A stretch of DNA of 64,000 nucleotides from positions 248,001 through 312,000 of the forward strand of contig NZ_JNAW01000004.1 in assembly GCF_000760215.1 (NCBI RefSeq), written 5' to 3'. Each line of letters starts with the position of its first letter. Position 1 is the first letter of the stretch. Both the position numbers and the translations under genes were made by a program. Of the stretch, positions 1-64,000 are shown in pieces. Source of the stretch: Prochlorococcus sp. MIT 0603 (lineage in GTDB: Bacteria > Cyanobacteriota > Cyanobacteriia > PCC-6307 > Cyanobiaceae). The notes under the pieces are model-generated. The model searched no databases. It saw nothing but the letters and a program-made list of their open reading frames with translations, and had not been told where the DNA came from.

Positions 1-2790
1 TGGGTCTGCACTTAAAAGCTTTGATTTACCAGTTATTTGTAAAACTAATTTCTTTGTTAACTTGTACTCATTAGAAATAATTTCAAAAATAGCGTTGAAT
101 GCTTCACGATTCTCGATGCTACCCAGACTCGACATATAATGATTAGCTACTTCTAAGTCTACTTTCGAAAGAGTCATTTCAACTTTAGAAATCAACATTC
201 GAAAGAACGGCCAACGTTGATGAAGCATTCTTAATAAGTCAATTTGATTTGGTTGTGCACTCAGCTCCTCTTCCAAAGCAGTACCAACGCCAAACCAACT
301 AGGCAAAAGAAAACGACTTTGTGTCCAGCCAAAAACCCAAGGAATAGCCCTCAGGCTAGAAAGATCTTTTGTCCCTGCTTTTCTTCGTGCTGGACGACTA
401 GATATTTGCAACTTACTAATCTCCTCAATTGGCGTAACTTCTTGAAAAAAAGCAACTAAGTCAGGATTATCATGGACTAAAGCGCGGTAATGTTGTCGTG
501 ATCTTTCAGCAAGCCTAACCATCAAATCATTCCAACTTGGGGTAGCCTCCAATTGGTTAGTAATTAAGCTATTCTGAAGAACAGCAGTCGTTACTGTCTC
601 AAGATTATAAAGTGCAAGCTCTGGAAGACTATATTTAGAAGCAAGAACTTCACCCTGCTCAGTAATTTTTATTCGGCCCTTTAATGTTCCACTTGGCTGG
701 GCAAGTATAGCTTGATATGCAGGCCCACCTCCCCTACCTACAGATCCACCACGGCCATGGAATAAACGCAAAGCAACTCCATGTCTACCAGCTAGATTCT
801 GAAGTGCAATTTGAGCCTGATGGATTTCCCAGTTACTCGATAAAAAACCTGAATCTTTATTGCTATCTGAATAACCAAGCATCAGTTCTTGCAAAGGCAG
901 CAATTTCTCGCCTACACGTGGTAGTAATTTCAGGTAAATTTCAGAATTAAAGAGCTGCTCCATTACTCCAGGAGCACGTTGAAGATCTTCAACTGTCTCA
1001 AATAAAGGAACTACTAATAAATCAGAAGATTCCGAAGATATATCAACCAAGCCAGACTCTTTTGCAAGAAGAAGGACTTCAAGCAAATCAGACACAGTAT
1101 GACTCATCGAAATTACATATGATCGGCAAATCCTAGTTCCAAATTCTTTTTGTAAGCGGTGAAGCATACTAAACACAGCAAAGGTTTCTTCCGTACTTTC
1201 CGACCATTTAACTGCTGAAGGAATTAATGGTCTCAACGTTTGCAATTCCTGCATCAACCAATCAATTTTCTCATCTTCTGTCATCTTCAAATAGTTCTTA
1301 TCCAGATTGAGATATCTAGTTAATTCATCTATAGCATCACTATGTCGAATACTTTCTTGTCTAATATCTAAACTAGCAAGAGAAAATCCAAAGATATTCA
1401 CCTGAGTTAAAAGAGTATCTAAATGCTCGCAACTAAGATTAGTGGTAACCAAACTATTTCGGAGAAGCTCTAGATCACTTCTAAATTCATCTATAGAGCA
1501 ATAATGCAAGTTTTCAATAGGGTTTTGAGAATCATTTAATGAATCTGGTTTTTCAAGAGATGTTTGCCAACCTGCTTCAAAAAGATCTTGATTACGCTGA
1601 TGAGTTAACTTTAATCGCTCTAAGGTATAGCTTAATTTCAATCGATAAGGTTCGAGCCTATATCTTGCTGCCCTTTCTTCATAAATATCAGGAAAACGAA
1701 TTCTGTCCATTTCCAAAGACTCCAAGAGCTGCGAGCTAACTTGGCTCCATTGCATGGAAATACTTAATTGATCTCTAAGTTCTTGAACAGATTTAATATA
1801 TCGTTCTAACATCAATTTTCGCTGGTAGCAGGCTGTTCGCCATGTAATTTCGGGAGTTACAGAAGGGTTGCCATCTCTATCCGATCCAACCCATGAACCA
1901 AATGTACAAAAAGCCTCTTGGGGAACTTCTACATCGGGATAGCTATATGACAATGCTGAGCATAAACGTCGCCTTAATTGAGGCATTGCATCAAATAAAA
2001 CTTGTTGGAAATAATGAAGCGCATAATCAACTTCATCTAAGACAGTAGGTTTAAATTGGTGTAATTCATCTGTACGCCACCACAGTGTTATCTCCTCCTC
2101 TAATTGCAATCTCAAACTATCCTTTTCAGAGAGTGAAATCAAAGAATCTGATTGCAAGCGCTGTAATAAGCTCGCAACACGGGTTTGCTTATGCCGAACA
2201 GTATGTCTAACTATTTCAGTTGGATGAGCAGTAAAAACAAGCCGTATGTCCATTTGTCCAAGCAATTCCTCTAACTGCCCTGGAGGGACATTTAATCGAC
2301 GTAAACGATCAAATAGTTGACTAAAAGTTGCAGGAGCTGACTGACTTGCAAGTGGGGGAGCAAATGGATCTATAGAGTTTTCGATATCTTCTACTTGACC
2401 TTGCCCAATACTTTCTAAATAGCTATCTTCCTCTATTCGTTGTTCCAGAATATTCACCAGCTGGAAATATAAAGAAAATGCCCTAGCTGCTGAAATCGCT
2501 TCAGCTAAATCCATTTCTCCAATTAAAAGAATAATTTCATTAACTTGATCTCGTTGCTCTCCCCCATCCATTACACTTGCATTGCTTAACTTTTTCAAAC
2601 GAAGTAGACGATCTGCTTGCTCTATCGGACATTCACTACGAACAACAGTTGCCCATAGATCTTCCACTAATTCCAAACGATCCTGTAAAAGTCTCGCAGA
2701 GACATAATTAGTCAGGTTTTTATTAGAGTCATGAGCAACAGGTAAGTCTGTAGATTCTTTCTTCATCGAAAATTTTTCAGGTTCAGTCAT
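1..2790 (-). CDS. ppc: phosphoenolpyruvate carboxylase, 3' end outside window
   Basis: Carboxylates phosphoenolpyruvate to oxaloacetate, the anaplerotic feed of the incomplete cyanobacterial TCA pathway. I translated the minus strand: the frame is open from ATG at 2790 to base 1 (930 codons), so only the C-terminal tail is missing. Seen: the VFTAHPTE motif with catalytic His near residue 188, and the glycine-rich [14 protein letters not shown] phosphate-binding loop near residues 674-690. The N-terminal ~30 residues are polar and not family-specific. The start ATG overlaps the gshA stop as ATGA, so the two genes are probably co-transcribed with gshA first. A second in-frame ATG lies 8 codons downstream. 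Confidence 0.97.
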
Positions 2791-3923
2791 GAGTATCCAT
2801 ATTTGTTAAGGGAATTATCTTCTTCAGCCTTCATTTGATGAATTGAATCCTTAATAAGAAGAGGCAACGGAGTCCCTCCTTCAAAAGATTTCAACCATTT
2901 CATAGATTGATTGCCATTTTCCAACAATCCTTGAATTGGTAGAAGGACAGAAAGAAGATCCATATCCTCTGCTAAAGGCTTTATCTCATCTACAATTTGC
3001 GCTATCCATTCACGACAAGAAATCTCTTGCCCATCTAACCAATGATGCAATGTTGCATCAAGACTGTTTTCAGCTGCTGCTGCTTCATTCATATCACATA
3101 AATCAGCAAGTTCTATAAGAGTTAGCTTGCTGATTTTAGCTGGATCTAATTTCTTTGGATTATTTATAAGACTAATAACTCTTAATTCAAGCAAAGCTGT
3201 AATTGCCAAGAGCTCATCACAATCGGTTATCAAATCACATATACGAAGCTCAAGTCGATTCAATTCATAAGGCCGTCTAGGCCCATTAGCTCTTGCTGCA
3301 GTCCACAAATGGCGTTCATTGCACATATTCCCATCTTTCAATTGCTCTTCTATCCAAGAAACATAATGATCATGATTTATAAATAAAGGGACTTTTTTAG
3401 GTGTTTTTGGGAACTGAATCCACCGTTGCGAGTGAACACCAGTCGCCATGCCATCTAAGAAAGGTGAGCTTGCACTTAACGCTAAAAACAATGCAGCTTC
3501 ACATCTAACTAAACGAAGCGCAGAGAAAATGAGCGACAAATCATCTATACCTAAATTAATATGAATGCTGGCTGTAACTACTTTCGAGCCATAAGTTAAT
3601 TCAATAAATTCATGATATGGATTTGTTAAATCAGATCTTTGGAATTGATTACTATCTCCCATACTTAAAGTGCTTCCAGGCAAAATAGTTAAATTTCTCA
3701 GATCCAACCAATTTCTTAATCTTCTTCGAGGCTCCAAGATTAATTCCCTTATCTTCTTATATTGTTTTTCAGGCTTTGTAATATATTCGAGATTACGTTG
3801 ATCTGGTTCTTTTACAAAATCAGAAAATTCACGAACTACTGAACTAGAAACACCTTCATGCTTTCCAGTATCAGAGCCAGTAAAAAGCTCCACCTCAAAT
3901 CCTTTAAGCAACAATTCTTTCAT
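2787..3923 (-). CDS. gshA: glutamate-cysteine ligase, cyanobacterial type
   Basis: Joins glutamate and cysteine, the first committed step of glutathione synthesis in the cytoplasm. The 378-residue protein begins [16 protein letters not shown] and carries a central [12 protein letters not shown] segment and a [15 protein letters not shown] segment that are typical of the cyanobacterial glutamate-cysteine ligase family rather than the E. coli type. ATG start at 3923 lies 3 bases from the trpE stop; the 3' end overlaps ppc by four bases (ATGA). Gene order trpE-gshA-ppc on one strand with no gaps suggests a single transcript. Family assignment is from remembered sequence features, not a search. 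Confidence 0.88.
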
Positions 3924-3926
3924 AAA

Positions 3927-5444
3927 TCAAACAAGAGATTGAAGACATCCCAATGCAGTAAGCATGCCTTTAGCCTTATTCAAAGTTTCTTGAAATTCAT
4001 TTTCAGCAATTGAATCAGCAACAACACCAGCTCCGGCCTGGACTTCAACATCGCAGACTCCTTTTGAATGATTAGAAACAAGCATTGTACGTATTGTAAT
4101 TGCTGTATTTAAAGCCCCATTGATATCCATAGAACCATATACACCTGAATAAGGACCTCTCACATGATGTTCTAACTCATTAATTAACTGCATTGCTCTT
4201 ATCTTAGGCGCACCAGAAACAGTTCCAGCGGGAAATGCTGCCATCAACAAATCCCAAACATCCATTTCTTGATGCAAGCATCCTTCAACTTCACTGACAA
4301 TGTGCATTACATGCGAATATTTTTCAATCAGCATTAGGTCTTTTACAGAGACAGTGCCTGGAGTACATACTCTTCCTAGATCATTACGTCCTAAATCAAC
4401 CAACATTACATGTTCAGCTATTTCCTTAGGATCAGCTAAGAGTTCTTCTTCAAGCTTAGAATCTTCTTCACATGTCTTGCCTCTGGGACGAGTCCCTGCA
4501 ATTGGACGTAAACTTGCAGATATACCATTACCTACAGGCTTAGCCTGAACCATTACTTCGGGGCTTGAGCCTATAAGTTGCCAGTCACCAAAATCATAAA
4601 ATGCCATAAAAGGTGAGGGATTAACTATCCTCAAACTTCTATATAAATCCAACGGCGAATGAGACACCTTAGTATTAAACTTTTGGCTCAATACAAGTTG
4701 AAATATATCTCCTTTTGCTATGTAATCTTTTGCTGTTTCAACAGCATTCTGAAAATCTAATTTACTCCAATTACTGTTAATTGATTCTGGAACTGTCCCT
4801 TTAGGATCCCATTTTAAAGGCTTCACAGGGGACAAAGGTTCTGCCATGAAACCCTGAAATTCTTGAATACCCTTCAAAGCCTGTTCATATGCCTGATCTG
4901 TATTCTGTCCAGAAGTTAAATCACCATATGAAATTGCCGTAATTAGTCGTTTAACTTGATCGAAAATCAGAATCTTATCCATAAACATCCATATACCATC
5001 TGGTAAATGATCTTCATCACGAGAAAAAACAGGTACTTTTGGCTCAATCCACTGAATCAATTCATAACCCCACATTCCATACAGCTGACCTAAGGAAGGA
5101 ATTCCAGGAATAAGTTCTGATTTATATGGTTCTAAAAATTCTCTAAGGAATTTAAAAGGGTTCCCATTAAATTCTTCAGAATGACCGGTTCTCCAAGTTC
5201 GGGTAAGCTGATCTCCTCTTATAGAGGCAACCCATAAAGGATCTGAAGCGATAACACTCCACCTACCTAAAGTATCTCCACCTTCTACAGATTCAAGCAA
5301 TACCCCTTGAGAATTATTTTGACCGACCTTGAGCCATGTAGAGAGAGGCGTCTCAAGGTCTGCAGGCCAGCTATTAACTAAAGGAATAAAATTCAGGCCT
5401 CTAGAAGCAGCTTCTAAAAACGAGTCACGATCAGATATTGACAT
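3927..5444 (-). CDS. trpE: anthranilate synthase component I
   Basis: Converts chorismate and ammonia to anthranilate, first step of tryptophan synthesis, together with a TrpG glutaminase not present in this window. The 505-residue length fits the family. Seen: LLES at residues 48-51, the usual tryptophan feedback-binding element; GTRPRG near residue 316; DLGRNDLGRV; AFPAGTVSGAPK near 401-412; and GAGVVADS near the C terminus. A PabB (aminodeoxychorismate synthase) identity is less likely because the LLES effector element and overall length match TrpE. ATG start; psaD lies 62 bases upstream on the same strand. Confidence 0.93.
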   Translation of the reverse strand: MSISDRDSFLEAASRGLNFIPLVNSWPADLETPLSTWLKVGQNNSQGVLLESVEGGDTLGRWSVIASDPLWVASIRGDQLTRTWRTGHSEEFNGNPFKFLREFLEPYKSELIPGIPSLGQLYGMWGYELIQWIEPKVPVFSRDEDHLPDGIWMFMDKILIFDQVKRLITAISYGDLTSGQNTDQAYEQALKGIQEFQGFMAEPLSPVKPLKWDPKGTVPESINSNWSKLDFQNAVETAKDYIAKGDIFQLVLSQKFNTKVSHSPLDLYRSLRIVNPSPFMAFYDFGDWQLIGSSPEVMVQAKPVGNGISASLRPIAGTRPRGKTCEEDSKLEEELLADPKEIAEHVMLVDLGRNDLGRVCTPGTVSVKDLMLIEKYSHVMHIVSEVEGCLHQEMDVWDLLMAAFPAGTVSGAPKIRAMQLINELEHHVRGPYSGVYGSMDINGALNTAITIRTMLVSNHSKGVCDVEVQAGAGVVADSIAENEFQETLNKAKGMLTALGCLQSLV

Positions 5445-5506
5445 TCCTTTATCATTGCAGCCTAAACAACAAAAAGAAACCTAAAGCTAAATATATAATT
5501 TTTCAA

Positions 5507-5932
5507 TCAAGAATCGTAAGTATTTTTAGAAGTAAACTTTACGCTTGCAGGATTTGGGTTTTCCCCAATTCTACGAGCATTATGATTCGTAATTGGGCGC
5601 CCTTCATTTACTTTCTCAGGGAAAACACCATCCTTTGGATGAAGATACTCTGTATCGCCTCCTGGGAAAATCCTATAAATTTTGAAATCCTCCATCCTAG
5701 GCTTAAAACTCCTTAATTGAGTTCCTAAAGCAAGACATTGCTCTTTACGAGCAAAATACATAATATTCTCACCCTCATTCATCATGGCTGCTCCTCCAGT
5801 TGGAAGTTCAAAAGCCTGAGATTTCTTACTGGTCCAGGTTATTGCATATTTTTCTTCTGTTTCAGCAGAATTAAGAAGGCCTCCGGTGCTGCCGATATTC
5901 TGAGGGAGGCTACCTTTAAGAACTTCAGTCAT
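5507..5932 (-). CDS. psaD: photosystem I subunit II (PsaD)
   Basis: Stromal-side extrinsic subunit of photosystem I that docks ferredoxin and stabilises PsaC. The 141-residue protein has the family hallmarks: a proline/glycine-rich N terminus ([12 protein letters not shown]), the basic [15 protein letters not shown] region that contacts ferredoxin, and the [12 protein letters not shown]-like element (here [12 protein letters not shown]) followed by a conserved tail. Length equals the cyanobacterial norm. It is preceded by a 115-base gap from the histidine kinase gene, enough for its own promoter; I see no convincing RpaB box there. Confidence 0.97.
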
Positions 5933-6047
5933 TGCTGTTCTGGAAACTGTTCGTTCAATTACAAGTTGAAAGTAGCACTAACTTTTGTACCTTTTATCAC
6001 TTTCCTGCAATAACCTTCACACGAGTCAACATTAGAAGAACCAAGAG

Positions 6048-7433
6048 TCAAGCATCTGCAGTAGGAAAAAAGATTGTTATTCCCCTATCTCGTCGCCTAG
6101 TCAGCCTTCCACCAAGGCTAGCCAATAGCCTTTGTGTAGCTGCTTGAGTCAGTTGCAAACTGCCCGTATTTGGATTCCAACTCAAAACTGTTCCAAGGTC
6201 AGAGCTTGGTTCCATTGCAATCTCGTCATACTCCTTTGGATTAGAAAAATTACTTGTAATTTTTAGCTTTAAGCGTTGGCCTGCTGGTCGCAACTCCAAC
6301 AAAAGCATCCCTCCAGACCTCAACCCACGAGTATTTCTATCTATTAATCCACCTAGCATTAACTCAAGTCGTTCTGGATCACTCAAAACTGCAGGCAAAT
6401 CAGGTGTTACATCAAGGCTAAGCTTTACCCCTCGTCGTTCAAGCTGATTCTGCCAAACTGGGAAAAGTAATTCAAGAATATTGCCTAAATCAGTTTTAGC
6501 TAGATTTGATTTTTGACAATTATTCCTTTCCAGCTCCACAGCATTAAAAATCAAACCAAATCTATCTATTTGTTCTGTACACTCTGCATCAATTTCTTTA
6601 AGCCTAGAAATAGCAATTTCAGGCATGTCAGTCTTTCTTAAAAGTGATCTAATAAGTGTGCGGATTGTAGATAAAGGAGTCCTGATTTCATGAGTAAGTG
6701 CTTCTAAAAGAGATATTTCACCACTGGTTTTAGTATCTAGTTCTTCAAAGGTATCCTGATCCTGATAAGTTTGAATATTAAGGCTTGGTGCGAGTCCTGC
6801 GAGTCTTGATGCAATAAGAGGCCAAAAAATCTTATGAATATCTTCATTACTTTTTAAGGGACCTAAATCAGCTATAGAATTGCGAATTGCTTTTGCATCA
6901 GCTGACTTCTCGAAATTCAGCCTTTGATCTAAAATATTCAATACATCAGTTATAGTTTCTGGATCACTTCTCATTATTAAATTACGTTCTCCTGGATTGC
7001 CTTGCAAAGCTAAGGCAATCTGAACCTCTCGAGAAAGAATTATCAATAAAGGGTCAAATCCATCCTCTTGTCTTAAAGATAATCTGCTAAATCCACTTGA
7101 TCTACTCTTATTAATATGATTAATTGACTTAATTGACCTTACAGAAGCTGGGGGCAATAAGCCTGCATTAGAAGGATTCAAAACTGAGAACTCATCAGGT
7201 GTCCAAGCCCATCCATCAAGTTGATCGAGTAACTTTGACTCATATAATGCCGGCAAAGGTGAAGCAAGCCATAAACCCTTACTAAGATTCATAGGCAATA
7301 AAATTTCATCTTGCAGAATATCCAAGGCTGCCCACCACAACCTTCTCACAATATGTTCTTCAACTCTTCCCGAAGGAACACCCTCAGCCATTCTGCGCTG
7401 GATAGAACTAATTGAAGATTGTTGAATAACCAC
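6048..7433 (-). CDS. sensor histidine kinase with degenerate ATP-binding domain
   Basis: Looks like a cytoplasmic two-component sensor kinase of 461 residues. Seen: no membrane segment; an N-terminal sensory region (about 20-210) I cannot assign; a clear H-box THEIRTPLST with the phospho-acceptor His at residue 248; then a C-terminal domain in the place of HATPase_c. The N-box is weak (LIDRNTRGL) and the usual DxGxG and GxGxGL boxes are not recognisable (ITSNFSNP and NTGSLQLT stand in their positions), so ATP binding is doubtful. The GTG start at 7433 overlaps the rodA stop by one base (TAGTG), implying translational coupling. It could act as a phospho-acceptor scaffold or a very divergent active kinase; its cognate regulator is not evident. 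Confidence 0.8.
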   Translation of the reverse strand: MVIQQSSISSIQRRMAEGVPSGRVEEHIVRRLWWAALDILQDEILLPMNLSKGLWLASPLPALYESKLLDQLDGWAWTPDEFSVLNPSNAGLLPPASVRSIKSINHINKSRSSGFSRLSLRQEDGFDPLLIILSREVQIALALQGNPGERNLIMRSDPETITDVLNILDQRLNFEKSADAKAIRNSIADLGPLKSNEDIHKIFWPLIASRLAGLAPSLNIQTYQDQDTFEELDTKTSGEISLLEALTHEIRTPLSTIRTLIRSLLRKTDMPEIAISRLKEIDAECTEQIDRFGLIFNAVELERNNCQKSNLAKTDLGNILELLFPVWQNQLERRGVKLSLDVTPDLPAVLSDPERLELMLGGLIDRNTRGLRSGGMLLLELRPAGQRLKLKITSNFSNPKEYDEIAMEPSSDLGTVLSWNPNTGSLQLTQAATQRLLASLGGRLTRRRDRGITIFFPTADA

Positions 7434-8710
7434 TAACTCCTAAATGATTTTGTTCTTCGAGAAACAGAAATACATAAACCTATAGCCATGAAACTAACTA
7501 TTAAGGATGTCCTTCCATAACTCATAAATGGTAAAGGTATACCTGTAATTGGACCTAAACCAATAGTCATAAATATATTTACTACAACCTGAAATATAAT
7601 CATTGTCGCTATTCCTATTACAACTAGCGATTCAAACTCTGTATATGCCTCTCTAGAAATCATTAGAAGTCGAAGAATTAATAGAAAAAATCCAAATGAA
7701 ACTAAAACAGTTCCCAAAAAGCCTGTTTCTTCTCCTAATGCACTAAAGATGAAATCTGTATGCTGTTCTGGAATAAAGCGTAACTTTGTTAATTGACCAT
7801 TCAATAATCCTGTCCCAAAGATACCTCCCGAACCAATACCTATAGTGCTTTGAATAAGGTGGTAACCGCCTCCAAGAGGGTCCTTGGAAGGGTCAAGAAA
7901 TAATATTAGTCTATCTCTCTGATACTCCTTTAGAGCATTATTCCAAAGCCAAGGTGTTATAGATGCTAGGCAACTTAAAAGAGTGATTGTTAAAAAAGAA
8001 CTGATGTTTTTTCTAGGAAGTGATCTATAAGCCAAAAACCCCATATATGGAATCCATATAAAAAGCCCCCAGTGAAATAAACCGACCAAAACAGCTGTAA
8101 TAACTCCTGAAAGGAAAAGCAATGCCCATTCTAATGGCATACCCGACCAATAAAGCATGACTAATAAAATCGCTCCAAAAACAAGAGAAGTGCCTAAATC
8201 AGGCTGAATAAATACTAAGAACCAAGGAATAATAATTACGGCAATTGGTCTAAATAATTCCAGGGGTGTATTGAATTTCTGTTTCTCAAGAATTGAGGCA
8301 AGAGTAATGATTACAACAATTTTCGCAATCTCTGAAGGCTGAATATTGACTCCCCCTATACTCAGCCAACGTTGAGCCCCTAATGCAGAAACTCCTAATA
8401 GTTGAACTGCTACAAGACTAGAAATTGTTGCCATATATAAGTATGGCAACAATTGACGTAATCTTTCGATATGCAATTGAGCAATCAAAAGTGCAACAAA
8501 CAAACCACATGAAGCAGTAATCAAATGTTGATGCCAAGTTACATAAAAAGACTGACGCTGTGTACTTGCAATTAATGCACTAGATAAAAGAGTTAAAGAC
8601 AAAGGGATAAGCCAAAGTATCAGCTCTGAATTTCGCCAACCATTCTTGAAACGACCTAACTTTTTTGAAAGATCAATTTTTCTAGGATAAGAACTAGAAA
8701 TAAAAGGCAT
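7433..8710 (-). CDS. rodA: rod-shape SEDS glycosyltransferase RodA
   Basis: Integral membrane peptidoglycan polymerase of the elongasome, working with a class B penicillin-binding protein and MreBCD (mreBCD are at 53864-56173). The 425-residue sequence is hydrophobic with about ten membrane segments. Seen: the SEDS signatures GGVNIQPSEIAK and IQPDLGTSLVFGAI, an extracytoplasmic RDRLILFLDPSKDPLGGGYH loop, and PEQHTDFIFSALGEETGF, all typical of RodA/FtsW. RodA is preferred over FtsW by length and by FIPEQHTDFIF. ATG overlaps the mrp stop by one base (TAATG) and its own stop overlaps the next kinase gene. Confidence 0.94.
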   Translation of the reverse strand: MPFISSSYPRKIDLSKKLGRFKNGWRNSELILWLIPLSLTLLSSALIASTQRQSFYVTWHQHLITASCGLFVALLIAQLHIERLRQLLPYLYMATISSLVAVQLLGVSALGAQRWLSIGGVNIQPSEIAKIVVIITLASILEKQKFNTPLELFRPIAVIIIPWFLVFIQPDLGTSLVFGAILLVMLYWSGMPLEWALLFLSGVITAVLVGLFHWGLFIWIPYMGFLAYRSLPRKNISSFLTITLLSCLASITPWLWNNALKEYQRDRLILFLDPSKDPLGGGYHLIQSTIGIGSGGIFGTGLLNGQLTKLRFIPEQHTDFIFSALGEETGFLGTVLVSFGFFLLILRLLMISREAYTEFESLVVIGIATMIIFQVVVNIFMTIGLGPITGIPLPFMSYGRTSLIVSFMAIGLCISVSRRTKSFRS

Positions 8711-9798
8711 TAATTTTTTATTTTTTCAATATTTTCCACAACAGCTGTGGCAAGGTTGTGAAACGATTTGGCAGTTATAGACTTGGGAAACTGAAAAACA
8801 ATTGGCAAGCCTTCTTTATGACCATCTAAAGTATTCATCTCTAAAGGCAACTGAGCTAATAATGGCACAGAGTTTTCTTTGGACAAAGTCATACCTCCAC
8901 CAGTTCCAAATAATGCATATTTTCTTTCAGATTGATCTGGTGGTATAAAAGAAGACATGTTTTCTATGACTCCAATAATTGGCACATTCATTTGCTTAAA
9001 CATAGCTAGGCCTCTTCGTGAATCTTGCAATGAAACCTTCTGAGGAGTAGTCACAATAAGAACACCTTTCATAGGAACTGCTTGTGCAAGCGATAATTGT
9101 GCATCGCCAGTACCAGGTGGCAAGTCAACAACAAGAAAGTCTTTTTGTCCCCAACTCGCTTGATAAAGAAATTGACGAATAATCCCATTAAGCATTGGAC
9201 CACGCCAAATTACTGGCTGATTTTCATCGATAAGTAATCCCATGGAAACCATTGCTACACCACAACTTTCTATCGGGATAATTTTCTGGTCAGCTCCACT
9301 CCCAATTACTTCTGGGGTCTGATCTGATACACCAAGCATAATGGGGATATTTGGACCATAGATATCCGCATCAAGCAACCCGACATCGTAACCCTTTTGA
9401 GAAAGTGCACAGGCAAGATTAACGGCAACAGTACTTTTTCCAACTCCTCCTTTCCCACTACTAACAGCAATAACATTCTTAACTCCTTGAATCGCCTGGA
9501 GAGGGGCAACTTGACCATGGCCTGCACCTCCAATCTCACCTTGATTGGAATTATTTGGCATATTGCTTAATTCAATTTGAACTTGTGAAATTTGTTGTGA
9601 GCTGTTTAGTAGTTCTTTAATTTCACTAGCTATACGATCTCTTTGGCTATTGGCAAAATTAGGAAGATTTAATCTAATAATTGCTTTTTGATCTTTTACA
9701 TCGATTTTCTCGATCCAACCAAGCTCTAATATTGATTTATTACTTCCTGAATCTTTTATATCAAGCAATACCTTCCTTACATCAGCTTCGGTAAACAT
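8710..9798 (-). CDS. mrp: Mrp/ApbC-family Fe-S carrier ATPase
   Basis: P-loop ATPase of the Mrp/NBP35 family, thought to bind and transfer iron-sulfur clusters in the cytoplasm. Seen in 362 residues: an N-terminal MIP18-like domain (about 1-95), a short linker, then the deviant Walker A GKGGVGKST at 115-123, a LLDADIYGPN Walker A' segment and VDLPPGTGDAQL. The CxxC found near the C terminus of E. coli Mrp is absent: after IENMSSF the sequence reads IPPDQSERKY before FGTGGG. Cyanobacterial relatives as I remember them share this lack. First gene of a coupled mrp-rodA-kinase series; divergent from hemF, 84 bases away. Confidence 0.93.
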   Translation of the reverse strand: MFTEADVRKVLLDIKDSGSNKSILELGWIEKIDVKDQKAIIRLNLPNFANSQRDRIASEIKELLNSSQQISQVQIELSNMPNNSNQGEIGGAGHGQVAPLQAIQGVKNVIAVSSGKGGVGKSTVAVNLACALSQKGYDVGLLDADIYGPNIPIMLGVSDQTPEVIGSGADQKIIPIESCGVAMVSMGLLIDENQPVIWRGPMLNGIIRQFLYQASWGQKDFLVVDLPPGTGDAQLSLAQAVPMKGVLIVTTPQKVSLQDSRRGLAMFKQMNVPIIGVIENMSSFIPPDQSERKYALFGTGGGMTLSKENSVPLLAQLPLEMNTLDGHKEGLPIVFQFPKSITAKSFHNLATAVVENIEKIKN

Positions 9799-9882
9799 AA
9801 TTTCAATACATCTATATACATACTTAATCCTAATAAGATGATGCCAATGACCTAGCCTATAAAAAGAAAATAAAATAAAAGA

Positions 9883-10923
9883 GTGTCATCTTCAAACCAT
9901 ACCAAGCCTCCTTTTGACTCTAGGGAAAAAGCCAAGACATTATTATTAGGCCTTCAAGACGAGATTTGCCAGGGTTTAGAAGAAGTAGATGCTAAAGGGA
10001 AATTCGAAGAAGAGTCTTGGGAAAGACCTGAAGGAGGTGGAGGTCGGTCAAGAGTAATGAAAGAAGGAAGAATTTTTGAACAAGGAGGCGTCAACTTTTC
10101 AGAAGTAAAAGGTGAACAATTACCACCCTCAATCATTAACCAACGACCAGAAGCAAAAGGCCACAAGTGGTTTGCAACAGGCACCTCCATGGTTCTTCAT
10201 CCCAGAAATCCATATATACCAACTGTTCATTTGAATTATCGATACTTTGAAGCCGGTCCAGTCTGGTGGTTTGGTGGGGGAGCAGATCTCACGCCTTACT
10301 ATCCATATTTAGAAGACACTCGCCATTTCCATAAAACACATAAAAAAGCTTGCGACTCTGTAAATCCATTACTCCATAAAGTCTTTAAACCTTGGTGTGA
10401 TGAATATTTTTTCTTAAAGCATCGCAATGAGAGTAGAGGAGTTGGAGGGATATTTTTCGATTACCAAGATGGTTCAAACAGTCTCTATAAAGGACAAGAT
10501 CCTAATGGCGTTGCAGCCATTAAAGCAAAAGAGATTGGTCATCAAGCATTGTCATGGGAAGATCTTTTCTCTTTAGCAAAGGCCTGTGGCAAAGCCTTTT
10601 TGCCTTCATATATTCCAATTATTGAAAAGCGACATGAGCAGGCTTTTAGTGAGCATGAAAGGAACTTCCAACTTTATCGAAGAGGAAGATACGTTGAATT
10701 TAATTTGGTATGGGATAGAGGAACCATTTTCGGCCTACAGACGAATGGGAGAACTGAATCAATACTAATGTCTTTGCCACCACTAGTTAGATGGGAATAT
10801 GGATTCAATGCTGCACCTGGATCTAGAGAAGCATTATTAACAGAAATATTTACAAAGCCCCAAGATTGGTTTGAAGATGAGAGTCTTGAAGAAAAATGTC
10901 GCCCTTATTTAGCTGTTGATTAA
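9883..10923 (+). CDS. hemF: coproporphyrinogen III oxidase, oxygen-dependent
   Basis: Oxidatively decarboxylates coproporphyrinogen III to protoporphyrinogen IX, on the path to chlorophyll, heme and bilins. The 346-residue sequence shows the HemF signatures: [35 protein letters not shown], and [20 protein letters not shown], with LMSLPP following. The GTG at 9883 is the natural start because an in-frame stop lies only a few codons upstream and the next sensible start is far inside. The 3' end overlaps the convergent amidase-like gene by 74 bases. The product feeds the same tetrapyrrole supply used by ho1 and pebA/pebB in this window. Confidence 0.96.
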
Positions 10924-11692
10924 ATAAATCTTTTTTATTTAATCCAATTAAAATTGCATTAACAATTCTATCGGCAATTTGATCAATTGTTTTTTCGCTA
11001 GAATTTACTTGCCGAAGATTCTTCTCAAGATCTCCCTCTAATTTACCAATTTCCAAAACTCTTATCTGACGTCGCGGTGCTCCCAAACCTCCACGAAAGA
11101 AAAGAGGGTAACGGCCAAAACTTCTTGCTATTGACTCATCGATATTGTTAATTCTATTAGTTAAAGGTGGAATCAACCCTGAACCAAGACCATGGTTCCC
11201 ATAAGCATCAAAGTGAATTTCCAAAACATACGCTCCTTGACTGGAATAACGAGAACCTACTGTCCAATTTGTTTTCTCATTATTATCATCAATAATCTTT
11301 CTGATACCAGGTTCATAAGATTTAATTTTCAAACCTTTAGCTTTGCCTAATCTAACCACAGCATCTCTTACTTTTAAATTCCAAAACAGTTCATCACTCA
11401 TCTTAGAATTCATTGGAGGGTAACCTTTTAAAGCTACCGCCTCACCAGAAGTGCCAGCTCCCTTCATGAATTGAGAGTCTGCATGACCAGCCATGATCAA
11501 AATAGAAACTGAGGGTGATACAACATGATTACCAACCCACCAAGTATTTCTATCAACTCTTGATCCTAATAAAGCATCAGAAGTTTTCCCATGGATCATT
11601 GATATGAAATCAAAAGCAACAAAAAGGTAGAAACAAAAAAATAAAAATTTCCTCAGTCGAAATTTTTCCAAAAGGGTAATTATCAAAATCAT
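10850..11692 (-). CDS. probable N-acetylmuramoyl-L-alanine amidase-like exported protein
   Basis: Probably a zinc amidase that cuts the glycan-peptide bond of peptidoglycan outside the cytoplasmic membrane. Seen in 280 residues: a hydrophobic N-terminal segment (about 14-31) fit for a signal anchor; then features that can be aligned with the Amidase_3 fold: H70 in IMAGHADSQ, a glutamate at E101 in DELFWNL, H160 in LEIHFDAYG, and a late glutamate in [10 protein letters not shown]. The family assignment rests on this spacing and is tentative. The last 74 bases are shared with hemF on the other strand. It follows the CCB-like gene by six bases on the same strand, so they are likely one transcript. 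Confidence 0.6.
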
Positions 11693-11698
11693 TAAAAC

Positions 11699-12253
11699 TT
11701 AAATTGGAGAAGCTGTTAATGATTTATCACTTATTAACTTTAACTTTTTAGAAAGTTCTAAATCTATAGCAATTAATTCATCTCTATGAGCTCTTACTCT
11801 TAAAAGGGTTCCAGTATCACTTACTGCACTAACTAATCTTATTTCAAAAGACTCAATTCTAGTAGATCTGGTTTTATAAAATAAACCTGCACAAGGCCCT
11901 AAAGCTGCAAGAGTTAATGGCCACCAACTAGTAACTGGATAAAGCTGACAAATAACTAAACCCAGACAACCCGCGCCAAAGCTACACAAAATCGAAAGAA
12001 AAATGGCTAGCAATGGACTTGAAGAAACACTTCCATGAAACCTAACAATTTGCCTCTGAAGATCACCCCCCTCACCTTTCCAGCCACGTTCCTCCAACCA
12101 ACTGCTCATTCCATTTAGGACATCAAGTGGCGGCAAGGGGGAAGCTATATCAACTACAGTTGTCCTATCTTTACTGGCTGCACGAAGAAAAAATGCCAAG
12201 CCAATGGCAAGTAATATAGTTAAAACTAATGTTGAATAATATGAGTATGACAT
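11699..12253 (-). CDS. cofactor assembly of complex C subunit B (CCB2/CCB4-like) membrane protein
   Basis: CCB proteins help attach heme c(n) to cytochrome b6 in the thylakoid membrane. The 184-residue protein has a membrane segment near 7-24, a soluble stretch containing LEERGWKGEGGDLQRQIVRF, a hairpin of two membrane segments (about 80-103 and 108-126) and a tail with LLRVRAHRDELIAIDLEL. The pattern of SWLEERGW, VRFHGSV, a GLFYK turn and AHRDEL is what I recall for cyanobacterial CCB2/CCB4 relatives; a search would be decisive. ATG at 12253; the amidase-like gene follows after six bases. Confidence 0.65.
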   Translation of the reverse strand: MSYSYYSTLVLTILLAIGLAFFLRAASKDRTTVVDIASPLPPLDVLNGMSSWLEERGWKGEGGDLQRQIVRFHGSVSSSPLLAIFLSILCSFGAGCLGLVICQLYPVTSWWPLTLAALGPCAGLFYKTRSTRIESFEIRLVSAVSDTGTLLRVRAHRDELIAIDLELSKKLKLISDKSLTASPI

Positions 12254-12394
12254 TTCTAAATAATCAAAAGGTTTGATTCATATTGATTTAAAAATAATTA
12301 AAATAATGAGCTAGAATTACTTGATCTTAAAAACATAACAACTTAAAAAAATTGGTAGAATTAATCTGTTAAAAATTAAATTTAAAGAGTGACC

Positions 12395-12419
12395 GAAGAA
12401 GCATAGCAAAATCTTCTTC
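12395..12419. repeat. 7-bp inverted repeat upstream of rnd
   Basis: GAAGAAG at 12395-12401 and CTTCTTC at 12413-12419 form a 7-bp stem with an 11-base loop, followed by a T-rich stretch, 36 bases before the rnd start. It sits in a 202-base AT-rich gap between divergent genes. It could be a hairpin in the rnd leader or a protein-binding palindrome; it is not GC-rich enough to be called a terminator. The rest of the gap shows nothing clear beyond a TATACT-like -10 element near 12424. Confidence 0.35.
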
Positions 12420-12455
12420 TTTATATACTCTATTGTCACTTGTCGCTTTCAACTT

Positions 12456-13100
12456 ATGACAAGCTTCGCAAAAAAACCAGCCAGTTTTAAGGTATTCGAG
12501 CAGGACCTTGATGATGCAATAGCCACAAAATTTTCCAAAAAAGCAATTTTAGCTATTGATTCTGAAGCTATGGGTCTAGTTCATGGTCGTGATCGAATAT
12601 GTCTAGTACAAATTTGCGATGATGATGATAACGTTGCCTGCATCAAAATTCATCAAGGTCAAGAAAATGCTCCGAGACTAAAAATGTTAATGGAGAATAA
12701 TGATATTGAGAAAGTTTTCCATTTCGCAAGATTTGATGTTGCGGCCCTTGCAAGCAATCTCAAGATTGCAGTTAAGCCAATTTTTTGTACAAAGATCGCC
12801 AGTAAACTGGGAAGAACATATTCACCAAGGCATGGGCTCAAAGAAGTGATTTTAGAGCTAGTAGGAGTTGAGCTTGATAAACATGCCCAAAGTAGTGATT
12901 GGGGAAGAATAGAAGACCTTTCAGAAAAACAATTGGAGTATGCTGCCAATGATGTTCGTTTCCTTATTCCTGCCAGAAATAAACTTAAAAAAATGTTGGT
13001 AAGAGAGCAAAGATGGGAGCTAGCAAAAAAATGTTTTGAATGTATACCTACTATCTGCGAACTGGATAGACGACGCTTTAATAATATTTTTGAACATTAA
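12456..13100 (+). CDS. rnd: ribonuclease D-type 3'-5' exonuclease, short form
   Basis: Predicted DEDD-family 3'-5' exoribonuclease that trims RNA 3' ends such as tRNA precursors. At 214 residues it holds only the catalytic domain and lacks the HRDC domains of the E. coli enzyme, which is usual for the cyanobacterial form. Seen: Exo I as AIDSEAMGL (Ser where Thr is common), Exo II as FHFARFDVAAL, and Exo III as YAANDVRFL with the conserved Tyr and Asp. ATG at 12456. Convergent with the small gene at 13117, 16 bases apart. Confidence 0.88.
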   Translation: MTSFAKKPASFKVFEQDLDDAIATKFSKKAILAIDSEAMGLVHGRDRICLVQICDDDDNVACIKIHQGQENAPRLKMLMENNDIEKVFHFARFDVAALASNLKIAVKPIFCTKIASKLGRTYSPRHGLKEVILELVGVELDKHAQSSDWGRIEDLSEKQLEYAANDVRFLIPARNKLKKMLVREQRWELAKKCFECIPTICELDRRRFNNIFEH

Positions 13101-13116
13101 TTTATGAATACTGAAT

Positions 13117-13386
13117 CTAGTCCTCAACCATAAAATTCTCCTCTTCAGCAAGTGCTTCCAATAAATTATCTAATTGCTTATTTATAGAATTTTCCCCTTT
13201 CTCAGAAGTTTGCCTCGCCTCTTCAAGAAGTTTTTCTGCTATTTCTTTTCTTGCAACCAAATCTTTGACGCCTTTACTTGCTGCTGCAACATCAATTTTC
13301 TTTTTTGCAGCAGAAATACTAATGCTCAGAAAAGATGCTAATTGAGCACAAATTTTTAAATAATCATGTTCCTTAATACTAGACAT
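13117..13386 (-). CDS. small conserved hypothetical protein
   Basis: About 89 residues starting MSSIKEHDY at 13386; an earlier in-frame ATG at 13401 would add MLIPG but gives an unnatural start. The protein is helical and charged: a central AAKKKIDVAAASKGVKDLVARKE-type stretch followed by KLLEEARQTSEKG and an acidic C terminus ending MVED. No membrane segment, cysteine or known motif. Composition suggests a soluble helical protein, perhaps a binding partner. I do not recognise a function. It lies between rnd (convergent) and the LpxB-like gene on its own strand, which is transcribed toward it. Confidence 0.65.
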   Translation of the reverse strand: MSSIKEHDYLKICAQLASFLSISISAAKKKIDVAAASKGVKDLVARKEIAEKLLEEARQTSEKGENSINKQLDNLLEALAEEENFMVED

Positions 13387-13441
13387 ACCTGGAATTAACA
13401 AACTTTAGTTTTCTACTTTATTCCTAATAGACTCCCATACT

Positions 13442-14713
13442 TCATGAATTATGTAGAAATACGTTCAAAATCATTTTTGCCAAAGCTTGACTTCCTCCAG
13501 AATGCCCCATGCGCTTTTTACCTATGCATGCTAAGGAATTCCTTAAGGGAACATCTTTAAGTAACAATTCAACTGTTTGAGCCATTTTTTTAGCGGTATT
13601 ACATGGAATGACACTTCCACCAAGTAAGCGACTCTGTCTATGTGCAAACTGATATTTAAATTGCGGCCCTTTACCAGGAAGTGAAACACATGGAACACCT
13701 AGTCCTACAAGTTGTTCCGTCGCAGTTCCAGCATTGGCAATCCCAACTTCCACTAAGCTTGCCCATTGTTCAAATTTCCCAAATCCGATGAAAATTTTCA
13801 ATGAATCTTTCTCAAAGCAAGCATTAGCAGAGACCTCATTCTTGAAGGAAGGCAAGTGGCTATAACCTAAGTGAAGCAAACAACTCTCAATATTCTTCAA
13901 GGAAGGCTCTGTACCAATTGCGACAAGAATGGCTAATGGTCTTTCGCTTTCGATTTTTTCAGCAGCAATAATTAATCTCTTAAAATTCACAATTGCTTCT
14001 GGCATTCGACTGCCACATAGCAGTAATAATCGCCTAAATTCTTTAAGATACAAAGGAGAGCTCACTGACTCCAAACCATCCATCATTGGGTTGCCAGGTG
14101 CATGAGCTCTAATGTTCTTTTTTTGTAAGCCTCTAGCAGATAACTTGTCTCGTACAGCAACTAATTTACAACGTGGGGTTTTCATCAAAGCCCACTCCCA
14201 AGGCTCCCATTCAGTTCCTTTAAGGCGATGGTAATAGTAACTTAATGATGGACTTCTAGTAGGGGCAATCCATGTGTAATCACTTTTAGGTGTTCCAATA
14301 AATGCATAATCTCCACCACTACTCCAAGCATAGAAAAGTGGTAATAAGTCTCCTACAGCAATAACAAAGCAACCATTTTTGACAGCTTTTCTCACATACA
14401 ACCAATTCTTCCAATTAATGACCAAAAAGCCTGCTAAGAGATCAGCAAGAAATCCTTTCAAGCTTTGATTACTAAAACCTCCACTTGGCAATCTTAAAGT
14501 ATGACCAACCTTTCTTAGCCAGCGTTCTTCAATTGCAGAGGAAAAGACCCGTCCTTCACCAACTAATGAAATCACTTCAAAATTTAATTTTGGACTCTCA
14601 CGATTTAAAGCCTCTAATACTCTCAAAGCAATAAGGTCCTCACCATGACCATTCGATAGCACTAAGACATTTTTTTTCTTCTGCCTGATACGATCCAAAG
14701 TAGGAATAGTCAT
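13442..14713 (-). CDS. lipid-A-disaccharide synthase-related glycosyltransferase
   Basis: A 423-residue GT-B-fold protein related to LpxB. Seen: N-terminal VLVLSNGHGEDLIALRVLEAL, a mid-protein switch region with LLLCGSRMPEA, and the C-terminal donor-binding motif VGIANAGTATEQLVGLGVPCVSLPGKGPQF, where the GTATEQ element takes the place of the LpxB GTATLE element. This is the cyanobacterial LpxB-related family rather than LpxB proper, so the acceptor sugar lipid is unknown. ATG at 14713, only 11 bases from the tRNA-Cys gene on the other strand. Confidence 0.8.
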   Translation of the reverse strand: MTIPTLDRIRQKKKNVLVLSNGHGEDLIALRVLEALNRESPKLNFEVISLVGEGRVFSSAIEERWLRKVGHTLRLPSGGFSNQSLKGFLADLLAGFLVINWKNWLYVRKAVKNGCFVIAVGDLLPLFYAWSSGGDYAFIGTPKSDYTWIAPTRSPSLSYYYHRLKGTEWEPWEWALMKTPRCKLVAVRDKLSARGLQKKNIRAHAPGNPMMDGLESVSSPLYLKEFRRLLLLCGSRMPEAIVNFKRLIIAAEKIESERPLAILVAIGTEPSLKNIESCLLHLGYSHLPSFKNEVSANACFEKDSLKIFIGFGKFEQWASLVEVGIANAGTATEQLVGLGVPCVSLPGKGPQFKYQFAHRQSRLLGGSVIPCNTAKKMAQTVELLLKDVPLRNSLACIGKKRMGHSGGSQALAKMILNVFLHNS

Positions 14714-14724
14714 AACTTTTCCTC

Positions 14725-14795
14725 GGCGGCATGGCCAAGCGGTAAGGCAGAGGATTGCAAATCCTTTATCCCCAGTTCGAATCTGGGTGCCGCCT
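14725..14795 (+). tRNA. trnC: tRNA-Cys (GCA)
   Basis: Cloverleaf seen directly: acceptor GGCGGCA (14725-14731) pairs with TGCCGCC (14788-14794); anticodon loop reads TTGCAAA inside a GGA/TCC-type stem, giving anticodon GCA; T-arm CCCCAGTTCGAATCTGGG with the TTCGAAT loop. Discriminator T at 14795; CCA is not encoded. Only 71 bases long, as expected for a short variable loop. Confidence 0.97.
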
Positions 14796-14893
14796 TCTTA
14801 CCAAACCCTGTGATAATTTGCAGGAACTTAATTATTAGGGCTCTCTTCCTCATTAAGTACTGTCAGTAAATGAAACTATAAATAAAACAAGAC

Positions 14894-14924
14894 AAAAAAA
14901 GAGCGCCCTCAACGAGCAGCGCTC
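14894..14924 (-). terminator. intrinsic terminator of the Yfr1-like RNA
   Basis: On the minus strand GAGCGC (14924-14919) pairs with GCGCTC (14906-14901), with a possible inner CTC/GAG pairing in the loop, and is followed directly by TTTTTTT (14900-14894). This is a textbook rho-independent terminator. No protein gene on the minus strand ends here, which supports a separate small RNA. Confidence 0.85.
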
Positions 14925-14951
14925 CGGTGGACAATTGTGTGAGGAGTGTCC
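14894..14951 (-). ncRNA. yfr1: Yfr1-like small regulatory RNA
   Basis: On the minus strand the sequence from about 14951 reads GGACACTCCTCACACAAT and contains the exact 11-base Yfr1 core ACTCCTCACAC (14949-14939 region), known from cyanobacteria as the unpaired pairing element that represses porin-type mRNAs with Hfq-independent kinetics. It is followed by a GC-rich hairpin and seven Ts, giving a transcript of about 58 nt, the expected Yfr1 size. Odd: the core is flanked by GGACA and TGTCC, so it could sit in a 13-base hairpin loop rather than between two hairpins. The 5' end is inferred from the -10 element. Confidence 0.75.
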
Positions 14952-14957
14952 ATTAAC

Positions 14958-14963
14958 ACTATA
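14958..14963 (-). promoter_or_regulatory. -10 element for the Yfr1-like RNA
   Basis: TATAGT on the minus strand, inside TATATAGT, lies seven bases before the inferred first base G at 14951. No strong -35 hexamer is evident upstream, so it may depend on an extended or alternative sigma contact. Confidence 0.5.
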
Positions 14964-15324
14964 TACCAACAAAAGAGTCTTTTCTACATTTAACCTGTTT
15001 TTGTCAAGAATAGCCTGATGGAAAGAGTGTATAAAGAATTGAACATAAATTCACAATAAAGATTACAAATATAAATTTTGTCAATAAAACATACTTCGGG
15101 ATTTTTAATAGATGGCTTTCTTATAGTAAAAAATGAATTAGAAATAAGGTAGTAAAAAAATAAGAAAATAGTGAAAGAATCCTTTTTATATAAGCCCCTA
15201 ACCAATAGTTAGAAAAAAAATAATAGCCTGAGGCAGATGCTTTCATCCAATAGCTTATTTTCCTATTAAGTCAGGCAAGACTTCTGAATTGTTAAGATAT
15301 CAACCGCTATATTAAATAAGCTTA

Positions 15325-15330
15325 TATAAT
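15325..15330 (+). promoter_or_regulatory. -10 element for the small membrane protein gene
   Basis: A perfect TATAAT lies 20 bases before the ATG at 15351, so transcription would start near 15337 with a leader of roughly 14 bases. No clear -35 hexamer. It supports the short open frame downstream being a real gene. Confidence 0.5.
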
Positions 15331-15350
15331 CCAACAAAATAAATTGATCA

Positions 15351-15482
15351 ATGGCACCAAAAGTACAACCTCAAGATTTCACCTTCTCTCTTTTTGGCGT
15401 CGTTCAAATTGCTGCTATTATTATTGCCTGCCTAGGAGCTCTAATAGGATACGAAAAGGTCTTCTTCCCATTCTCAGGCTAG
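15351..15482 (+). CDS. 43-residue single-span membrane protein, unknown
   Basis: Translated by hand from ATG 15351 to TAG 15480-15482. The protein starts MAPKVQPQDFTFSLFG, has one hydrophobic span (about residues 13-34, VVQIAAIIIACLGALIG) and ends YEKVFFPFSG. Size and topology resemble the one-helix accessory subunits of photosystems, cytochrome b6f or NDH-1, but it matches none that I can recall (not PsaJ, PsaM, PsbX, PetN or PetM). A consensus TATAAT sits just upstream. Function unknown. Confidence 0.65.
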   Translation: MAPKVQPQDFTFSLFGVVQIAAIIIACLGALIGYEKVFFPFSG

Positions 15483-15539
15483 TTTTTAAGTATTAATTAA
15501 ATTCCAAGCGACATCTGCTAAATCTTAATTAGTACATTA

Positions 15540-15698
15540 TCAATATTCATTGTCAGAAACACATATACCCATACAGGATATACCATTATTCTTTGTTCTT
15601 TTACAATGATGGCAAAGGATTTTCTCATCTTTTAAATTACCATTTTTATTTTGATTAATTAATTCAGCTTTATCAATACTATTAGCCGCAAGATTCAT
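15540..15698 (-). CDS. 52-residue Cys-rich mini-protein
   Basis: Translated by hand from ATG 15698 to TGA 15540-15542. The first half is polar (MNLAANSIDKAELINQ), the second half reads CHHCKRTKNNGISCMG then ICVSDNEY, giving four cysteines in a CxxC...CxxxC arrangement suited to one zinc ion. I recall similar short proteins with a CxxCxRT..NG..C.G.C..D..Y pattern in marine picocyanobacteria, but cannot name a function. Convergent with the small membrane protein gene, 57 bases apart; 27 bases downstream of the next minus-strand stop codon, so it may be transcribed with the gene at 15726. Confidence 0.65.
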   Translation of the reverse strand: MNLAANSIDKAELINQNKNGNLKDEKILCHHCKRTKNNGISCMGICVSDNEY

Positions 15699-15725
15699 TT
15701 GTTTAACTTAAGGAATCCATTTGTT

Positions 15726-16334
15726 TCAATCAGTTATTAAAACCGAAGAAGTGCTATTAGAAGAAGGGAGGTCAACAATTTTCAATGGAGGTGAAGTATC
15801 TTTAACAACTTCAGGAGGAGGCGAATTCTTAGCATCTTCTTCTTTTGCGCAGGCCTCCAAAGCTTCCCTTAATAATGAATCAAAAGTAGCGCCAGGCAAT
15901 CGATGCCGAGCTACCTCTAAAAAAGTTCTGGGCAATGACTCAGTAGCAGCATCTTTTAAGGCTGGATTATTCCGCCTATGATCTTGCTCACCTTCTATAG
16001 CTCGTATAAATCTAAGAGTGACATCATGCTTAGTAGAGGCTTTGATTAAAGTGTCGTTGTCTTTATTAGTTATATCTCCTTCTAAATCTGTGATTCTTCT
16101 CTCCAAACTAGTCAAGACCTCCTCTGCTTCTTTAGCTATATGTGCCAATTGACCATCAGAAAGGTTTGGCAAATCTGCAACATATACCTTCCCATGATCT
16201 CTCAGGGTCAAGAAAGTTGGTCTAGGTCCTTGTCTAGGATCCATAGAGGCTCCATTTCCAAGAGGGCGCCTAGGTGGCACTGGCCCTGCTGAACTTCGTC
16301 TACGCGTTAAACGCGATTGATTTTCTTGTGACAT
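15726..16334 (-). CDS. hypothetical protein with disordered ends and coiled-coil centre
   Basis: A 202-residue protein I do not recognise. Seen: a basic, Arg/Pro-rich N terminus (RLTRRRSSAGPVPPRRPLG), a segment TFLTLRDHGKVYVADLPNL that looks like a small folded unit, a heptad-like helix LAHIAKEAEEVLTSLERRI, a second helical part with RTFLEVARHRLPGATFDSLL, and an acidic Ser/Pro-rich tail. No membrane span or catalytic motif. The low-complexity ends with a conserved-looking core suggest a nucleic-acid or protein-binding role, which is inference only. ATG at 16334 is the only sensible start. Confidence 0.75.
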   Translation of the reverse strand: MSQENQSRLTRRRSSAGPVPPRRPLGNGASMDPRQGPRPTFLTLRDHGKVYVADLPNLSDGQLAHIAKEAEEVLTSLERRITDLEGDITNKDNDTLIKASTKHDVTLRFIRAIEGEQDHRRNNPALKDAATESLPRTFLEVARHRLPGATFDSLLREALEACAKEEDAKNSPPPEVVKDTSPPLKIVDLPSSNSTSSVLITD

Positions 16335-16485
16335 TGATTAAATCAAGATCTAACTTCGCAGCTTCCGAAAAAATATTTCGGTTTGCATTATTAGTTTTTT
16401 AGTATCTACGATCTTCAACTTTAGGTCAAGAGGCCATCTTTATTTGGATAAGAAAAAGACTAAAAGCACAATATCGAAATTTCTT

Positions 16486-17523
16486 CTAAAGAGGTAATCC
16501 AACAATTCCTAATTCGGAATTGATAGCTTTTTCTTCAATATGACCAATATTCCAGGCAGGGCATCCATTCTGAAAACAAAAATCAACAACAGCTTGAGCT
16601 TGATCTGAAGAAACTACTAAACAAAAACCAATGCCAAGATTAAATGTATTCCATAAATCACTTTCAGGAATATCCCCTTTATTGCTTAACCAAGGATAAA
16701 TAGATGGCAGTTCCCAAGAATTTCTATTGATATTAGCCTTTAATTTCGTCGGAAGACATCTTGGTAAATTCTCTGGTAAACCACCACCAGTAATATGTGA
16801 CATACCTTTAATAATTAATTCTTCTTTCAAGAGGGCTTTTACTAAATGAACATATAACTTCGTTGGTCTTAATAAATAATCAATTAGAGGTGTTTGCTCT
16901 TTGCCAAAACAATCTTTCTCAGTAATAGAAGATGTCGATAAAATCTTTCTAATTAAACTGAAACCATTGCTATGAAGACCACTGCTAGCAATACCAATAA
17001 TCTGATCTCCTGATCGGATCTCTTTCCCATTAATAATCTCCTCTTCCTCAACTACTGCAACACAAAATCCCGCTAAATCATATTGACCATCCGCATAAAA
17101 ACCTGGCATCTCAGCCGTCTCTCCGCCCAACAACGAACATTGGGATTGCTTGCAACCCTCTGAGATCCCCTCTATGACTTCAACTAAAGCCTCTGGCCCC
17201 AATTTCCCAGTCGCAATATAATCAAGAAAAAATAACGGCTCTGCACCACTGGTTATTACATCATTCACACACATTGCAACCAAATCGATACCAACTCCAT
17301 AGTGGGATTGATAATCCTGAGCTAGCTCCAATTTTGTCCCTACTCCATCCGTGCCAGATACTAAAACAGGTTTTTTTAATCCCTTAGGCAAACTCATGAA
17401 GCCTCCAAAGCCTCCTATTCCGCCAATAACCTCAGGACGAGCTGTAGACTCAACACTTGCTTTAATTCGATTCACGAAAGCTCTTCCAGCTTCAACATTA
17501 ACTCCTGCAGACTTGTAATCCAT
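16486..17523 (-). CDS. purM: phosphoribosylformylglycinamidine cyclo-ligase (AIR synthetase)
   Basis: Closes the imidazole ring: FGAM plus ATP gives aminoimidazole ribotide in purine synthesis. The 345-residue length is standard. Seen: N-terminal [57 protein letters not shown] and a [15 protein letters not shown] motif, all typical of the PurM/ThiL fold with its glycine-rich ATP loop. ATG at 17523. Divergent from panC-cmk with a 140-base gap, so it has its own promoter. Confidence 0.97.
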
Positions 17524-17663
17524 GGTTTTAATAAATTATGCTTTTGCTTAAATCTCTAATCTTTCTTTGTGATCAAAGATTCAGCCAGTTAGTAATTAAA
17601 TACTATTTTTCAATCAAAGCAGACTATCAAGGCAAGGTTTCAAATGATTAGCATTAGACCATT

Positions 17664-19205
17664 GTGAACTTAACTATCCTAAAAACGAAATCTGATTTAG
17701 AAAAATGGAGGCAGCAACATTGTATTAATTTTGTCCCGACCATGGGAAGCCTGCATGAAGGGCATCAAAAACTAATTGCAGCAGCCAAAGATTCCTCGCA
17801 TGATCTTACTCCTAGGGTATTAGTCAGTATCTTTATCAACCCACTACAATTTGAGGAAAATGACGATTTCAAAGAATATCCAAGAAATTTAGCCAAAGAT
17901 TGTCAAAAAGCCTATGAAGCTGGAGCTGATGCCATTTGGGCACCCTCACTAAATACTATTTTCCCTAAAGGAAAAGAAGGACATTTCACATTAAAAGCCC
18001 CTAAATCACTTCAAAACCATTTATGTGGTGCTTATAGAAAAAATCATTTCGATGGAGTGGCAACAGTAGTTTTAAGGTTATTAAATCTTGTCCGTCCTCA
18101 AAAGATTTTTCTAGGTGAAAAAGATTGGCAGCAATTAATCATTCTTCGCCAATTAATTCGAGAAGTTGGACTCAATGTAGAAATCAAATCAATTGCAACT
18201 TTAAGAGACAAAGATGGTCTTCCCTATAGCTCCCGCAATTTATTACTAACACCTGAAGAAAGAGCTAAAGCTATTGCTTTGCCAGAGATAATGAAAAATG
18301 CGTCTCAAAAATTTCAATCTGGTCACGAGCTTGATCTCAAAAAATTAAAGTCATATTTAGAAAATAATGACTTAAGAGTTGAATATTTAGAAACAGTAGA
18401 TATGAAAAAATTAACGCCAGTAAATCATATAACAAGCAAGCTTTGCTTGCTTGCATCCGCAGTACATTGCGGAAAGACTCGTCTCATAGATCACACATTT
18501 TTAATGAAACGTAAACCAATCGTTGCTATTGATGGTCCAGCCGGTGCAGGAAAAAGCACAGTAACTAAAAAATTTGCTGAAAAGCTCGGCTTAATTTATT
18601 TAGATACAGGTGCTATGTATAGAGCTGTGACATGGTTGATTCAAAAAAAATCTATAGACCCAAATAACGAAAAAGATATGTTAGAGGCTTTAAAAAACTT
18701 AAGGCTTAATATTGACTTATCAGAAAATGGTGTTCAGCAAGTACTTCTTAATAACATAAATATCACCAATCAAATTCGTTCGCCAGAAATCACATCACAA
18801 GTTTCTTTAATATCATCAAAAGGTATTGTCCGAGAAATACTTACAGCTCAGCAACAATATATGGGAGAGAGAGGGGGAATAGTAGCTGAAGGAAGAGATA
18901 TAGGAACAGCTGTATTTCCTGATGCTGAATTAAAAGTTTTCCTTACGGCAAGTCCTCAAGAAAGAGCAAGGAGAAGAGCTATTGATTTAAAGAATCAAGG
19001 TTTTAGTGTGCCAAGTCTATTAGATCTAGAAGAACAAATTAAAGAAAGAGATTACATAGATAGTAATCGTAAAATAGCTCCTTTATTACAAGCAAAAGAC
19101 GCAAGGTTATTAATAACAGATGGAATGAATATAGATAAAGTTATCGAATCATTAATTACAATGTTTAGAGAAGAAATACCAGAAGAAATTTGGCCCTTAA
19201 AATGA
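17664..19205 (+). CDS. panC-cmk: bifunctional pantothenate synthetase / cytidylate kinase
   Basis: A natural fusion: residues 1 to about 280 are PanC, which joins pantoate and beta-alanine, and residues about 285-513 are CMP kinase. Seen in PanC: PTMGSLHEGH at 25-34 and NHFDGVATVVLRLLNLV; the KDGLPYSSRN element is present. Seen in Cmk: P-loop GPAGAGKST at 291-299, LDTGAMYRAVTWLI and EGRDIGTAVFPDA. The fusion is a known cyanobacterial trait. Start is GTG at 17664; no ATG is available nearby in frame. The 3' end overlaps the convergent phosphatase gene by nine bases. Confidence 0.95.
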   Translation: MNLTILKTKSDLEKWRQQHCINFVPTMGSLHEGHQKLIAAAKDSSHDLTPRVLVSIFINPLQFEENDDFKEYPRNLAKDCQKAYEAGADAIWAPSLNTIFPKGKEGHFTLKAPKSLQNHLCGAYRKNHFDGVATVVLRLLNLVRPQKIFLGEKDWQQLIILRQLIREVGLNVEIKSIATLRDKDGLPYSSRNLLLTPEERAKAIALPEIMKNASQKFQSGHELDLKKLKSYLENNDLRVEYLETVDMKKLTPVNHITSKLCLLASAVHCGKTRLIDHTFLMKRKPIVAIDGPAGAGKSTVTKKFAEKLGLIYLDTGAMYRAVTWLIQKKSIDPNNEKDMLEALKNLRLNIDLSENGVQQVLLNNINITNQIRSPEITSQVSLISSKGIVREILTAQQQYMGERGGIVAEGRDIGTAVFPDAELKVFLTASPQERARRRAIDLKNQGFSVPSLLDLEEQIKERDYIDSNRKIAPLLQAKDARLLITDGMNIDKVIESLITMFREEIPEEIWPLK

Positions 19206-19676
19206 ATTCTTCAGATCTATTATTAATCCATTTATAGCATCATCAAGCAGATCTAAAACCTGATTAAAGCCATTTTCACCTCCATAATATGGGTCAGGTA
19301 CCTCAAGAAGATTAGTATTCTGTGCATATTCAAGTAAAGGTATGATTTTTGCCTTAGATGTATTTTTAGAATCTATTGATAAAGACTTTACATCATTTAA
19401 ATTAGAATCATCCATTGTAAGAATTAAATCAAAACTCTCAAAATCATCTAATGAAATTTGTCTGGCTCTGCTTTCTATAGTAATTCCACGGTTCAATGCA
19501 GCATCTCTCATCCTCGAATCAGCCATTCTGCCGACATGCCAGCCTCCAGTACCTGCAGAATCAACATTAAAATCATCTTGCAAACCTTGTTCAGCTAATT
19601 TATATAAACATATTGCTTCTGCTGCAGGCGAGCGACAAATATTTCCGAGGCAAACAAACAAGATACTTCTTTTCAT
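19197..19676 (-). CDS. low-molecular-weight protein-tyrosine phosphatase
   Basis: Hydrolyses phosphotyrosine (or arsenate-reductase-like substrates) through a cysteine phosphate intermediate. In 159 residues: the P-loop VCLGNICRS with nucleophile C9 and R15 sits at the extreme N terminus as in this family, and the general acid loop reads EVPDPYYGG near residue 126. Family members in cyanobacteria have been linked to tyrosine dephosphorylation of phycobilisome or photosystem proteins; the target here is unknown. ATG at 19676, 9-base convergent overlap with panC-cmk. Confidence 0.93.
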   Translation of the reverse strand: MKRSILFVCLGNICRSPAAEAICLYKLAEQGLQDDFNVDSAGTGGWHVGRMADSRMRDAALNRGITIESRARQISLDDFESFDLILTMDDSNLNDVKSLSIDSKNTSKAKIIPLLEYAQNTNLLEVPDPYYGGENGFNQVLDLLDDAINGLIIDLKNSF

Positions 19677-19777
19677 GACGTATTATAAGATGATATTTAA
19701 TCTAGTTTTTTATTCTATAATAAAAAGCTAAATATAAGAAATGTAAAAAAAGATTCTATATATATAAACTTCTAAAC

Positions 19778-20554
19778 TTAATAGGGATTAAAAAGAACTT
19801 TATGAATGTACTCCTCAGTCCATTCCTTACCATAAAAACGACTAAGCATTGCCCTTGCTGGATCCTTTGTAGATCTATAATTTAAATAAGATATTTGTCC
19901 ATCTAAGATTTTCAATGAAATATCATCTGATACTCTTTCTGCATTCTTTAATAGTTTAATATAAAGAGAAAGATAATCTTTAAAAGCTGGTCTAATCACT
20001 TCATCAATAATTAGATCTGTACTCTTATCTAAAGGTAATCTTGTCCAAAGAAAACCAGGTGAAAAAAAAGGTTTAGCTTCCTTAGGTATTTCACCACCAA
20101 AAGGAAGCATAGATTGCCATTTGTGATGCAATGGTTTTAATAGTTCCCAAACATCTTGAGTATGGAAAGAATCATTTTTTAATGCTGGTTGCAAGTCTAA
20201 AGCCAAAAGATAACCATTCGGCAAAGTAACAAGATCCGCTCCAAAAAAAGGCAAGTTATAATTGCTAAAAGGATGAATTACTAAATTAAATACTGAAAAA
20301 GATTTTCCTCCATGCAAGCATGCGGCTCTGGCCTGTTTAATTTTATTAAATTTACACGCCCAAGTTGATATTTTAATCTCTCCTAAATCATTTAGCGACT
20401 TTGAAAGTACTTTATTGTATAGGAACTTATCAGGAATTGGATATTCTTCAAATTCAAAAATAGAGATTTGGTTAATCATATCTTCAAAAAATGGATTCCA
20501 AGTCCACCCATCTAAAGACAAAGGAGATAAGCTATTTTCTCTAATACTATTCAT
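19778..20554 (-). CDS. pebB: phycoerythrobilin:ferredoxin oxidoreductase
   Basis: Ferredoxin-dependent bilin reductase taking 15,16-dihydrobiliverdin to phycoerythrobilin. 258 residues, the PebB length. Seen: FGADLVTLPNGYLLALDLQP (substrate-pocket strand shared by this family), FFSPGFLWTRLP, and the C-terminal DPARAMLSRFYGKEWTEEYI block. It is the second gene of ho1-pebA-pebB order known from cyanobacteria and cyanophages; its ATG overlaps the pebA stop by one base (TAATG). Product supports phycoerythrin or a bilin-based role; no phycobiliprotein gene is in this window. Confidence 0.92.
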   Translation of the reverse strand: MNSIRENSLSPLSLDGWTWNPFFEDMINQISIFEFEEYPIPDKFLYNKVLSKSLNDLGEIKISTWACKFNKIKQARAACLHGGKSFSVFNLVIHPFSNYNLPFFGADLVTLPNGYLLALDLQPALKNDSFHTQDVWELLKPLHHKWQSMLPFGGEIPKEAKPFFSPGFLWTRLPLDKSTDLIIDEVIRPAFKDYLSLYIKLLKNAERVSDDISLKILDGQISYLNYRSTKDPARAMLSRFYGKEWTEEYIHKVLFNPY

Positions 20555-21267
20555 TAATCACTTTCTGGGAATAAGAAGTTATGCATAAAATCATCAGCCC
20601 ATTCTTCACCAAAATAACTTTTAAATAATCCATGAGCAGGATCTTTCTCTGCACTATATATATCATATTCTATTTGCAATTTCTTTACTTCTATAGGGCT
20701 TATCTTTATATATTCTAAATCATTATTTGAATCAATTTCCCAATATTTTTGCAAAAACTCATCTAGAATATTGGTTATAGGTTGACTCAAATTACTGCCA
20801 TTTCCACTGTAAAAGAGCACCCATGGAGAAAAATAATACGTTGAATCATATATGTGCATATTCTCTTGATTATTAAATTCCTTATAACGATTACTTAAGT
20901 CCTTAAGCCCTTGGAAATATTTAAGAAAATACTTCTCATTTTGAATGAGAGGTTGAAAATCAAGTACAGCTACCAATTTACCCTTGACACCAAACCAAAT
21001 AATATCTATTCCTAAAATTGGCTTATCATCAACATAATTAGGATAAGCGACCGAATTTAATACTTGTAACTTTTCACCTGCATCCATTCGGGTAATTCTC
21101 CATCTTCGAAAACCAGGCACGTCCCAAAGATAACTTTTCAAAACACAATCATTTTTTCTTGATAAGCATTCATCAAACTCAGGCTTGACTTTAATTTGGG
21201 TACCTCCATTTAAAATAAGGCTATCATTTGCTTTATTAAGCAATTCATCAAAAATAAATTTATTCAT
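20554..21267 (-). CDS. pebA: 15,16-dihydrobiliverdin:ferredoxin oxidoreductase
   Basis: Reduces biliverdin IXalpha at the 15,16 bond using ferredoxin, supplying PebB. 237 residues, the PebA length. Seen: ILGIDIIWFGVKGKLVAVLD followed by FQPL, YYFSPWVLFYSG, and the C-terminal DPAHGLFKSYFGEEWADDFM block shared with PebB. Assignment of A versus B rests on length, gene order and similarity of position to the ho1-pebA-pebB operon. 56 bases downstream of ho1 on the same strand. Confidence 0.9.
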   Translation of the reverse strand: MNKFIFDELLNKANDSLILNGGTQIKVKPEFDECLSRKNDCVLKSYLWDVPGFRRWRITRMDAGEKLQVLNSVAYPNYVDDKPILGIDIIWFGVKGKLVAVLDFQPLIQNEKYFLKYFQGLKDLSNRYKEFNNQENMHIYDSTYYFSPWVLFYSGNGSNLSQPITNILDEFLQKYWEIDSNNDLEYIKISPIEVKKLQIEYDIYSAEKDPAHGLFKSYFGEEWADDFMHNFLFPESD

Positions 21268-21323
21268 TCTAAAAAATATGCATTGTATTTAATCAATCCT
21301 TAGGAGAAGCATACTCTTAAACA

Positions 21324-22037
21324 TTAATTCGCTTCTGTGCTACCACGCCTAGTCCTACTAGTAAGAAATGAAAATAATAGTTTACCTATAGCTGCAATCA
21401 AATTACCCTCAAGCTCTTTAAACATATCCATGTTGTACTTAAATGATAGATTGGCTTCCTCTATAATTAAATCAGCTGTTGACTGATCAATAGGCAATTT
21501 ATCTAGTGTTTTACCATAATTAAGTTTAAACTTCTTTTGGTCATTAATTTCATCAAAATCATAGAATTTCAATCCATCATCGCCCTTTATATCCATAGCT
21601 TTTTGAGCTATTCTTCTTAAAATCTGACCTCCTGAAAGATCTCCTATATACCTCGTATAATGATGGGCTACTAATAATTCTGGTGAGGAATTTGCAATAT
21701 GATGTATACGCTCAACATAAGCCTTAGCTGATGAAGAAGTAATTAAAGTATCTTTCCAATATTCACCAAAGTAAAAACTTAGGTCTTTCTCAAGACTCTC
21801 GCGCCTATGTAATTGTGGAAACACAATCAAAGAGACAACAGGATGTTTCTCTGCGGAAAGTCTATTAATCTCAGCTTCCATTGCTGAATAAACAAGGTAT
21901 AGATCGGCAATTAATTTCCTATAAGTTGATTTATCTACAACTCCTTTTAAAAAACAAGTTACAAATCCAGTATTCTCAGCCATCGTATGAGACTTTTTTG
22001 TCCCTTCTCTAAGTTGTGTTGCAAGAGCTACTGGCAT
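21324..22037 (-). CDS. ho1: heme oxygenase
   Basis: Opens heme to biliverdin IXalpha, iron and CO using ferredoxin electrons. 237 residues. Seen: proximal heme ligand His17 in KKSHTMAENTGF, the distal helix YTRYIGDLSGGQILRRIA with its flexible GG pair, and the FYDFDEI stretch. Lies directly upstream of pebA/pebB on the same strand, giving a three-enzyme path from heme to phycoerythrobilin. ATG at 22037. Confidence 0.96.
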   Translation of the reverse strand: MPVALATQLREGTKKSHTMAENTGFVTCFLKGVVDKSTYRKLIADLYLVYSAMEAEINRLSAEKHPVVSLIVFPQLHRRESLEKDLSFYFGEYWKDTLITSSSAKAYVERIHHIANSSPELLVAHHYTRYIGDLSGGQILRRIAQKAMDIKGDDGLKFYDFDEINDQKKFKLNYGKTLDKLPIDQSTADLIIEEANLSFKYNMDMFKELEGNLIAAIGKLLFSFLTSRTRRGSTEAN

Positions 22038-22110
22038 CAGAAAACTAGCAAGAGGGCTTACTTAAAAGTCTATTCCTACTCTAATAAGCTTTTGAAGGAA
22101 AAGGAAAAGA

Positions 22111-22542
22111 TCAACAAACTGAATCTGAACGGAACAGAGTGAATAAATCACGGCACAGAGAATGCAATTGATCTCTTATAAGAGGCTGTGGCAAATGAGA
22201 ACCGGTTGGCTTCCAATCACCCAATGTTGAAAGTCGCCATCTTTCACCATCAAAACTTATACCTCTAATGATTACACCCAATAAGCGAGGTAAGTCCATC
22301 GAATTATCTTTTCGAACTTTTAGTTGTATCAAAAGACTCCTGCATTGCAAACTTGGAGTCCAACCAGGAAAATAAAACGCCAAATCAAGGCTATCTTCAT
22401 CAAACCAGAATTCAGTATCAGGGTCTTCTCTCCAAGGACTGAAATTGATTGATGCAGCAGGAAAATATTTTTTAACCAAAGTTCCTGCAGAAGCGAGAGT
22501 CTGAGCAAACACAATAGTCCTCACTTCATTAGCAGCATTCAA
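22111..22542 (-). CDS. conserved hypothetical protein
   Basis: Up to 143 residues. The first in-frame start is TTG at 22542, right after a stop codon; a GTG at 22524 is an alternative, so the N terminus is uncertain. The protein is soluble, with tryptophan-rich segments (INFSPWREDPDTEFWFD, FYFPGWTPSLQCRSLL, RWRLSTLGDWKPTG) that suggest a small beta-rich fold. I recall it only as a conserved unknown of marine cyanobacteria. It is on the ho1 strand, 73 bases upstream of ho1, and divergent from icd. Confidence 0.72.
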   Translation of the reverse strand: MNAANEVRTIVFAQTLASAGTLVKKYFPAASINFSPWREDPDTEFWFDEDSLDLAFYFPGWTPSLQCRSLLIQLKVRKDNSMDLPRLLGVIIRGISFDGERWRLSTLGDWKPTGSHLPQPLIRDQLHSLCRDLFTLFRSDSVC

Positions 22543-22705
22543 TTAAAAACCTCATCATTAAAACTGAACATGCCACGCAAATGAGTTGAATGCACGGAGT
22601 AAGCAAAACTATTAAAGATGCGTTTTGAAATGCGGATTTTTTCAAACATGTGCGAAAAAGTCATATTCTCTAGAAATAGACAAATCCTGAGCAACTTCAT
22701 TTTAA

Positions 22706-24130
22706 ATGGATAATTTTGAAAGAATCTCCAGACCAACCAAAGGAGAAAAGATTCTATTCAAAAATGGGTTGCCCATCGTTCCTGATAATCCAATAATCCC
22801 TTATATCAGAGGAGATGGAACTGGGGTCGATATCTGGCCTGCTACTCAAAAAGTAATTGATAAAGCTTTAGAAAAAGCATATGGGGATAAAAGAAAAATT
22901 GAATGGTTCAAGATTTATGCTGGTGATGAAGCATGTGAACTATATGGAACCTACCAATATCTTCCACAGGACACTATACAAGCAATTCGAGAATATGGAG
23001 TAGCAATAAAAGGACCATTAACAACACCAATTGGAGGAGGAATCAGATCCTTAAATGTTGCTCTAAGGCAAATATTTGACCTTTATAGTTGTGTTCGTCC
23101 CTGCACTTATTATAAAGGGACTCCCAGCCCTCACAAATATCCTGAAAACTTAGATGTAATTGTTTATCGTGAAAATACAGAAGATATTTATATTGGAATT
23201 GAATGGGAAGCAAATGATCAAATAGGTAAGAATCTAATAGATCATATAAATAACAAAGTTATTCCTTCTAGCCCAACAATTAAAAATCGAAAAATAGCTG
23301 AAGGATCAGGAATTGGAATCAAACCAGTTAGTAAGAATGGTAGTCAAAGACATATACGTAGAGCAATACAACATGCATTAAATCTCAAAGGTAATAAACG
23401 TCATGTAACTTTGGTTCATAAAGGTAATATCATGAAATTTACTGAAGGAGCATTTCGTGATTGGGGATATGAATTAGCCACTAATGAATTTAGAGATGAA
23501 TGTATAACTGAAAGAGAGAGCTGGATTCTATCTAATCTATACAATAATCCTGAATTAAGCATTGAAAATAATGCTAAAAAGATTGATCCTGGATTTGATA
23601 CCTTAACTAATGAGAAAAAAAATATTATCTGCAATGAAGTCCGCTCAGTAATTGAAAAGATTTCCCAAACTCATGGTAATAATCAATGGAAGAAAATGGT
23701 TTTAATAGATGACAGAATCGCTGATAGCATCTTTCAACAAATTCAAACCAGGCCTCAGGAATATTCAATATTAGCAACCCTCAATCTTAATGGTGACTAT
23801 ATTTCAGATGCAGCTGCAGCAATTGTTGGAGGCTTGGGAATGGCTCCAGGAGCAAATATTGGAGATGAAGCTGCAATATTTGAGGCCACCCATGGAACTG
23901 CTCCAAAGCATGCTGGTCTTGATAAAATCAATCCAGGTTCAGTTATTTTAAGTGGGGTTATGATGCTCCAATTCTTAGGCTGGGATGAAGCAGCAAAGCT
24001 AATTACAAAAGGGCTAAGTCAATCAATTTCAGATAAAAAAGTAACCTATGACCTGGCAAGGCTGATGGATCCACCTGAAGAACCTTTAAGTTGTAGTGAA
24101 TTTGCCAATGCCATAATCGAAAGATTCTAA
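22706..24130 (+). CDS. icd: isocitrate dehydrogenase, NADP-dependent
   Basis: Oxidatively decarboxylates isocitrate to 2-oxoglutarate, the carbon skeleton for ammonium assimilation and the nitrogen signal in cyanobacteria. 474 residues, the usual length with the cyanobacterial insertion near 190-330. Seen: KGPLTTPIGGGIRSLNVALR with the substrate Ser and Arg residues, YRENTEDIYIGIEW, NLNGDYISDAAAAIVGGLG and FEATHGTAPKHAGLDKINPG. ATG at 22706; convergent with the next gene, 21 bases apart. Confidence 0.96.
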   Translation: MDNFERISRPTKGEKILFKNGLPIVPDNPIIPYIRGDGTGVDIWPATQKVIDKALEKAYGDKRKIEWFKIYAGDEACELYGTYQYLPQDTIQAIREYGVAIKGPLTTPIGGGIRSLNVALRQIFDLYSCVRPCTYYKGTPSPHKYPENLDVIVYRENTEDIYIGIEWEANDQIGKNLIDHINNKVIPSSPTIKNRKIAEGSGIGIKPVSKNGSQRHIRRAIQHALNLKGNKRHVTLVHKGNIMKFTEGAFRDWGYELATNEFRDECITERESWILSNLYNNPELSIENNAKKIDPGFDTLTNEKKNIICNEVRSVIEKISQTHGNNQWKKMVLIDDRIADSIFQQIQTRPQEYSILATLNLNGDYISDAAAAIVGGLGMAPGANIGDEAAIFEATHGTAPKHAGLDKINPGSVILSGVMMLQFLGWDEAAKLITKGLSQSISDKKVTYDLARLMDPPEEPLSCSEFANAIIERF

Positions 24131-24151
24131 TGTTATTTAAATAGTATGTAT

Positions 24152-25504
24152 TCATATTGAATCCATCAAATTCCACACTTTAAAAAGAGTTGTTTTATCA
24201 CCTAGATTGCCAGGAAAAGTAATTATAGGCAATTCTGGTTGATTCTGATTATCAGAGGCTACAACAGATAAACCAGGTATAATCTGACCTCTTAAATTTA
24301 CAGAAGATAAACCTAAGCCTCGAGTAAGAAGAATATGTGTTGTAATTCCACCTTTACTAATTATATAACCTAGTTTATTAGAAATTTTGCTTATTAAATC
24401 ACTCATCAATTCCGCTAAGTAAATCCCAAACTGCATTCTATTTTCATTCGAAGAGAAAACAAATTCTCCTCTACTGGAATATAAAACAGGGGTCTTTCGC
24501 ATTTCAATGATATCTAATAGTTTTTTTAAGAAATTTTTTTTAAGTTCAGACAAGTAGACTTCATTATCATCTTTTTGTGCAATAGATGCGATTTTCTCCA
24601 CAGGTAGCTCAACTCCTAAACAAGAGCTGTTTTGGAATAAATATTCCAGTTGATCATCAGCTAATTGAACATGGGAGCCAACTAAAATCAAGCCTGGCTT
24701 TAAACATCCTAATTGATCTCTAATCCTTAAAGAAGAAAAATCTTTAAATGAATTATTTGCTGAGTAAATTTCTGATAATGAATTAATTAAACTAGCTGAA
24801 GATCTAAAGAGGAATCTTTTCTCATTCATTAAATACTTTATTGCAGATGAAAATGCATCCAAATCTATCGCAATTTCAGCATCAACAATCACTGAATGAT
24901 TAGATGATAAAGCTGAAAGATAATTCCTTAAAGCAAACATTCCTTCCAAACTATAACTTGCTTCCTTTAATTGTTTAATTGAAATATTTTTTACCTTATT
25001 TGAATTAATTTCACCGTTACTTTTATACTCCAAAAAATAAGGCAAAAAACTTGTTGAATATCCAAAAATTTTATCTTTAGCAAAAATAGATCTATGAACT
25101 GGTTTTCCATCCAAAAGATGAGTTCCATCAACAGTAGTTCTCCCACCTTCAAAAAATGCGGGAACATGAAACGTTGCATCAAAAGGTCCTAGCTCTTGAT
25201 TAATAACTTTTGGTTCTAAAGTCCAATGACCCCTTAAAGTTGAGTCGCCTCTGCTTACAAAAATGATATCTTCATATCTATAATTATTTTCTTGTATAAC
25301 TTCCTTTAATATTTGACAAATCTCTCTAAGCTTATGCTCTGCTATCTTTGGTGATAAAGATCTTGTATTAGTTAATATAAACAGCAATGGTGAGATATTA
25401 TTCATTGCATTAGTTAATATCTCTTTATTCCATCTCAATAACAATTGGCATCCATATACAGTTTGAGAGCCAGTAGGATCATCATCGAATACAACAATCT
25501 TCAT
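24152..25504 (-). CDS. four-carbon acid sugar kinase family protein (DUF1537)
   Basis: Members phosphorylate four-carbon acid sugars such as erythronate or threonate. In 450 residues: N-terminal DDDPTGSQTVYGCQ, where the DDDPTG motif marks the family; a FVSRGDSTLRGHW segment that binds substrate; and the C-terminal kinase half with YIISKGGITTHILLTRGLG and VTFPGNLGD-like end (ITFPGNLGDK). The partner genes these kinases normally have (a PdxA-like dehydrogenase and an aldolase) are not beside it; instead two hydroxy-acid oxidoreductases follow upstream. Substrate unknown. Confidence 0.82.
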   Translation of the reverse strand: MKIVVFDDDPTGSQTVYGCQLLLRWNKEILTNAMNNISPLLFILTNTRSLSPKIAEHKLREICQILKEVIQENNYRYEDIIFVSRGDSTLRGHWTLEPKVINQELGPFDATFHVPAFFEGGRTTVDGTHLLDGKPVHRSIFAKDKIFGYSTSFLPYFLEYKSNGEINSNKVKNISIKQLKEASYSLEGMFALRNYLSALSSNHSVIVDAEIAIDLDAFSSAIKYLMNEKRFLFRSSASLINSLSEIYSANNSFKDFSSLRIRDQLGCLKPGLILVGSHVQLADDQLEYLFQNSSCLGVELPVEKIASIAQKDDNEVYLSELKKNFLKKLLDIIEMRKTPVLYSSRGEFVFSSNENRMQFGIYLAELMSDLISKISNKLGYIISKGGITTHILLTRGLGLSSVNLRGQIIPGLSVVASDNQNQPELPIITFPGNLGDKTTLFKVWNLMDSI

Positions 25505-25543
25505 TAAATAATCTTCATAAATATTGAATTATAAAATAAATTA

Positions 25544-26716
25544 TTAAGTCCAATTATCAGGAATTGTTATATAAGATTGATTCAAATCATTGACTGAACT
25601 ACATCCTAACAGTTTCATAGTACGTAATACATCTGTTTTAAGAATCTCAATTGCTCTTGCTACTCCTGGACCACCTGCAGCTCCTAATCCGTAAGCATAT
25701 GCTCTACCAATTAAAACACCGTTTGCTCCTAAACATAAAGCTTTAACAACATCACTTCCCCGTCTAATTCCACCATCTAATAAAACATCTATTTTCCCAT
25801 TTACAGCTTTTACAACTTCTGGAAGAACACGAATAGTGGGAGCGACACTGTCTAATTGACGAGCACCATGGTTTGAAACAACGACGGCATCAACGCCCAA
25901 ATCAATTGCCTTTTTTGCATCATCTCCAATATGAACGCCTTTGACAACAATTTTCCCTTGCCAAGCTTCCTTAATCCATTTCAAATCCTCCCAAGTTACA
26001 ACTGAAGCCTCTAAAGCTGGGCCGATTTCTGTATAACCCATAGGTCCAGAGTCAAGCTCAACATTAGGAAAACTCATTAATCCTCCATCAGACAACCATT
26101 GAGTCATCCAACAAGGCTTGACCAAGATCTGAGCAAGATAAGGAAACATCTTGACTGGATTTCTTGATAGCAATTCCTTAGTTCCATTACGTAAATCACG
26201 TTCGCGTAATCCAGAGACAGGGGTATCAATAGTTACGACTATTGCTGAAAAACCTGCCGATTTGGCTCGCTCAATTGTTTTTAATGCTACATCTCTTCCT
26301 CCAAGTAAATACAACTGATACCAAGCTGGACAAGAAGTTGCTTGCTTCACTTCTTCTAAACGACATCCCGACAAAGTCGAAAGGGTATAGCCTGTACCTG
26401 CAACACCAGCCTCGCGAGAAGCAACAATTTCACCTTTTGGATAAAACAAGCGGCTACTCCCAACCGGGGCTAGTAAAAAAGGAAGTTGAAATTTCTGGTC
26501 CAGTACAGAAATGCCTAAATCAGTAGTGGGAGTAGCAACAGCGCATCTTGGTCGAAACAATATTTCATTAAAGGCTGTGCAATTCTCATCCAAAGTTTGC
26601 TCTCTATCTGCACCACTATCGATATAGTCAAAGACCATTCTTGGTAAACGTTTTTTTGCTAATAACCTCAGATCACTAATATTTACTACTGCAGGTGATG
26701 AAACATTTGCTGCCAT
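25544..26716 (-). CDS. FMN-dependent alpha-hydroxy-acid oxidase/dehydrogenase (LldD/GOX family)
   Basis: Oxidises an L-2-hydroxy acid (lactate or glycolate) to the 2-oxo acid with FMN. 390 residues, a TIM barrel. Seen: RMVFDYIDSGADRE with the substrate Tyr, LAPVGSSRLFYP, WYQLYL, IVVKGVHIGDD with the conserved Lys, catalytic His283 in VVSNHGARQLD with the following Arg, and the phosphate-binding GGIRRGSDVVKAL / GRAYAYGLG loops. All catalytic residues look intact. Lactate versus glycolate cannot be told from these motifs. 39 bases upstream of the kinase gene on the same strand. Confidence 0.88.
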   Translation of the reverse strand: MAANVSSPAVVNISDLRLLAKKRLPRMVFDYIDSGADREQTLDENCTAFNEILFRPRCAVATPTTDLGISVLDQKFQLPFLLAPVGSSRLFYPKGEIVASREAGVAGTGYTLSTLSGCRLEEVKQATSCPAWYQLYLLGGRDVALKTIERAKSAGFSAIVVTIDTPVSGLRERDLRNGTKELLSRNPVKMFPYLAQILVKPCWMTQWLSDGGLMSFPNVELDSGPMGYTEIGPALEASVVTWEDLKWIKEAWQGKIVVKGVHIGDDAKKAIDLGVDAVVVSNHGARQLDSVAPTIRVLPEVVKAVNGKIDVLLDGGIRRGSDVVKALCLGANGVLIGRAYAYGLGAAGGPGVARAIEILKTDVLRTMKLLGCSSVNDLNQSYITIPDNWT

Positions 26717-26824
26717 AATAAAAAGATCAACCCTAGTAAGTTAATTTCATCTTAAAAGATAAAGGGTCATATTAAAAAATTATAAATATGGAAGTAATAT
26801 AAATTCAATTAGACTTTTTAAATC

Positions 26825-28525
26825 TCAATCATAATTCCTTTTTTTAGAAGTTTTTCCAATACCAGAATTAAAAGTATTAGTTGGATCAAGTTCCTTATAA
26901 AAATCCTTTAGGTTAGTTTCTGCATCATAGAGATGCCCAACATTATGTTCTGCTGGATATTTTGCATTACATTTATCTAATATGTCTAATATTTTTGACT
27001 TTAATTTTTCAGAATCAACACCTTCTTTAACAACAAAATCCAAATGAAAGACCATACATAAAAAATGACCCATTTGAAAAATCTCTGCCATTTCAGTTAA
27101 TATTTCCTTAGGCAAAACCTCGTACCAAGAAGTATAATTCCTAGGCAATGCAACATCTAGTGGTATCAATCTATTTGATTCTAGTGAATGAAGCTTCTGA
27201 TATCTTGTTGGAGCATACCCTGCAACATAACGATGAAGAAGAGCATCTTCACCTTCTCTTTTTGTACATTTAATATATTCATATTCTTTAGAGTTATTTG
27301 TCTCTTCATTTAATAAATTTTCAATTAAACTAATAGATTTTTCAGAAGATAGAATCAACATATAATGTTCAAATTTGTCACGATATTCTCTTATTCTATG
27401 AGGTAAATGATCTGGGATTAAACCAGCTATCAATTGAAGAAACTTATCCATTAAGTTATCAGGTAGGAATTTAAAATTATTAGCAAATCTATCAATAGAT
27501 CTCTTTAAAAGAAAAATATTTGGCAATGATTTTGTGCCAAAATATTTTATAAAAAGAAAATTATCCTTACAATATTTATCGGAACCGTCAAAATAGCTTC
27601 TATGAATATATTCACCCATTTCTGGCAATGATGAATGTTCTAACAAGACTCTCTCACGAAGTTTAGTGAAATTTTTCGGATTATTAGTTCCTACAAAAAA
27701 AACTTGTTCTTTTTTAGCTATAGGGAAAGTATCTAATCTAACAGCAAAAACAGCTATTTTACCTGCACACCCACTGGATTCATAAAGCCGTCTTGTATCA
27801 GCATTAAATCTTGCTGGAGTATTTGCATTAATATCTCGTACTCGCATCTGATAATCACAATCAGATGCAAGGTTTACTGAGTGAGGAATATTTTCTTTGT
27901 CAAACGCTACAGATTCAAGATTGGTTAAAATATCCTCAGGTGAATTTCCTAATTCAATTCCCAAGTGATTAATTAATTCTAATTCTCTATTTTTGTTTAA
28001 CTTTGCAAAGAGGGAAAGTTCAGTATATGCAGGTCCTCGATTAACTAAATTTCCTCCTGAATTATTACATACACCTCCAACAACTGATGCTCCTATGCAA
28101 GAAGAGCCAATAACTGAATGAGGTCCTCTTCCTAAAGGCAGAAGTCTGTCTTCCAGTTGATATAAAGTAGTTCCTGGTAAAGCAATTATCTGAGCACCAT
28201 TATTTATTATAATTAATTTATCAATAAGCATTGTATTAATGATAATCACATCCCTATCGTAATCATTGCCATATGGAGTAGAGCCACCCGTTAAGCCTGT
28301 ATTAGCAGCTTGAATAATAATTACCTTGTCAAATTTAATAGATATTTCTATACTTTTCCAAAATTCTAATAAAGTATTAGGCAATACAACCATAGACGCA
28401 TCTCCACCACCAACCCTTATACCTTTACTATAAAAACGAGTCTTTTCTTTATCAATTAATAAATTACTTCTTCCAACAACACCTTTTAATTTTTCTTTTA
28501 TTTCTAAAAGACGATCGTCTATCAT
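26825..28525 (-). CDS. dld: D-lactate dehydrogenase, FAD-binding, quinone-linked (Dld type)
   Basis: Peripheral membrane flavoenzyme that oxidises D-lactate and passes electrons to quinone. 566 residues, matching E. coli Dld. Seen: N-terminal GRSNLLIDKEKTRFYSKG, FAD-binding PCMH features (AANTGLTGGSTPYGND, GSSCIGASVVGGVCNNSGGN), a membrane-binding central region, and C-terminal HFLCMVFHLDFVVKEG and YPAEHNVGHLY. The gene looks more AT-rich than its neighbours (many AAT/ATT/AAA codons). With the L-2-hydroxy-acid oxidase and kinase beside it, it points to hydroxy-acid use, which is inference. ATG at 28525. Confidence 0.88.
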   Translation of the reverse strand: MIDDRLLEIKEKLKGVVGRSNLLIDKEKTRFYSKGIRVGGGDASMVVLPNTLLEFWKSIEISIKFDKVIIIQAANTGLTGGSTPYGNDYDRDVIIINTMLIDKLIIINNGAQIIALPGTTLYQLEDRLLPLGRGPHSVIGSSCIGASVVGGVCNNSGGNLVNRGPAYTELSLFAKLNKNRELELINHLGIELGNSPEDILTNLESVAFDKENIPHSVNLASDCDYQMRVRDINANTPARFNADTRRLYESSGCAGKIAVFAVRLDTFPIAKKEQVFFVGTNNPKNFTKLRERVLLEHSSLPEMGEYIHRSYFDGSDKYCKDNFLFIKYFGTKSLPNIFLLKRSIDRFANNFKFLPDNLMDKFLQLIAGLIPDHLPHRIREYRDKFEHYMLILSSEKSISLIENLLNEETNNSKEYEYIKCTKREGEDALLHRYVAGYAPTRYQKLHSLESNRLIPLDVALPRNYTSWYEVLPKEILTEMAEIFQMGHFLCMVFHLDFVVKEGVDSEKLKSKILDILDKCNAKYPAEHNVGHLYDAETNLKDFYKELDPTNTFNSGIGKTSKKRNYD

Positions 28526-28626
28526 TTTAACATGTTTACCTTATTCTTTTTCACAATACCTCAAAATAAAAGTTGAGCACTGTACCATAACTATTTTATA
28601 ATTTACGTTAAAACCATAAACAACTT

Positions 28627-29490
28627 CTAATAAGACTTGTTTAATTCAAATCTACATTGAAGATCCTTTGTTTGACCTGAGCCAAGATGAATAGACCTAT
28701 TGCCATTAATCAAAGCATTCCTTGGGCTAGTCCATGGTTCTAAGCAAACCATTTTCCTTGGTGGGTCTGTCCATATCACATTTAAACCAAAAGGTTCTTG
28801 AGTTGTCATTTCTAAAGAAATTTTATCTACAAGGTCAATGAGCTGAACCAAGTGATTTGGGCCTGCAATTAAATCAATTCCATTAGGTATTCTTTTTAAA
28901 GCATCTATACTTTTACTCTTAGCCATGGTTTTTTGGTTTATACATTCTTCTGGGAATTCTTTAATTTCAACTTGATTAAGATCTTTAATAGAGAAATAAG
29001 GATGTAATCCAAAACTAAAGGGCATAACATAACTACTATTGTTTTTAACTCTTACTAAAATATCTAAGGAATTAGTTTGCAGTCTTAAATGAATCTCCAA
29101 ATTAAATTTAAATGGGTAAGACAAAAATGAGGTATTAGTTTCGCTAAGAGAAAGCTTGATTCCACTAGATTCGTCGTGCATATTCAATTCCCAAGAAGAA
29201 TCTCTAGCAAAACCATGCTGCTTTAAAATATATTTATTCTTATAAAAGAAAATTTGATTTCCAGGCAATTGTCCACATATTGGGAAGAGGATTGGAATGC
29301 CTCCTCTAACACTTTTGGATTGATCCTGAAACCTTAATTGATCAAAATATAAAAGTTCACGACCATTACATATCCAGCTAGTAATTAAGCCTCCTCGCTC
29401 AGGCACTATACGCAAACTATCCCCAGTATCTAGACTCAGATATTCCCAATGATGATAAGGAGAATCTTTTTGAGAAAGCGTAAAAGGCAT
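28627..29490 (-). CDS. aldose 1-epimerase-like protein
   Basis: Galactose mutarotase fold; interconverts anomers of sugars or sugar phosphates in the cytoplasm. 287 residues. Seen: ERGGLITSWICNGRELLYFD near the N terminus, SVRGGIPILFPICGQLPG with the conserved Arg, KQHGFARDSSWEL with the catalytic His, FGLHPYFSI with the second His, and CLEPWTSPRNALI with a C-terminal acid. The pattern fits the YeaD/GalM-like family. Ten bases separate it from the hydrolase gene downstream of... its left neighbour at 30451 is upstream on the same strand, so the two are likely one transcript. Confidence 0.83.
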   Translation of the reverse strand: MPFTLSQKDSPYHHWEYLSLDTGDSLRIVPERGGLITSWICNGRELLYFDQLRFQDQSKSVRGGIPILFPICGQLPGNQIFFYKNKYILKQHGFARDSSWELNMHDESSGIKLSLSETNTSFLSYPFKFNLEIHLRLQTNSLDILVRVKNNSSYVMPFSFGLHPYFSIKDLNQVEIKEFPEECINQKTMAKSKSIDALKRIPNGIDLIAGPNHLVQLIDLVDKISLEMTTQEPFGLNVIWTDPPRKMVCLEPWTSPRNALINGNRSIHLGSGQTKDLQCRFELNKSY

Positions 29491-29500
29491 TCAAAATTAC

Positions 29501-30451
29501 TTACTGATTTTGCAACCAACTGAGAACTTCCGCATTGACCTGCTCAGGGACCTCATCATGAGGGCAATGGCCTGCATTTAAAAGAACCTCCTTAACTTCT
29601 AATGATGCCCTCTGAGCAAAAGAAAGGAACTTTTCCTGCTTGGCCTTTGCATTCCTCAACCAAGGGTCATTGTCTCCCCATAAAAGCAATAATGGAGCTT
29701 GCAAGTCCTGAAACAATTCATCTATAGGTTTGCCCTTTAACCCTCGAGCTTGAAAAACTTTACGAAACACTTGAAATGCACCAGGATCCAAAGAAGGTCT
29801 GCGTATGGATTCAATCAAATAATCATCGACATTAGTTGGGTCAATATAAACCTGTTTTAGAGTGCTTCGTATCACATCAGGTCTGCGTAAATTTTCAAAA
29901 ATCAATCTTTGTATTAATGGGTAAATCAACCACTGGACTAGAAGATCTCTAGAAATGCCTTCGAAAATCATCTTTCTAACTCTCGAACTTAATTCCTTAG
30001 GTTCGGAAGAAATATTCTCATCACTAAAATATCCTGCAGCATTAAGCAGAACCACTCCAGCAGAGAGAGATTGGAGGGCTGCTCCTGCGGCAAGAGCAGC
30101 ATATCCACCTAATGAATTACCAATAATAACTGTGGGCCTATCAATTCGTTCTTTTACATAAGCAACAATCTGATCCTTCCAAAGCTCTCCTCCATACTCC
30201 AATTCTGCAGGTTTTTCACTACGACCAAATCCAAGCAAATCAATAGCATGAACTTCATAGGTTTTAGAAAGGACAGGGATGTTGTAACGCCAATGATCGG
30301 TTGAAGCACCGAAACCATGCACAAGTAAGACAACTGGTCTCTTTTCATTAATTGCCAGTTCAGGAGAATCTTTTGCAGTACTACTTACTGAATAAACTTC
30401 ATAGCCTAAATGGCTCCATGATGGATTGGGATTAGCAGGTAAAACAGACAT
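29501..30451 (-). CDS. alpha/beta hydrolase
   Basis: 316 residues of the alpha/beta hydrolase fold, substrate unknown. Seen: oxyanion-hole VLLVHGFGASTDHWRYN, nucleophile elbow GNSLGG (Ser near residue 113), acid strand LLLLWGDNDPW and catalytic His in NAGHCPHDEVPE. The DHWRYN and GHCPHDE elements match a plastid/cyanobacterial subfamily that includes pheophytinase-like enzymes, but that does not fix the substrate. It is clearly related to the hydrolase at 61560-62471. ATG at 30451; the epimerase-like gene follows after ten bases. Confidence 0.88.
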   Translation of the reverse strand: MSVLPANPNPSWSHLGYEVYSVSSTAKDSPELAINEKRPVVLLVHGFGASTDHWRYNIPVLSKTYEVHAIDLLGFGRSEKPAELEYGGELWKDQIVAYVKERIDRPTVIIGNSLGGYAALAAGAALQSLSAGVVLLNAAGYFSDENISSEPKELSSRVRKMIFEGISRDLLVQWLIYPLIQRLIFENLRRPDVIRSTLKQVYIDPTNVDDYLIESIRRPSLDPGAFQVFRKVFQARGLKGKPIDELFQDLQAPLLLLWGDNDPWLRNAKAKQEKFLSFAQRASLEVKEVLLNAGHCPHDEVPEQVNAEVLSWLQNQ

Positions 30452-30483
30452 TAAAACAGGAAGGTGATTGAAGAAGAATCAAG

Positions 30484-30531
30484 TTGGTGGAATTGGTGGA
30501 GTTGGTATAACCCATAGAATAAACATGGGTT
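30484..30531. repeat. short tandem repeat followed by a palindrome
   Basis: Two nine-base copies TTGGTGGAA and TTGGTGGAG (30484-30501) and a third imperfect copy TTGGTATAA, then the inverted repeat AACCCAT (30509-30515) / ATGGGTT (30525-30531) with a nine-base loop and a T-rich run on the plus strand. It lies between the hydrolase and antiporter genes, both on the minus strand. A terminator would need Ts on the minus side, which are lacking, so its role is unclear. Confidence 0.4.
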
Positions 30532-30591
30532 TTAATTATTTAGTTTATTTGTCTTTCGTCAAAAAATTGATTAATTATCCCAATCAATTTC

Positions 30592-31965
30592 CTAAATCAG
30601 TCCAACTGGATCAGCAGCCACCTCATCAGGAATTGAATTTCCACCACCTGGTTTTTTATCTTTAAGAACAATCCTTAATAGAACAGGAGCAAGAAAAGTT
30701 GTCCCAATAACCATTAAAAGAATTGCTGCCTCTAAAGAAGGAGTAAGCAAACCAGCACTAGTACCTAGACCTAAGAAAATAAGTCCAACTTCCCCTCTGG
30801 GCATCATTCCTAAACCAACAACTAACCTATTAGTAGGTTTATCTATAACGAAAGACCAACCGGAAGCAATCTTTCCTGCAATTGCAACAATTAACAGAAA
30901 GCCCGCAACTATTAACGCGGAACGACTAGCAGGGTCTAAAGGATTAATTACTGAAAGATCCATTCCAGCACCAACTAATACAAAGAAAATAGTCGCAAAG
31001 AGCGAAACGAGAGGGAGCACAGACTGTTGAATTGCATGATTATTTTTTGAACTACTCAAAATCAAACCAGCTGCAAAAGCACCTAAAGCAGCCTCAAGAC
31101 CAATAGCTGTTGCAACAAAACAACTAAGAACAAGAATTACAAAAGAAGCAACTACAACAGCTCCAGGAGCCTTCAACCTATCTAATAACCAATCAAATGC
31201 TGGTGCCGCAGTTCTACTCAAAGCAATTGCTGCAATAACAAAAACCGTTGCAGCCACAACCAATTTGACAATAGGTGCTATTTCCAATGAGCCACCAGTT
31301 GCCAAAGCAACTACAACAGCAAGAATTACAATTCCTAGAATGTCATCAAGAACCGCTGCTCCAATAACTATTTGTCCTTCTCTAGTTTTGAGATACCCAA
31401 GTTCACCAAAAACACTTGCAGTTATTCCTATGCTGGTTGCAGTCATAGAAGCACCAGCAAAAATCGCAGGAATTAAATCAACATTAAAAATAAACATTAA
31501 TCCAAATGTTCCAAATGCAAAAGGCAAAATGACACCTGCCATAGCGACTGTGAATGCTTGAGCGCCAACTGCAACCAATTCTTCTAATTCACTTTCTAAT
31601 CCCGTTAAGAACAACAGAGCATATAAGCCGAGTGTTGCAACTGCCTGTAAAGAAGGAAAAGTTTCAAAATATAAGTCTGGAACGGCTTCTGGAGGAATGG
31701 ATGCCAATGAGCTTATTACATTAATAAAGCCCTCATTTAATGAAGCATGAGCATTTGGCGGCAAGAGCAAATGCAATCCAGAGGCTCCTATTAAAACCCC
31801 TGCTAAAAGTTCTCCTACTATGGTTGGCAAACTTAACCTGACCAAAACCTCTGCTAAGACTCTTGCTGCAACAAAGATCAATAAGAAGCGAATGACACCA
31901 ATTAATGTTTCAGCAACCTCAATATCATGAGTACTCAGAACAGATATCACTGGTGAAAACAACAT
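30592..31965 (-). CDS. CPA2-type Na+(K+)/H+ antiporter
   Basis: Exchanges monovalent cations for protons across the plasma or thylakoid membrane, similar to cyanobacterial NhaS3. 457 residues with about 12 hydrophobic segments. Seen: VGELLAGVLIGASGLHLLLP, the transport-site AAVLDDILGIVILAVV with the paired Asp, the GASMTATSIGITASV unwound helix, and GMMPRGEVGLIFLGLG. No C-terminal TrkA-N domain. I take the ATG at 31965 as start; a TTG at 31980 is the only longer option. Divergent from glgP with a 162-base gap. Confidence 0.9.
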   Translation of the reverse strand: MLFSPVISVLSTHDIEVAETLIGVIRFLLIFVAARVLAEVLVRLSLPTIVGELLAGVLIGASGLHLLLPPNAHASLNEGFINVISSLASIPPEAVPDLYFETFPSLQAVATLGLYALLFLTGLESELEELVAVGAQAFTVAMAGVILPFAFGTFGLMFIFNVDLIPAIFAGASMTATSIGITASVFGELGYLKTREGQIVIGAAVLDDILGIVILAVVVALATGGSLEIAPIVKLVVAATVFVIAAIALSRTAAPAFDWLLDRLKAPGAVVVASFVILVLSCFVATAIGLEAALGAFAAGLILSSSKNNHAIQQSVLPLVSLFATIFFVLVGAGMDLSVINPLDPASRSALIVAGFLLIVAIAGKIASGWSFVIDKPTNRLVVGLGMMPRGEVGLIFLGLGTSAGLLTPSLEAAILLMVIGTTFLAPVLLRIVLKDKKPGGGNSIPDEVAADPVGLI

Positions 31966-32127
31966 AGTTTGATTGTTCAATACTTTTTAAGATATCTAAG
32001 TTACTAGAGAGCCTTTCTTCATTTGGTTTTCTATGAGAAAACTTTGGAAAATCAGGTGTTGATCTGAAGTTACTAAAGATCCAAATCAAAAAGCTTAGCT
32101 AGCGTCCATCAATATTAAAGCCCCAAC

Positions 32128-34650
32128 ATGAGCAGCTCACAGCCTCAAGATCTGCGTCTGCCCACACCAGGATGCTACGCAGATCCAATAAAAGCAGGTA
32201 TTGATGCAGATGCAGTCTTTGATGGAATGACTGAACATCTGTTTTTCACGCTTGGCAAACTTGCTACTACTGCAAGCCTGAGAGACTTGTATATGGCATT
32301 AAGCTATGCAGTGAGAGATAGATTAATGACTAGATATCTTGCTTCTCAAGAAGCAATAAGAGCCAATCCCCAAAAAACAGTTGCTTATCTTTCTGCTGAA
32401 TTCTTAATAGGACCCCAACTTAACAACAATCTATTGAATCTTGGAATAACAAAAGAAGCAGAAGAAGCAGTAAAAAGGTTTGGGATTGAATCTTTAGCTC
32501 ACATTCTAGAAGTAGAAGAAGAACCAGGGCTTGGAAATGGCGGACTTGGAAGACTAGCTGCTTGCTACATGGAATCACTAGCGAGCTTGCAAGTTCCAGC
32601 AATTGGATATGGAATACGTTACGAATTTGGCATTTTCAATCAAATTATTCGTGATGGTTGGCAAGTAGAAGTAACTGATAAATGGCTTAAAGGTGGATGG
32701 CCATGGGAGTTACCTCAACCAGATGAATCTTGCTTTGTAGGCTTTGGTGGTCGAACTGATAGTTATATAGATGACAAAGGAAATTATCGATCAAGATGGA
32801 TTCCCTCAGAACATGCGATTGGAGTCCCTCATGACATACCAATACTTGGTTATAGAGTAAACAATTGCGACCGACTTCGCCTATGGAGAGCAGATGCAAC
32901 TGAAAGTTTTGATTTTTATGCCTTCAATATTGGTGATTATTACGGAGCCGTAGAAGAAAAAGTTGCCTCTGAAACTATTTCAAAAGTGCTTTATCCAAAT
33001 GATGGTACTGATGAAGGAAGGCGCTTGAGACTAAAGCAACAACATTTCTTTGTAAGTTGTTCCCTTCAAGATATGTTGAGAAGCCTTGAAAAGAGAGGAA
33101 TTGATGTTGCTCATTTCTCAGACCATTGGACAGTTCAACTGAACGATACACATCCTGCTATAGCAGTTGCAGAATTAATGAGATTGCTAATTGATCATTA
33201 CCATTTTGAATGGGAAAAAGCTTGGAAAATTACTACAAGTTCAGTTGCTTATACAAACCACACCTTGCTTCCTGAAGCCTTAGAAAAATGGGACTTAAGC
33301 TTATTTAGTAGTCTTTTACCAAGACATTTAGAACTGATATATGAAATCAATAGAAGGTTCCTTCAGCAAGTAAGACTGCGTTACCCAGGAAACGATGTAA
33401 TCCTAAGGAAGCTATCAATAATTGATGAAGAAGGTTGCAAAGCGATACGCATGGCTCATTTAGCAACAATTGGAGCACATCATGTCAATGGTGTAGCAGC
33501 GTTGCATTCAGATCTGATCAAACGTCAACTAATGCCAGAATTTGCTGAATTATGGCCCGAGAAATTTACAAATATCACAAATGGAGTAACACCTCGCAGA
33601 TGGGTTGGCCTTGCTAATCCTGAACTATCTATTCTTCTTGATAAAGAAGTAGGGAAAGATTGGATCACAAATATGGAACTGTTAAAGGAGCTAGAAAAAA
33701 AAGAAAACAATCATCAATTCCTAGAGTTATTTGGTCAAACCAAACTTTCAGGAAAAAGAAAACTTGCTGGATATATTCATCGGCAAACTGGCGTATTAGT
33801 TGATCCTTCAAGCTTATTTGATGTCCAAGTTAAACGAATCCATCAATACAAACGTCAACACCTCAATGCATTGCAAGTAATAACCCAATATCTTCGAATT
33901 AAAAATGGATTAGATGAAAATATTGCACCTAGAACTGTAATTTTTGGAGGCAAAGCTGCGCCTGGGTATTTCATGGCAAAGTTGATGATTCGTTTTATTA
34001 ATGGCATTGCTGAAGTTGTTAATGCTGACCCTGATATGGATGGTCGGTTAAGAGTAGTATTTTTGCCCGATTACAATGTGAAGCTTGGAGAACAAGTTTA
34101 TTCAGCAACTGATCTATCAGAACAAATTTCTACTGCTGGAAAAGAAGCCTCAGGAACAGGGAATATGAAATTTGCAATGAATGGTGCTCTAACCATTGGG
34201 ACACTTGATGGTGCCAACATTGAAATTAGAGATCGTGTAGGTGCAGAAAATTTCTTCTTATTTGGTAAAACTGAAAGTGAAATAATGAAATTAAGAAAAA
34301 CGGGATATGACCCTAACAGATATATTAAAAACTGCCCAGAATTATCAGAAGCTTTGCGATTAGTTGAGGTTGGACACTTTAGTAATGGTGACAATGAGTT
34401 ATTTCTACCATTAATCGATAGTCTAACTGGAGATGATCCATTCTTTGTCATGGCTGATTTTGAAGATTATCTTCGTGCACAAGATAAAGTTAACCAAGCC
34501 TGGAAAAATCCACAGGAATGGAATCGTATGGCACTATTAAACACTGCAAGATCAGGTTTTTTCTCTTCTGATAGATCTATTCGCGAATATTGCAAATCTA
34601 TTTGGAAGGTAAATCCTTTAAACGTTGAGATCTCTTGCGATATAAATTAA
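32128..34650 (+). CDS. glgP: glycogen phosphorylase
   Basis: Releases glucose-1-phosphate from glycogen during the night, PLP-dependent. 840 residues, full length. Seen: YLSAEFLIGPQLNNNLLNLG, GLGNGGLGRLAACYMESLAS, LPEALEKWDLSLF, VKRIHQYKRQHLN and the PLP lysine K681 in EASGTGNMKFAMNGALTIG. ATG at 32128 is the first natural start. The stop abuts the stop of the small convergent gene at 34651 with no space. Confidence 0.97.
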   Translation: MSSSQPQDLRLPTPGCYADPIKAGIDADAVFDGMTEHLFFTLGKLATTASLRDLYMALSYAVRDRLMTRYLASQEAIRANPQKTVAYLSAEFLIGPQLNNNLLNLGITKEAEEAVKRFGIESLAHILEVEEEPGLGNGGLGRLAACYMESLASLQVPAIGYGIRYEFGIFNQIIRDGWQVEVTDKWLKGGWPWELPQPDESCFVGFGGRTDSYIDDKGNYRSRWIPSEHAIGVPHDIPILGYRVNNCDRLRLWRADATESFDFYAFNIGDYYGAVEEKVASETISKVLYPNDGTDEGRRLRLKQQHFFVSCSLQDMLRSLEKRGIDVAHFSDHWTVQLNDTHPAIAVAELMRLLIDHYHFEWEKAWKITTSSVAYTNHTLLPEALEKWDLSLFSSLLPRHLELIYEINRRFLQQVRLRYPGNDVILRKLSIIDEEGCKAIRMAHLATIGAHHVNGVAALHSDLIKRQLMPEFAELWPEKFTNITNGVTPRRWVGLANPELSILLDKEVGKDWITNMELLKELEKKENNHQFLELFGQTKLSGKRKLAGYIHRQTGVLVDPSSLFDVQVKRIHQYKRQHLNALQVITQYLRIKNGLDENIAPRTVIFGGKAAPGYFMAKLMIRFINGIAEVVNADPDMDGRLRVVFLPDYNVKLGEQVYSATDLSEQISTAGKEASGTGNMKFAMNGALTIGTLDGANIEIRDRVGAENFFLFGKTESEIMKLRKTGYDPNRYIKNCPELSEALRLVEVGHFSNGDNELFLPLIDSLTGDDPFFVMADFEDYLRAQDKVNQAWKNPQEWNRMALLNTARSGFFSSDRSIREYCKSIWKVNPLNVEISCDIN

Positions 34651-35118
34651 TTAAGTCTGATTTTTGTCGGGCAAATCAGGGGTTTGATGCAAAAGACGAT
34701 TAAGTCTTAAGCGATCAGGGTTTAAAGGGTCAGGTGCCAACTCTCCAGCCAACTCTTTAAACTTGTCTTCTATAGTTTCAGGCACTCTTACATCAAATAT
34801 TTTCTCCATCAATACTTCAATTGAAAAAAGATGAGCATTTATATTCTCTAAATCCGTTAAAGCTTGTTGCAATTCTTCAGAGGCTGGTTGATCAGTAGAC
34901 AAATCATCTTTGCTCATTTCAAGAGCTAATTGATTAGATTTCAACCCATATTGCTTCTGAAAATCATCTAAGACTCTTCCTGCCAATGTTCTAAAAGACT
35001 GTAAAGCTGCCCAATTAAGCTCTTGCTGCTGACGGAGAGTAGGGAACTCTCGCACCATACGATCATGTTCTCTATAGAACCTTTGACAGTCAGGGCATTG
35101 GCATGGATCGTCTGACAC
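34651..35118 (-). CDS. hypothetical protein with N-terminal CxCxxC
   Basis: A 155-residue soluble protein I do not recognise. It begins MSDDPCQCPDCQRFYREHD, whose three closely spaced cysteines (residues 6, 8, 11) could hold a metal, then a long charged helical region and an acidic C terminus. Start is GTG at 35118; no ATG competes. Convergent with glgP (stops abut), and 74 bases downstream of the next small gene on its strand, so possibly one unit. Confidence 0.72.
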   Translation of the reverse strand: MSDDPCQCPDCQRFYREHDRMVREFPTLRQQQELNWAALQSFRTLAGRVLDDFQKQYGLKSNQLALEMSKDDLSTDQPASEELQQALTDLENINAHLFSIEVLMEKIFDVRVPETIEDKFKELAGELAPDPLNPDRLRLNRLLHQTPDLPDKNQT

Positions 35119-35192
35119 TATTATCTATCCCAATATCTAATCTCTATAATGGCATCTTAAAGGGCATTAATTACAAAAAGTCCGAGAAATTC

Positions 35193-35489
35193 TCAAGCCT
35201 CTTCTAATTCAGCTCTATTTTCGGGTATTGGAACTTCAATACTCGTTACAACTTGAATCACATCTCTCAATCTCATTGAATCTGCAAACCAACCCATAGC
35301 TTGTTCTGTATCACCTCTAGTTTCTGCTTCACTTGCTTGATCTTCATGTGCTTCTGCCAATAATGCCAACCAGCAAAGACATCTTGCTTGGACTACAGAA
35401 AGATCTAAATCTGTTGGCTGAGATTTAGCAATTTGCTCACTCTCCTGCTGTACCAGGAGTTGAAGCCTTAAATCGTGAAGCTGAGTCAT
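35193..35489 (-). CDS. small conserved hypothetical protein
   Basis: 98 residues, all-helical by appearance: LHDLRLQLLVQQESEQIAKS, CLCWLALLAEAHEDQASEAE and a C-terminal MRLRDVIQVVTSIEVPIPEN. Paired helices of this kind resemble TPR-like half repeats, but I cannot assign a family. No membrane span. ATG at 35489 is well placed. An imperfect GTGG/CCAC hairpin (35526-35545) lies between this gene and tRNA-Arg. Confidence 0.7.
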   Translation of the reverse strand: MTQLHDLRLQLLVQQESEQIAKSQPTDLDLSVVQARCLCWLALLAEAHEDQASEAETRGDTEQAMGWFADSMRLRDVIQVVTSIEVPIPENRAELEEA

Positions 35490-35578
35490 CTAACCTCGTT
35501 TCATAACAACACGCTAGCGAGAGAGTGGTGGTTTTGGCCACCCACTACATATAGGTTATCAACTATTTTTAGCAATTA

Positions 35579-35652
<74 letters not shown>

Positions 35653-35690
35653 ACTGGAAGAATTGAACTCTTCAAGGCATTATGGAATAT

Positions 35691-36099
35691 GAAAGCAGGA
35701 GAGGTGATCGCAATCGAGAATTGTCGAAATTCGACAATAAATACTCGGTTGAGGAAAGTCCGGGCTCCCATATGGTCGAACTTGCTGGGTAATTCCCAGT
35801 GCGGGTGACCGTGAGGATAGTGCCACAGAAACACACCGCCGATGACTTTTATGAAGAGCAATGCTCTGAAAAGAGGACAGGCAAGGGTGCAAAGGTGCGG
35901 TAAGAGCGCACCAGCAGTATCGAGAGGTGCTGGCTTGGTAAACCCCGGTTGGGTGCAAGGCAAAGGTTTTAGGATGACCATTTTACCTATCTCCTAATTG
36001 AAAGCCGCTAGAGGTTGTTGGAAACAACAATCCCAGATAGATGATCACCCACCATCAAACTTGATAGTGAACAGAACCCGGCTTACGACCTGCTTTCCC
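35691..36099 (+). ncRNA. rnpB: RNase P RNA
   Basis: The catalytic RNA that matures tRNA 5' ends. Ends are placed by the P1 helix: GAAAGCAGG at 35691-35699 pairs with CCTGCTTTC at 36089-36097. Universally conserved blocks are seen: GAGGAAAGTCCGGGCTC (about 35752-35768), the P7-P11 region with GTGCGGTAAGAGCGCACCAG, GGTAAACCCC, and the 3' AGTGAACAGAACCCGG followed by TTACGACC. Cyanobacterial type A. Ends are accurate to a few bases. Minus-strand open frames here are artefacts. Confidence 0.96.
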
Positions 36100-36146
36100 A
36101 TAATTACTTTGTAAAAGACCAATAAAAACTATTGAAAAAGAAGCAA

Positions 36147-36914
36147 ATGACCAGGAAGAAAACCCCCGTAATTAGTTCAGAAAGGGCCGAAAATATTTAT
36201 AGATTGCTAATAAGAAGTAAATTAGAAGCTTCAGACCTTACAATCATTAAAAATAATGAATCTCAATACCTAGAAATATTAAATGAAGCCTTAACACATA
36301 CTTCCAAAAGCTTATCAATTAATCATGAACGATTGGAATTTCATGGTGATGCAGTATTAAGACTTGCTGCAACTGAATACATTCAAGCTAATTTCCCATC
36401 ATTAAAAGTCGGAGAAAGATCAGCTTTAAGAGCGCAGTTGGTAAGTGACGAATGGCTTGCAAAAATTGGAAAAAGAATTGGTATTACTGAAAGTATGCTT
36501 ATAGCTCCAAAGTCTTTAAAGGATATAGCGGCAAAGGAAACAATTTGTGCAGAAGGCACTGAAGCATTAATAGGAGCACTATATGAATGTCTGAAAAGCA
36601 TCGAATCCATTCATTTGTGGCTGAAAACATATTGGGATAAGGAAAGCAAAGAAATTCTCGCTGATCCATATAAACAAAATGCAAAATCAGCACTACAAGA
36701 ATGGAGCCAAAGCCAAGGGTTTAATCAGCCTATTTACGAAGTAGAAGAAATTTCAAAGCAACATGGAGACACAAAAAGGTTCTATTGCAAAGTAATCATT
36801 CAAAACGATTCTTTTGGGGAAGGATGGGGAAGTTCAAGAAAAAAAGCGGAAAAAGAAGCTGCCAAAACTGCACTAAATAATTTAAAAACTAAATTATCTC
36901 AAGATCTTTTATAG
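36147..36914 (+). CDS. rnc: ribonuclease III
   Basis: Cuts double-stranded RNA for rRNA maturation and mRNA turnover. From ATG 36147 it is 255 residues; a TTG at 36132 would add five. Seen: the signature NHERLEFHGDAVLRL near residues 59-73 (His replaces the usual Leu in EFLGD), the second acidic cluster in ICAEGTEALIGALYE, and a C-terminal dsRNA-binding domain (about 178-250) with FGEGWGSSRKKAEKEAAKTA. Lies 47 bases after rnpB. The last 26 bases overlap ndhS on the other strand. Confidence 0.95.
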   Translation: MTRKKTPVISSERAENIYRLLIRSKLEASDLTIIKNNESQYLEILNEALTHTSKSLSINHERLEFHGDAVLRLAATEYIQANFPSLKVGERSALRAQLVSDEWLAKIGKRIGITESMLIAPKSLKDIAAKETICAEGTEALIGALYECLKSIESIHLWLKTYWDKESKEILADPYKQNAKSALQEWSQSQGFNQPIYEVEEISKQHGDTKRFYCKVIIQNDSFGEGWGSSRKKAEKEAAKTALNNLKTKLSQDLL

Positions 36915-37086
36915 GGATAGTCAATAACTTATCCCAATTGCCTCCTTCAAACAGAACAGCAGCTTTATTTTCAGTAATTCGCTGAACAAACCCTTTGTAT
37001 CCATTGTAAATAGAACTTGGATTAGCAACTATGACGGATGAGCCAGGAAGGATAATACATTCTGAAGTATTCAAGATTAAAACCAA
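36889..37086 (-). CDS. ndhS: NAD(P)H dehydrogenase subunit S (NdhS)
   Basis: Small SH3-like subunit at the ferredoxin-binding site of the photosynthetic NDH-1 complex. 65 residues. Seen: ILPGSSVIVANPSSIYNGYK, then GFVQRITENKAAVLFEGGNW and DKLLTIPIKDLE, the pattern of Ssl0352/CRR31-type proteins as I remember it. No ATG is in frame: start is TTG at 37086 or 37074. Overlaps the rnc 3' end by 26 bases and is divergent from rimM. Confidence 0.85.
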   Translation of the reverse strand: MVLILNTSECIILPGSSVIVANPSSIYNGYKGFVQRITENKAAVLFEGGNWDKLLTIPIKDLEII

Positions 37087-37121
37087 CTCATTTAATTATT
37101 TTAAGTCTCTCCTAACTAAAC

Positions 37122-37652
37122 ATGTGTGAAAAAATTATTTGGTTAACCATTGGGAAGATTGTTGCACCTCAAGGCCTTAATGGTGCAGTAAGAATCAATC
37201 CTAGTAGCGATTTCCCCGAGCGATTTCTTAACCCTGGCAGAAGATGGCTACAAAAAGAAAATGAAGAACCTACAAAAATTGAATTAGCCTCTGGCAGACA
37301 AATACCTGGGAAATCTATTTATGTAGTTTCTTTTAAAGGAATAAACAATAGAGAAGAAGCGAAGTCATTAGTAGGCAAAAGCTTATTAATCAATTCAAAC
37401 CAACGTCCTAAACTCAAAGAAGGCGAATTCCACCTTTTGGATCTAGTAGGGCTAAAAGTAAAACTTGCAGAGGACGGAAAAGAAATTGGTGAGATAACAA
37501 ATCTAACAAGTGCGGGGAATGACTTATTAGAAGTAGAGTTATTAACAGGGAAAAAAATTTTAGTGCCCTTTGTAAAAGAAATTGTTCCAGAGATAAAGCT
37601 AAAGGAAGGCTGGGCGATAGTCTCGCCACCTCCAGGCCTATTAGATCTATAA
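37122..37652 (+). CDS. rimM: 16S rRNA processing protein RimM
   Basis: Assembly factor for the 30S head, binding ribosomal protein S19. 176 residues with the RimM N-domain (WLTIGKIVAPQGLNGAVRIN, NREEAKSLVGKSLLI) and a C-terminal PRC barrel (HLLDLVGLKVKLAEDGKEIG, DLLEVELLTGKKILVPFV, PGLLDL). Length and domain order are standard. ATG at 37122; manC follows after 51 bases on the same strand. Confidence 0.95.
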   Translation: MCEKIIWLTIGKIVAPQGLNGAVRINPSSDFPERFLNPGRRWLQKENEEPTKIELASGRQIPGKSIYVVSFKGINNREEAKSLVGKSLLINSNQRPKLKEGEFHLLDLVGLKVKLAEDGKEIGEITNLTSAGNDLLEVELLTGKKILVPFVKEIVPEIKLKEGWAIVSPPPGLLDL

Positions 37653-37703
37653 CTAAAAAAATGAACTTCTTAAAACAAAGAAATTTATGACTGAGGAAAA
37701 CCA

Positions 37704-39140
37704 GTGATTAAAAGTTCATTAATTCCAGTAATCCTCTGCGGTGGATCAGGTACAAGGCTGTGGCCCTTATCTAGAGAAAGTTATCCAAAACAGTTTTGGG
37801 CACTGCATCATGAAAGCAATCTCACATTGCTTCAACAAACTCAAAAACGTATAGAAAACATTAAAGGACTGCAAAACCCTTTTTTAATCTGCAACGAAGA
37901 ACATAGATTCATAGTTGCGGAACAAATGCGAGAGATAAATATCAAAGCAAAAGCCATTTTTCTGGAGCCTATAGGGAGAAATACAGCGCCAGCAATAACA
38001 ATTGCCGCACTAAAAGCACTAGAAGAAGGCCAAGATCCCTTGCTTCTTGTTCTATCAGCTGATCATATTATCTCTAAACCTAAAAACTTTTTAGAAGCTA
38101 TAAATGCTGGTATAAATGCTGCTGAAAAAGGAAAACTTGTAACTTTTGGGATTAAACCTACCTCTCCAGAAACTGGTTATGGCTATATAGAGTCAAGCGA
38201 AAAAGCAGGTGAATCTGCTAAAGAATCTGATATCAAAAGGTTTATAGAAAAACCTAATAAAGAAACTGCTGAGCAATTTCTAAACGACAGTCGCTTTACT
38301 TGGAATAGCGGGATATTTCTTTTTAAAGCAAGTGCAATTATTGCTGAATTAGAAAAGTTCTCTCCTAAAATCATTAGTTGCTGTAAAAAAGCTCTTAAAG
38401 GAAATAAAGAAGATCTTGATTTTCTAAGACTTGATAGTCATTCATTTCGTCAATGTCCAAGCATCTCAATTGATGTAGCAGTAATGGAAAGAACAAAGCT
38501 AGGTGCAGTAATTGCAATGAATGCTGGGTGGAATGATATAGGCAACTGGCAATCCATTTGGGAAGAAGAAAAAAAAGATTGTGATGGCAATGTATTGCAT
38601 GGAAAAGTCATGGTAGAAAATAGTTTGAGCTGCTACTTCCGAAGTGAGCACCGTCTAGTAGTTGGACTTGGATTAAAAGATTTAATTGTTGTAGAAACGG
38701 ATGATGCTGTTCTCATTGCAGATAAAAACGAATGTCAAAACGTAAAAACAATCGTTGAAAAGCTAAAGCAAGCAAAAAGAGAAGAAGCTAAATCACATAA
38801 AAAAATTCACCGGCCTTGGGGACATTACACATCTATAGTTCAAGGGAAAAAATGGCAAGTCAAAAAAATTGAAGTGAAGCCAGGTGCAAGTCTTTCTCTA
38901 CAAATGCACCAACATCGAGCAGAACATTGGGTTGTTGTAAAAGGGATTGCTTTAGTAGAACGTGATTCAGAAAAAGAATTACTAAAAGAAAATCAAAGTA
39001 CTTATATACCTCTTCGATCAAAACATCGGCTTAGTAATCCAGGTGAAATACCTTTAGAATTAATAGAAATACAAAGTGGAGAATACATTGGAGAAGATGA
39101 TATTATAAGACTTGATGATAAATATGGGCGGCAAAAATAA
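37704..39140 (+). CDS. manC: mannose-1-phosphate guanylyltransferase / mannose-6-phosphate isomerase
   Basis: Makes GDP-mannose for cell-surface polysaccharide, and may also interconvert mannose-6-phosphate and fructose-6-phosphate. 478 residues: N-terminal nucleotidyltransferase with GGSGTRLWPLSRESYPKQF near 13-31, FLEPIGRNTAPAITIAALKA, FIEKPN and WNSGIFLF; C-terminal type II cupin with HRPWGHYTSI, GASLSLQMHQHRAEHWVVV and RIPLRSKHRLSNPG-like end. Start is GTG at 37704 with a TGAGGAAAA ribosome site. Followed convergently by glmS, 22 bases away. Confidence 0.93.
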   Translation: MIKSSLIPVILCGGSGTRLWPLSRESYPKQFWALHHESNLTLLQQTQKRIENIKGLQNPFLICNEEHRFIVAEQMREINIKAKAIFLEPIGRNTAPAITIAALKALEEGQDPLLLVLSADHIISKPKNFLEAINAGINAAEKGKLVTFGIKPTSPETGYGYIESSEKAGESAKESDIKRFIEKPNKETAEQFLNDSRFTWNSGIFLFKASAIIAELEKFSPKIISCCKKALKGNKEDLDFLRLDSHSFRQCPSISIDVAVMERTKLGAVIAMNAGWNDIGNWQSIWEEEKKDCDGNVLHGKVMVENSLSCYFRSEHRLVVGLGLKDLIVVETDDAVLIADKNECQNVKTIVEKLKQAKREEAKSHKKIHRPWGHYTSIVQGKKWQVKKIEVKPGASLSLQMHQHRAEHWVVVKGIALVERDSEKELLKENQSTYIPLRSKHRLSNPGEIPLELIEIQSGEYIGEDDIIRLDDKYGRQK

Positions 39141-39162
39141 CTCAAATAATCTGAAATATCAC

Positions 39163-41067
39163 TTACTCTACTGTTACACTTTTTGCTAAATTTCTTGGTT
39201 GATCTACATCTAAACCTCTTCTAGCAGCAATGTGATAACTCAATAATTGCAAGGGAATCACTGTTAATAATGGGCTAATCAATTCATTAACTTCAGGGAT
39301 AGGTAACAAGTGATCGAAGATTTTTGTATCTGTTGATATTGGTGCTACGCCAATTAAAGATGCATCTCTAGCTTTAGCTTCTTGGGCATTACTTAATACT
39401 TTATCAAAAACAATACCTTTAGTTGCGATTGAGATAACTGGAACTTGCTTGTCCAATAAAGCAATCGGACCATGCTTCAACTCTCCAGCAGGGTAACCTT
39501 CAGCATGAATATAACTAATCTCTTTTAATTTCAAGGCAGCCTCCAGTGCTATCGGATAATTAATCCCTCTACCCAGAAAAATTACATCTTTTGTTTCAGA
39601 AAATTGTTGTGATAATTTTTCACTTAATTGATCATGGGTATTAATAAGATCCTTAATTTGATTTGGGATTAATCTTAATTGGCTACACAAATCAACTATT
39701 TCTTCTGTGGAACGACTTTTCCTACGGGCTGCAAACATTAAAGCTAAACCATAAAAAGTCAATAATTGTCCAAGAAAAGTTTTAGTAGCCGCAACTCCAA
39801 CTTCCATCCCTGCTCCTATATCAATAACATTAGAAACTTGTCTTGATAAAGAACTTTCTGGCCGATTAGTTATCCCTAATTGTAAAGGAGCAGAGTTATC
39901 TTGATCACTAGAACATCGTCTTTGATATTCCATAGCTAATGCTGCAAGAGTATCTGCTGTCTCACCAGATTGAGTAACTCCAATGGTCAAAATATTTTTA
40001 GCCAAAGGTGGTGGAGCATAGCGAAATTCACTTGCAAAATAAACTGTTGATGGAATGCCAGAAAACTGTTCTAAAAGGTAAGCACCAACCATTGCTGCAT
40101 GACGACTAGTTCCACAAGCTAAAATTTGAATTTTTTCGACAGAGTCATAAATTGAATCTTCAAACGGAAACGCAACTGGTGCTGAAGGTGGCAATTCATG
40201 CGGTAAATATCTTGCTATCCATTCGGCTGCAGTATCTGATTGTTCAAATATCTCTTTAAGCATGAAATGTCTAAATTGACCTTTATCAATATCACTTTCA
40301 TATCCAGTAATTATTGAAGGTGTTCTATGTTGACGCTCTCCTAAAGAGTTATAGATTTCTACACCCAATGGAGTAAGTAAAGCCACCTCTTTATCTTCCA
40401 AAGACAATACTGTTCTAGAAAAACCTGCAAAAGCTGGGGTATCACTAGCACAGAGAAATTCCCCTTCTCCAAAACCTATCAATAAAGGTGCTTTACGCTT
40501 TGCAACTATCAAAGTATCTGGCGTTTCAGCCCATATCACAGCAAGTGCATATGACCCCTCCAATACATCTAAAACCTGCTGGACTGCTGAAAGAAGAAGT
40601 GAGCCACTAGATTGATGTCCATCTTTCTTTAATCGTTTTAAGTTTTGAGAAATTAAATGAGGAATAACCTCAGTGTCAGTATCAGATCTAAATTGGACAC
40701 CCTTCTTCTCAAGTTCCTCTCTCAATGAAGTGTGATTTTCAATAATTCCATTTTGAACAACAGCTACTTTTTCTAAAGAATCAAGATGCGGATGCGCATT
40801 ATGAACCTCAGGTTTTCCATGTGTAGCCCATCGAGTATGGCCAATCCCTACATTTCCTGGGGCTCCATCTTTTTCAATCAAACGCAAAAGGTTAAATAAT
40901 TTCCCTTTCGCCCTTTTACAACTAATAACAGCATCTTTGACGCCTGGGGAGGGGCTAACTGTTGCTAAGCCAGCTGAGTCATAGCCCCTATATTCAAGCT
41001 TTTTAAGGCCATCTAAAAGAATTGGAGATGCTTCTCGAGAGCCAACTAACGCAACTATTCCACACAT
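39163..41067 (-). CDS. glmS: glutamine-fructose-6-phosphate aminotransferase (isomerizing)
   Basis: Makes glucosamine-6-phosphate for peptidoglycan and lipid precursors. 634 residues. Seen: N-terminal nucleophile Cys2 in MCGIVALVGSREAS, GHTRWATHGKP, glutaminase SDTDTEVIPHL, two SIS domains with ACGTSRHAAMVGAYLLEQ and GRGINYPIALEAALKLKE, and the C-terminal PRNLAKSVTVE. The stop is 22 bases from manC on the opposite strand. ATG at 41067 after the psaC 3' region. A glmS ribozyme is not visible. Confidence 0.97.
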   Translation of the reverse strand: MCGIVALVGSREASPILLDGLKKLEYRGYDSAGLATVSPSPGVKDAVISCKRAKGKLFNLLRLIEKDGAPGNVGIGHTRWATHGKPEVHNAHPHLDSLEKVAVVQNGIIENHTSLREELEKKGVQFRSDTDTEVIPHLISQNLKRLKKDGHQSSGSLLLSAVQQVLDVLEGSYALAVIWAETPDTLIVAKRKAPLLIGFGEGEFLCASDTPAFAGFSRTVLSLEDKEVALLTPLGVEIYNSLGERQHRTPSIITGYESDIDKGQFRHFMLKEIFEQSDTAAEWIARYLPHELPPSAPVAFPFEDSIYDSVEKIQILACGTSRHAAMVGAYLLEQFSGIPSTVYFASEFRYAPPPLAKNILTIGVTQSGETADTLAALAMEYQRRCSSDQDNSAPLQLGITNRPESSLSRQVSNVIDIGAGMEVGVAATKTFLGQLLTFYGLALMFAARRKSRSTEEIVDLCSQLRLIPNQIKDLINTHDQLSEKLSQQFSETKDVIFLGRGINYPIALEAALKLKEISYIHAEGYPAGELKHGPIALLDKQVPVISIATKGIVFDKVLSNAQEAKARDASLIGVAPISTDTKIFDHLLPIPEVNELISPLLTVIPLQLLSYHIAARRGLDVDQPRNLAKSVTVE

Positions 41068-41099
41068 ATATAAAAGTATGAACTTAAATCCATGGATTT

Positions 41100-41119
41100 T
41101 TAGGCTCTTTAGAACCTAA
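41100..41119 (-). terminator. hairpin downstream of psaC
   Basis: TTAGGCTCT (41100-41108) and AGAACCTAA (41111-41119) form a nearly perfect 9-bp stem with one G-T pair and a two-base gap, 26 bases after the psaC stop and 33 bases before the glmS start. There is no T-run on the minus side, so it may be an mRNA 3'-end stabiliser rather than a full terminator. Confidence 0.4.
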
Positions 41120-41144
41120 CTCAAAACCTAATACTACAAAAGAT

Positions 41145-41396
<252 letters not shown>

Positions 41397-41523
41397 CTAT
41401 GGATAACGTTGCATGTAAAAAACTTTACTCAATTTGGTTCAACAAAAAGAAATTAATGCATCTGGCTTCACTCTTGTTAACTCGCGGGCATGAGCCGTAG
41501 GATAAGAACAAATATCCAGAATT

Positions 41524-41763
41524 ATGTCTCAGGAAGCAATTCTCGAAAAAGTTCGTTCTATCGTTGCTGAGCAACTTAGCGTTGACGCAGGCGAAATTAA
41601 ACCAGATTCGAACTTCCAGAACGACCTTGGAGCAGACTCTCTTGACACAGTTGAGTTAGTTATGGCTCTTGAAGAAGCATTCGACATCGAGATTCCAGAC
41701 GAGGCAGCCGAAGGCATAGCCACCGTGGGAGATGCCGTGAAATACATAGAAGAAAAATCCTGA
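41524..41763 (+). CDS. acpP: acyl carrier protein
   Basis: Carries growing fatty acyl chains on a phosphopantetheine arm. 79 residues, strongly acidic, with the attachment serine S39 in [17 protein letters not shown]. Codon use is more GC-rich than in neighbours, common for this highly expressed gene. Followed after seven bases by fabF in the same direction, an operon conserved in many bacteria. Confidence 0.98.
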
Positions 41764-41773
41764 GGACCTAATG

Positions 41774-43018
41774 ATGGAGCACCTCCATCGAGTTGTAATA
41801 ACTGGTCTTGGCGCTATTACCCCAATCGGCAATACCGTCGAAGATTATTTCGTTGGATTAAAGTCTGGCCTAAATGGGGTTGGACCTATTTCCCTGTTTG
41901 ATGCTTCAAATCACGCTTGTAGGTTCGCTGCGGAAGTATCAGATTTTGATCCAACTGGAATCCTCGAACCAAAAGAATCCAAAAGATGGGATCGTTTCTC
42001 AAAATTTGGAGTAGTTGCTGCAAAAGAAGCACTTAGAGATTCAGGCCTAATTATTGATGAAACCAATTCTCAACGTGTTGGCGTGATTATTGGCTCTGGT
42101 GTTGGTGGACTACTGACCATGGAAACTCAAGCGCAAGTTCTAAACAACAGAGGACCAGGAAGAGTTAGTCCTTTTACTGTTCCAATGATGATTCCAAATA
42201 TGGCAACTGGCCTTACAGCTATTGCTCTTGGTGCGAAAGGACCCAGCTCAGCAGTTGCAACAGCATGTGCTGCCGGCTCAAATGCAATCGGCGATTCATT
42301 TAGATTGCTTCAACTTGGAAAAGCTGATGCAATGATATGCGGTGGGGCAGAGGCAAGCATTACTCCTCTTGGAGTAGCAGGTTTTTCTAGTGCGAAAGCA
42401 CTTTCATTTCGCAATGAAGATCCTTCTAAAGCAAGCAGACCTTTTGATGCAGAGCGTGATGGTTTCGTAATTGGAGAAGGTTCAGGGGTACTAATACTTG
42501 AAACACTTGAACATGCTAAAAAACGTAATGCAGAAATTTATGCAGAATTAATTGGCTATGGAGCAACATGTGATGCTCACCACATAACAGCACCATCTCC
42601 AGGAGGTATAGGAGGGGCAAAAGCAATCAGAGAAACTATTGACGATGGAGCAATCGATATACAAAAAGTTGATTACATTAATGCTCACGGAACAAGTACA
42701 GCTGCCAATGACAAAAATGAAACTTCTGCCATAAAGACTGCCCTTGGGGAACGAGCTAACAAAATCCCTGTAAGCTCAACTAAATCAATGACAGGTCACC
42801 TTCTAGGAGGATCTGGAGGCATTGAAGCAGTAGCATGTGTGCTTTCTATCAAGCATGGGGTAATTCCACCAACAATTAATTACGCAAACCCAGATCCTGA
42901 CTGTGATCTGGATTATGTACCTAACACTGCTAGAGAAAGTAAGTTAAATATTGTGCTTTCAAACTCCTTTGGTTTTGGGGGTCACAATGTTTGTCTCGCA
43001 TTCCGAAAGATGACCTAA
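41774..43018 (+). CDS. fabF: beta-ketoacyl-ACP synthase II
   Basis: Elongates acyl-ACP with malonyl-ACP. About 414 residues. Seen: nucleophile C165 in VATACAAGSNAIGDS, H305 in INAHGTSTAANDKNE, H342 in STKSMTGHLLGG, and the C-terminal SNSFGFGGHN. Two tandem ATGs occur (41771 and 41774); I prefer the second because the GAGGA at 41762-41766 is then seven bases away. Sits directly after acpP and before tkt. Confidence 0.97.
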   Translation: MEHLHRVVITGLGAITPIGNTVEDYFVGLKSGLNGVGPISLFDASNHACRFAAEVSDFDPTGILEPKESKRWDRFSKFGVVAAKEALRDSGLIIDETNSQRVGVIIGSGVGGLLTMETQAQVLNNRGPGRVSPFTVPMMIPNMATGLTAIALGAKGPSSAVATACAAGSNAIGDSFRLLQLGKADAMICGGAEASITPLGVAGFSSAKALSFRNEDPSKASRPFDAERDGFVIGEGSGVLILETLEHAKKRNAEIYAELIGYGATCDAHHITAPSPGGIGGAKAIRETIDDGAIDIQKVDYINAHGTSTAANDKNETSAIKTALGERANKIPVSSTKSMTGHLLGGSGGIEAVACVLSIKHGVIPPTINYANPDPDCDLDYVPNTARESKLNIVLSNSFGFGGHNVCLAFRKMT

Positions 43019-43071
43019 AGGTCCTTCTCTCCCCTCCATCAGTCATAATCTTTTAATCACCAACAAATAAA

Positions 43072-45087
43072 ATGGTCGCTGCGCCCGCTTCCCTTGAATC
43101 ACTTTGCATCAATAGCATCAGAATGCTTGCGGTTGATGCAGTAAATAAATCTAATAGTGGTCATCCTGGTCTGCCAATGGGATGCGCGCCTATGGGCTAC
43201 ACACTATGGGACAAATTCCTTAGTCATAATCCTAAAAATCCAAAATGGTTTAATCGAGATCGTTTTGTTCTATCTGCCGGTCATGGTTGCATGCTCCTTT
43301 ATGCACTTTTACACCTAACTGGTTACGACTCAGTAACAATTGAAGATATTAAGCAATTCAGGCAATGGGGAGCTAAAACACCTGGTCACCCAGAAACTTT
43401 CGAAACTCCAGGAGTTGAGGTTACAGCTGGGCCTTTAGGTGCAGGAATATCAAATGCAGTTGGGCTTGCGATAGCAGAAGCTCATTTAGGAGCAAAATTC
43501 AATAAACCAGATTCCAAAATTATTGATCACTTTACTTATGTGATCATGGGCGATGGTTGTAATCAAGAAGGAGTTGCATCAGAAGCATGTTCTCTTGCTG
43601 GACACCTAAAACTTGGAAAACTTATTGCTCTCTATGATGATAATCACATAACAATTGATGGAAGAACCGATGTATCTTTCACTGAGGATGTTTTAAAAAG
43701 ATATGAAGCATATGGTTGGCATGTTCAACATGTTCCTAATGGGAATACTGATGTAAATGCTATTGCCAAAGCAATCGAGTTAGCCAAAGCAGTTGAAGAC
43801 AAACCATCAATAATTAAAATCACTACAACTATTGGCTATGGTTCTCCAAATAAATCTGATACGGCCGGTGTTCACGGTGCGCCTCTAGGAGAAGATGAAG
43901 CAAAGTTAACAAGAGAATCACTCAATTGGTCATACGGTCCTTTCGAAATTCCTCATGAAGCCTATGAGCAGTTCAGGCAAGCTATTGATAGAGGGGCAAA
44001 ACTAGAAAGTGATTGGAATGAGCAATTAAAGATTTATCGAGCAAAATATCCAAAAGAAGCTGCAGAACTTGAACGTTCATTAAGAGGAGAGCTTCCAGAA
44101 AACTGGGATAAAGATTTACCAGCATATACATCTGATGACAAAGGATTAGCTACAAGAAAACATTCCCAAATCTGTTTAGGAGCACTAGGTCCAAATCTAC
44201 CTGAGTTAATTGGTGGTTCAGCCGATTTAACGCATTCCAACTACACCGACATCAAGGGAGAAGTAGGATCCTTCCAACCCGAAACACCTGAAAAAAGGTA
44301 TTTGCATTTCGGAGTAAGAGAACATGCAATGGCCGCGATACTGAATGGAATCGCTTATCACGACAGTGGATTAATTCCATATGGAGGTACATTTCTTGTC
44401 TTTGCTGACTACATGAGAGGGTCAATGAGGTTATCGGCCTTAAGTGAACTCGGAGTAATTTATGTACTAACACATGACTCAATTGGCGTTGGAGAAGATG
44501 GACCAACTCATCAACCAATAGAAACTATTCCTTCATTAAGAGCAATGCCAAATATGCTTGTTTTCAGGCCAGGTGATGGCAATGAGACAAGTGGGGCATA
44601 TAAGCTTGCCATACAAAATCGCAAACGTCCTAGCTCTCTTTGTTTAAGTAGGCAAGGCATGCCTAATCAGGCAAATTCTTCAATAGAAAAAGTATCTTTT
44701 GGTGGATATATACTTGAAGATTGTTCAGGAACCCCTGAATTAATTTTCATAGGTACTGGTAGCGAGCTGAATTTATGTGTAGAAGCAGCCAAAGCGTTAA
44801 CGAAACAAGGTAAAAACGTCAGAGTCGTTTCCATGCCATGTGTAGAACTTTTTGAAGAGCAAAGTGATTCTTATAAAGAAGAAGTGCTACCTTCTGCTGT
44901 TAGGAAACGCCTTGTTGTCGAAGCTGCAGAAACATTTGGGTGGCACAAATATATAGGTCTGGATGGAGATAGTGTAACTATGAATAGCTTTGGAGCATCT
45001 GCACCTGGAGGAACTTGTATGGATAAATTTGGGTTTACAGTGGAAAACGTTTTGAATAAAGCAAACAATCTACTTAAATCTGCATAA
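43072..45087 (+). CDS. tkt: transketolase
   Basis: Thiamine-diphosphate enzyme of the Calvin cycle and pentose phosphate pathway, exchanging two-carbon units between sugar phosphates. 671 residues. Seen: [41 protein letters not shown]-motif [18 protein letters not shown] near residues 160-177, [16 protein letters not shown] and a conserved GPTHQP with an [12 protein letters not shown] at 43072 after a 53-base gap from fabF. The thiamine-synthesis gene thiC lies just beyond on the opposite strand. Confidence 0.97.
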
Positions 45088-45132
45088 ACATAAGTTGTAA
45101 ATAAAAAACAAATAAAAGAACAATGGTTTAAT

Positions 45133-46578
<1,446 letters not shown>

Positions 46579-46582
46579 TCAC

Positions 46583-46665
46583 TTTCCTTCACCGGTACAA
46601 ACCGTATCAGGTTCAGAGGGTGTGATCTCAGCCAAAAGCAATAGCTTTTTATGGCACCCCTAGTG
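46583..46665 (-). promoter_or_regulatory. TPP riboswitch of thiC
   Basis: On the minus strand, from 46665, the thi-box sequence is plain: ACTAGGGGTGCC, GGCTGAGATCACACCCTCTG, ACCTGATACGGTTTGTACCG, then GTGAAGGAAAGT. The CTGAGA and ACCTGAT pieces are the conserved TPP-sensing elements, with GGGGTGCC pairing with the end of the pyrimidine helix. It lies about 60 bases before the thiC ATG. Mode (termination or start occlusion) is not clear since no poly-T hairpin follows. Confidence 0.95.
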
Positions 46666-46668
46666 ATA

Positions 46669-46674
46669 TTTATA
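46669..46674 (-). promoter_or_regulatory. -10 element of thiC
   Basis: TATAAA on the minus strand (46674-46669) lies seven bases before the first base of the riboswitch, so transcription would begin at or next to ACTAGG. The riboswitch thus starts almost at +1 and the full leader to the ATG is about 140 bases. Confidence 0.5.
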
Positions 46675-46719
46675 AAATAGCTATCTTTCGACTAATAAGC
46701 TTTTATCTATTAAATCAAA

Positions 46720-46941
46720 TTATTGATTCAAGCGATTATTTTTGCCACGAATTCCATCTAATAGTGTTTTCCTGCGAAGATTTCTAGATACAGAATTGGA
46801 AATAATGAGCCCCATACCAACACAAAAGGCAGGTATGGATTGAACACGGTCATTATCTTTGCGAGAAAAAAATCCCAAAATTGCAACCATGATCAATAAT
46901 GGTGCAGCAAATGAAATTAATAAATTCTTATAGCTCTTCAT
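46720..46941 (-). CDS. small two-span membrane protein, DUF3188-like
   Basis: 73 residues. ATG at 46941 overlaps the upstream amidohydrolase stop as ATGA; a TTG one codon earlier is less likely. Seen: LLISFAAPLLIMVAILGFF span, a short charged loop RKDNDRVQSIPA, a second span FCVGMGLIISNSV, and a basic tail RNLRRKTLLDGIRGKNN. This two-span plus basic-tail layout with QSIPA matches what I recall of DUF3188. Function unknown. Confidence 0.65.
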   Translation of the reverse strand: MKSYKNLLISFAAPLLIMVAILGFFSRKDNDRVQSIPAFCVGMGLIISNSVSRNLRRKTLLDGIRGKNNRLNQ

Positions 46942-48137
46942 CAATTTTTGTGCGAAGAAATACTGCTATTACTTTTCATCCAGCTCAACAGAGTATGGAA
47001 AATCACACTAATGCCTATTTCAAGAGAATTTTCATCAGGTGCAAAATGACCGTTGTGTAAAGGTGCACATCCGTCAGAAGCTGCTACACCTAGACGAAAC
47101 ATTGTCCCTGGAACATCCTCTAAAAACTCAGCAAAATCCTCTGCTCCTAATGAAGGCAATTCTAATCTCTTGACCTTTTCATCCCCGAGTAAGAATTTTG
47201 CAGACTGTTCAACCAAGTTGGTTAGGTCAAAATCATTAAAGACTGGAGGTGCAATAGGTATATAACGAACAACAGCCTTTCCACCGAGGCTTGAAGCAAT
47301 TGCTTTTATTTGTCTCTCCAACCAATTAGGAAGTGTTTGATTTAATTGTGGATCTAAACAACGGACTGTCCCCAAAAGCCTTACCCGGTCTGGTATGACA
47401 TTAAATGCATTTCCTCCTTCAATTTTACCGAAACTAATTACAACGGGTAAAAGAGAATCAAGCTGCCTACTAATAGCTTCTTGAACCCCACTAATAATCT
47501 TTGCTGCTATCCAGATTGAATCAACTGTCTGATGTGGTCTAGCTCCATGCCCACCGTCACCAATGATCTCTATTTCCAATTTCCCAGCTGCTGCAGTTAA
47601 AGTACCATTTCTAACGCCAATAAAACCAACTGGCAGTTCTGGATAAACATGCACACCAAAAAGAGCGTCTAAGCCTTTCGTCGCTCCATCTTGTTTCATC
47701 CATCTTGCACCAGATGCAATTTCCTCAGCCGGTTGAAATAAAAGTCTAATTCCTGTAAATGCACTATCGTTTTCAGCAAAAAGCCTTGCAACTCCTAGAC
47801 CTATACAAGTATGAAGATCATGCCCACATGCATGCATAACACCTTGAACAAGGGAAGCATATGAAAGGCCTGTCTTTTCCTCTACTGGCAAAGCATCCAT
47901 ATCAACTCTAAATCCAACCAAAGGACCATTTGTATTGCCTAGTTCTGCAATTAAACCTGTCTTTCCAACAGATTCGGTAACAGTCCATCCATATTCCTTT
48001 AATTGACCAGCAACTAAAGCAGCAGTTTGATGTTCCTCTCCACTCAATTCTGGGTGTGCATGTAAATGCCGTCTAAGTTCAATGAGATCAGGCAAGAAAG
48101 ACTGCAAACTTAAAATAGGTTTCTTTAACAAGCTCAT
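46941..48137 (-). CDS. M20-family amidohydrolase (N-acyl-amino-acid hydrolase type)
   Basis: Metallopeptidase of the hippurate/IAA-amino-acid hydrolase subfamily, removing acyl groups from amino acids. 398 residues. Seen: LRRHLHAHPELSGEEHQTA, MDALPVEEKTGL, metal site MHACGHDLHTCIGLG, FQPAEEIASGARWM with catalytic Glu, GVHVYPELPVG, a dimerisation domain with GDGGHGARPHQTVDSI, and SLGAEDFAEFLE. Substrate unknown. ATGA overlaps link it to the TPR gene downstream... of its own start (48134) and the small membrane gene at its end, so a three-gene transcript is likely. Confidence 0.92.
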   Translation of the reverse strand: MSLLKKPILSLQSFLPDLIELRRHLHAHPELSGEEHQTAALVAGQLKEYGWTVTESVGKTGLIAELGNTNGPLVGFRVDMDALPVEEKTGLSYASLVQGVMHACGHDLHTCIGLGVARLFAENDSAFTGIRLLFQPAEEIASGARWMKQDGATKGLDALFGVHVYPELPVGFIGVRNGTLTAAAGKLEIEIIGDGGHGARPHQTVDSIWIAAKIISGVQEAISRQLDSLLPVVISFGKIEGGNAFNVIPDRVRLLGTVRCLDPQLNQTLPNWLERQIKAIASSLGGKAVVRYIPIAPPVFNDFDLTNLVEQSAKFLLGDEKVKRLELPSLGAEDFAEFLEDVPGTMFRLGVAASDGCAPLHNGHFAPDENSLEIGISVIFHTLLSWMKSNSSISSHKN

Positions 48138-48922
48138 TTGTTTTGCAGATCTAAAAATGCCATAAGGTCCTTACTTGGACTTGGCGGCCAATGTCTTACG
48201 TATAAAAGCCAATCTTGATCGCTATATCTACTGTCAAGTCCAGCAACTGCTGCCCAGTGACTTTCTGCTTCTCCTATTGAGCCTTCTTTCCATAAAAGAG
48301 CAGTCAAAGCTGCTCTTCCATCAACAAACATTGGATATTTTCTAATTAGTGAGCGAAGGGCTTTTTCGGCTTGATCAAATTGATTCAATTGATAACAAGC
48401 CAAAGCTTCACCAGATAACGCCATAGTAAAACTTGAATCTGCTAAAGATGCTTTATGAAATAAGGTTTTTGACTGTAACCAATCACCATGAGCAGCGCCC
48501 ATTACATTTCCTAAATTATATAAAGCAGATGGATTATCAGGCTCCTTCTCGAGCACCCATAGATAGTCATCTATCGCGGCATCCCATTCTTCTAAGGCTT
48601 CTTCAGCAATTCCCCTATTTAGATGAGGGTCTATTTCCAAAGGTAAAAGTTCTATAGCTCGTGTTTGATCAAGAATTGCACCTTTAATATCTCCTAATAT
48701 TAAACGTACGTTACCTCTATTACTTAATGCAGAAGCATTTTCTGGAAATGAAGAAAGAAAGCTATCCCAACTTTTTAATGCATTTATGAAGTCCCCTTTA
48801 TGAGTTTGACTTAACGCTTTTTCAAAAACTAATGGACTTGAATCTTTTACTAAAGCCTCGCAAGGTGAAGTTAAAAGAAAGACAAGAGATAAAATGATTG
48901 AAAAAGACCAATATTTTTTCAT
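48134..48922 (-). CDS. exported TPR-repeat protein
   Basis: 262 residues. An N-terminal signal sequence (MKKYWSFSIILSLVFLLTS) is followed by tandem tetratricopeptide repeats from about 40 to 240, for example FPENASALSNRGNVRLILGD, then PHLNRGIAEEALEEWDAAID and SALYNLGNVMGAAHGDW. TPR domains scaffold protein complexes; the exported location suggests periplasm or thylakoid lumen. Photosystem assembly is a possible role but not shown. Its TGA overlaps the ATG of the amidohydrolase. ATG at 48922. Confidence 0.9.
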   Translation of the reverse strand: MKKYWSFSIILSLVFLLTSPCEALVKDSSPLVFEKALSQTHKGDFINALKSWDSFLSSFPENASALSNRGNVRLILGDIKGAILDQTRAIELLPLEIDPHLNRGIAEEALEEWDAAIDDYLWVLEKEPDNPSALYNLGNVMGAAHGDWLQSKTLFHKASLADSSFTMALSGEALACYQLNQFDQAEKALRSLIRKYPMFVDGRAALTALLWKEGSIGEAESHWAAVAGLDSRYSDQDWLLYVRHWPPSPSKDLMAFLDLQNK

Positions 48923-48947
48923 TGGATTATTGATAATTTTTCTTTAT

Positions 48948-50006
48948 TTAAATGTTTAGGTGCTCTTTAGCAGCTGAGGTAACAATTCTGCCCCTAGCAG
49001 TTCTTTTGAGAAAACCAATCTGTAAAAGGAAAGGTTCTACAACAGATTCCAATGTTGCAGTTTCTTCACCTAGTGCTGCAGCTAAAGTCTCCAAGCCAAC
49101 AGGGCCACCATTATGCTCATTTGATATAAATAAAAGCAAGCGTCTATCTGTTTGATCCAAACCTCGCTCATCGACTTGATGCAACCTTAAAGATTCATCA
49201 ACTACCATTTTATCTATAAGTTTCATTTTCATGTGCACAGTTGCAAAGTCTCTCACTCGACGCAGCAATCTATTGGCAATGCGAGGTGTTCCCCTGCATC
49301 TTCGAGCTATTTCATAACTACCTTCTATAGTCAATGGCAAGTTAAAAAGCTCTGCTGCTCTTCTAATAATCATTTGCAATTCCTCAAGATTATAAAAATT
49401 TAGTCTTTGACTGATACCAAATCTATCTCTTAATGGTGAACTTATAGCAGCAGGCTTGGTAGTAGCACCAACCAAAGTAAATCGCGGTAATTGTATCTCT
49501 CTCGTTCTTGCTGTTGTCCCTTTACCAACAGTTAAATCGAGTCGGAAATCTTCTAAAGCTGGGTACAAAAGCTCCTCAGCAACCTTCGAAAGTCTATGAA
49601 TCTCATCAACAAATAATAAGTCATTAGGTTGCAAATTTAGAAGTAAGCCAATAATGTCTCGAGGCCTCTCTAGTGCAGGAGCACTAGTAATACGACATTT
49701 CACACCAAGCTCATTAGCTAAGACCAAGGCCATTGTGGTTTTACCTAATCCAGGAGGGCCATACAGCAAAACATGATCTAAAGCTTCCTTTCTTGATAAA
49801 GATGCTTTAACAGAAATAGAGAGAACTTCTTTTAATTCTGTTTGACCAATAAATTCCTTCCACGACTTTGGCCTGAATGTATCTTCTTTAATAGACTTAC
49901 TTTCTTCCAACTTTTCTTCCAACATCACAATCGGATCTAACAACCTTGTCTTACGATTACGGTTGCTAGAGGAAGATTTCTCAGAGCCAGAAGACACAAT
50001 TGCCAT
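48948..50006 (-). CDS. ruvB: Holliday junction branch-migration helicase RuvB
   Basis: AAA+ motor that drives branch migration with RuvA. About 352 residues from ATG 50006 ([15 protein letters not shown]); a TTG at 50039 gives 11 more and is less likely. Seen: [18 protein letters not shown], Walker [11 protein letters not shown] at 82-91, Walker [12 protein letters not shown], sensor [31 protein letters not shown], and the winged-helix tail with [13 protein letters not shown]. Divergent from smpB, 50 bases apart. Confidence 0.97.
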
Positions 50007-50056
50007 ATTGGAAGGATAAGGAAACTTGTGTACTCTCAAAAGACTAATTACAGAAA

Positions 50057-50554
50057 ATGTCTAAAGCGAGTAACAAAAGAAAATCCAAAGGAATGCAAAA
50101 TAAGGCCAATAGGCACTTGGCTGAAAATCGCTATGCAAGATACCAATATGAAATTCTAGAAACACTAGAAACAGGAATAGAACTTCTTGGGACAGAAGTA
50201 AAATCCATAAGAGGCGGGAACACAAATTTAAGAGACGGCTTTTGTCTTATTCGCGATGGAAATCTTCTTTTACATAATGTGCATATTTCCACATTTAATA
50301 ATGCTGGGAATTTTTTCAATCATGAACCATTAAGGGTCCGCAGATTATTAGCTCATCGAAAAGAAATTAATAAGCTAGAAATTCAAATTAATAGAAAAGG
50401 ACTGACGATCATCCCATTGAAGCTATATCTCAGTGGGTCGTGGATCAAACTTTCTATAGGGCTTGGCAAAGGCAAAAAACTTCACGACAAAAGAGAAAGT
50501 GAAAAAAGAAAGCAAGTTGATAAAGAAACCAAATCAGCCATTGCTCGCTATTAA
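50057..50554 (+). CDS. smpB: tmRNA-binding protein SmpB
   Basis: Brings tmRNA to stalled ribosomes. 165 residues with the SmpB barrel: [80 protein letters not shown], and the C-terminal [16 protein letters not shown] helix that inserts in the ribosome. ATG at 50057. The ssrA gene itself is not in the window. Confidence 0.97.
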
Positions 50555-50584
50555 GATATTCAGGACAGCAAGCAAATTTTTATA

Positions 50585-50842
50585 ATGGACAAAATAGAAA
50601 AAAGATTAAGGCTAAAAATGCAAAGAGAAAAGCTTATAAAGTCATTAGAAGAGGTCTATAAAAATGCATTTGATCAACTTACGCGACTAGAAATTGAGGA
50701 TCAATCTATAGCAAAGCTTTCTCAAGCATTCCTTTTATCTCGACAAGCAGCTTTAAATCACTTGAAAATAGAAATAGAGAGGCCAATCATTACAACACCA
50801 CCTTGCATTGATTCAATTCAGGAAAATGTCAGCGATCCCTAG
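50585..50842 (+). CDS. small helical hypothetical protein
   Basis: 85 residues starting MDKIEKRLRLKMQREKLIKS. Mostly a long charged amphipathic helix with a heptad-like pattern (LEEVYKNAFDQLTRLEIEDQ and FLLSRQAALNHLKIEIE) and a short proline tail. ATG at 50585 sits 30 bases after smpB on the same strand, so probably co-transcribed with it. No known motif; a coiled-coil or small adaptor role would be guesswork. Confidence 0.6.
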   Translation: MDKIEKRLRLKMQREKLIKSLEEVYKNAFDQLTRLEIEDQSIAKLSQAFLLSRQAALNHLKIEIERPIITTPPCIDSIQENVSDP

Positions 50843-50939
50843 CAAAGCGAGGCCGTCTATAGGCTGCAAAAAAACACAAATCAATTAAATCTATTGTTAA
50901 TTGAATAGCAAGTTACATATCAATCTGCATCTAAATTGG

Positions 50940-51206
50940 CTAATTATTTTGCGGAGAAGGTGGCTCTAAACTCACATTTTCTGGAGGTGGCGTTGGATCA
51001 GGATCTGCGATCAACATATGTTGTAAAACGATTTCAGGACGCTCACTATCCCTCCATCTGATGCGATAGGCAGGCATTTTCGTGCCACGACTGGTTGTTT
51101 GTTCAACAGGTTCCATAACCCAACCCCGCCTAGAACGGCCTTGAGGATTGCGCTTAACCACAGCATCGGTGTGCTTAAACCTGAAACCAACGCGCTCACC
51201 ACTCAT
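50940..51206 (-). CDS. small conserved hypothetical protein
   Basis: 88 residues. The N-terminal half is basic and beta-rich: RVGFRFKHTDAVVKRNPQGR, then GWVMEPVEQTTSRGTKMPAY and RIRWRDSERPEIVLQHMLI, with a proline/acid tail. I recall it as a conserved cyanobacterial unknown. The compact barrel-like pattern would suit a small nucleic-acid-binding protein; that is inference. On the lysS strand but 56 bases beyond the lysS stop, so probably the last gene of that unit. Confidence 0.65.
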   Translation of the reverse strand: MSGERVGFRFKHTDAVVKRNPQGRSRRGWVMEPVEQTTSRGTKMPAYRIRWRDSERPEIVLQHMLIADPDPTPPPENVSLEPPSPQNN

Positions 51207-51262
51207 CCGTAAGACGACTTCATACTGGATCTATTATCCACTTTGAAGGTACCCTTATCCTA

Positions 51263-52771
51263 TTACTGAGAACCGGACTCTGGGCGAAGTAACGGAAAAG
51301 CAATCACATCACGTATAGATGGACTATCTGTTAAAAGCATTGCCAAACGATCTATTCCAATACCAAGTCCACCTGTTGGGGGCATACCAATCTCCAAAGC
51401 ATTAAGAAAGTCCTCATCTATTGCATGTGCTTCTAGATCACCATCATTTTTTCGATTCTGCTGTTTCACAAGACGTTCTCTTTGATCAATTGGATCAATT
51501 AATTCACTAAAAGCATTAGCAATTTCACGACCAGAAATGAATAATTCAAATCTCTCAACAATTCCAGGCTTATTTCTATGTTTTCTAGCTAAAGGTGAAA
51601 TATCAATAGGGTAATCCGTGACAAAAGTTGGTTGAATAAGCTTTGGTTCTACCTTTTGTTCAAAAGCTTCATTCATCAATCGACCAACTGTATTAGCTTC
51701 ATCAGGCACACCTAAACCAGCATTGAGCATTGCAGAGGAAGCCTTATCTCTATTATTTCCAAAACCATCAAAGTCTAAACCTGTTTCCTGAAAAACTAGC
51801 TCCTGCATAGTCTCTCTTCGCCAAGGAGGCGTTAGGTCAAGAGATACTCCTTGATAAGAAATTTTTGTAGAGTTACATATTTGCATACAAATTGACACAA
51901 CAAGTTCCTCAGTTAAATCCATCATTTGCTTGTAATCTGCAAATGCTTGATATATCTCAACCGAAGTAAATTCAGGATTATGCCTTGAACTAACACCTTC
52001 ATTCCTAAAGATTCGGCCTATCTCATATACACGCTCAAAACCTCCTACTACAAGTCTCTTTAAATGGAGTTCAGTAGCAATTCTTAGAAAAAGTGGAACA
52101 TCAAACGTATTGTGATGAGTAATAAAAGGCCTTGCATCAGCACCACCAGATTCAGCCTGAAGAACTGGTGTTTCAATTTCTAGGAATCCATGATTATCCA
52201 ACCATCGACGAATAGAGCTAACCATCAAAGCTCTTTTTTGAAAGGTTTTACGTGAATCTGGATTAACAATTAAATCAAGGTAGCGCTGTCTATATCTCTT
52301 CTCTACATCAGCTAAACCATGCCATTTATCAGGTAATGGTTGCAATGATTTGCATAGCATTTTCCATGAATAAACTTTTATAGATAACTCACCTCGATCA
52401 GTTCGTCTCAAAATTCCCGAGACACCAATCCAATCTCCTGAATCAACAAAATCTGTTATTTGTTTGAATGGGCCAGGATCTGCTTGAGCAGTATTAAATT
52501 TTTCCAGAGTCAGCTTCTCGAGAAAAAGCTGAATCGTTCCACTATCATCAGACAACTTAAAGAAAGCAAGCTTTCCCATAACTCTGCGAGCTAGAACTCT
52601 TCCTGCAATAGAAACCTCAAGATCCCTCTCTTGACCATTTGGCAAATCAAGATGATCTTGCTGCAATTGAACAGTTTTATGTGTTGGTTGAAAATTAACT
52701 GCATACGGCTCTATACCCATTTCGCGCATGGAATTAGCCTTAGTTAAACGTGTTTCTCTTAAATCAGACAA
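51263..52771 (-). CDS. lysS: lysyl-tRNA synthetase, class II
   Basis: Charges tRNA-Lys. 502 residues: N-terminal OB-fold anticodon domain ([32 protein letters not shown]), then the class II core with motif 1 [20 protein letters not shown], motif 2 [20 protein letters not shown] and motif 3 [17 protein letters not shown]. Start is TTG at 52771, matching the family's MSDLRETRL beginning; the next ATG (52729) would cut it. 71 bases downstream of rpaB. Confidence 0.97.
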
Positions 52772-52842
52772 AGTAGAATCAAATCATTTATTTCTACTGA
52801 GAGTAGATAGATTAGCTAAGAAAAAAAAGTGTTTCTTTGTAT

Positions 52843-53652
52843 TTAAGAGTTAACTGTTTGGAACTCCCCTAACCTCTGGGAAGAATAGCCAATACCTCTG
52901 ACAGTCAGAATTAATTCGGGGTTACGTGGGTCTGGCTCAAGTTTTCCTCTTAATCTGGCAACATAAACATCAACAACTCTCAAATCAGCTGCTCTTCTAG
53001 GGGGGTATCCCCATAGTTGCTCCAGAATCTCTGCCCTTGGAACAACTTTACCTGGATCGCGGAAAAGCAATTCAAGCAAACTAAATTCTGTATAAGTCAA
53101 ACCGATTCTTTCTCCACCTCTACTTACCTGACGTCTATTTGTATCAACTACTAATTCCCCTAATTTCATTACTCCTTGACCAGCAGGAATCTCTCTTGGC
53201 TCTGCAACAGATGCTCCAGGACCCATCCTCCGCAAGATAGTGGCTATTCTGGCCTCTAATTCTTTCGGACTAAAGGGCTTTGACAAATAATCATCAGCCC
53301 CTAAATCAAGTCCAGCAACCCTCTCAGAAATAGCCTCAAGAGCACTAAGAAAAATTATTGGAACTATCGATTCAGCCCTTATTCTTCTGCAAACAGCAAA
53401 TCCATCAAGCTTGGGAAGCATTACATCTAAAACAACAAGATCTGGAACTTCCTGATGAAAAATATCTAATGCCTCTTCTCCATCCTTAGCAGAAACAACA
53501 TTATATCCAGCAAGCTCAAGCCTTGTAACTAAAACTTTCAACACTGCTGGCTCATCATCGACAACCAAAATTGTTGCGTTTGGAGATGCAACTGGCTTCG
53601 AAGCGGGCCCATCGTTGCTTTTATGAAGCATGGATGAACCTTCATCATGCAT
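52843..53652 (-). CDS. rpaB: OmpR-type response regulator RpaB (Ycf27)
   Basis: Essential DNA-binding regulator of photosynthesis genes under high light and redox stress. 269 residues. Receiver domain: VDDE acidic pair D32/D33, phospho-acceptor D76 in LVVLDVMLPKLDG, K125 in LSKPFSPKELEAR. Then an OmpR winged helix with GERIGLTYTEFSLLELLFRD, RAEILEQLWGYPPRRAADLR and VDVYVARLRGKLE. The receiver with its GLDLGADDYLSKPFSPKELE resembles RpaB rather than RpaA. About 25 extra residues precede the receiver. ATG at 53652. Confidence 0.85.
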   Translation of the reverse strand: MHDEGSSMLHKSNDGPASKPVASPNATILVVDDEPAVLKVLVTRLELAGYNVVSAKDGEEALDIFHQEVPDLVVLDVMLPKLDGFAVCRRIRAESIVPIIFLSALEAISERVAGLDLGADDYLSKPFSPKELEARIATILRRMGPGASVAEPREIPAGQGVMKLGELVVDTNRRQVSRGGERIGLTYTEFSLLELLFRDPGKVVPRAEILEQLWGYPPRRAADLRVVDVYVARLRGKLEPDPRNPELILTVRGIGYSSQRLGEFQTVNS

Positions 53653-53724
53653 GTTGAATCCTCATTTAGCCATGTAAACATAGCCTTCCACCCCCAACCC
53701 AAGGCAATTCCTATAAGGCTAAAT

Positions 53725-53730
53725 ATTATA
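53725..53730 (-). promoter_or_regulatory. putative -10 element of rpaB
   Basis: TATAAT on the minus strand (53730-53725), about 73 bases before the rpaB ATG, in a 211-base gap that also holds a palindrome-like AGGCATTATTGCCT (53771-53784 region). A poor -35 (GTTAAA) is 17 bases upstream. The gap has no other recognisable gene. Confidence 0.45.
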
Positions 53731-53863
53731 TTTTTCCAAAAAATTTAACATTTCGAGAGTATTTACCCTTAGGCAATAATGCCTATTATTAACACTCGCC
53801 AAGATATTTGAAACTCTATTATCAGTGATTTCTGAACGTACTTCTTTGTGAAAAATCCATTTA

Positions 53864-54373
53864 TCAGCTTGATCTTTCAGCTTTTCCTTTGAAAAAGAAA
53901 TTAAGTATTGATGAACAAAGAAATGGGGAAATCAATCCGCTTATGATTGATCCAGCCAAAATGGTATAAAAAGCCCATAGATTGAAAAAACTTCCCTTAA
54001 AAGCAAATATTTGTTGAAACCATATACTCAGACCACTTAGAAATGAACCAATCCAAATCAAAAAGCCAAGTGCGAAAATGTTGTCAGTCAATTTTTCTTT
54101 AATTCCCAATCTTCCCCACCAATAACCTAAAAGCATCAAGGCTGGGATTTCAGTAACTCCGTCAAGATTCATTCCATCTAAAATGATTCCTAAACATAAA
54201 CCAGCGAATAGTCCAAGAACAGGTCCTTCTTCTAAAGCCCAGGGTAATAACCATATTAGAGCCCACCTAGGACCTACACCAGAGATAGCAAGCCATGAAG
54301 GAGATAAAAACGTGAAAAAAGGAACTGTTAACCCTAAAAATTGATACAAAATTCTTTTGTTTTCTCTTTTCAT
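53864..54373 (-). CDS. mreD: rod-shape protein MreD
   Basis: Integral membrane partner of MreB and MreC. From ATG 54373 (MKRENKRILYQFL) it is 169 residues with five or six hydrophobic segments. That ATG overlaps the mreC stop as ATGA; an upstream start at 54397 would overlap mreC by 28 bases and is less likely. Sequence is poorly conserved, as usual for MreD; LFAGLCLGIILDGMNLDGVT is the recognisable motif. Identity is strengthened by the mreB-mreC-mreD order. Confidence 0.88.
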   Translation of the reverse strand: MKRENKRILYQFLGLTVPFFTFLSPSWLAISGVGPRWALIWLLPWALEEGPVLGLFAGLCLGIILDGMNLDGVTEIPALMLLGYWWGRLGIKEKLTDNIFALGFLIWIGSFLSGLSIWFQQIFAFKGSFFNLWAFYTILAGSIISGLISPFLCSSILNFFFKGKAERSS

Positions 54374-55116
54374 TGACGGCTTTGAACTTTCACCCAATCA
54401 ATAGCCTCTGGCGAAGCAATTAATTGAATTACAGCATTAGGGGAAGGCATGGTTTCTTCGTTTATAAACTGAATAACCCCAACAGGAATATTAGGCGGAA
54501 GAAGAGTGCTCGCAGGCGAAGTGCTAACAACATCGCCTAATCGCGCATTAGGAATTTTATTCAAAAATTCTAACTGAGGACGATTTGTTCCAACTCCCAA
54601 CAAGACTCCGTGAACTTTTGAACGTTCTATCCAAACACCTAAGTTCATCCCAGGAGATGTAAGCAGTCTTACTCTTGAAGTCGTTGGCGTAACACTATCT
54701 ATTAGACCAAGTAATCCTCCTGGACCCAATACAGCATCTCCAATAGAAATACCATCAATAGAGCCTTTATTTAGATCTAATTGCTGCCAAAAATCTCTAG
54801 ATCTTCGAGAAATTACAGCCGCAGAAATTTGATTTTTATTATTAGAGTTTTTTAATTCTAATAACTGTCTTAAACGCAGATTATCTTTTTCCAGTAAATC
54901 AAGTTTGATTTTTTGTTCTATATCAATACCATTTGTTATCCATTCTTTTTGAGCTGTTCCAGGCCAAAAAGGTCTAGTCAGAAAGGAGAATGCATCAAGC
55001 ATTAACGAACCTTTTGAAAACCTAACAAAAATAAAAAATAAAGTTAGGAAAAACCATGTCCAAATACTTCTGTTCAACCACCAACGAAAAGCAACTTTTC
55101 GTCGAGTATTTACCAT
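54370..55116 (-). CDS. mreC: rod-shape protein MreC
   Basis: Periplasmic anchor of the elongasome. 248 residues: an N-terminal membrane segment (about 17-32), a coiled coil with LLEKDNLRLRQLLELKN, then the beta-barrel with LDLNKGSIDGISIGDAVLGP, GLLGLIDSVTPTTSRVRLLT and GVLLGVGTNRPQLEFLN. ATG at 55116 lies four bases from the mreB stop, and its stop overlaps mreD, so mreBCD is one operon. Confidence 0.94.
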   Translation of the reverse strand: MVNTRRKVAFRWWLNRSIWTWFFLTLFFIFVRFSKGSLMLDAFSFLTRPFWPGTAQKEWITNGIDIEQKIKLDLLEKDNLRLRQLLELKNSNNKNQISAAVISRRSRDFWQQLDLNKGSIDGISIGDAVLGPGGLLGLIDSVTPTTSRVRLLTSPGMNLGVWIERSKVHGVLLGVGTNRPQLEFLNKIPNARLGDVVSTSPASTLLPPNIPVGVIQFINEETMPSPNAVIQLIASPEAIDWVKVQSRQ

Positions 55117-55120
55117 TTAA

Positions 55121-56173
55121 TTAATCCCTTACAGCATTTCTTGCAAATTCGGGTGTATCGACAACTCTTTTGAGACGCCTAAAGTCATCAAGAACCTGAC
55201 CGCAGCCATTCACTACGCATAAAAGAGGCTCCTCAGCCACATGCGTGAATATCCCTGTTTCATGGCTTACAAGATCACTTATTCCTCTAACTAGCGCGCC
55301 ACCACCTGCGAGCATTATTCCTCTATCAACAATATCTGCAGCCAATTCAGGTGGTGTTCTTTCTAAAACTCTTTTTACTGCATCAACAATTTTATTTAAA
55401 GGTTCAGACATTGCTTCTCGAAGATCACCTGCCTGCAAAGAAATTGATCGAGGCAAACCAGAAAGCAAATGAAGACCACGAACATCCATAGACTCCAAGT
55501 CAAACTCATTATTGGGAAAAGCAGATCCAACTCGAATCTTGATTTCTTCTGCAGTTCGTTCTCCAACCACAAGATTATGTACCTTCTTTAAATATGTAGC
55601 GATTGCATCATTAATCTCATCACCAGCCACACGAACTGATTCACTTAAAACGGTTCCTCCCAAGCTAAGAACTGCTACTTCTGTTGTCCCACCACCAATA
55701 TCTACAATCATCGTTCCTATTGGCTCTGTAACAGGAAGATGAGCACCAATGGCTGCTGCAACAGGTTCATCAATTAAATGGACTTCTCTAGCACCTGCCA
55801 AGCCAGCCTCTCGAACTGCTCTACGTTCAACACTAGTTACACCACTTGGTATTCCCACAACTAATCTTGGGGCTATAATTCCTCTCCCTTCATTGCACTT
55901 CTGAATAAACGTTTTTAGCATTTGCTCTGCTGCATCAAAATCTGCAATAACTCCATCCCTCAATGGTCGGACTGCACGAATATTTCCAGGGGTACGCCCC
56001 AACATCATCTTGGCATCATCACCAACAGCTAAAGGCTCACCTTCCTCTAAATCCATAGCAACAACAGAAGGTTCTTCAAGAACTATCCCTTTGCCCTGTA
56101 CATAAATTAGAGTATTGGCTGTGCCAAGATCTATTCCTATATCGCGAGAAAGTCTAAAACGTCGAAAGAACAC
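55121..56173 (-). CDS. mreB: rod-shape actin homologue MreB
   Basis: Bacterial actin that directs lateral cell-wall synthesis, and works with RodA (7433-8710). 350 residues. Seen: N-terminal amphipathic MFFRRFRLSRDIGIDLGTAN, phosphate loops DLGTANTLIY and DIGGGTTEVAVLSLGG, adenosine-binding GIMLAGGGALVRGISDLV, and a C-terminal hydrophobic interface. Start is GTG at 56173; the sequence MFFRRF matches the family N terminus. First gene of mreBCD; divergent from ssb by 151 bases. Confidence 0.97.
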   Translation of the reverse strand: MFFRRFRLSRDIGIDLGTANTLIYVQGKGIVLEEPSVVAMDLEEGEPLAVGDDAKMMLGRTPGNIRAVRPLRDGVIADFDAAEQMLKTFIQKCNEGRGIIAPRLVVGIPSGVTSVERRAVREAGLAGAREVHLIDEPVAAAIGAHLPVTEPIGTMIVDIGGGTTEVAVLSLGGTVLSESVRVAGDEINDAIATYLKKVHNLVVGERTAEEIKIRVGSAFPNNEFDLESMDVRGLHLLSGLPRSISLQAGDLREAMSEPLNKIVDAVKRVLERTPPELAADIVDRGIMLAGGGALVRGISDLVSHETGIFTHVAEEPLLCVVNGCGQVLDDFRRLKRVVDTPEFARNAVRD

Positions 56174-56324
56174 GGGATTAATTTAGAGAGAGTTTAGTAA
56201 GATCGTTTTATAAGACTAATAAAGGAGTCTTCAAAAAACAAAAAGTCGTTTTCAAAAAAAAACTTTTCAAACAACTATAATTAAATGGAGCTATATTCAA
56301 TTTACAAAATAATTTAGATAAATA

Positions 56325-56714
56325 ATGAGTTTAAATGCAGTAAATCTAGTGGGAAGAGCTGGAAGAGATCCTGAAGTGCGATACTTCGAATCAGGAAGCA
56401 TTGTTGCAAATTTTACACTTGCTGTAAACAGAAGAAGTAGAAATGACGAACCTGATTGGTTTAATTTAGAAATATGGGGTAAGCAAGCTCAAGTCGCAGC
56501 AGATTATGTAAGAAAAGGCTCACTAATAGGAATTACAGGAAGCTTAAAACTAGATCAGTGGAAAGATAAAACAACTGGAGAAAATAAATCTAAGCCAATT
56601 ATTAGAGTTGACCGACTAAATCTTCTAGGCTCAAGAAAAGATTCTGCAAATAATGAAATAACAAATAATCCATCATCATTTACCAAGGGAAGTAATCAAG
56701 ATATTCCTTTTTAA
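56325..56714 (+). CDS. ssb: single-stranded DNA-binding protein
   Basis: Binds exposed DNA strands during replication and repair. 129 residues: the OB fold with NLVGRAGRDPEVRYFESGSI, NFTLAVNRRSRNDEPDWFNL and GKQAQVAADYVRKGSLIGIT, then a short low-complexity linker (SSFTKGSNQ) and the acidic tip DIPF, the conserved C-terminal protein-docking peptide. Linker is short, as in small cyanobacterial SSBs. ATG at 56325. Convergent with the DedA gene, two bases apart. Confidence 0.95.
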   Translation: MSLNAVNLVGRAGRDPEVRYFESGSIVANFTLAVNRRSRNDEPDWFNLEIWGKQAQVAADYVRKGSLIGITGSLKLDQWKDKTTGENKSKPIIRVDRLNLLGSRKDSANNEITNNPSSFTKGSNQDIPF

Positions 56715-56716
56715 TT

Positions 56717-57367
56717 CTACTTTTTTGAAGAAAATAAACGGATAAATAACCATAAAATTCCACTAATTAATCCAAAAACCAAAATCAATTTAATAATTTT
56801 TGAAAAAGGTTCAATCCAAACCTCCACTAAAGGATAACTTTCACCTAAGAAGATTCCCATAGAGGTTAAAAACAAAACCCAAATCAAGCTGCCTGCTGTT
56901 GTCCAAATAACAAAAGGTAGTAAAGGCATTAACTCAATCCCAGCTGGTACAGAAATCAATGTTCTAATACCAGGTACTAATCTTCCCCAAAACACCAATG
57001 CTTTTCCATATCTTCCAAACCAATCACGACTTTTATATAACTCTCTTGGACTAATTCCAATCCATTTGCCATATTTCTTCAACCAATTTTCAAGCTTTTT
57101 CTCACTTACTAATCTACCAATTCCATACCATGGAAATGCTCCTAAAACAGTTCCAATTAATCCTGCTATAACTACTGGAAGAAAATTTAACTGGCCTTGT
57201 GAAACATAAAATCCACCAAGAGGCATAATTAACTCTGAAGGGATTGGCGGAAATAAATTTTCTAAGAACATTGCTAATAATATTGATGCATAACCAATCC
57301 ACTGATTAGTTGCAACCGCATCACCAATAAAATCAGGTAAAGATGTAAGAAATTCAACAATGCTCAT
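56717..57367 (-). CDS. DedA-family membrane protein
   Basis: DedA/SNARE-associated family; members flip or transport phospholipids across the inner membrane. 216 residues with five or six hydrophobic segments. Seen: YASILLAMFLENLFPPIPSE, the family ENLFPPIPSELIMPLGGF element, FPWYGIGRLVSEKKLENWL and FWGRLVPGIRTLISVPAGI with the conserved arginines. A basic pocket carrying Arg residues is kept. ATG at 57367. The ahcY gene on its right side is upstream in the same direction, 30 bases away. Confidence 0.9.
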   Translation of the reverse strand: MSIVEFLTSLPDFIGDAVATNQWIGYASILLAMFLENLFPPIPSELIMPLGGFYVSQGQLNFLPVVIAGLIGTVLGAFPWYGIGRLVSEKKLENWLKKYGKWIGISPRELYKSRDWFGRYGKALVFWGRLVPGIRTLISVPAGIELMPLLPFVIWTTAGSLIWVLFLTSMGIFLGESYPLVEVWIEPFSKIIKLILVFGLISGILWLFIRLFSSKK

Positions 57368-57397
57368 TAAAATATTATTAGAAGGTATTAAATCAAA

Positions 57398-58822
57398 TTA
57401 ATATCTATATTGTTCAGATTTATATGGACCGTTAATAGGAACATTTATATAGTTTGCTTGCTCTTTAGTTAATTCAGTTAATTGAGCCCCTATTTTATCC
57501 AAATGTAAACGCGCTACCATTTCATCTAGATGTTTAGGTAATACATAAACATTTTTTTGATATTCATTTCCTTTAGTAAATAATTCAATCTGCGCCAATA
57601 CTTGATTAGTAAATGAATTACTCATAACAAAACTTGGATGACCAGTAGCACATCCCAAGTTCACTAAGCGACCTTCAGCCAGAAGAATAATCTTATTTCC
57701 ATTTGGAAGTGTAATGTGATCAACTTGAGGTTTAATATTTTCCCAATGATATGACTTCAAAGAAGCAACATCAATCTCATTATCAAAGTGACCAATATTG
57801 GAAACAATAGCCTCATCTTTCATTCGAATAAGATGTTCATGACAAATAACTTGATAATTTCCTGTAGCAGTAACAAAAATATCAATATCTTCAACCACAT
57901 CATCTAAACGAACAACTCTATAACCTTCCATTGCAGCCTGAAGTGCACAGATTGGATCAATCTCAGCAATCATGACCGTTGCACCAAGCCCTCTTAATGA
58001 CTGAGCTGATCCTTTTCCCACATCACCATATCCAATAACTAGAGCGACTTTCCCTGCAACCATTACGTCAGTTGCCCGTTTAATTCCATCCACAAGTGAT
58101 TCACGACATCCATACAGGTTGTCAAATTTGCTCTTAGTAACTGAGTCATTCACATTTATAGCTGGGAAAGGAAGTTCTCCATTTTTCTGCATCTGGTAAA
58201 GCCTTGCCACACCAGTAGTTGTTTCTTCTGTTACCCCCTTAATGTTTCTTCTAATTCGTGAATAAAAAGATTTGTCCTCTAATAATTTCTGCCGAATGGA
58301 AGCAAAAAGTGCAATCTCTTCCTCATTCGAAGGGTTGTCTAATATTGCAATATCTTTTTCTGCCTTTTCGCCCAGTATTACTAAACCTGTTGCATCTCCA
58401 CCATCATCCAAAATCATATTGGGTCCTTCAAAATCGCCCCATTCAAGTATGGAATGTGTATAAGACCAGTATTCAGATAATGTCTCACCTTTTTTTGCAA
58501 ATACAGGGATTCCTTCTTTTGCAATAGCTGCAGCAGCATGGTCTTGTGTAGAGAAAATATTGCATGATGCCCATCGAACTTTGGCTCCCAAAGCAACCAA
58601 AGTCTCAATCAATACAGCTGTCTGAATAGTCATATGAAGACTCCCTGCAATTCTTGCCCCATCCAAGGGTTTCTCCATCCCAAACTTTTCTCTCAAAGAA
58701 ATTAATCCAGGCATCTCTTTCTCAGCTATAGAAATCTCTTTGCGGCCAAACTCAGCAAGATTTATATCAGCCACTAGGTAAGCTGAATCTGAAGTCAAGT
58801 GTGATGCTGTTGATGAAACCAT
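57398..58822 (-). CDS. ahcY: adenosylhomocysteinase
   Basis: Splits S-adenosylhomocysteine to adenosine and homocysteine, keeping methylation reactions going. 474 residues. Seen: [59 protein letters not shown]-binding [28 protein letters not shown] and [12 protein letters not shown], then the C-terminal [13 protein letters not shown]-like end ([12 protein letters not shown]). The insertion typical of eukaryotic/cyanobacterial forms is present. ATG at 58822; divergent from tsaE by 29 bases. Confidence 0.97.
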
Positions 58823-58851
58823 GATTACTTTTTAATCCAAAGCGAAGTAAG

Positions 58852-59334
58852 GTGATTCATAAAATAGAAATTAACACCATAATCAAAGAACATTCTAACC
58901 AATCAAACTGGGTACTTAGAGATCATGACGAGACAATTCTGTTTGGCCAGTCATTAGCCGATACTCTTAAAAAAACAAATATACTCTTCCTAGAAGGACC
59001 ATTAGGAGCGGGAAAAACCTCATTAGTGAAAGGCATAGCGAAAGGTTTAAATATCAAAGAACCAATTACAAGTCCTACTTTTGCTTTATCACATCATTAC
59101 CTGCATGGAAGTAGAGCCCTAATTCATTTAGATCTGTATAGATTAGAAAAAGCTCAAGCAGCTAATGAATTATTTCTTCAAGAAGAAGAAACAGCAACGA
59201 TGTTGAATGGTCTGATAGTAATAGAATGGCCTTCCCGATTAAGCCTAAAAGTTGATGATGCCTATCAAATATCGATTAAATATTTACCACATGGGGCACA
59301 AGGACGAAAAATTCAATTAATACCTTCAACTTAA
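58852..59334 (+). CDS. tsaE: tRNA threonylcarbamoyladenosine ATPase TsaE
   Basis: P-loop ATPase that drives the TsaBD t6A tRNA modification. 160 residues. Seen: Walker A GPLGAGKTS at 49-57, SLADTLKKTN, ITSPTFALSHHYLHG, LIHLDLYRLEKAQAANELF with Walker B, and GLIVIEWPSRLS. The N terminus is about 20 residues longer than the E. coli protein. Start is GTG at 58852. The last nine bases overlap the convergent PfkB kinase gene. Confidence 0.93.
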   Translation: MIHKIEINTIIKEHSNQSNWVLRDHDETILFGQSLADTLKKTNILFLEGPLGAGKTSLVKGIAKGLNIKEPITSPTFALSHHYLHGSRALIHLDLYRLEKAQAANELFLQEEETATMLNGLIVIEWPSRLSLKVDDAYQISIKYLPHGAQGRKIQLIPST

Positions 59335-60330
59335 TGATGATAAAAAATCTTGTACAGACCGATTTGATGGCTGCGGATCAATTGCACCCATACCAGCACA
59401 AACCAAAGCCCCACATCCTGCAGCAAAGCGAATCATTGAATCTGCCTCAATGTAACTTTTAGGATTAACAGAATGAACAGCTATTTGAGATATCACTCCT
59501 GCCATAAATGAATCTCCGGCTCCAGTTGTATCTATTACTGAAGGAGGTGAAAATGATTGAGTTTCTCCACGGTAATCTCCCAATAACCATCTAATGGATT
59601 CAGCTCCATCAGTAATGATCACACTTGGGTGCAAAGGTAACGACTCAGAAATCTCTCTTGGATCTTGACTATTGAAAAACAAAATAGCCTCTTCCTTAGC
59701 AAGCTTTAGCAAAGATACTTTAGCCAAAAATGACTTAACTAAAAAGCGAGTTTCATTACTTGGAGGACTGTCTGGACGAGAATGTACATCCCAAAAAGTA
59801 GGTCGCCAATTCAAATCCATTGCTATGTTCATACCATCTAATTTTGCCTGATCAAGAGCCCAAGCAACTACCTTTCTAGAGCCCTCTTGAGCCAATAAAA
59901 TAGTTCCCAATAGAAGCCATTTTGCATCTTTTGCAACCGAAGGCCATGCCATTTTCAACTTGTCTAAATCCAAAGCCTGATCTGCAAAAATATTTACTTT
60001 TTCACCAGCAAAACCACGAAAACTTCTTTCCCCATGAGAATCTCTATGAACCAGAACAACCCTAGTAGGTAGAGTTGGATGAACCTGTAAACCAGAGATA
60101 TTGACACCACGAGAATTAAATAAATTAAAGAATTGCTGACCTATAGAGTCATCACCTAAACAACCAACAAAAGCTACATCTATATCCAACCTAGCTAAAG
60201 CACAAGCAACATTGGCAGGAGCACCACCTAAACAATCCTTGCTTCCTATCTCAAGAGTAGGGTCTCCACCCAAAGGGCCTAAGCGATCTACTAAAGCTTC
60301 ACCTAAACAAATCACCTCGGAGCTTTTCAT
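59326..60330 (-). CDS. PfkB-family carbohydrate kinase (fructokinase-like)
   Basis: Ribokinase-fold sugar kinase, most like fructokinase. 334 residues. Seen: N-terminal VICLGEALVDRLGP, substrate loop KDCLGGAPANVACALARLDI, FVGCLGDDSIGQQFFN, and the PfkB signature VIDTTGAGDSFMAGVISQIA with the catalytic Asp. Substrate cannot be fixed from sequence; fructose is the usual one in cyanobacteria. ATG at 60330; the mutY stop is 56 bases upstream on the same strand. Confidence 0.88.
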   Translation of the reverse strand: MKSSEVICLGEALVDRLGPLGGDPTLEIGSKDCLGGAPANVACALARLDIDVAFVGCLGDDSIGQQFFNLFNSRGVNISGLQVHPTLPTRVVLVHRDSHGERSFRGFAGEKVNIFADQALDLDKLKMAWPSVAKDAKWLLLGTILLAQEGSRKVVAWALDQAKLDGMNIAMDLNWRPTFWDVHSRPDSPPSNETRFLVKSFLAKVSLLKLAKEEAILFFNSQDPREISESLPLHPSVIITDGAESIRWLLGDYRGETQSFSPPSVIDTTGAGDSFMAGVISQIAVHSVNPKSYIEADSMIRFAAGCGALVCAGMGAIDPQPSNRSVQDFLSSLS

Positions 60331-60386
60331 TGATCTACTCCAAAAAAATTACACATTTTATTCAAAATACTTAGAAACTCAACAAA

Positions 60387-61511
60387 TTACTTTTCTTTAG
60401 ATGGAACTATATAATCCTGTAAAGCTTTAATCATATATTTATTTGCTGCAGGGAAAGGATAATTAATTAAATCATCAGGTTTAACCCATTTAGTTTGCAA
60501 ACTTGATAAAGGCTTAGGTATTCCTGAGCTTAACTTACAAATATAAACAACAAAATGAAGTTTCTTATGTGAATAACAATGATCAAATTCTATAAGGTTT
60601 TGAAGAACTTTAATGTGAACTCCTAATTCTTCATGAATTTCTCTAATTACTGTATCTTCGATTAATTCACCTTTTTCTTGTTTACCACCTGGAAACTCCC
60701 ACATACTTCCCATGGTTTGGTCAGGTTTCCTTTGATCAATAAGAATTTCACCAAAATCATTAAAAACTATACCAATACCAATTACCAAGTTAGGCAAGGC
60801 TTTTTTAGGAGCCTTCATAGGGAATTTTGATGGATCACCTTGATAATAAGCACAACAGTATGATTTCCAAGGACAACAAAAACATTTTGGATTCTTTGGT
60901 AAACAAACGGTGGCACCAAGATCCATCAGTGCCTGATTAAAATTCCTTGGTGAGTCATAATCAAGCAGATCATTACTTAGTGACCAAAGCTTTGAAGAAG
61001 ATCTAGAAAGTGATTGCTCATTACCAATTAATCTTGAAAGAATTCTTTTTACATTGCCATCAAGCAATGCTTCAGGAAGATCAAATGCTGAAGAAATAAT
61101 ACTTGCAGCAGTTGTTCTACCAATACCAGGCAAATCAACCCAAGTAGATATGCTCACCGGCCAAGCTAATGGATTTAAGCTGTTATTCGATCCAATAATT
61201 TCAAGCAACTTTTTAGCCGACTGATGTGTCCTTTTTGCTCGCGAATAATAACCAAGGCCCTGCCAAAGAAGCAAAACCTCATGATCACCTGCATGAGCCA
61301 GATCAACTAAAGTTGGAAAAGCTTTCATCCAATTCTTCCAATAAGGTAAAACAACCTTTAATTGTGTTTGCTGGAGCATGACCTCAGCAATCCAGATGGG
61401 ATAAACAGGTAATTTTTCTAATTTTTCTGGCAAAGCACCATTAGGTTTAAGCTTCCAAGGGATCCAATGACGACCATGTAATGCAAACCAATTTAATAAA
61501 ACTGCTTGCAT
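60387..61511 (-). CDS. mutY: A/G-specific adenine DNA glycosylase MutY with C-terminal NUDIX domain
   Basis: Removes adenine mispaired with 8-oxoguanine. From ATG 61511 it is 374 residues and aligns with the E. coli N terminus (MQAVLLNWFALHGRHWIPW); an upstream ATG at 61580 adds 23 residues and would overlap the divergent neighbour. Seen: catalytic Glu in IAEVMLQQTQ, helix-hairpin-helix VDLPGIGRTTAASII, Asp in LLDGNVKRILSR, 4Fe-4S cysteines CLPKNPKCFCCPWKSYC (6-2-5 spacing), and a C-terminal NUDIX part with WEFPGGKQEKGELIED then VIREIHEELGV. Confidence 0.93.
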   Translation of the reverse strand: MQAVLLNWFALHGRHWIPWKLKPNGALPEKLEKLPVYPIWIAEVMLQQTQLKVVLPYWKNWMKAFPTLVDLAHAGDHEVLLLWQGLGYYSRAKRTHQSAKKLLEIIGSNNSLNPLAWPVSISTWVDLPGIGRTTAASIISSAFDLPEALLDGNVKRILSRLIGNEQSLSRSSSKLWSLSNDLLDYDSPRNFNQALMDLGATVCLPKNPKCFCCPWKSYCCAYYQGDPSKFPMKAPKKALPNLVIGIGIVFNDFGEILIDQRKPDQTMGSMWEFPGGKQEKGELIEDTVIREIHEELGVHIKVLQNLIEFDHCYSHKKLHFVVYICKLSSGIPKPLSSLQTKWVKPDDLINYPFPAANKYMIKALQDYIVPSKEK

Positions 61512-61559
61512 ATCTTCTATCTTGTCAATACTCCACAAATCTTTTATAGAGTCATCATC

Positions 61560-62471
61560 GTGTATACAGCTGGCACACATATTCTCAACTGGAATGGATT
61601 AAAAGTCGCATGGAAAAAAGAATGCCAATCAACGCAATCTGAAGTGGCTACCTTGTTGATTCATGGTTTTGGAGCGAATAAAAATCATTGGAGACATAAC
61701 CAAACTGTTCTTGGAACAATAGCGCCATCTTATTCAATAGATTTAATAGGGTTTGGAGAAAGCAGCCAGCCTATTTCAAGACTTAATGGGGAAGAGCAAA
61801 ACGAAAATAATTATTGTTATAACTTTGAAAATTGGGGGAACCAAATTGCAGATTTCTCAAAATTAGTTATTAAGAAACCCGTTGTATTAATTGGAAATTC
61901 TATTGGTGGCGTGATTGCATTAAAAGCAGCACAAATACTGAAAGAAAAGTGTAAAAGAGTAATTTTAATCAATTGTGCCCAAAGGTTAATGGATGACAAA
62001 CAACTCAGTAAAAAATCAACCTTGCAAAAAATATTAAGACCTGGACTTAAGTTCATTACGAAACAAAGATGGTTAAGCAGAAGCTTATTTAAAAATGCTG
62101 CAAAGCCTTCATTTATAAAGAAGGTTTTGCAAAAAGCTTATCCAAGTGGATCCAATATTGATGATGGTTTAATTAACCTTCTTCATCAACCAACTAAAGG
62201 ATTGGGAGCCCCTGAAGCATTTCATGGCTTTATAAATATATTCAATGATTCCTTAGCACCAGAATTAATGGAAGAATTGGATTTACCGGTGGATATGATC
62301 TGGGGTGAAGATGATCCTTGGGAATCATGCACTGAAGCGAAAAATTGGTTCTTAACAATTCCATGTATAAAGTCTCTTGAAATTATTAAGCATTCAGGTC
62401 ATTGCCCTCACGATGAAAGCCCTGAAAAAGTTAACCCTATTTTGGTAAAACTAGTTCAGCAAGCAACGTAA
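61560..62471 (+). CDS. alpha/beta hydrolase, paralogue of 29501-30451
   Basis: About 303 residues. Seen: LLIHGFGANKNHWRHNQ, SIDLIGFGES, nucleophile elbow GNSIGG, acid in MIWGEDDPWES and catalytic His in HSGHCPHDESPE. These elements match the hydrolase at 29501-30451 one for one, so they are paralogues. Substrate unknown. GTG at 61560 is the best start; TTG at 61506 would add residues unlike the family. Starts near and divergent from mutY; its end overlaps the sigma factor gene by 16 bases. Confidence 0.87.
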   Translation: MYTAGTHILNWNGLKVAWKKECQSTQSEVATLLIHGFGANKNHWRHNQTVLGTIAPSYSIDLIGFGESSQPISRLNGEEQNENNYCYNFENWGNQIADFSKLVIKKPVVLIGNSIGGVIALKAAQILKEKCKRVILINCAQRLMDDKQLSKKSTLQKILRPGLKFITKQRWLSRSLFKNAAKPSFIKKVLQKAYPSGSNIDDGLINLLHQPTKGLGAPEAFHGFINIFNDSLAPELMEELDLPVDMIWGEDDPWESCTEAKNWFLTIPCIKSLEIIKHSGHCPHDESPEKVNPILVKLVQQAT

Positions 62472-63460
62472 GCTTCAACGGTATTTCCATACTTGCGTAA
62501 TCCTCGCAGAGCATCTCTTTCAAGATTTCTCACTCGATCTCTACTTATACCAAGAATCCTACCAATACCAGTCAGAGTCATAGGCTCTTCACCATTCATG
62601 CCATACCTCATTCTTAAAACTCTATGCTGCATTTGAGGTAACTTTTGCAATATTACGTCTAAATCTCCCTTCATACATTCCATCTCAATCTCTTGATTAG
62701 GTAAATCTGTATCAGAAGCTATCAAATCTAATAGCGCTGTATCATCTCCATCTCCCACTTTTGATTCTAGGCTAATAGGCTGACTAGCCCTGAACATTAA
62801 TTCTTTCACTTCCTCGATTGGAATATCTAAAAAATTAGCTAGTTCTTGCATAGATGGAGTTCTAGCTAACTGCTGACTCAACTCTCTCTGACCTTTTTTT
62901 AACTTGTTTAATATTTCAGTAATATGAATTGGTAATCTTATTAATCGACTTTTTTCAGCAATAGCTCTTGTAATACCTTGTCTAATCCACCAATATGCAT
63001 ATGTAGAAAACTTATAACCTCTTGCAGGATCAAACTTCTCAACGCCTCTTACCAAACCAATTGTTCCTTCTTGGATTAAATCCAAAAGTTCCATATTCCT
63101 CTTTGTATATTTTTTGGCAACACTAACTACTAAACGCAAATTTGAAGCAACCATTCTCTCTTTTGCTCGATTACCTCGAATTAAACGTTTTTTTAACTGT
63201 GCAATTTTAATTCCAGCTTCTTTAGCTAGCTCTTCTTGGGTCGGCTTCGTTCCATTGATACTTTCAAGTTCTGATTCCAATTTTTCTAAAGAGTTCAAAT
63301 CTTGAACTTGACGACCTAATGTTATTTCCTGCTCGTTTGTTAGTAGTGGAACTCTCCCAATATCCCTTAAATATGAGCGAACTAGATCAACCTCAGCTAC
63401 AACTTTATTAGTTGATCCACTTACATATGACTTGGTAGAAATACTCTGAGCAGAAGTCAC
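62456..63460 (-). CDS. group 2 sigma-70-family sigma factor
   Basis: Alternative but rpoD-like promoter-recognition subunit, typically acting in stress or light/dark shifts. 334 residues without the non-conserved region of the primary factor. Seen: region 1.2 VRSYLRDIGRVPLLTNEQEI, region 2 ASNLRLVVSVAKKYTKRNME then LLDLIQEGTIGLVRGVEKFD and KFSTYAYWWIRQGITRAIAE, region 3 RLPIHITEILNKLKKGQREL, region 4 LRMRYGMNGEEPMTLTGIG then GISRDRVRNLERDALRGL. Start is GTG at 63460. Which group 2 member it is cannot be told here. Confidence 0.93.
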   Translation of the reverse strand: MTSAQSISTKSYVSGSTNKVVAEVDLVRSYLRDIGRVPLLTNEQEITLGRQVQDLNSLEKLESELESINGTKPTQEELAKEAGIKIAQLKKRLIRGNRAKERMVASNLRLVVSVAKKYTKRNMELLDLIQEGTIGLVRGVEKFDPARGYKFSTYAYWWIRQGITRAIAEKSRLIRLPIHITEILNKLKKGQRELSQQLARTPSMQELANFLDIPIEEVKELMFRASQPISLESKVGDGDDTALLDLIASDTDLPNQEIEMECMKGDLDVILQKLPQMQHRVLRMRYGMNGEEPMTLTGIGRILGISRDRVRNLERDALRGLRKYGNTVEAYVAC

Positions 63461-63567
63461 GACGAAAATCTATTGCGTTTTGTAAAGAATATCATTAAGA
63501 ACTGTAAAGTTGTGAAAATCAACTCAAATTCCAGGGAATTTAGGTAAAAATACCTATGCAGAGCTGT

Positions 63568-64000
63568 CTACTGAATTATCTTGGTTAGAAGCCACGAAGC
63601 AGTTCGTAAATAAATCCAAACTCCAACCACATCAGTTGCTGTGGTGATAAAAGGAGCTGACATTAAAGCTGGGTCCAGTCCCATCCTATGAAACAACAAA
63701 GGCAAAGAAGCCCCTGCCGTGGCTGCCAAAGTAGTTATAGCCAATAAACTAATACCAACAGCAGCGCCCACTAAAGGACCTTCTCCTTGCCACCATGCAA
63801 AAGGAACTACAAATAAAAGCATAAGCAATCCAAGCAATGCACCTGCAATCGTTTCCCGGAAAATCGCTTTTAAAAAACCTAAAGCTTGAATTCTTTGAGT
63901 ACTTAACCCTCTAATAACAACTGTAGAACTTTGTGCCCCAATATTTCCACCAGTCCCTATCAATAAAGGAATAAAAGCTGCTAATAAAACTACTTGTCGT
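63568..64000 (-). CDS. mgtE: magnesium transporter MgtE, C-terminal part (5' end outside window)
   Basis: Mg2+ channel of the MgtE/SLC41 family. Only the C-terminal membrane domain is inside the window; the frame stays open to base 64000, so the gene continues beyond. Seen: the family motif RQVVLLAAFIPLLIGTGGNI then GAQSSTVVIRGL, several hydrophobic helices including GALLGLLMLLFVVPFAWW, LGLDPALMSAPFITTATDV with the pore Asp region, and a VVGVWIYLRTASWLL tail. An internal TTG at 63963 is not the start. Cytoplasmic CBS domains would be upstream. Confidence 0.93.
   Translation of the reverse strand, partial: RQVVLLAAFIPLLIGTGGNIGAQSSTVVIRGLSTQRIQALGFLKAIFRETIAGALLGLLMLLFVVPFAWWQGEGPLVGAAVGISLLAITTLAATAGASLPLLFHRMGLDPALMSAPFITTATDVVGVWIYLRTASWLLTKIIQ

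Follow-up and report, generated by a model that had tools for sequence, protein, structure and literature searches.

The minus strand of the analysed DNA (64,000 nucleotides, hereafter the window) carries a predicted small RNA of 58 nt. Its predicted 5' end lies at position 14951 and its 3' end in the U tract at 14894; the evidence comes from the fold and the model R1 described below. The convergent neighbour is a tRNA-Cys gene (GCA) on the plus strand at 14725-14795, which lies outside the sRNA and was used as a marker for the locus. Read directly from the minus strand, the sequence runs TATAGT-GTTAAT-GGACACTCCTCACACAATTGTCC-ACC-GGAGCGCTGCTCGTTGAGGGCGCTC-TTTTTT. The 11-base element ACTCCTCACAC that the initial annotation had described was confirmed in exact form at 14937-14947 and is the proposed pairing site of the RNA. 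It was the sole match in the window at up to one mismatch, where 0.60 matches are expected by chance at that tolerance. The genome of 1,752,482 bases was also searched for the second copy that the annotation had considered, and no other exact ACTCCTCACAC was found; the reversed control gave none.

Folding of the 58 nt predicted two hairpins (-19.9 kcal/mol, z -2.93; 1 of 200 shuffles as good). The 5' hairpin at 14929-14951 has the stem GGACA/UGUCC around the motif, of which all but the first base lie within a 13-base loop; the motif bases past the first A have an unpaired probability of 0.91-1.0. The 3' hairpin at 14900-14925 belongs to the terminator and contains the conserved core GCGCTGCTCGTTGAGGGCGC. 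It is followed by a run of seven T at 14894-14900, made up of the last stem base of GGAGCGCTGCTCGTTGAGGGCGCTC and the T tail. A -10-like box TATAGT is located at 14958-14963, six bases ahead of the predicted start. The strong terminator with seven T, the spacing of TATAGT and a transcript of about 58 nt, all proposed earlier, thus agree with the direct reading and the predicted fold. A promoter scan recovered TATAGT with a weak -35-like TAGAAA, and it found 2 sites in the stretch with 2.3 expected, so the scan alone is no evidence for a promoter.

The model R1 was built from 17 copies of the RNA in the genus, 16 with the exact motif and one (L045) with one change. In our genome, whose copy is among the training copies, it matched G000:C4:262890-262951 on the minus strand with 88.3 bits, and 94 bp separate this 62-nt match from the tRNA-Cys gene. 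At the gathering threshold, the Rfam search listed nothing at the sRNA locus. Elsewhere in the window, a TPP riboswitch (46567-46671, minus strand) and an RNase P RNA (35691-36101, plus strand) were found over their cut-offs.

The predicted structure is of the Yfr10 type

In Yfr1, two stem-loops flank an unpaired stretch of 16-20 nt that holds the motif (PMC2190773), whereas in Yfr10 the motif lies in the loop topping a stem (PMC6778093). The MED4 Yfr1 sequence printed in PMC2190773 was folded with the same program as the locus RNA, and its motif appeared in the linker. The locus RNA has no two stem-loops with the motif in a linker. It carries the undecanucleotide in a hairpin loop on a covarying stem, as Yfr10 is described in PMC6778093. 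It also lies away from the usual, though not universal, place of Yfr1 at guaB/trxA; these genes are found on contig C2 of our genome. Since the position of the motif in a hairpin loop is the published mark of Yfr10, the RNA is of the Yfr10 type by its predicted structure, outside the Rfam Yfr10 family as modelled. In an Rfam search of the locus at a loose threshold, the Yfr10 model (RF02362) ranked first with 25.1 bits, below the gathering cut-off of 43. The orthologue in SS120 scored 23.5 bits, none of the 14 genomes of the genus reached the cut-off, and at E<=1 the model also matched 3 of 14 control genomes. The Rfam Yfr1 model (RF01116), which the initial annotation had proposed as a check, gave 13.7 bits at the locus with a cut-off of 38. 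The name Yfr1 given there could therefore not be kept: the motif is in a loop and not in a linker, the model score is low, and the retained guaB-trxA spacer is without the motif.

Search for Yfr1 in the genus

To our knowledge, Yfr1 is almost universal in cyanobacteria. The statement in the initial annotation that it was missing from two low-light strains agrees with the report on SS120 and MIT9211 (Voss 2007, PMC2190773). When the Rfam Yfr1 model was run on the 14 genomes of the genus, including ours, none had a match above the cut-off or at E<=0.01. The single sub-threshold match in the genus (E 0.39) is itself a Yfr10-type copy (L052/L072). Since the model matched 202 of the 251 family genomes under stricter filters, it works in this family. 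The guaB gene was found in 10 of the 14 genomes with TIGR01304 (TIGR01302 is the wrong model for these genomes), and the remaining four are incomplete. In all ten, trxA follows guaB, as judged by eye, and the motif is absent from all ten spacers. A degraded yfr1 in these spacers was considered and rejected: the best 11-mer matches had 3 to 5 mismatches and were no better than in shuffled spacers. The spacer with 3 mismatches (L084) was equalled by 20.8% of 500 shuffles and the others by 64% or more; our own spacer has 5 mismatches at best. A Yfr1 elsewhere in our genome was likewise rejected, with no second exact motif, no model match above the cut-off and no motif in the guaB-trxA spacer. A canonical Yfr1 at another locus, which would have spoken against the initial annotation, was thus not detected above the cut-off, and its placing of the gene away from guaB/trxA was borne out; the genome belongs to the genus of SS120.

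In another genus of the family (g9; G021, G075, G102, G200, G218, G233, G247, G258, G269 and G279), none of the ten genomes, of which seven are at least 95% complete, appeared among the listed Yfr1 or R1 matches (by eye, strict filters). These genomes may be without Yfr1 or have a divergent one.

Distribution and covariation

At E<=0.01, R1 matched 66 of the 251 family genomes, in 34 of 59 genera. Counted by eye, 55 of the 66 genomes, in 29 genera, match at E<=1e-7; the matches in the other 11 are weak and may be due to chance. Strong R1 matches were found in 42 genomes of other genera, and 27 of these genomes, counted by eye, had a Yfr1-model match as well. One of them is MIT9313 (G082), where the Yfr1 match has the coordinates printed in PMC1242208. 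Since Yfr1 and the R1-type RNA coexist in 27 genomes, they are separate genes. This bears on the reading that the locus holds a true Yfr1 that has moved from guaB/trxA and been restructured. The undecanucleotide is the same, the length is similar and the usual place is without Yfr1, but the coexistence, together with the motif in a loop and the low score with the Yfr1 model, makes this reading very unlikely.

For covariation, 40 matches from 37 loci were aligned. In four rows, MAFFT had placed gaps on one side of the outermost pair, so the counts were taken from an alignment fitted to the structure, which favours that structure. In this alignment, 8 of the 15 pairs show a change on both sides, compared with 3.1 in shuffles, and none of 500 shuffles reached this number. 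The paired cells amount to 98.8%, as against 93.1% in shuffles and 42-62% for slid structures. Of the 40 rows, 26 have G-C and 8 have C-G as the outermost pair of the 5' hairpin; in one row this pair is open, and five rows have a gap there. In a rough initial count of the folds, the motif was in a loop in 25 of the 40 rows, in a linker in 1 and otherwise in 14. On inspection, most of these 15 non-loop rows turned out to form the standard 5' hairpin, its loop containing one to three additional pairs. The best fold lacks the standard hairpin in L065, L157 and the second match in L033; the second match in L158 is without the motif. Sequestration of the motif by the 3' hairpin (CCUCA with UGAGG) was also considered and rejected: its probability was 0.003 in our copy, and among the 39 rows that have the motif it exceeded 0.06 in only two, L061 (0.32) and the divergent second match in L033 (0.65).

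The 3' hairpin

The core of the 3' hairpin, GCGCTNCTCGNNGAGGGCGC, was found at 46 places in 36 of the 251 genomes, and the reversed control gave none. All 46 places lie inside an R1 match, a count that is possibly circular, as R1 itself contains the hairpin. At 41 of them, the exact 11-mer is located within 40 nt upstream; at 4 its 11th base is changed and at 1 (G019) it has decayed. Since the motif or a near-variant stands just upstream in 45 of 46 places, the core is not a general-purpose terminator, and from the sequences the 3' hairpin appears to be dedicated to these RNAs. This suggests that there is more to them than the loop motif. The passages of PMC6778093 on Yfr10 homologues describe them as hardly conserved outside the motif in sequence, synteny and structure; in contrast, sequence and structure are conserved outside the motif in the large subset found here. 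R1 was trained on copies with this hairpin and says little about Yfr10 RNAs that end differently, as the Rfam consensus does.

The fixed succession of motif and core also speaks to the explanation that a chance 11-mer happens to lie beside an ordinary terminator. A 2-Mb genome is expected to contain about 0.5 such 11-mers (PMC2518516), and the promoter scan was not above chance, yet conservation and covariation extend over 29 genera. Since the motif, both stems and the -10-like box are all conserved in related genomes, we give a chance origin practically no weight. The sRNA gene is real and conserved and of a known type; as a discovery it is ordinary.

The RNA in the genomes taken to be SS120 and MIT9211

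One genome of the genus, G002, we take to be SS120; its Cyano-1 match at 556643-556707 (minus strand) overlaps the SS120 yfr2 gene, printed as complement 556612..556701 in PMC1242208. G002 has two exact copies of the motif, the same number that Voss 2007 counted in SS120 and set aside (PMC2190773). The first lies within a reading frame of at least 905 codons. The second belongs to the orthologue of the locus RNA (L064, L136) at G002:C1:1596000-1596061. Judged by eye, both genomes have the neighbour order ~90-aa frame, ~420-aa gene, tRNA-Cys, sRNA, ~205-aa gene and purM-like gene. In 2005, a Northern blot of SS120 probed for Yfr1 was negative (PMC1242208), and in 2019 Yfr10 was reported in this strain by Northern blot (PMC6778093). 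Since the orthologue is the sole motif copy outside the long reading frame, the RNA detected in 2019 is presumably this one. The locus RNA is thus an orthologue of a known sRNA. The claim that the gene had been overlooked was once true, when both SS120 copies were set aside.

Another genome, G089, is presumably MIT9211. It contains an R1-type RNA with tRNA-Cys about 0.8 kb away and is not among the listed Yfr1-model matches. The string 'MIT9211' has no occurrence in PMC6778093, and the literature passages on Yfr10 do not mention the RNA in MIT9211. Compared with these passages, our additions are modest, namely that the genome taken to be MIT9211 has the RNA too and that the 3' hairpin is a dedicated one. 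The absence of Yfr1 from SS120 and MIT9211 was a puzzle. With the precise placing, the tRNA-Cys siting in the genomes taken to be SS120 and MIT9211 and a multi-genus covariance model, the idea that Yfr10 partly stands in for it (PMC6778093) becomes easier to test.

Linkage to tRNA-Cys and further copies

Twelve of the 14 genomes in the genus have a copy of the tRNA-Cys type close to tRNA-Cys, ten of them inside 3-kb loci, G013 at about 2.1 kb and G007 at about 5 kb. The motif is exact in 10 of these 12 copies, and a one-base variant occurs in G010 and G012. Of the two other genomes, both incomplete, G003 has copies on other contigs, and its contig with tRNA-Cys (L079) ends some 390 bases from that gene; in G008, the model search found no R1 copy. 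The -10 place in the aligned tRNA-Cys-type copies reads TATANAGT, except for GATAAAGT in L067. The same linkage was observed in 3 of 3 genomes of the genus of G028, G077 and G104 and in 2 of 3 of the genus of G051, G089 and G114, which makes tRNA-Cys a neighbour in 17 of 20 genomes in three genera. None of these six further genomes was seen by eye among the listed Yfr1-model matches, and G028 is named as without a match. The eleven loci inspected in other genera (L150-L160) contained no tRNA-Cys. In two relatives that have the ~420-aa gene and tRNA-Cys (L077 and L078), no R1 match was found within the available sequence.

Downstream of the sRNA, a gene on the same strand (13442-14713) encodes a protein of 423 aa for which no Pfam name was found. 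With the terminator upstream of this gene, the RNA might be regarded as its cis-acting leader or attenuator. However, the distance from the RNA to tRNA-Cys, beside which the gene lies, varies from about 0.1 to about 5 kb among the relatives, and other copies are located elsewhere, some beside Yfr2-type RNAs. A leader function is therefore most improbable.

A second copy type was found in the genus (L061, L065, L068, L069, L071 and L072). It has the same 5' hairpin, weakened in L065, and shares the 3' hairpin, which is slightly altered in L065 and L072, but its upstream sequence differs from that of the tRNA-Cys type. In L061, L068, L069 and L071, a Cyano-1/Yfr2 RNA follows about 90 nt downstream, and one is also found downstream of the variant copy in L033; none was seen in L065 or L072. 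Yet another Yfr10-like RNA occurs in L033-L036 (in G012, G013, G004 and G003). Its motif is altered, for example to ACTCCTCACAT, it ends in another terminator (GGCACC...GGTGC), and in L033 and L035 it stands immediately downstream of a Cyano-1 RNA. Near G000:C2 197476 (L200) and in L055, L056 and L062, we noticed a second structured element that is conserved. It has the motif in a hairpin followed by a longer hairpin, and the stem of the longer hairpin shows a compensated difference in L056. The motif is exact in L055, L056 and L062 and has one mismatch in our genome (L200). On the opposite strand, L056 (47.4 bits, over the cut-off), L062 (36.9 bits) and L055 (29.4 bits) have a Cyano-1-like match nearby; L200 had none at E<=1. 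The element may be one more RNA of the Yfr10-like kind, converging with a Yfr2-like one.

Proposed pairing with Yfr2-type RNAs and mRNAs

Our genome has two Cyano-1 (Yfr2-type) RNAs over the cut-off, and both carry GTGAGGAG, the complement of the motif core. Short stretches of the two are predicted to pair with the loop at -16.3 and -17.3 kcal/mol, with 14 and 5 of 1000 simple shuffles as good. For longer RNAs, the simple duplex program gave results not clearly better than shuffles (78 and 37 of 200 as good). With 29 places in our genome and likewise 29 for the reversed control, GTGAGGAG shows no enrichment, and no convincing mRNA target was seen among its places by ORF position. A gene for an RNase D type 3'-5' exonuclease (PF01612) is located at 12456-13100 on the plus strand, about 1.8 kb from the sRNA; the legend of a Yfr2 target figure in PMC6778093 names rnd, along with other genes.

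With MED4 RNAs, binding of Yfr10 to Yfr2 and to mRNAs has been reported, and Yfr10 rises in darkness (PMC6778093). The affinity was stronger for Yfr2 than for the ppa mRNA (PMC6778093). This, the complementarity of the loop to both Yfr2-type RNAs and the lack of enrichment of the pairing site in the genome would fit an RNA that acts chiefly as a sponge of Yfr2-type RNAs, so that the targets of Yfr2 are freed, and that itself has few mRNA targets. Against this, peaks of 253 mRNAs were enriched with Yfr10 in MED4 (PMC6778093), and we regard a predominant sponge function as rather unlikely, with some weight left to it.

Interpretation and comparison with known RNAs

Taken together, the evidence argues strongly for an independent gene for a trans-acting sRNA of the Yfr10 type, with the proposed loop-pairing mechanism and part of the work of Yfr1. 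The RNA would be transcribed from its own minus-strand promoter and end at its own terminator. Its 5' hairpin, whose stem covaries, is predicted to present ACUCCUCACAC as an open loop, which would pair with matching mRNA sites and, in Yfr2-type (Cyano-1) RNAs, with the GUGAGGAG stretch. Pairing with an mRNA would change its translation or stability, and Yfr2 would compete for the loop, as reported for the MED4 RNAs (PMC6778093). The conserved 3' hairpin would end the transcript and may have a second role. For our genome, promoter use, expression, Yfr2 binding and targets are all inferred. The locus RNA is the only carrier of the exact motif in its genome and belongs to a low-light Prochlorococcus lineage in which Yfr1 was found neither at guaB-trxA nor at other sites. 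It probably takes on some of the tasks of Yfr1, as was suggested for Yfr10 in SS120 as a partial stand-in (PMC6778093).

A wider proposal has two parts. In low-light II/III Prochlorococcus, a Yfr10 subtype linked to tRNA-Cys would have become fixed along with the loss of the otherwise near-universal Yfr1, and would have taken over the network of the motif. In addition, the Yfr10-type RNAs of many picocyanobacteria would form a coherent family of two modules, in which the conserved 3' hairpin (GCGCU-N-CUCG-NN-GAGGGCGC) would be more than a terminator and act as a second functional element, for example by binding a protein. We put this combination forward tentatively and lean slightly against its holding as a whole.

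Compared with Yfr1 (RF01116), the locus RNA has the undecanucleotide, falls into the 54-69 nt class and has its own terminator, but the Yfr1 motif lies in an unpaired linker and its gene is usually at guaB/trxA. With Yfr10 (RF02362), reported in Prochlorococcus MED4 and SS120 and in Synechococcus WH8102, it shares the Yfr1 motif in the loop of a 5' hairpin followed by a terminator, and a genome that also has Yfr2-type RNAs. It differs in its score below the Rfam cut-off and in a 3' hairpin unlike the Rfam consensus. The Yfr10 of high-light strains has been reported upstream of a Yfr2 gene, whereas the RNA described here is located beside tRNA-Cys.
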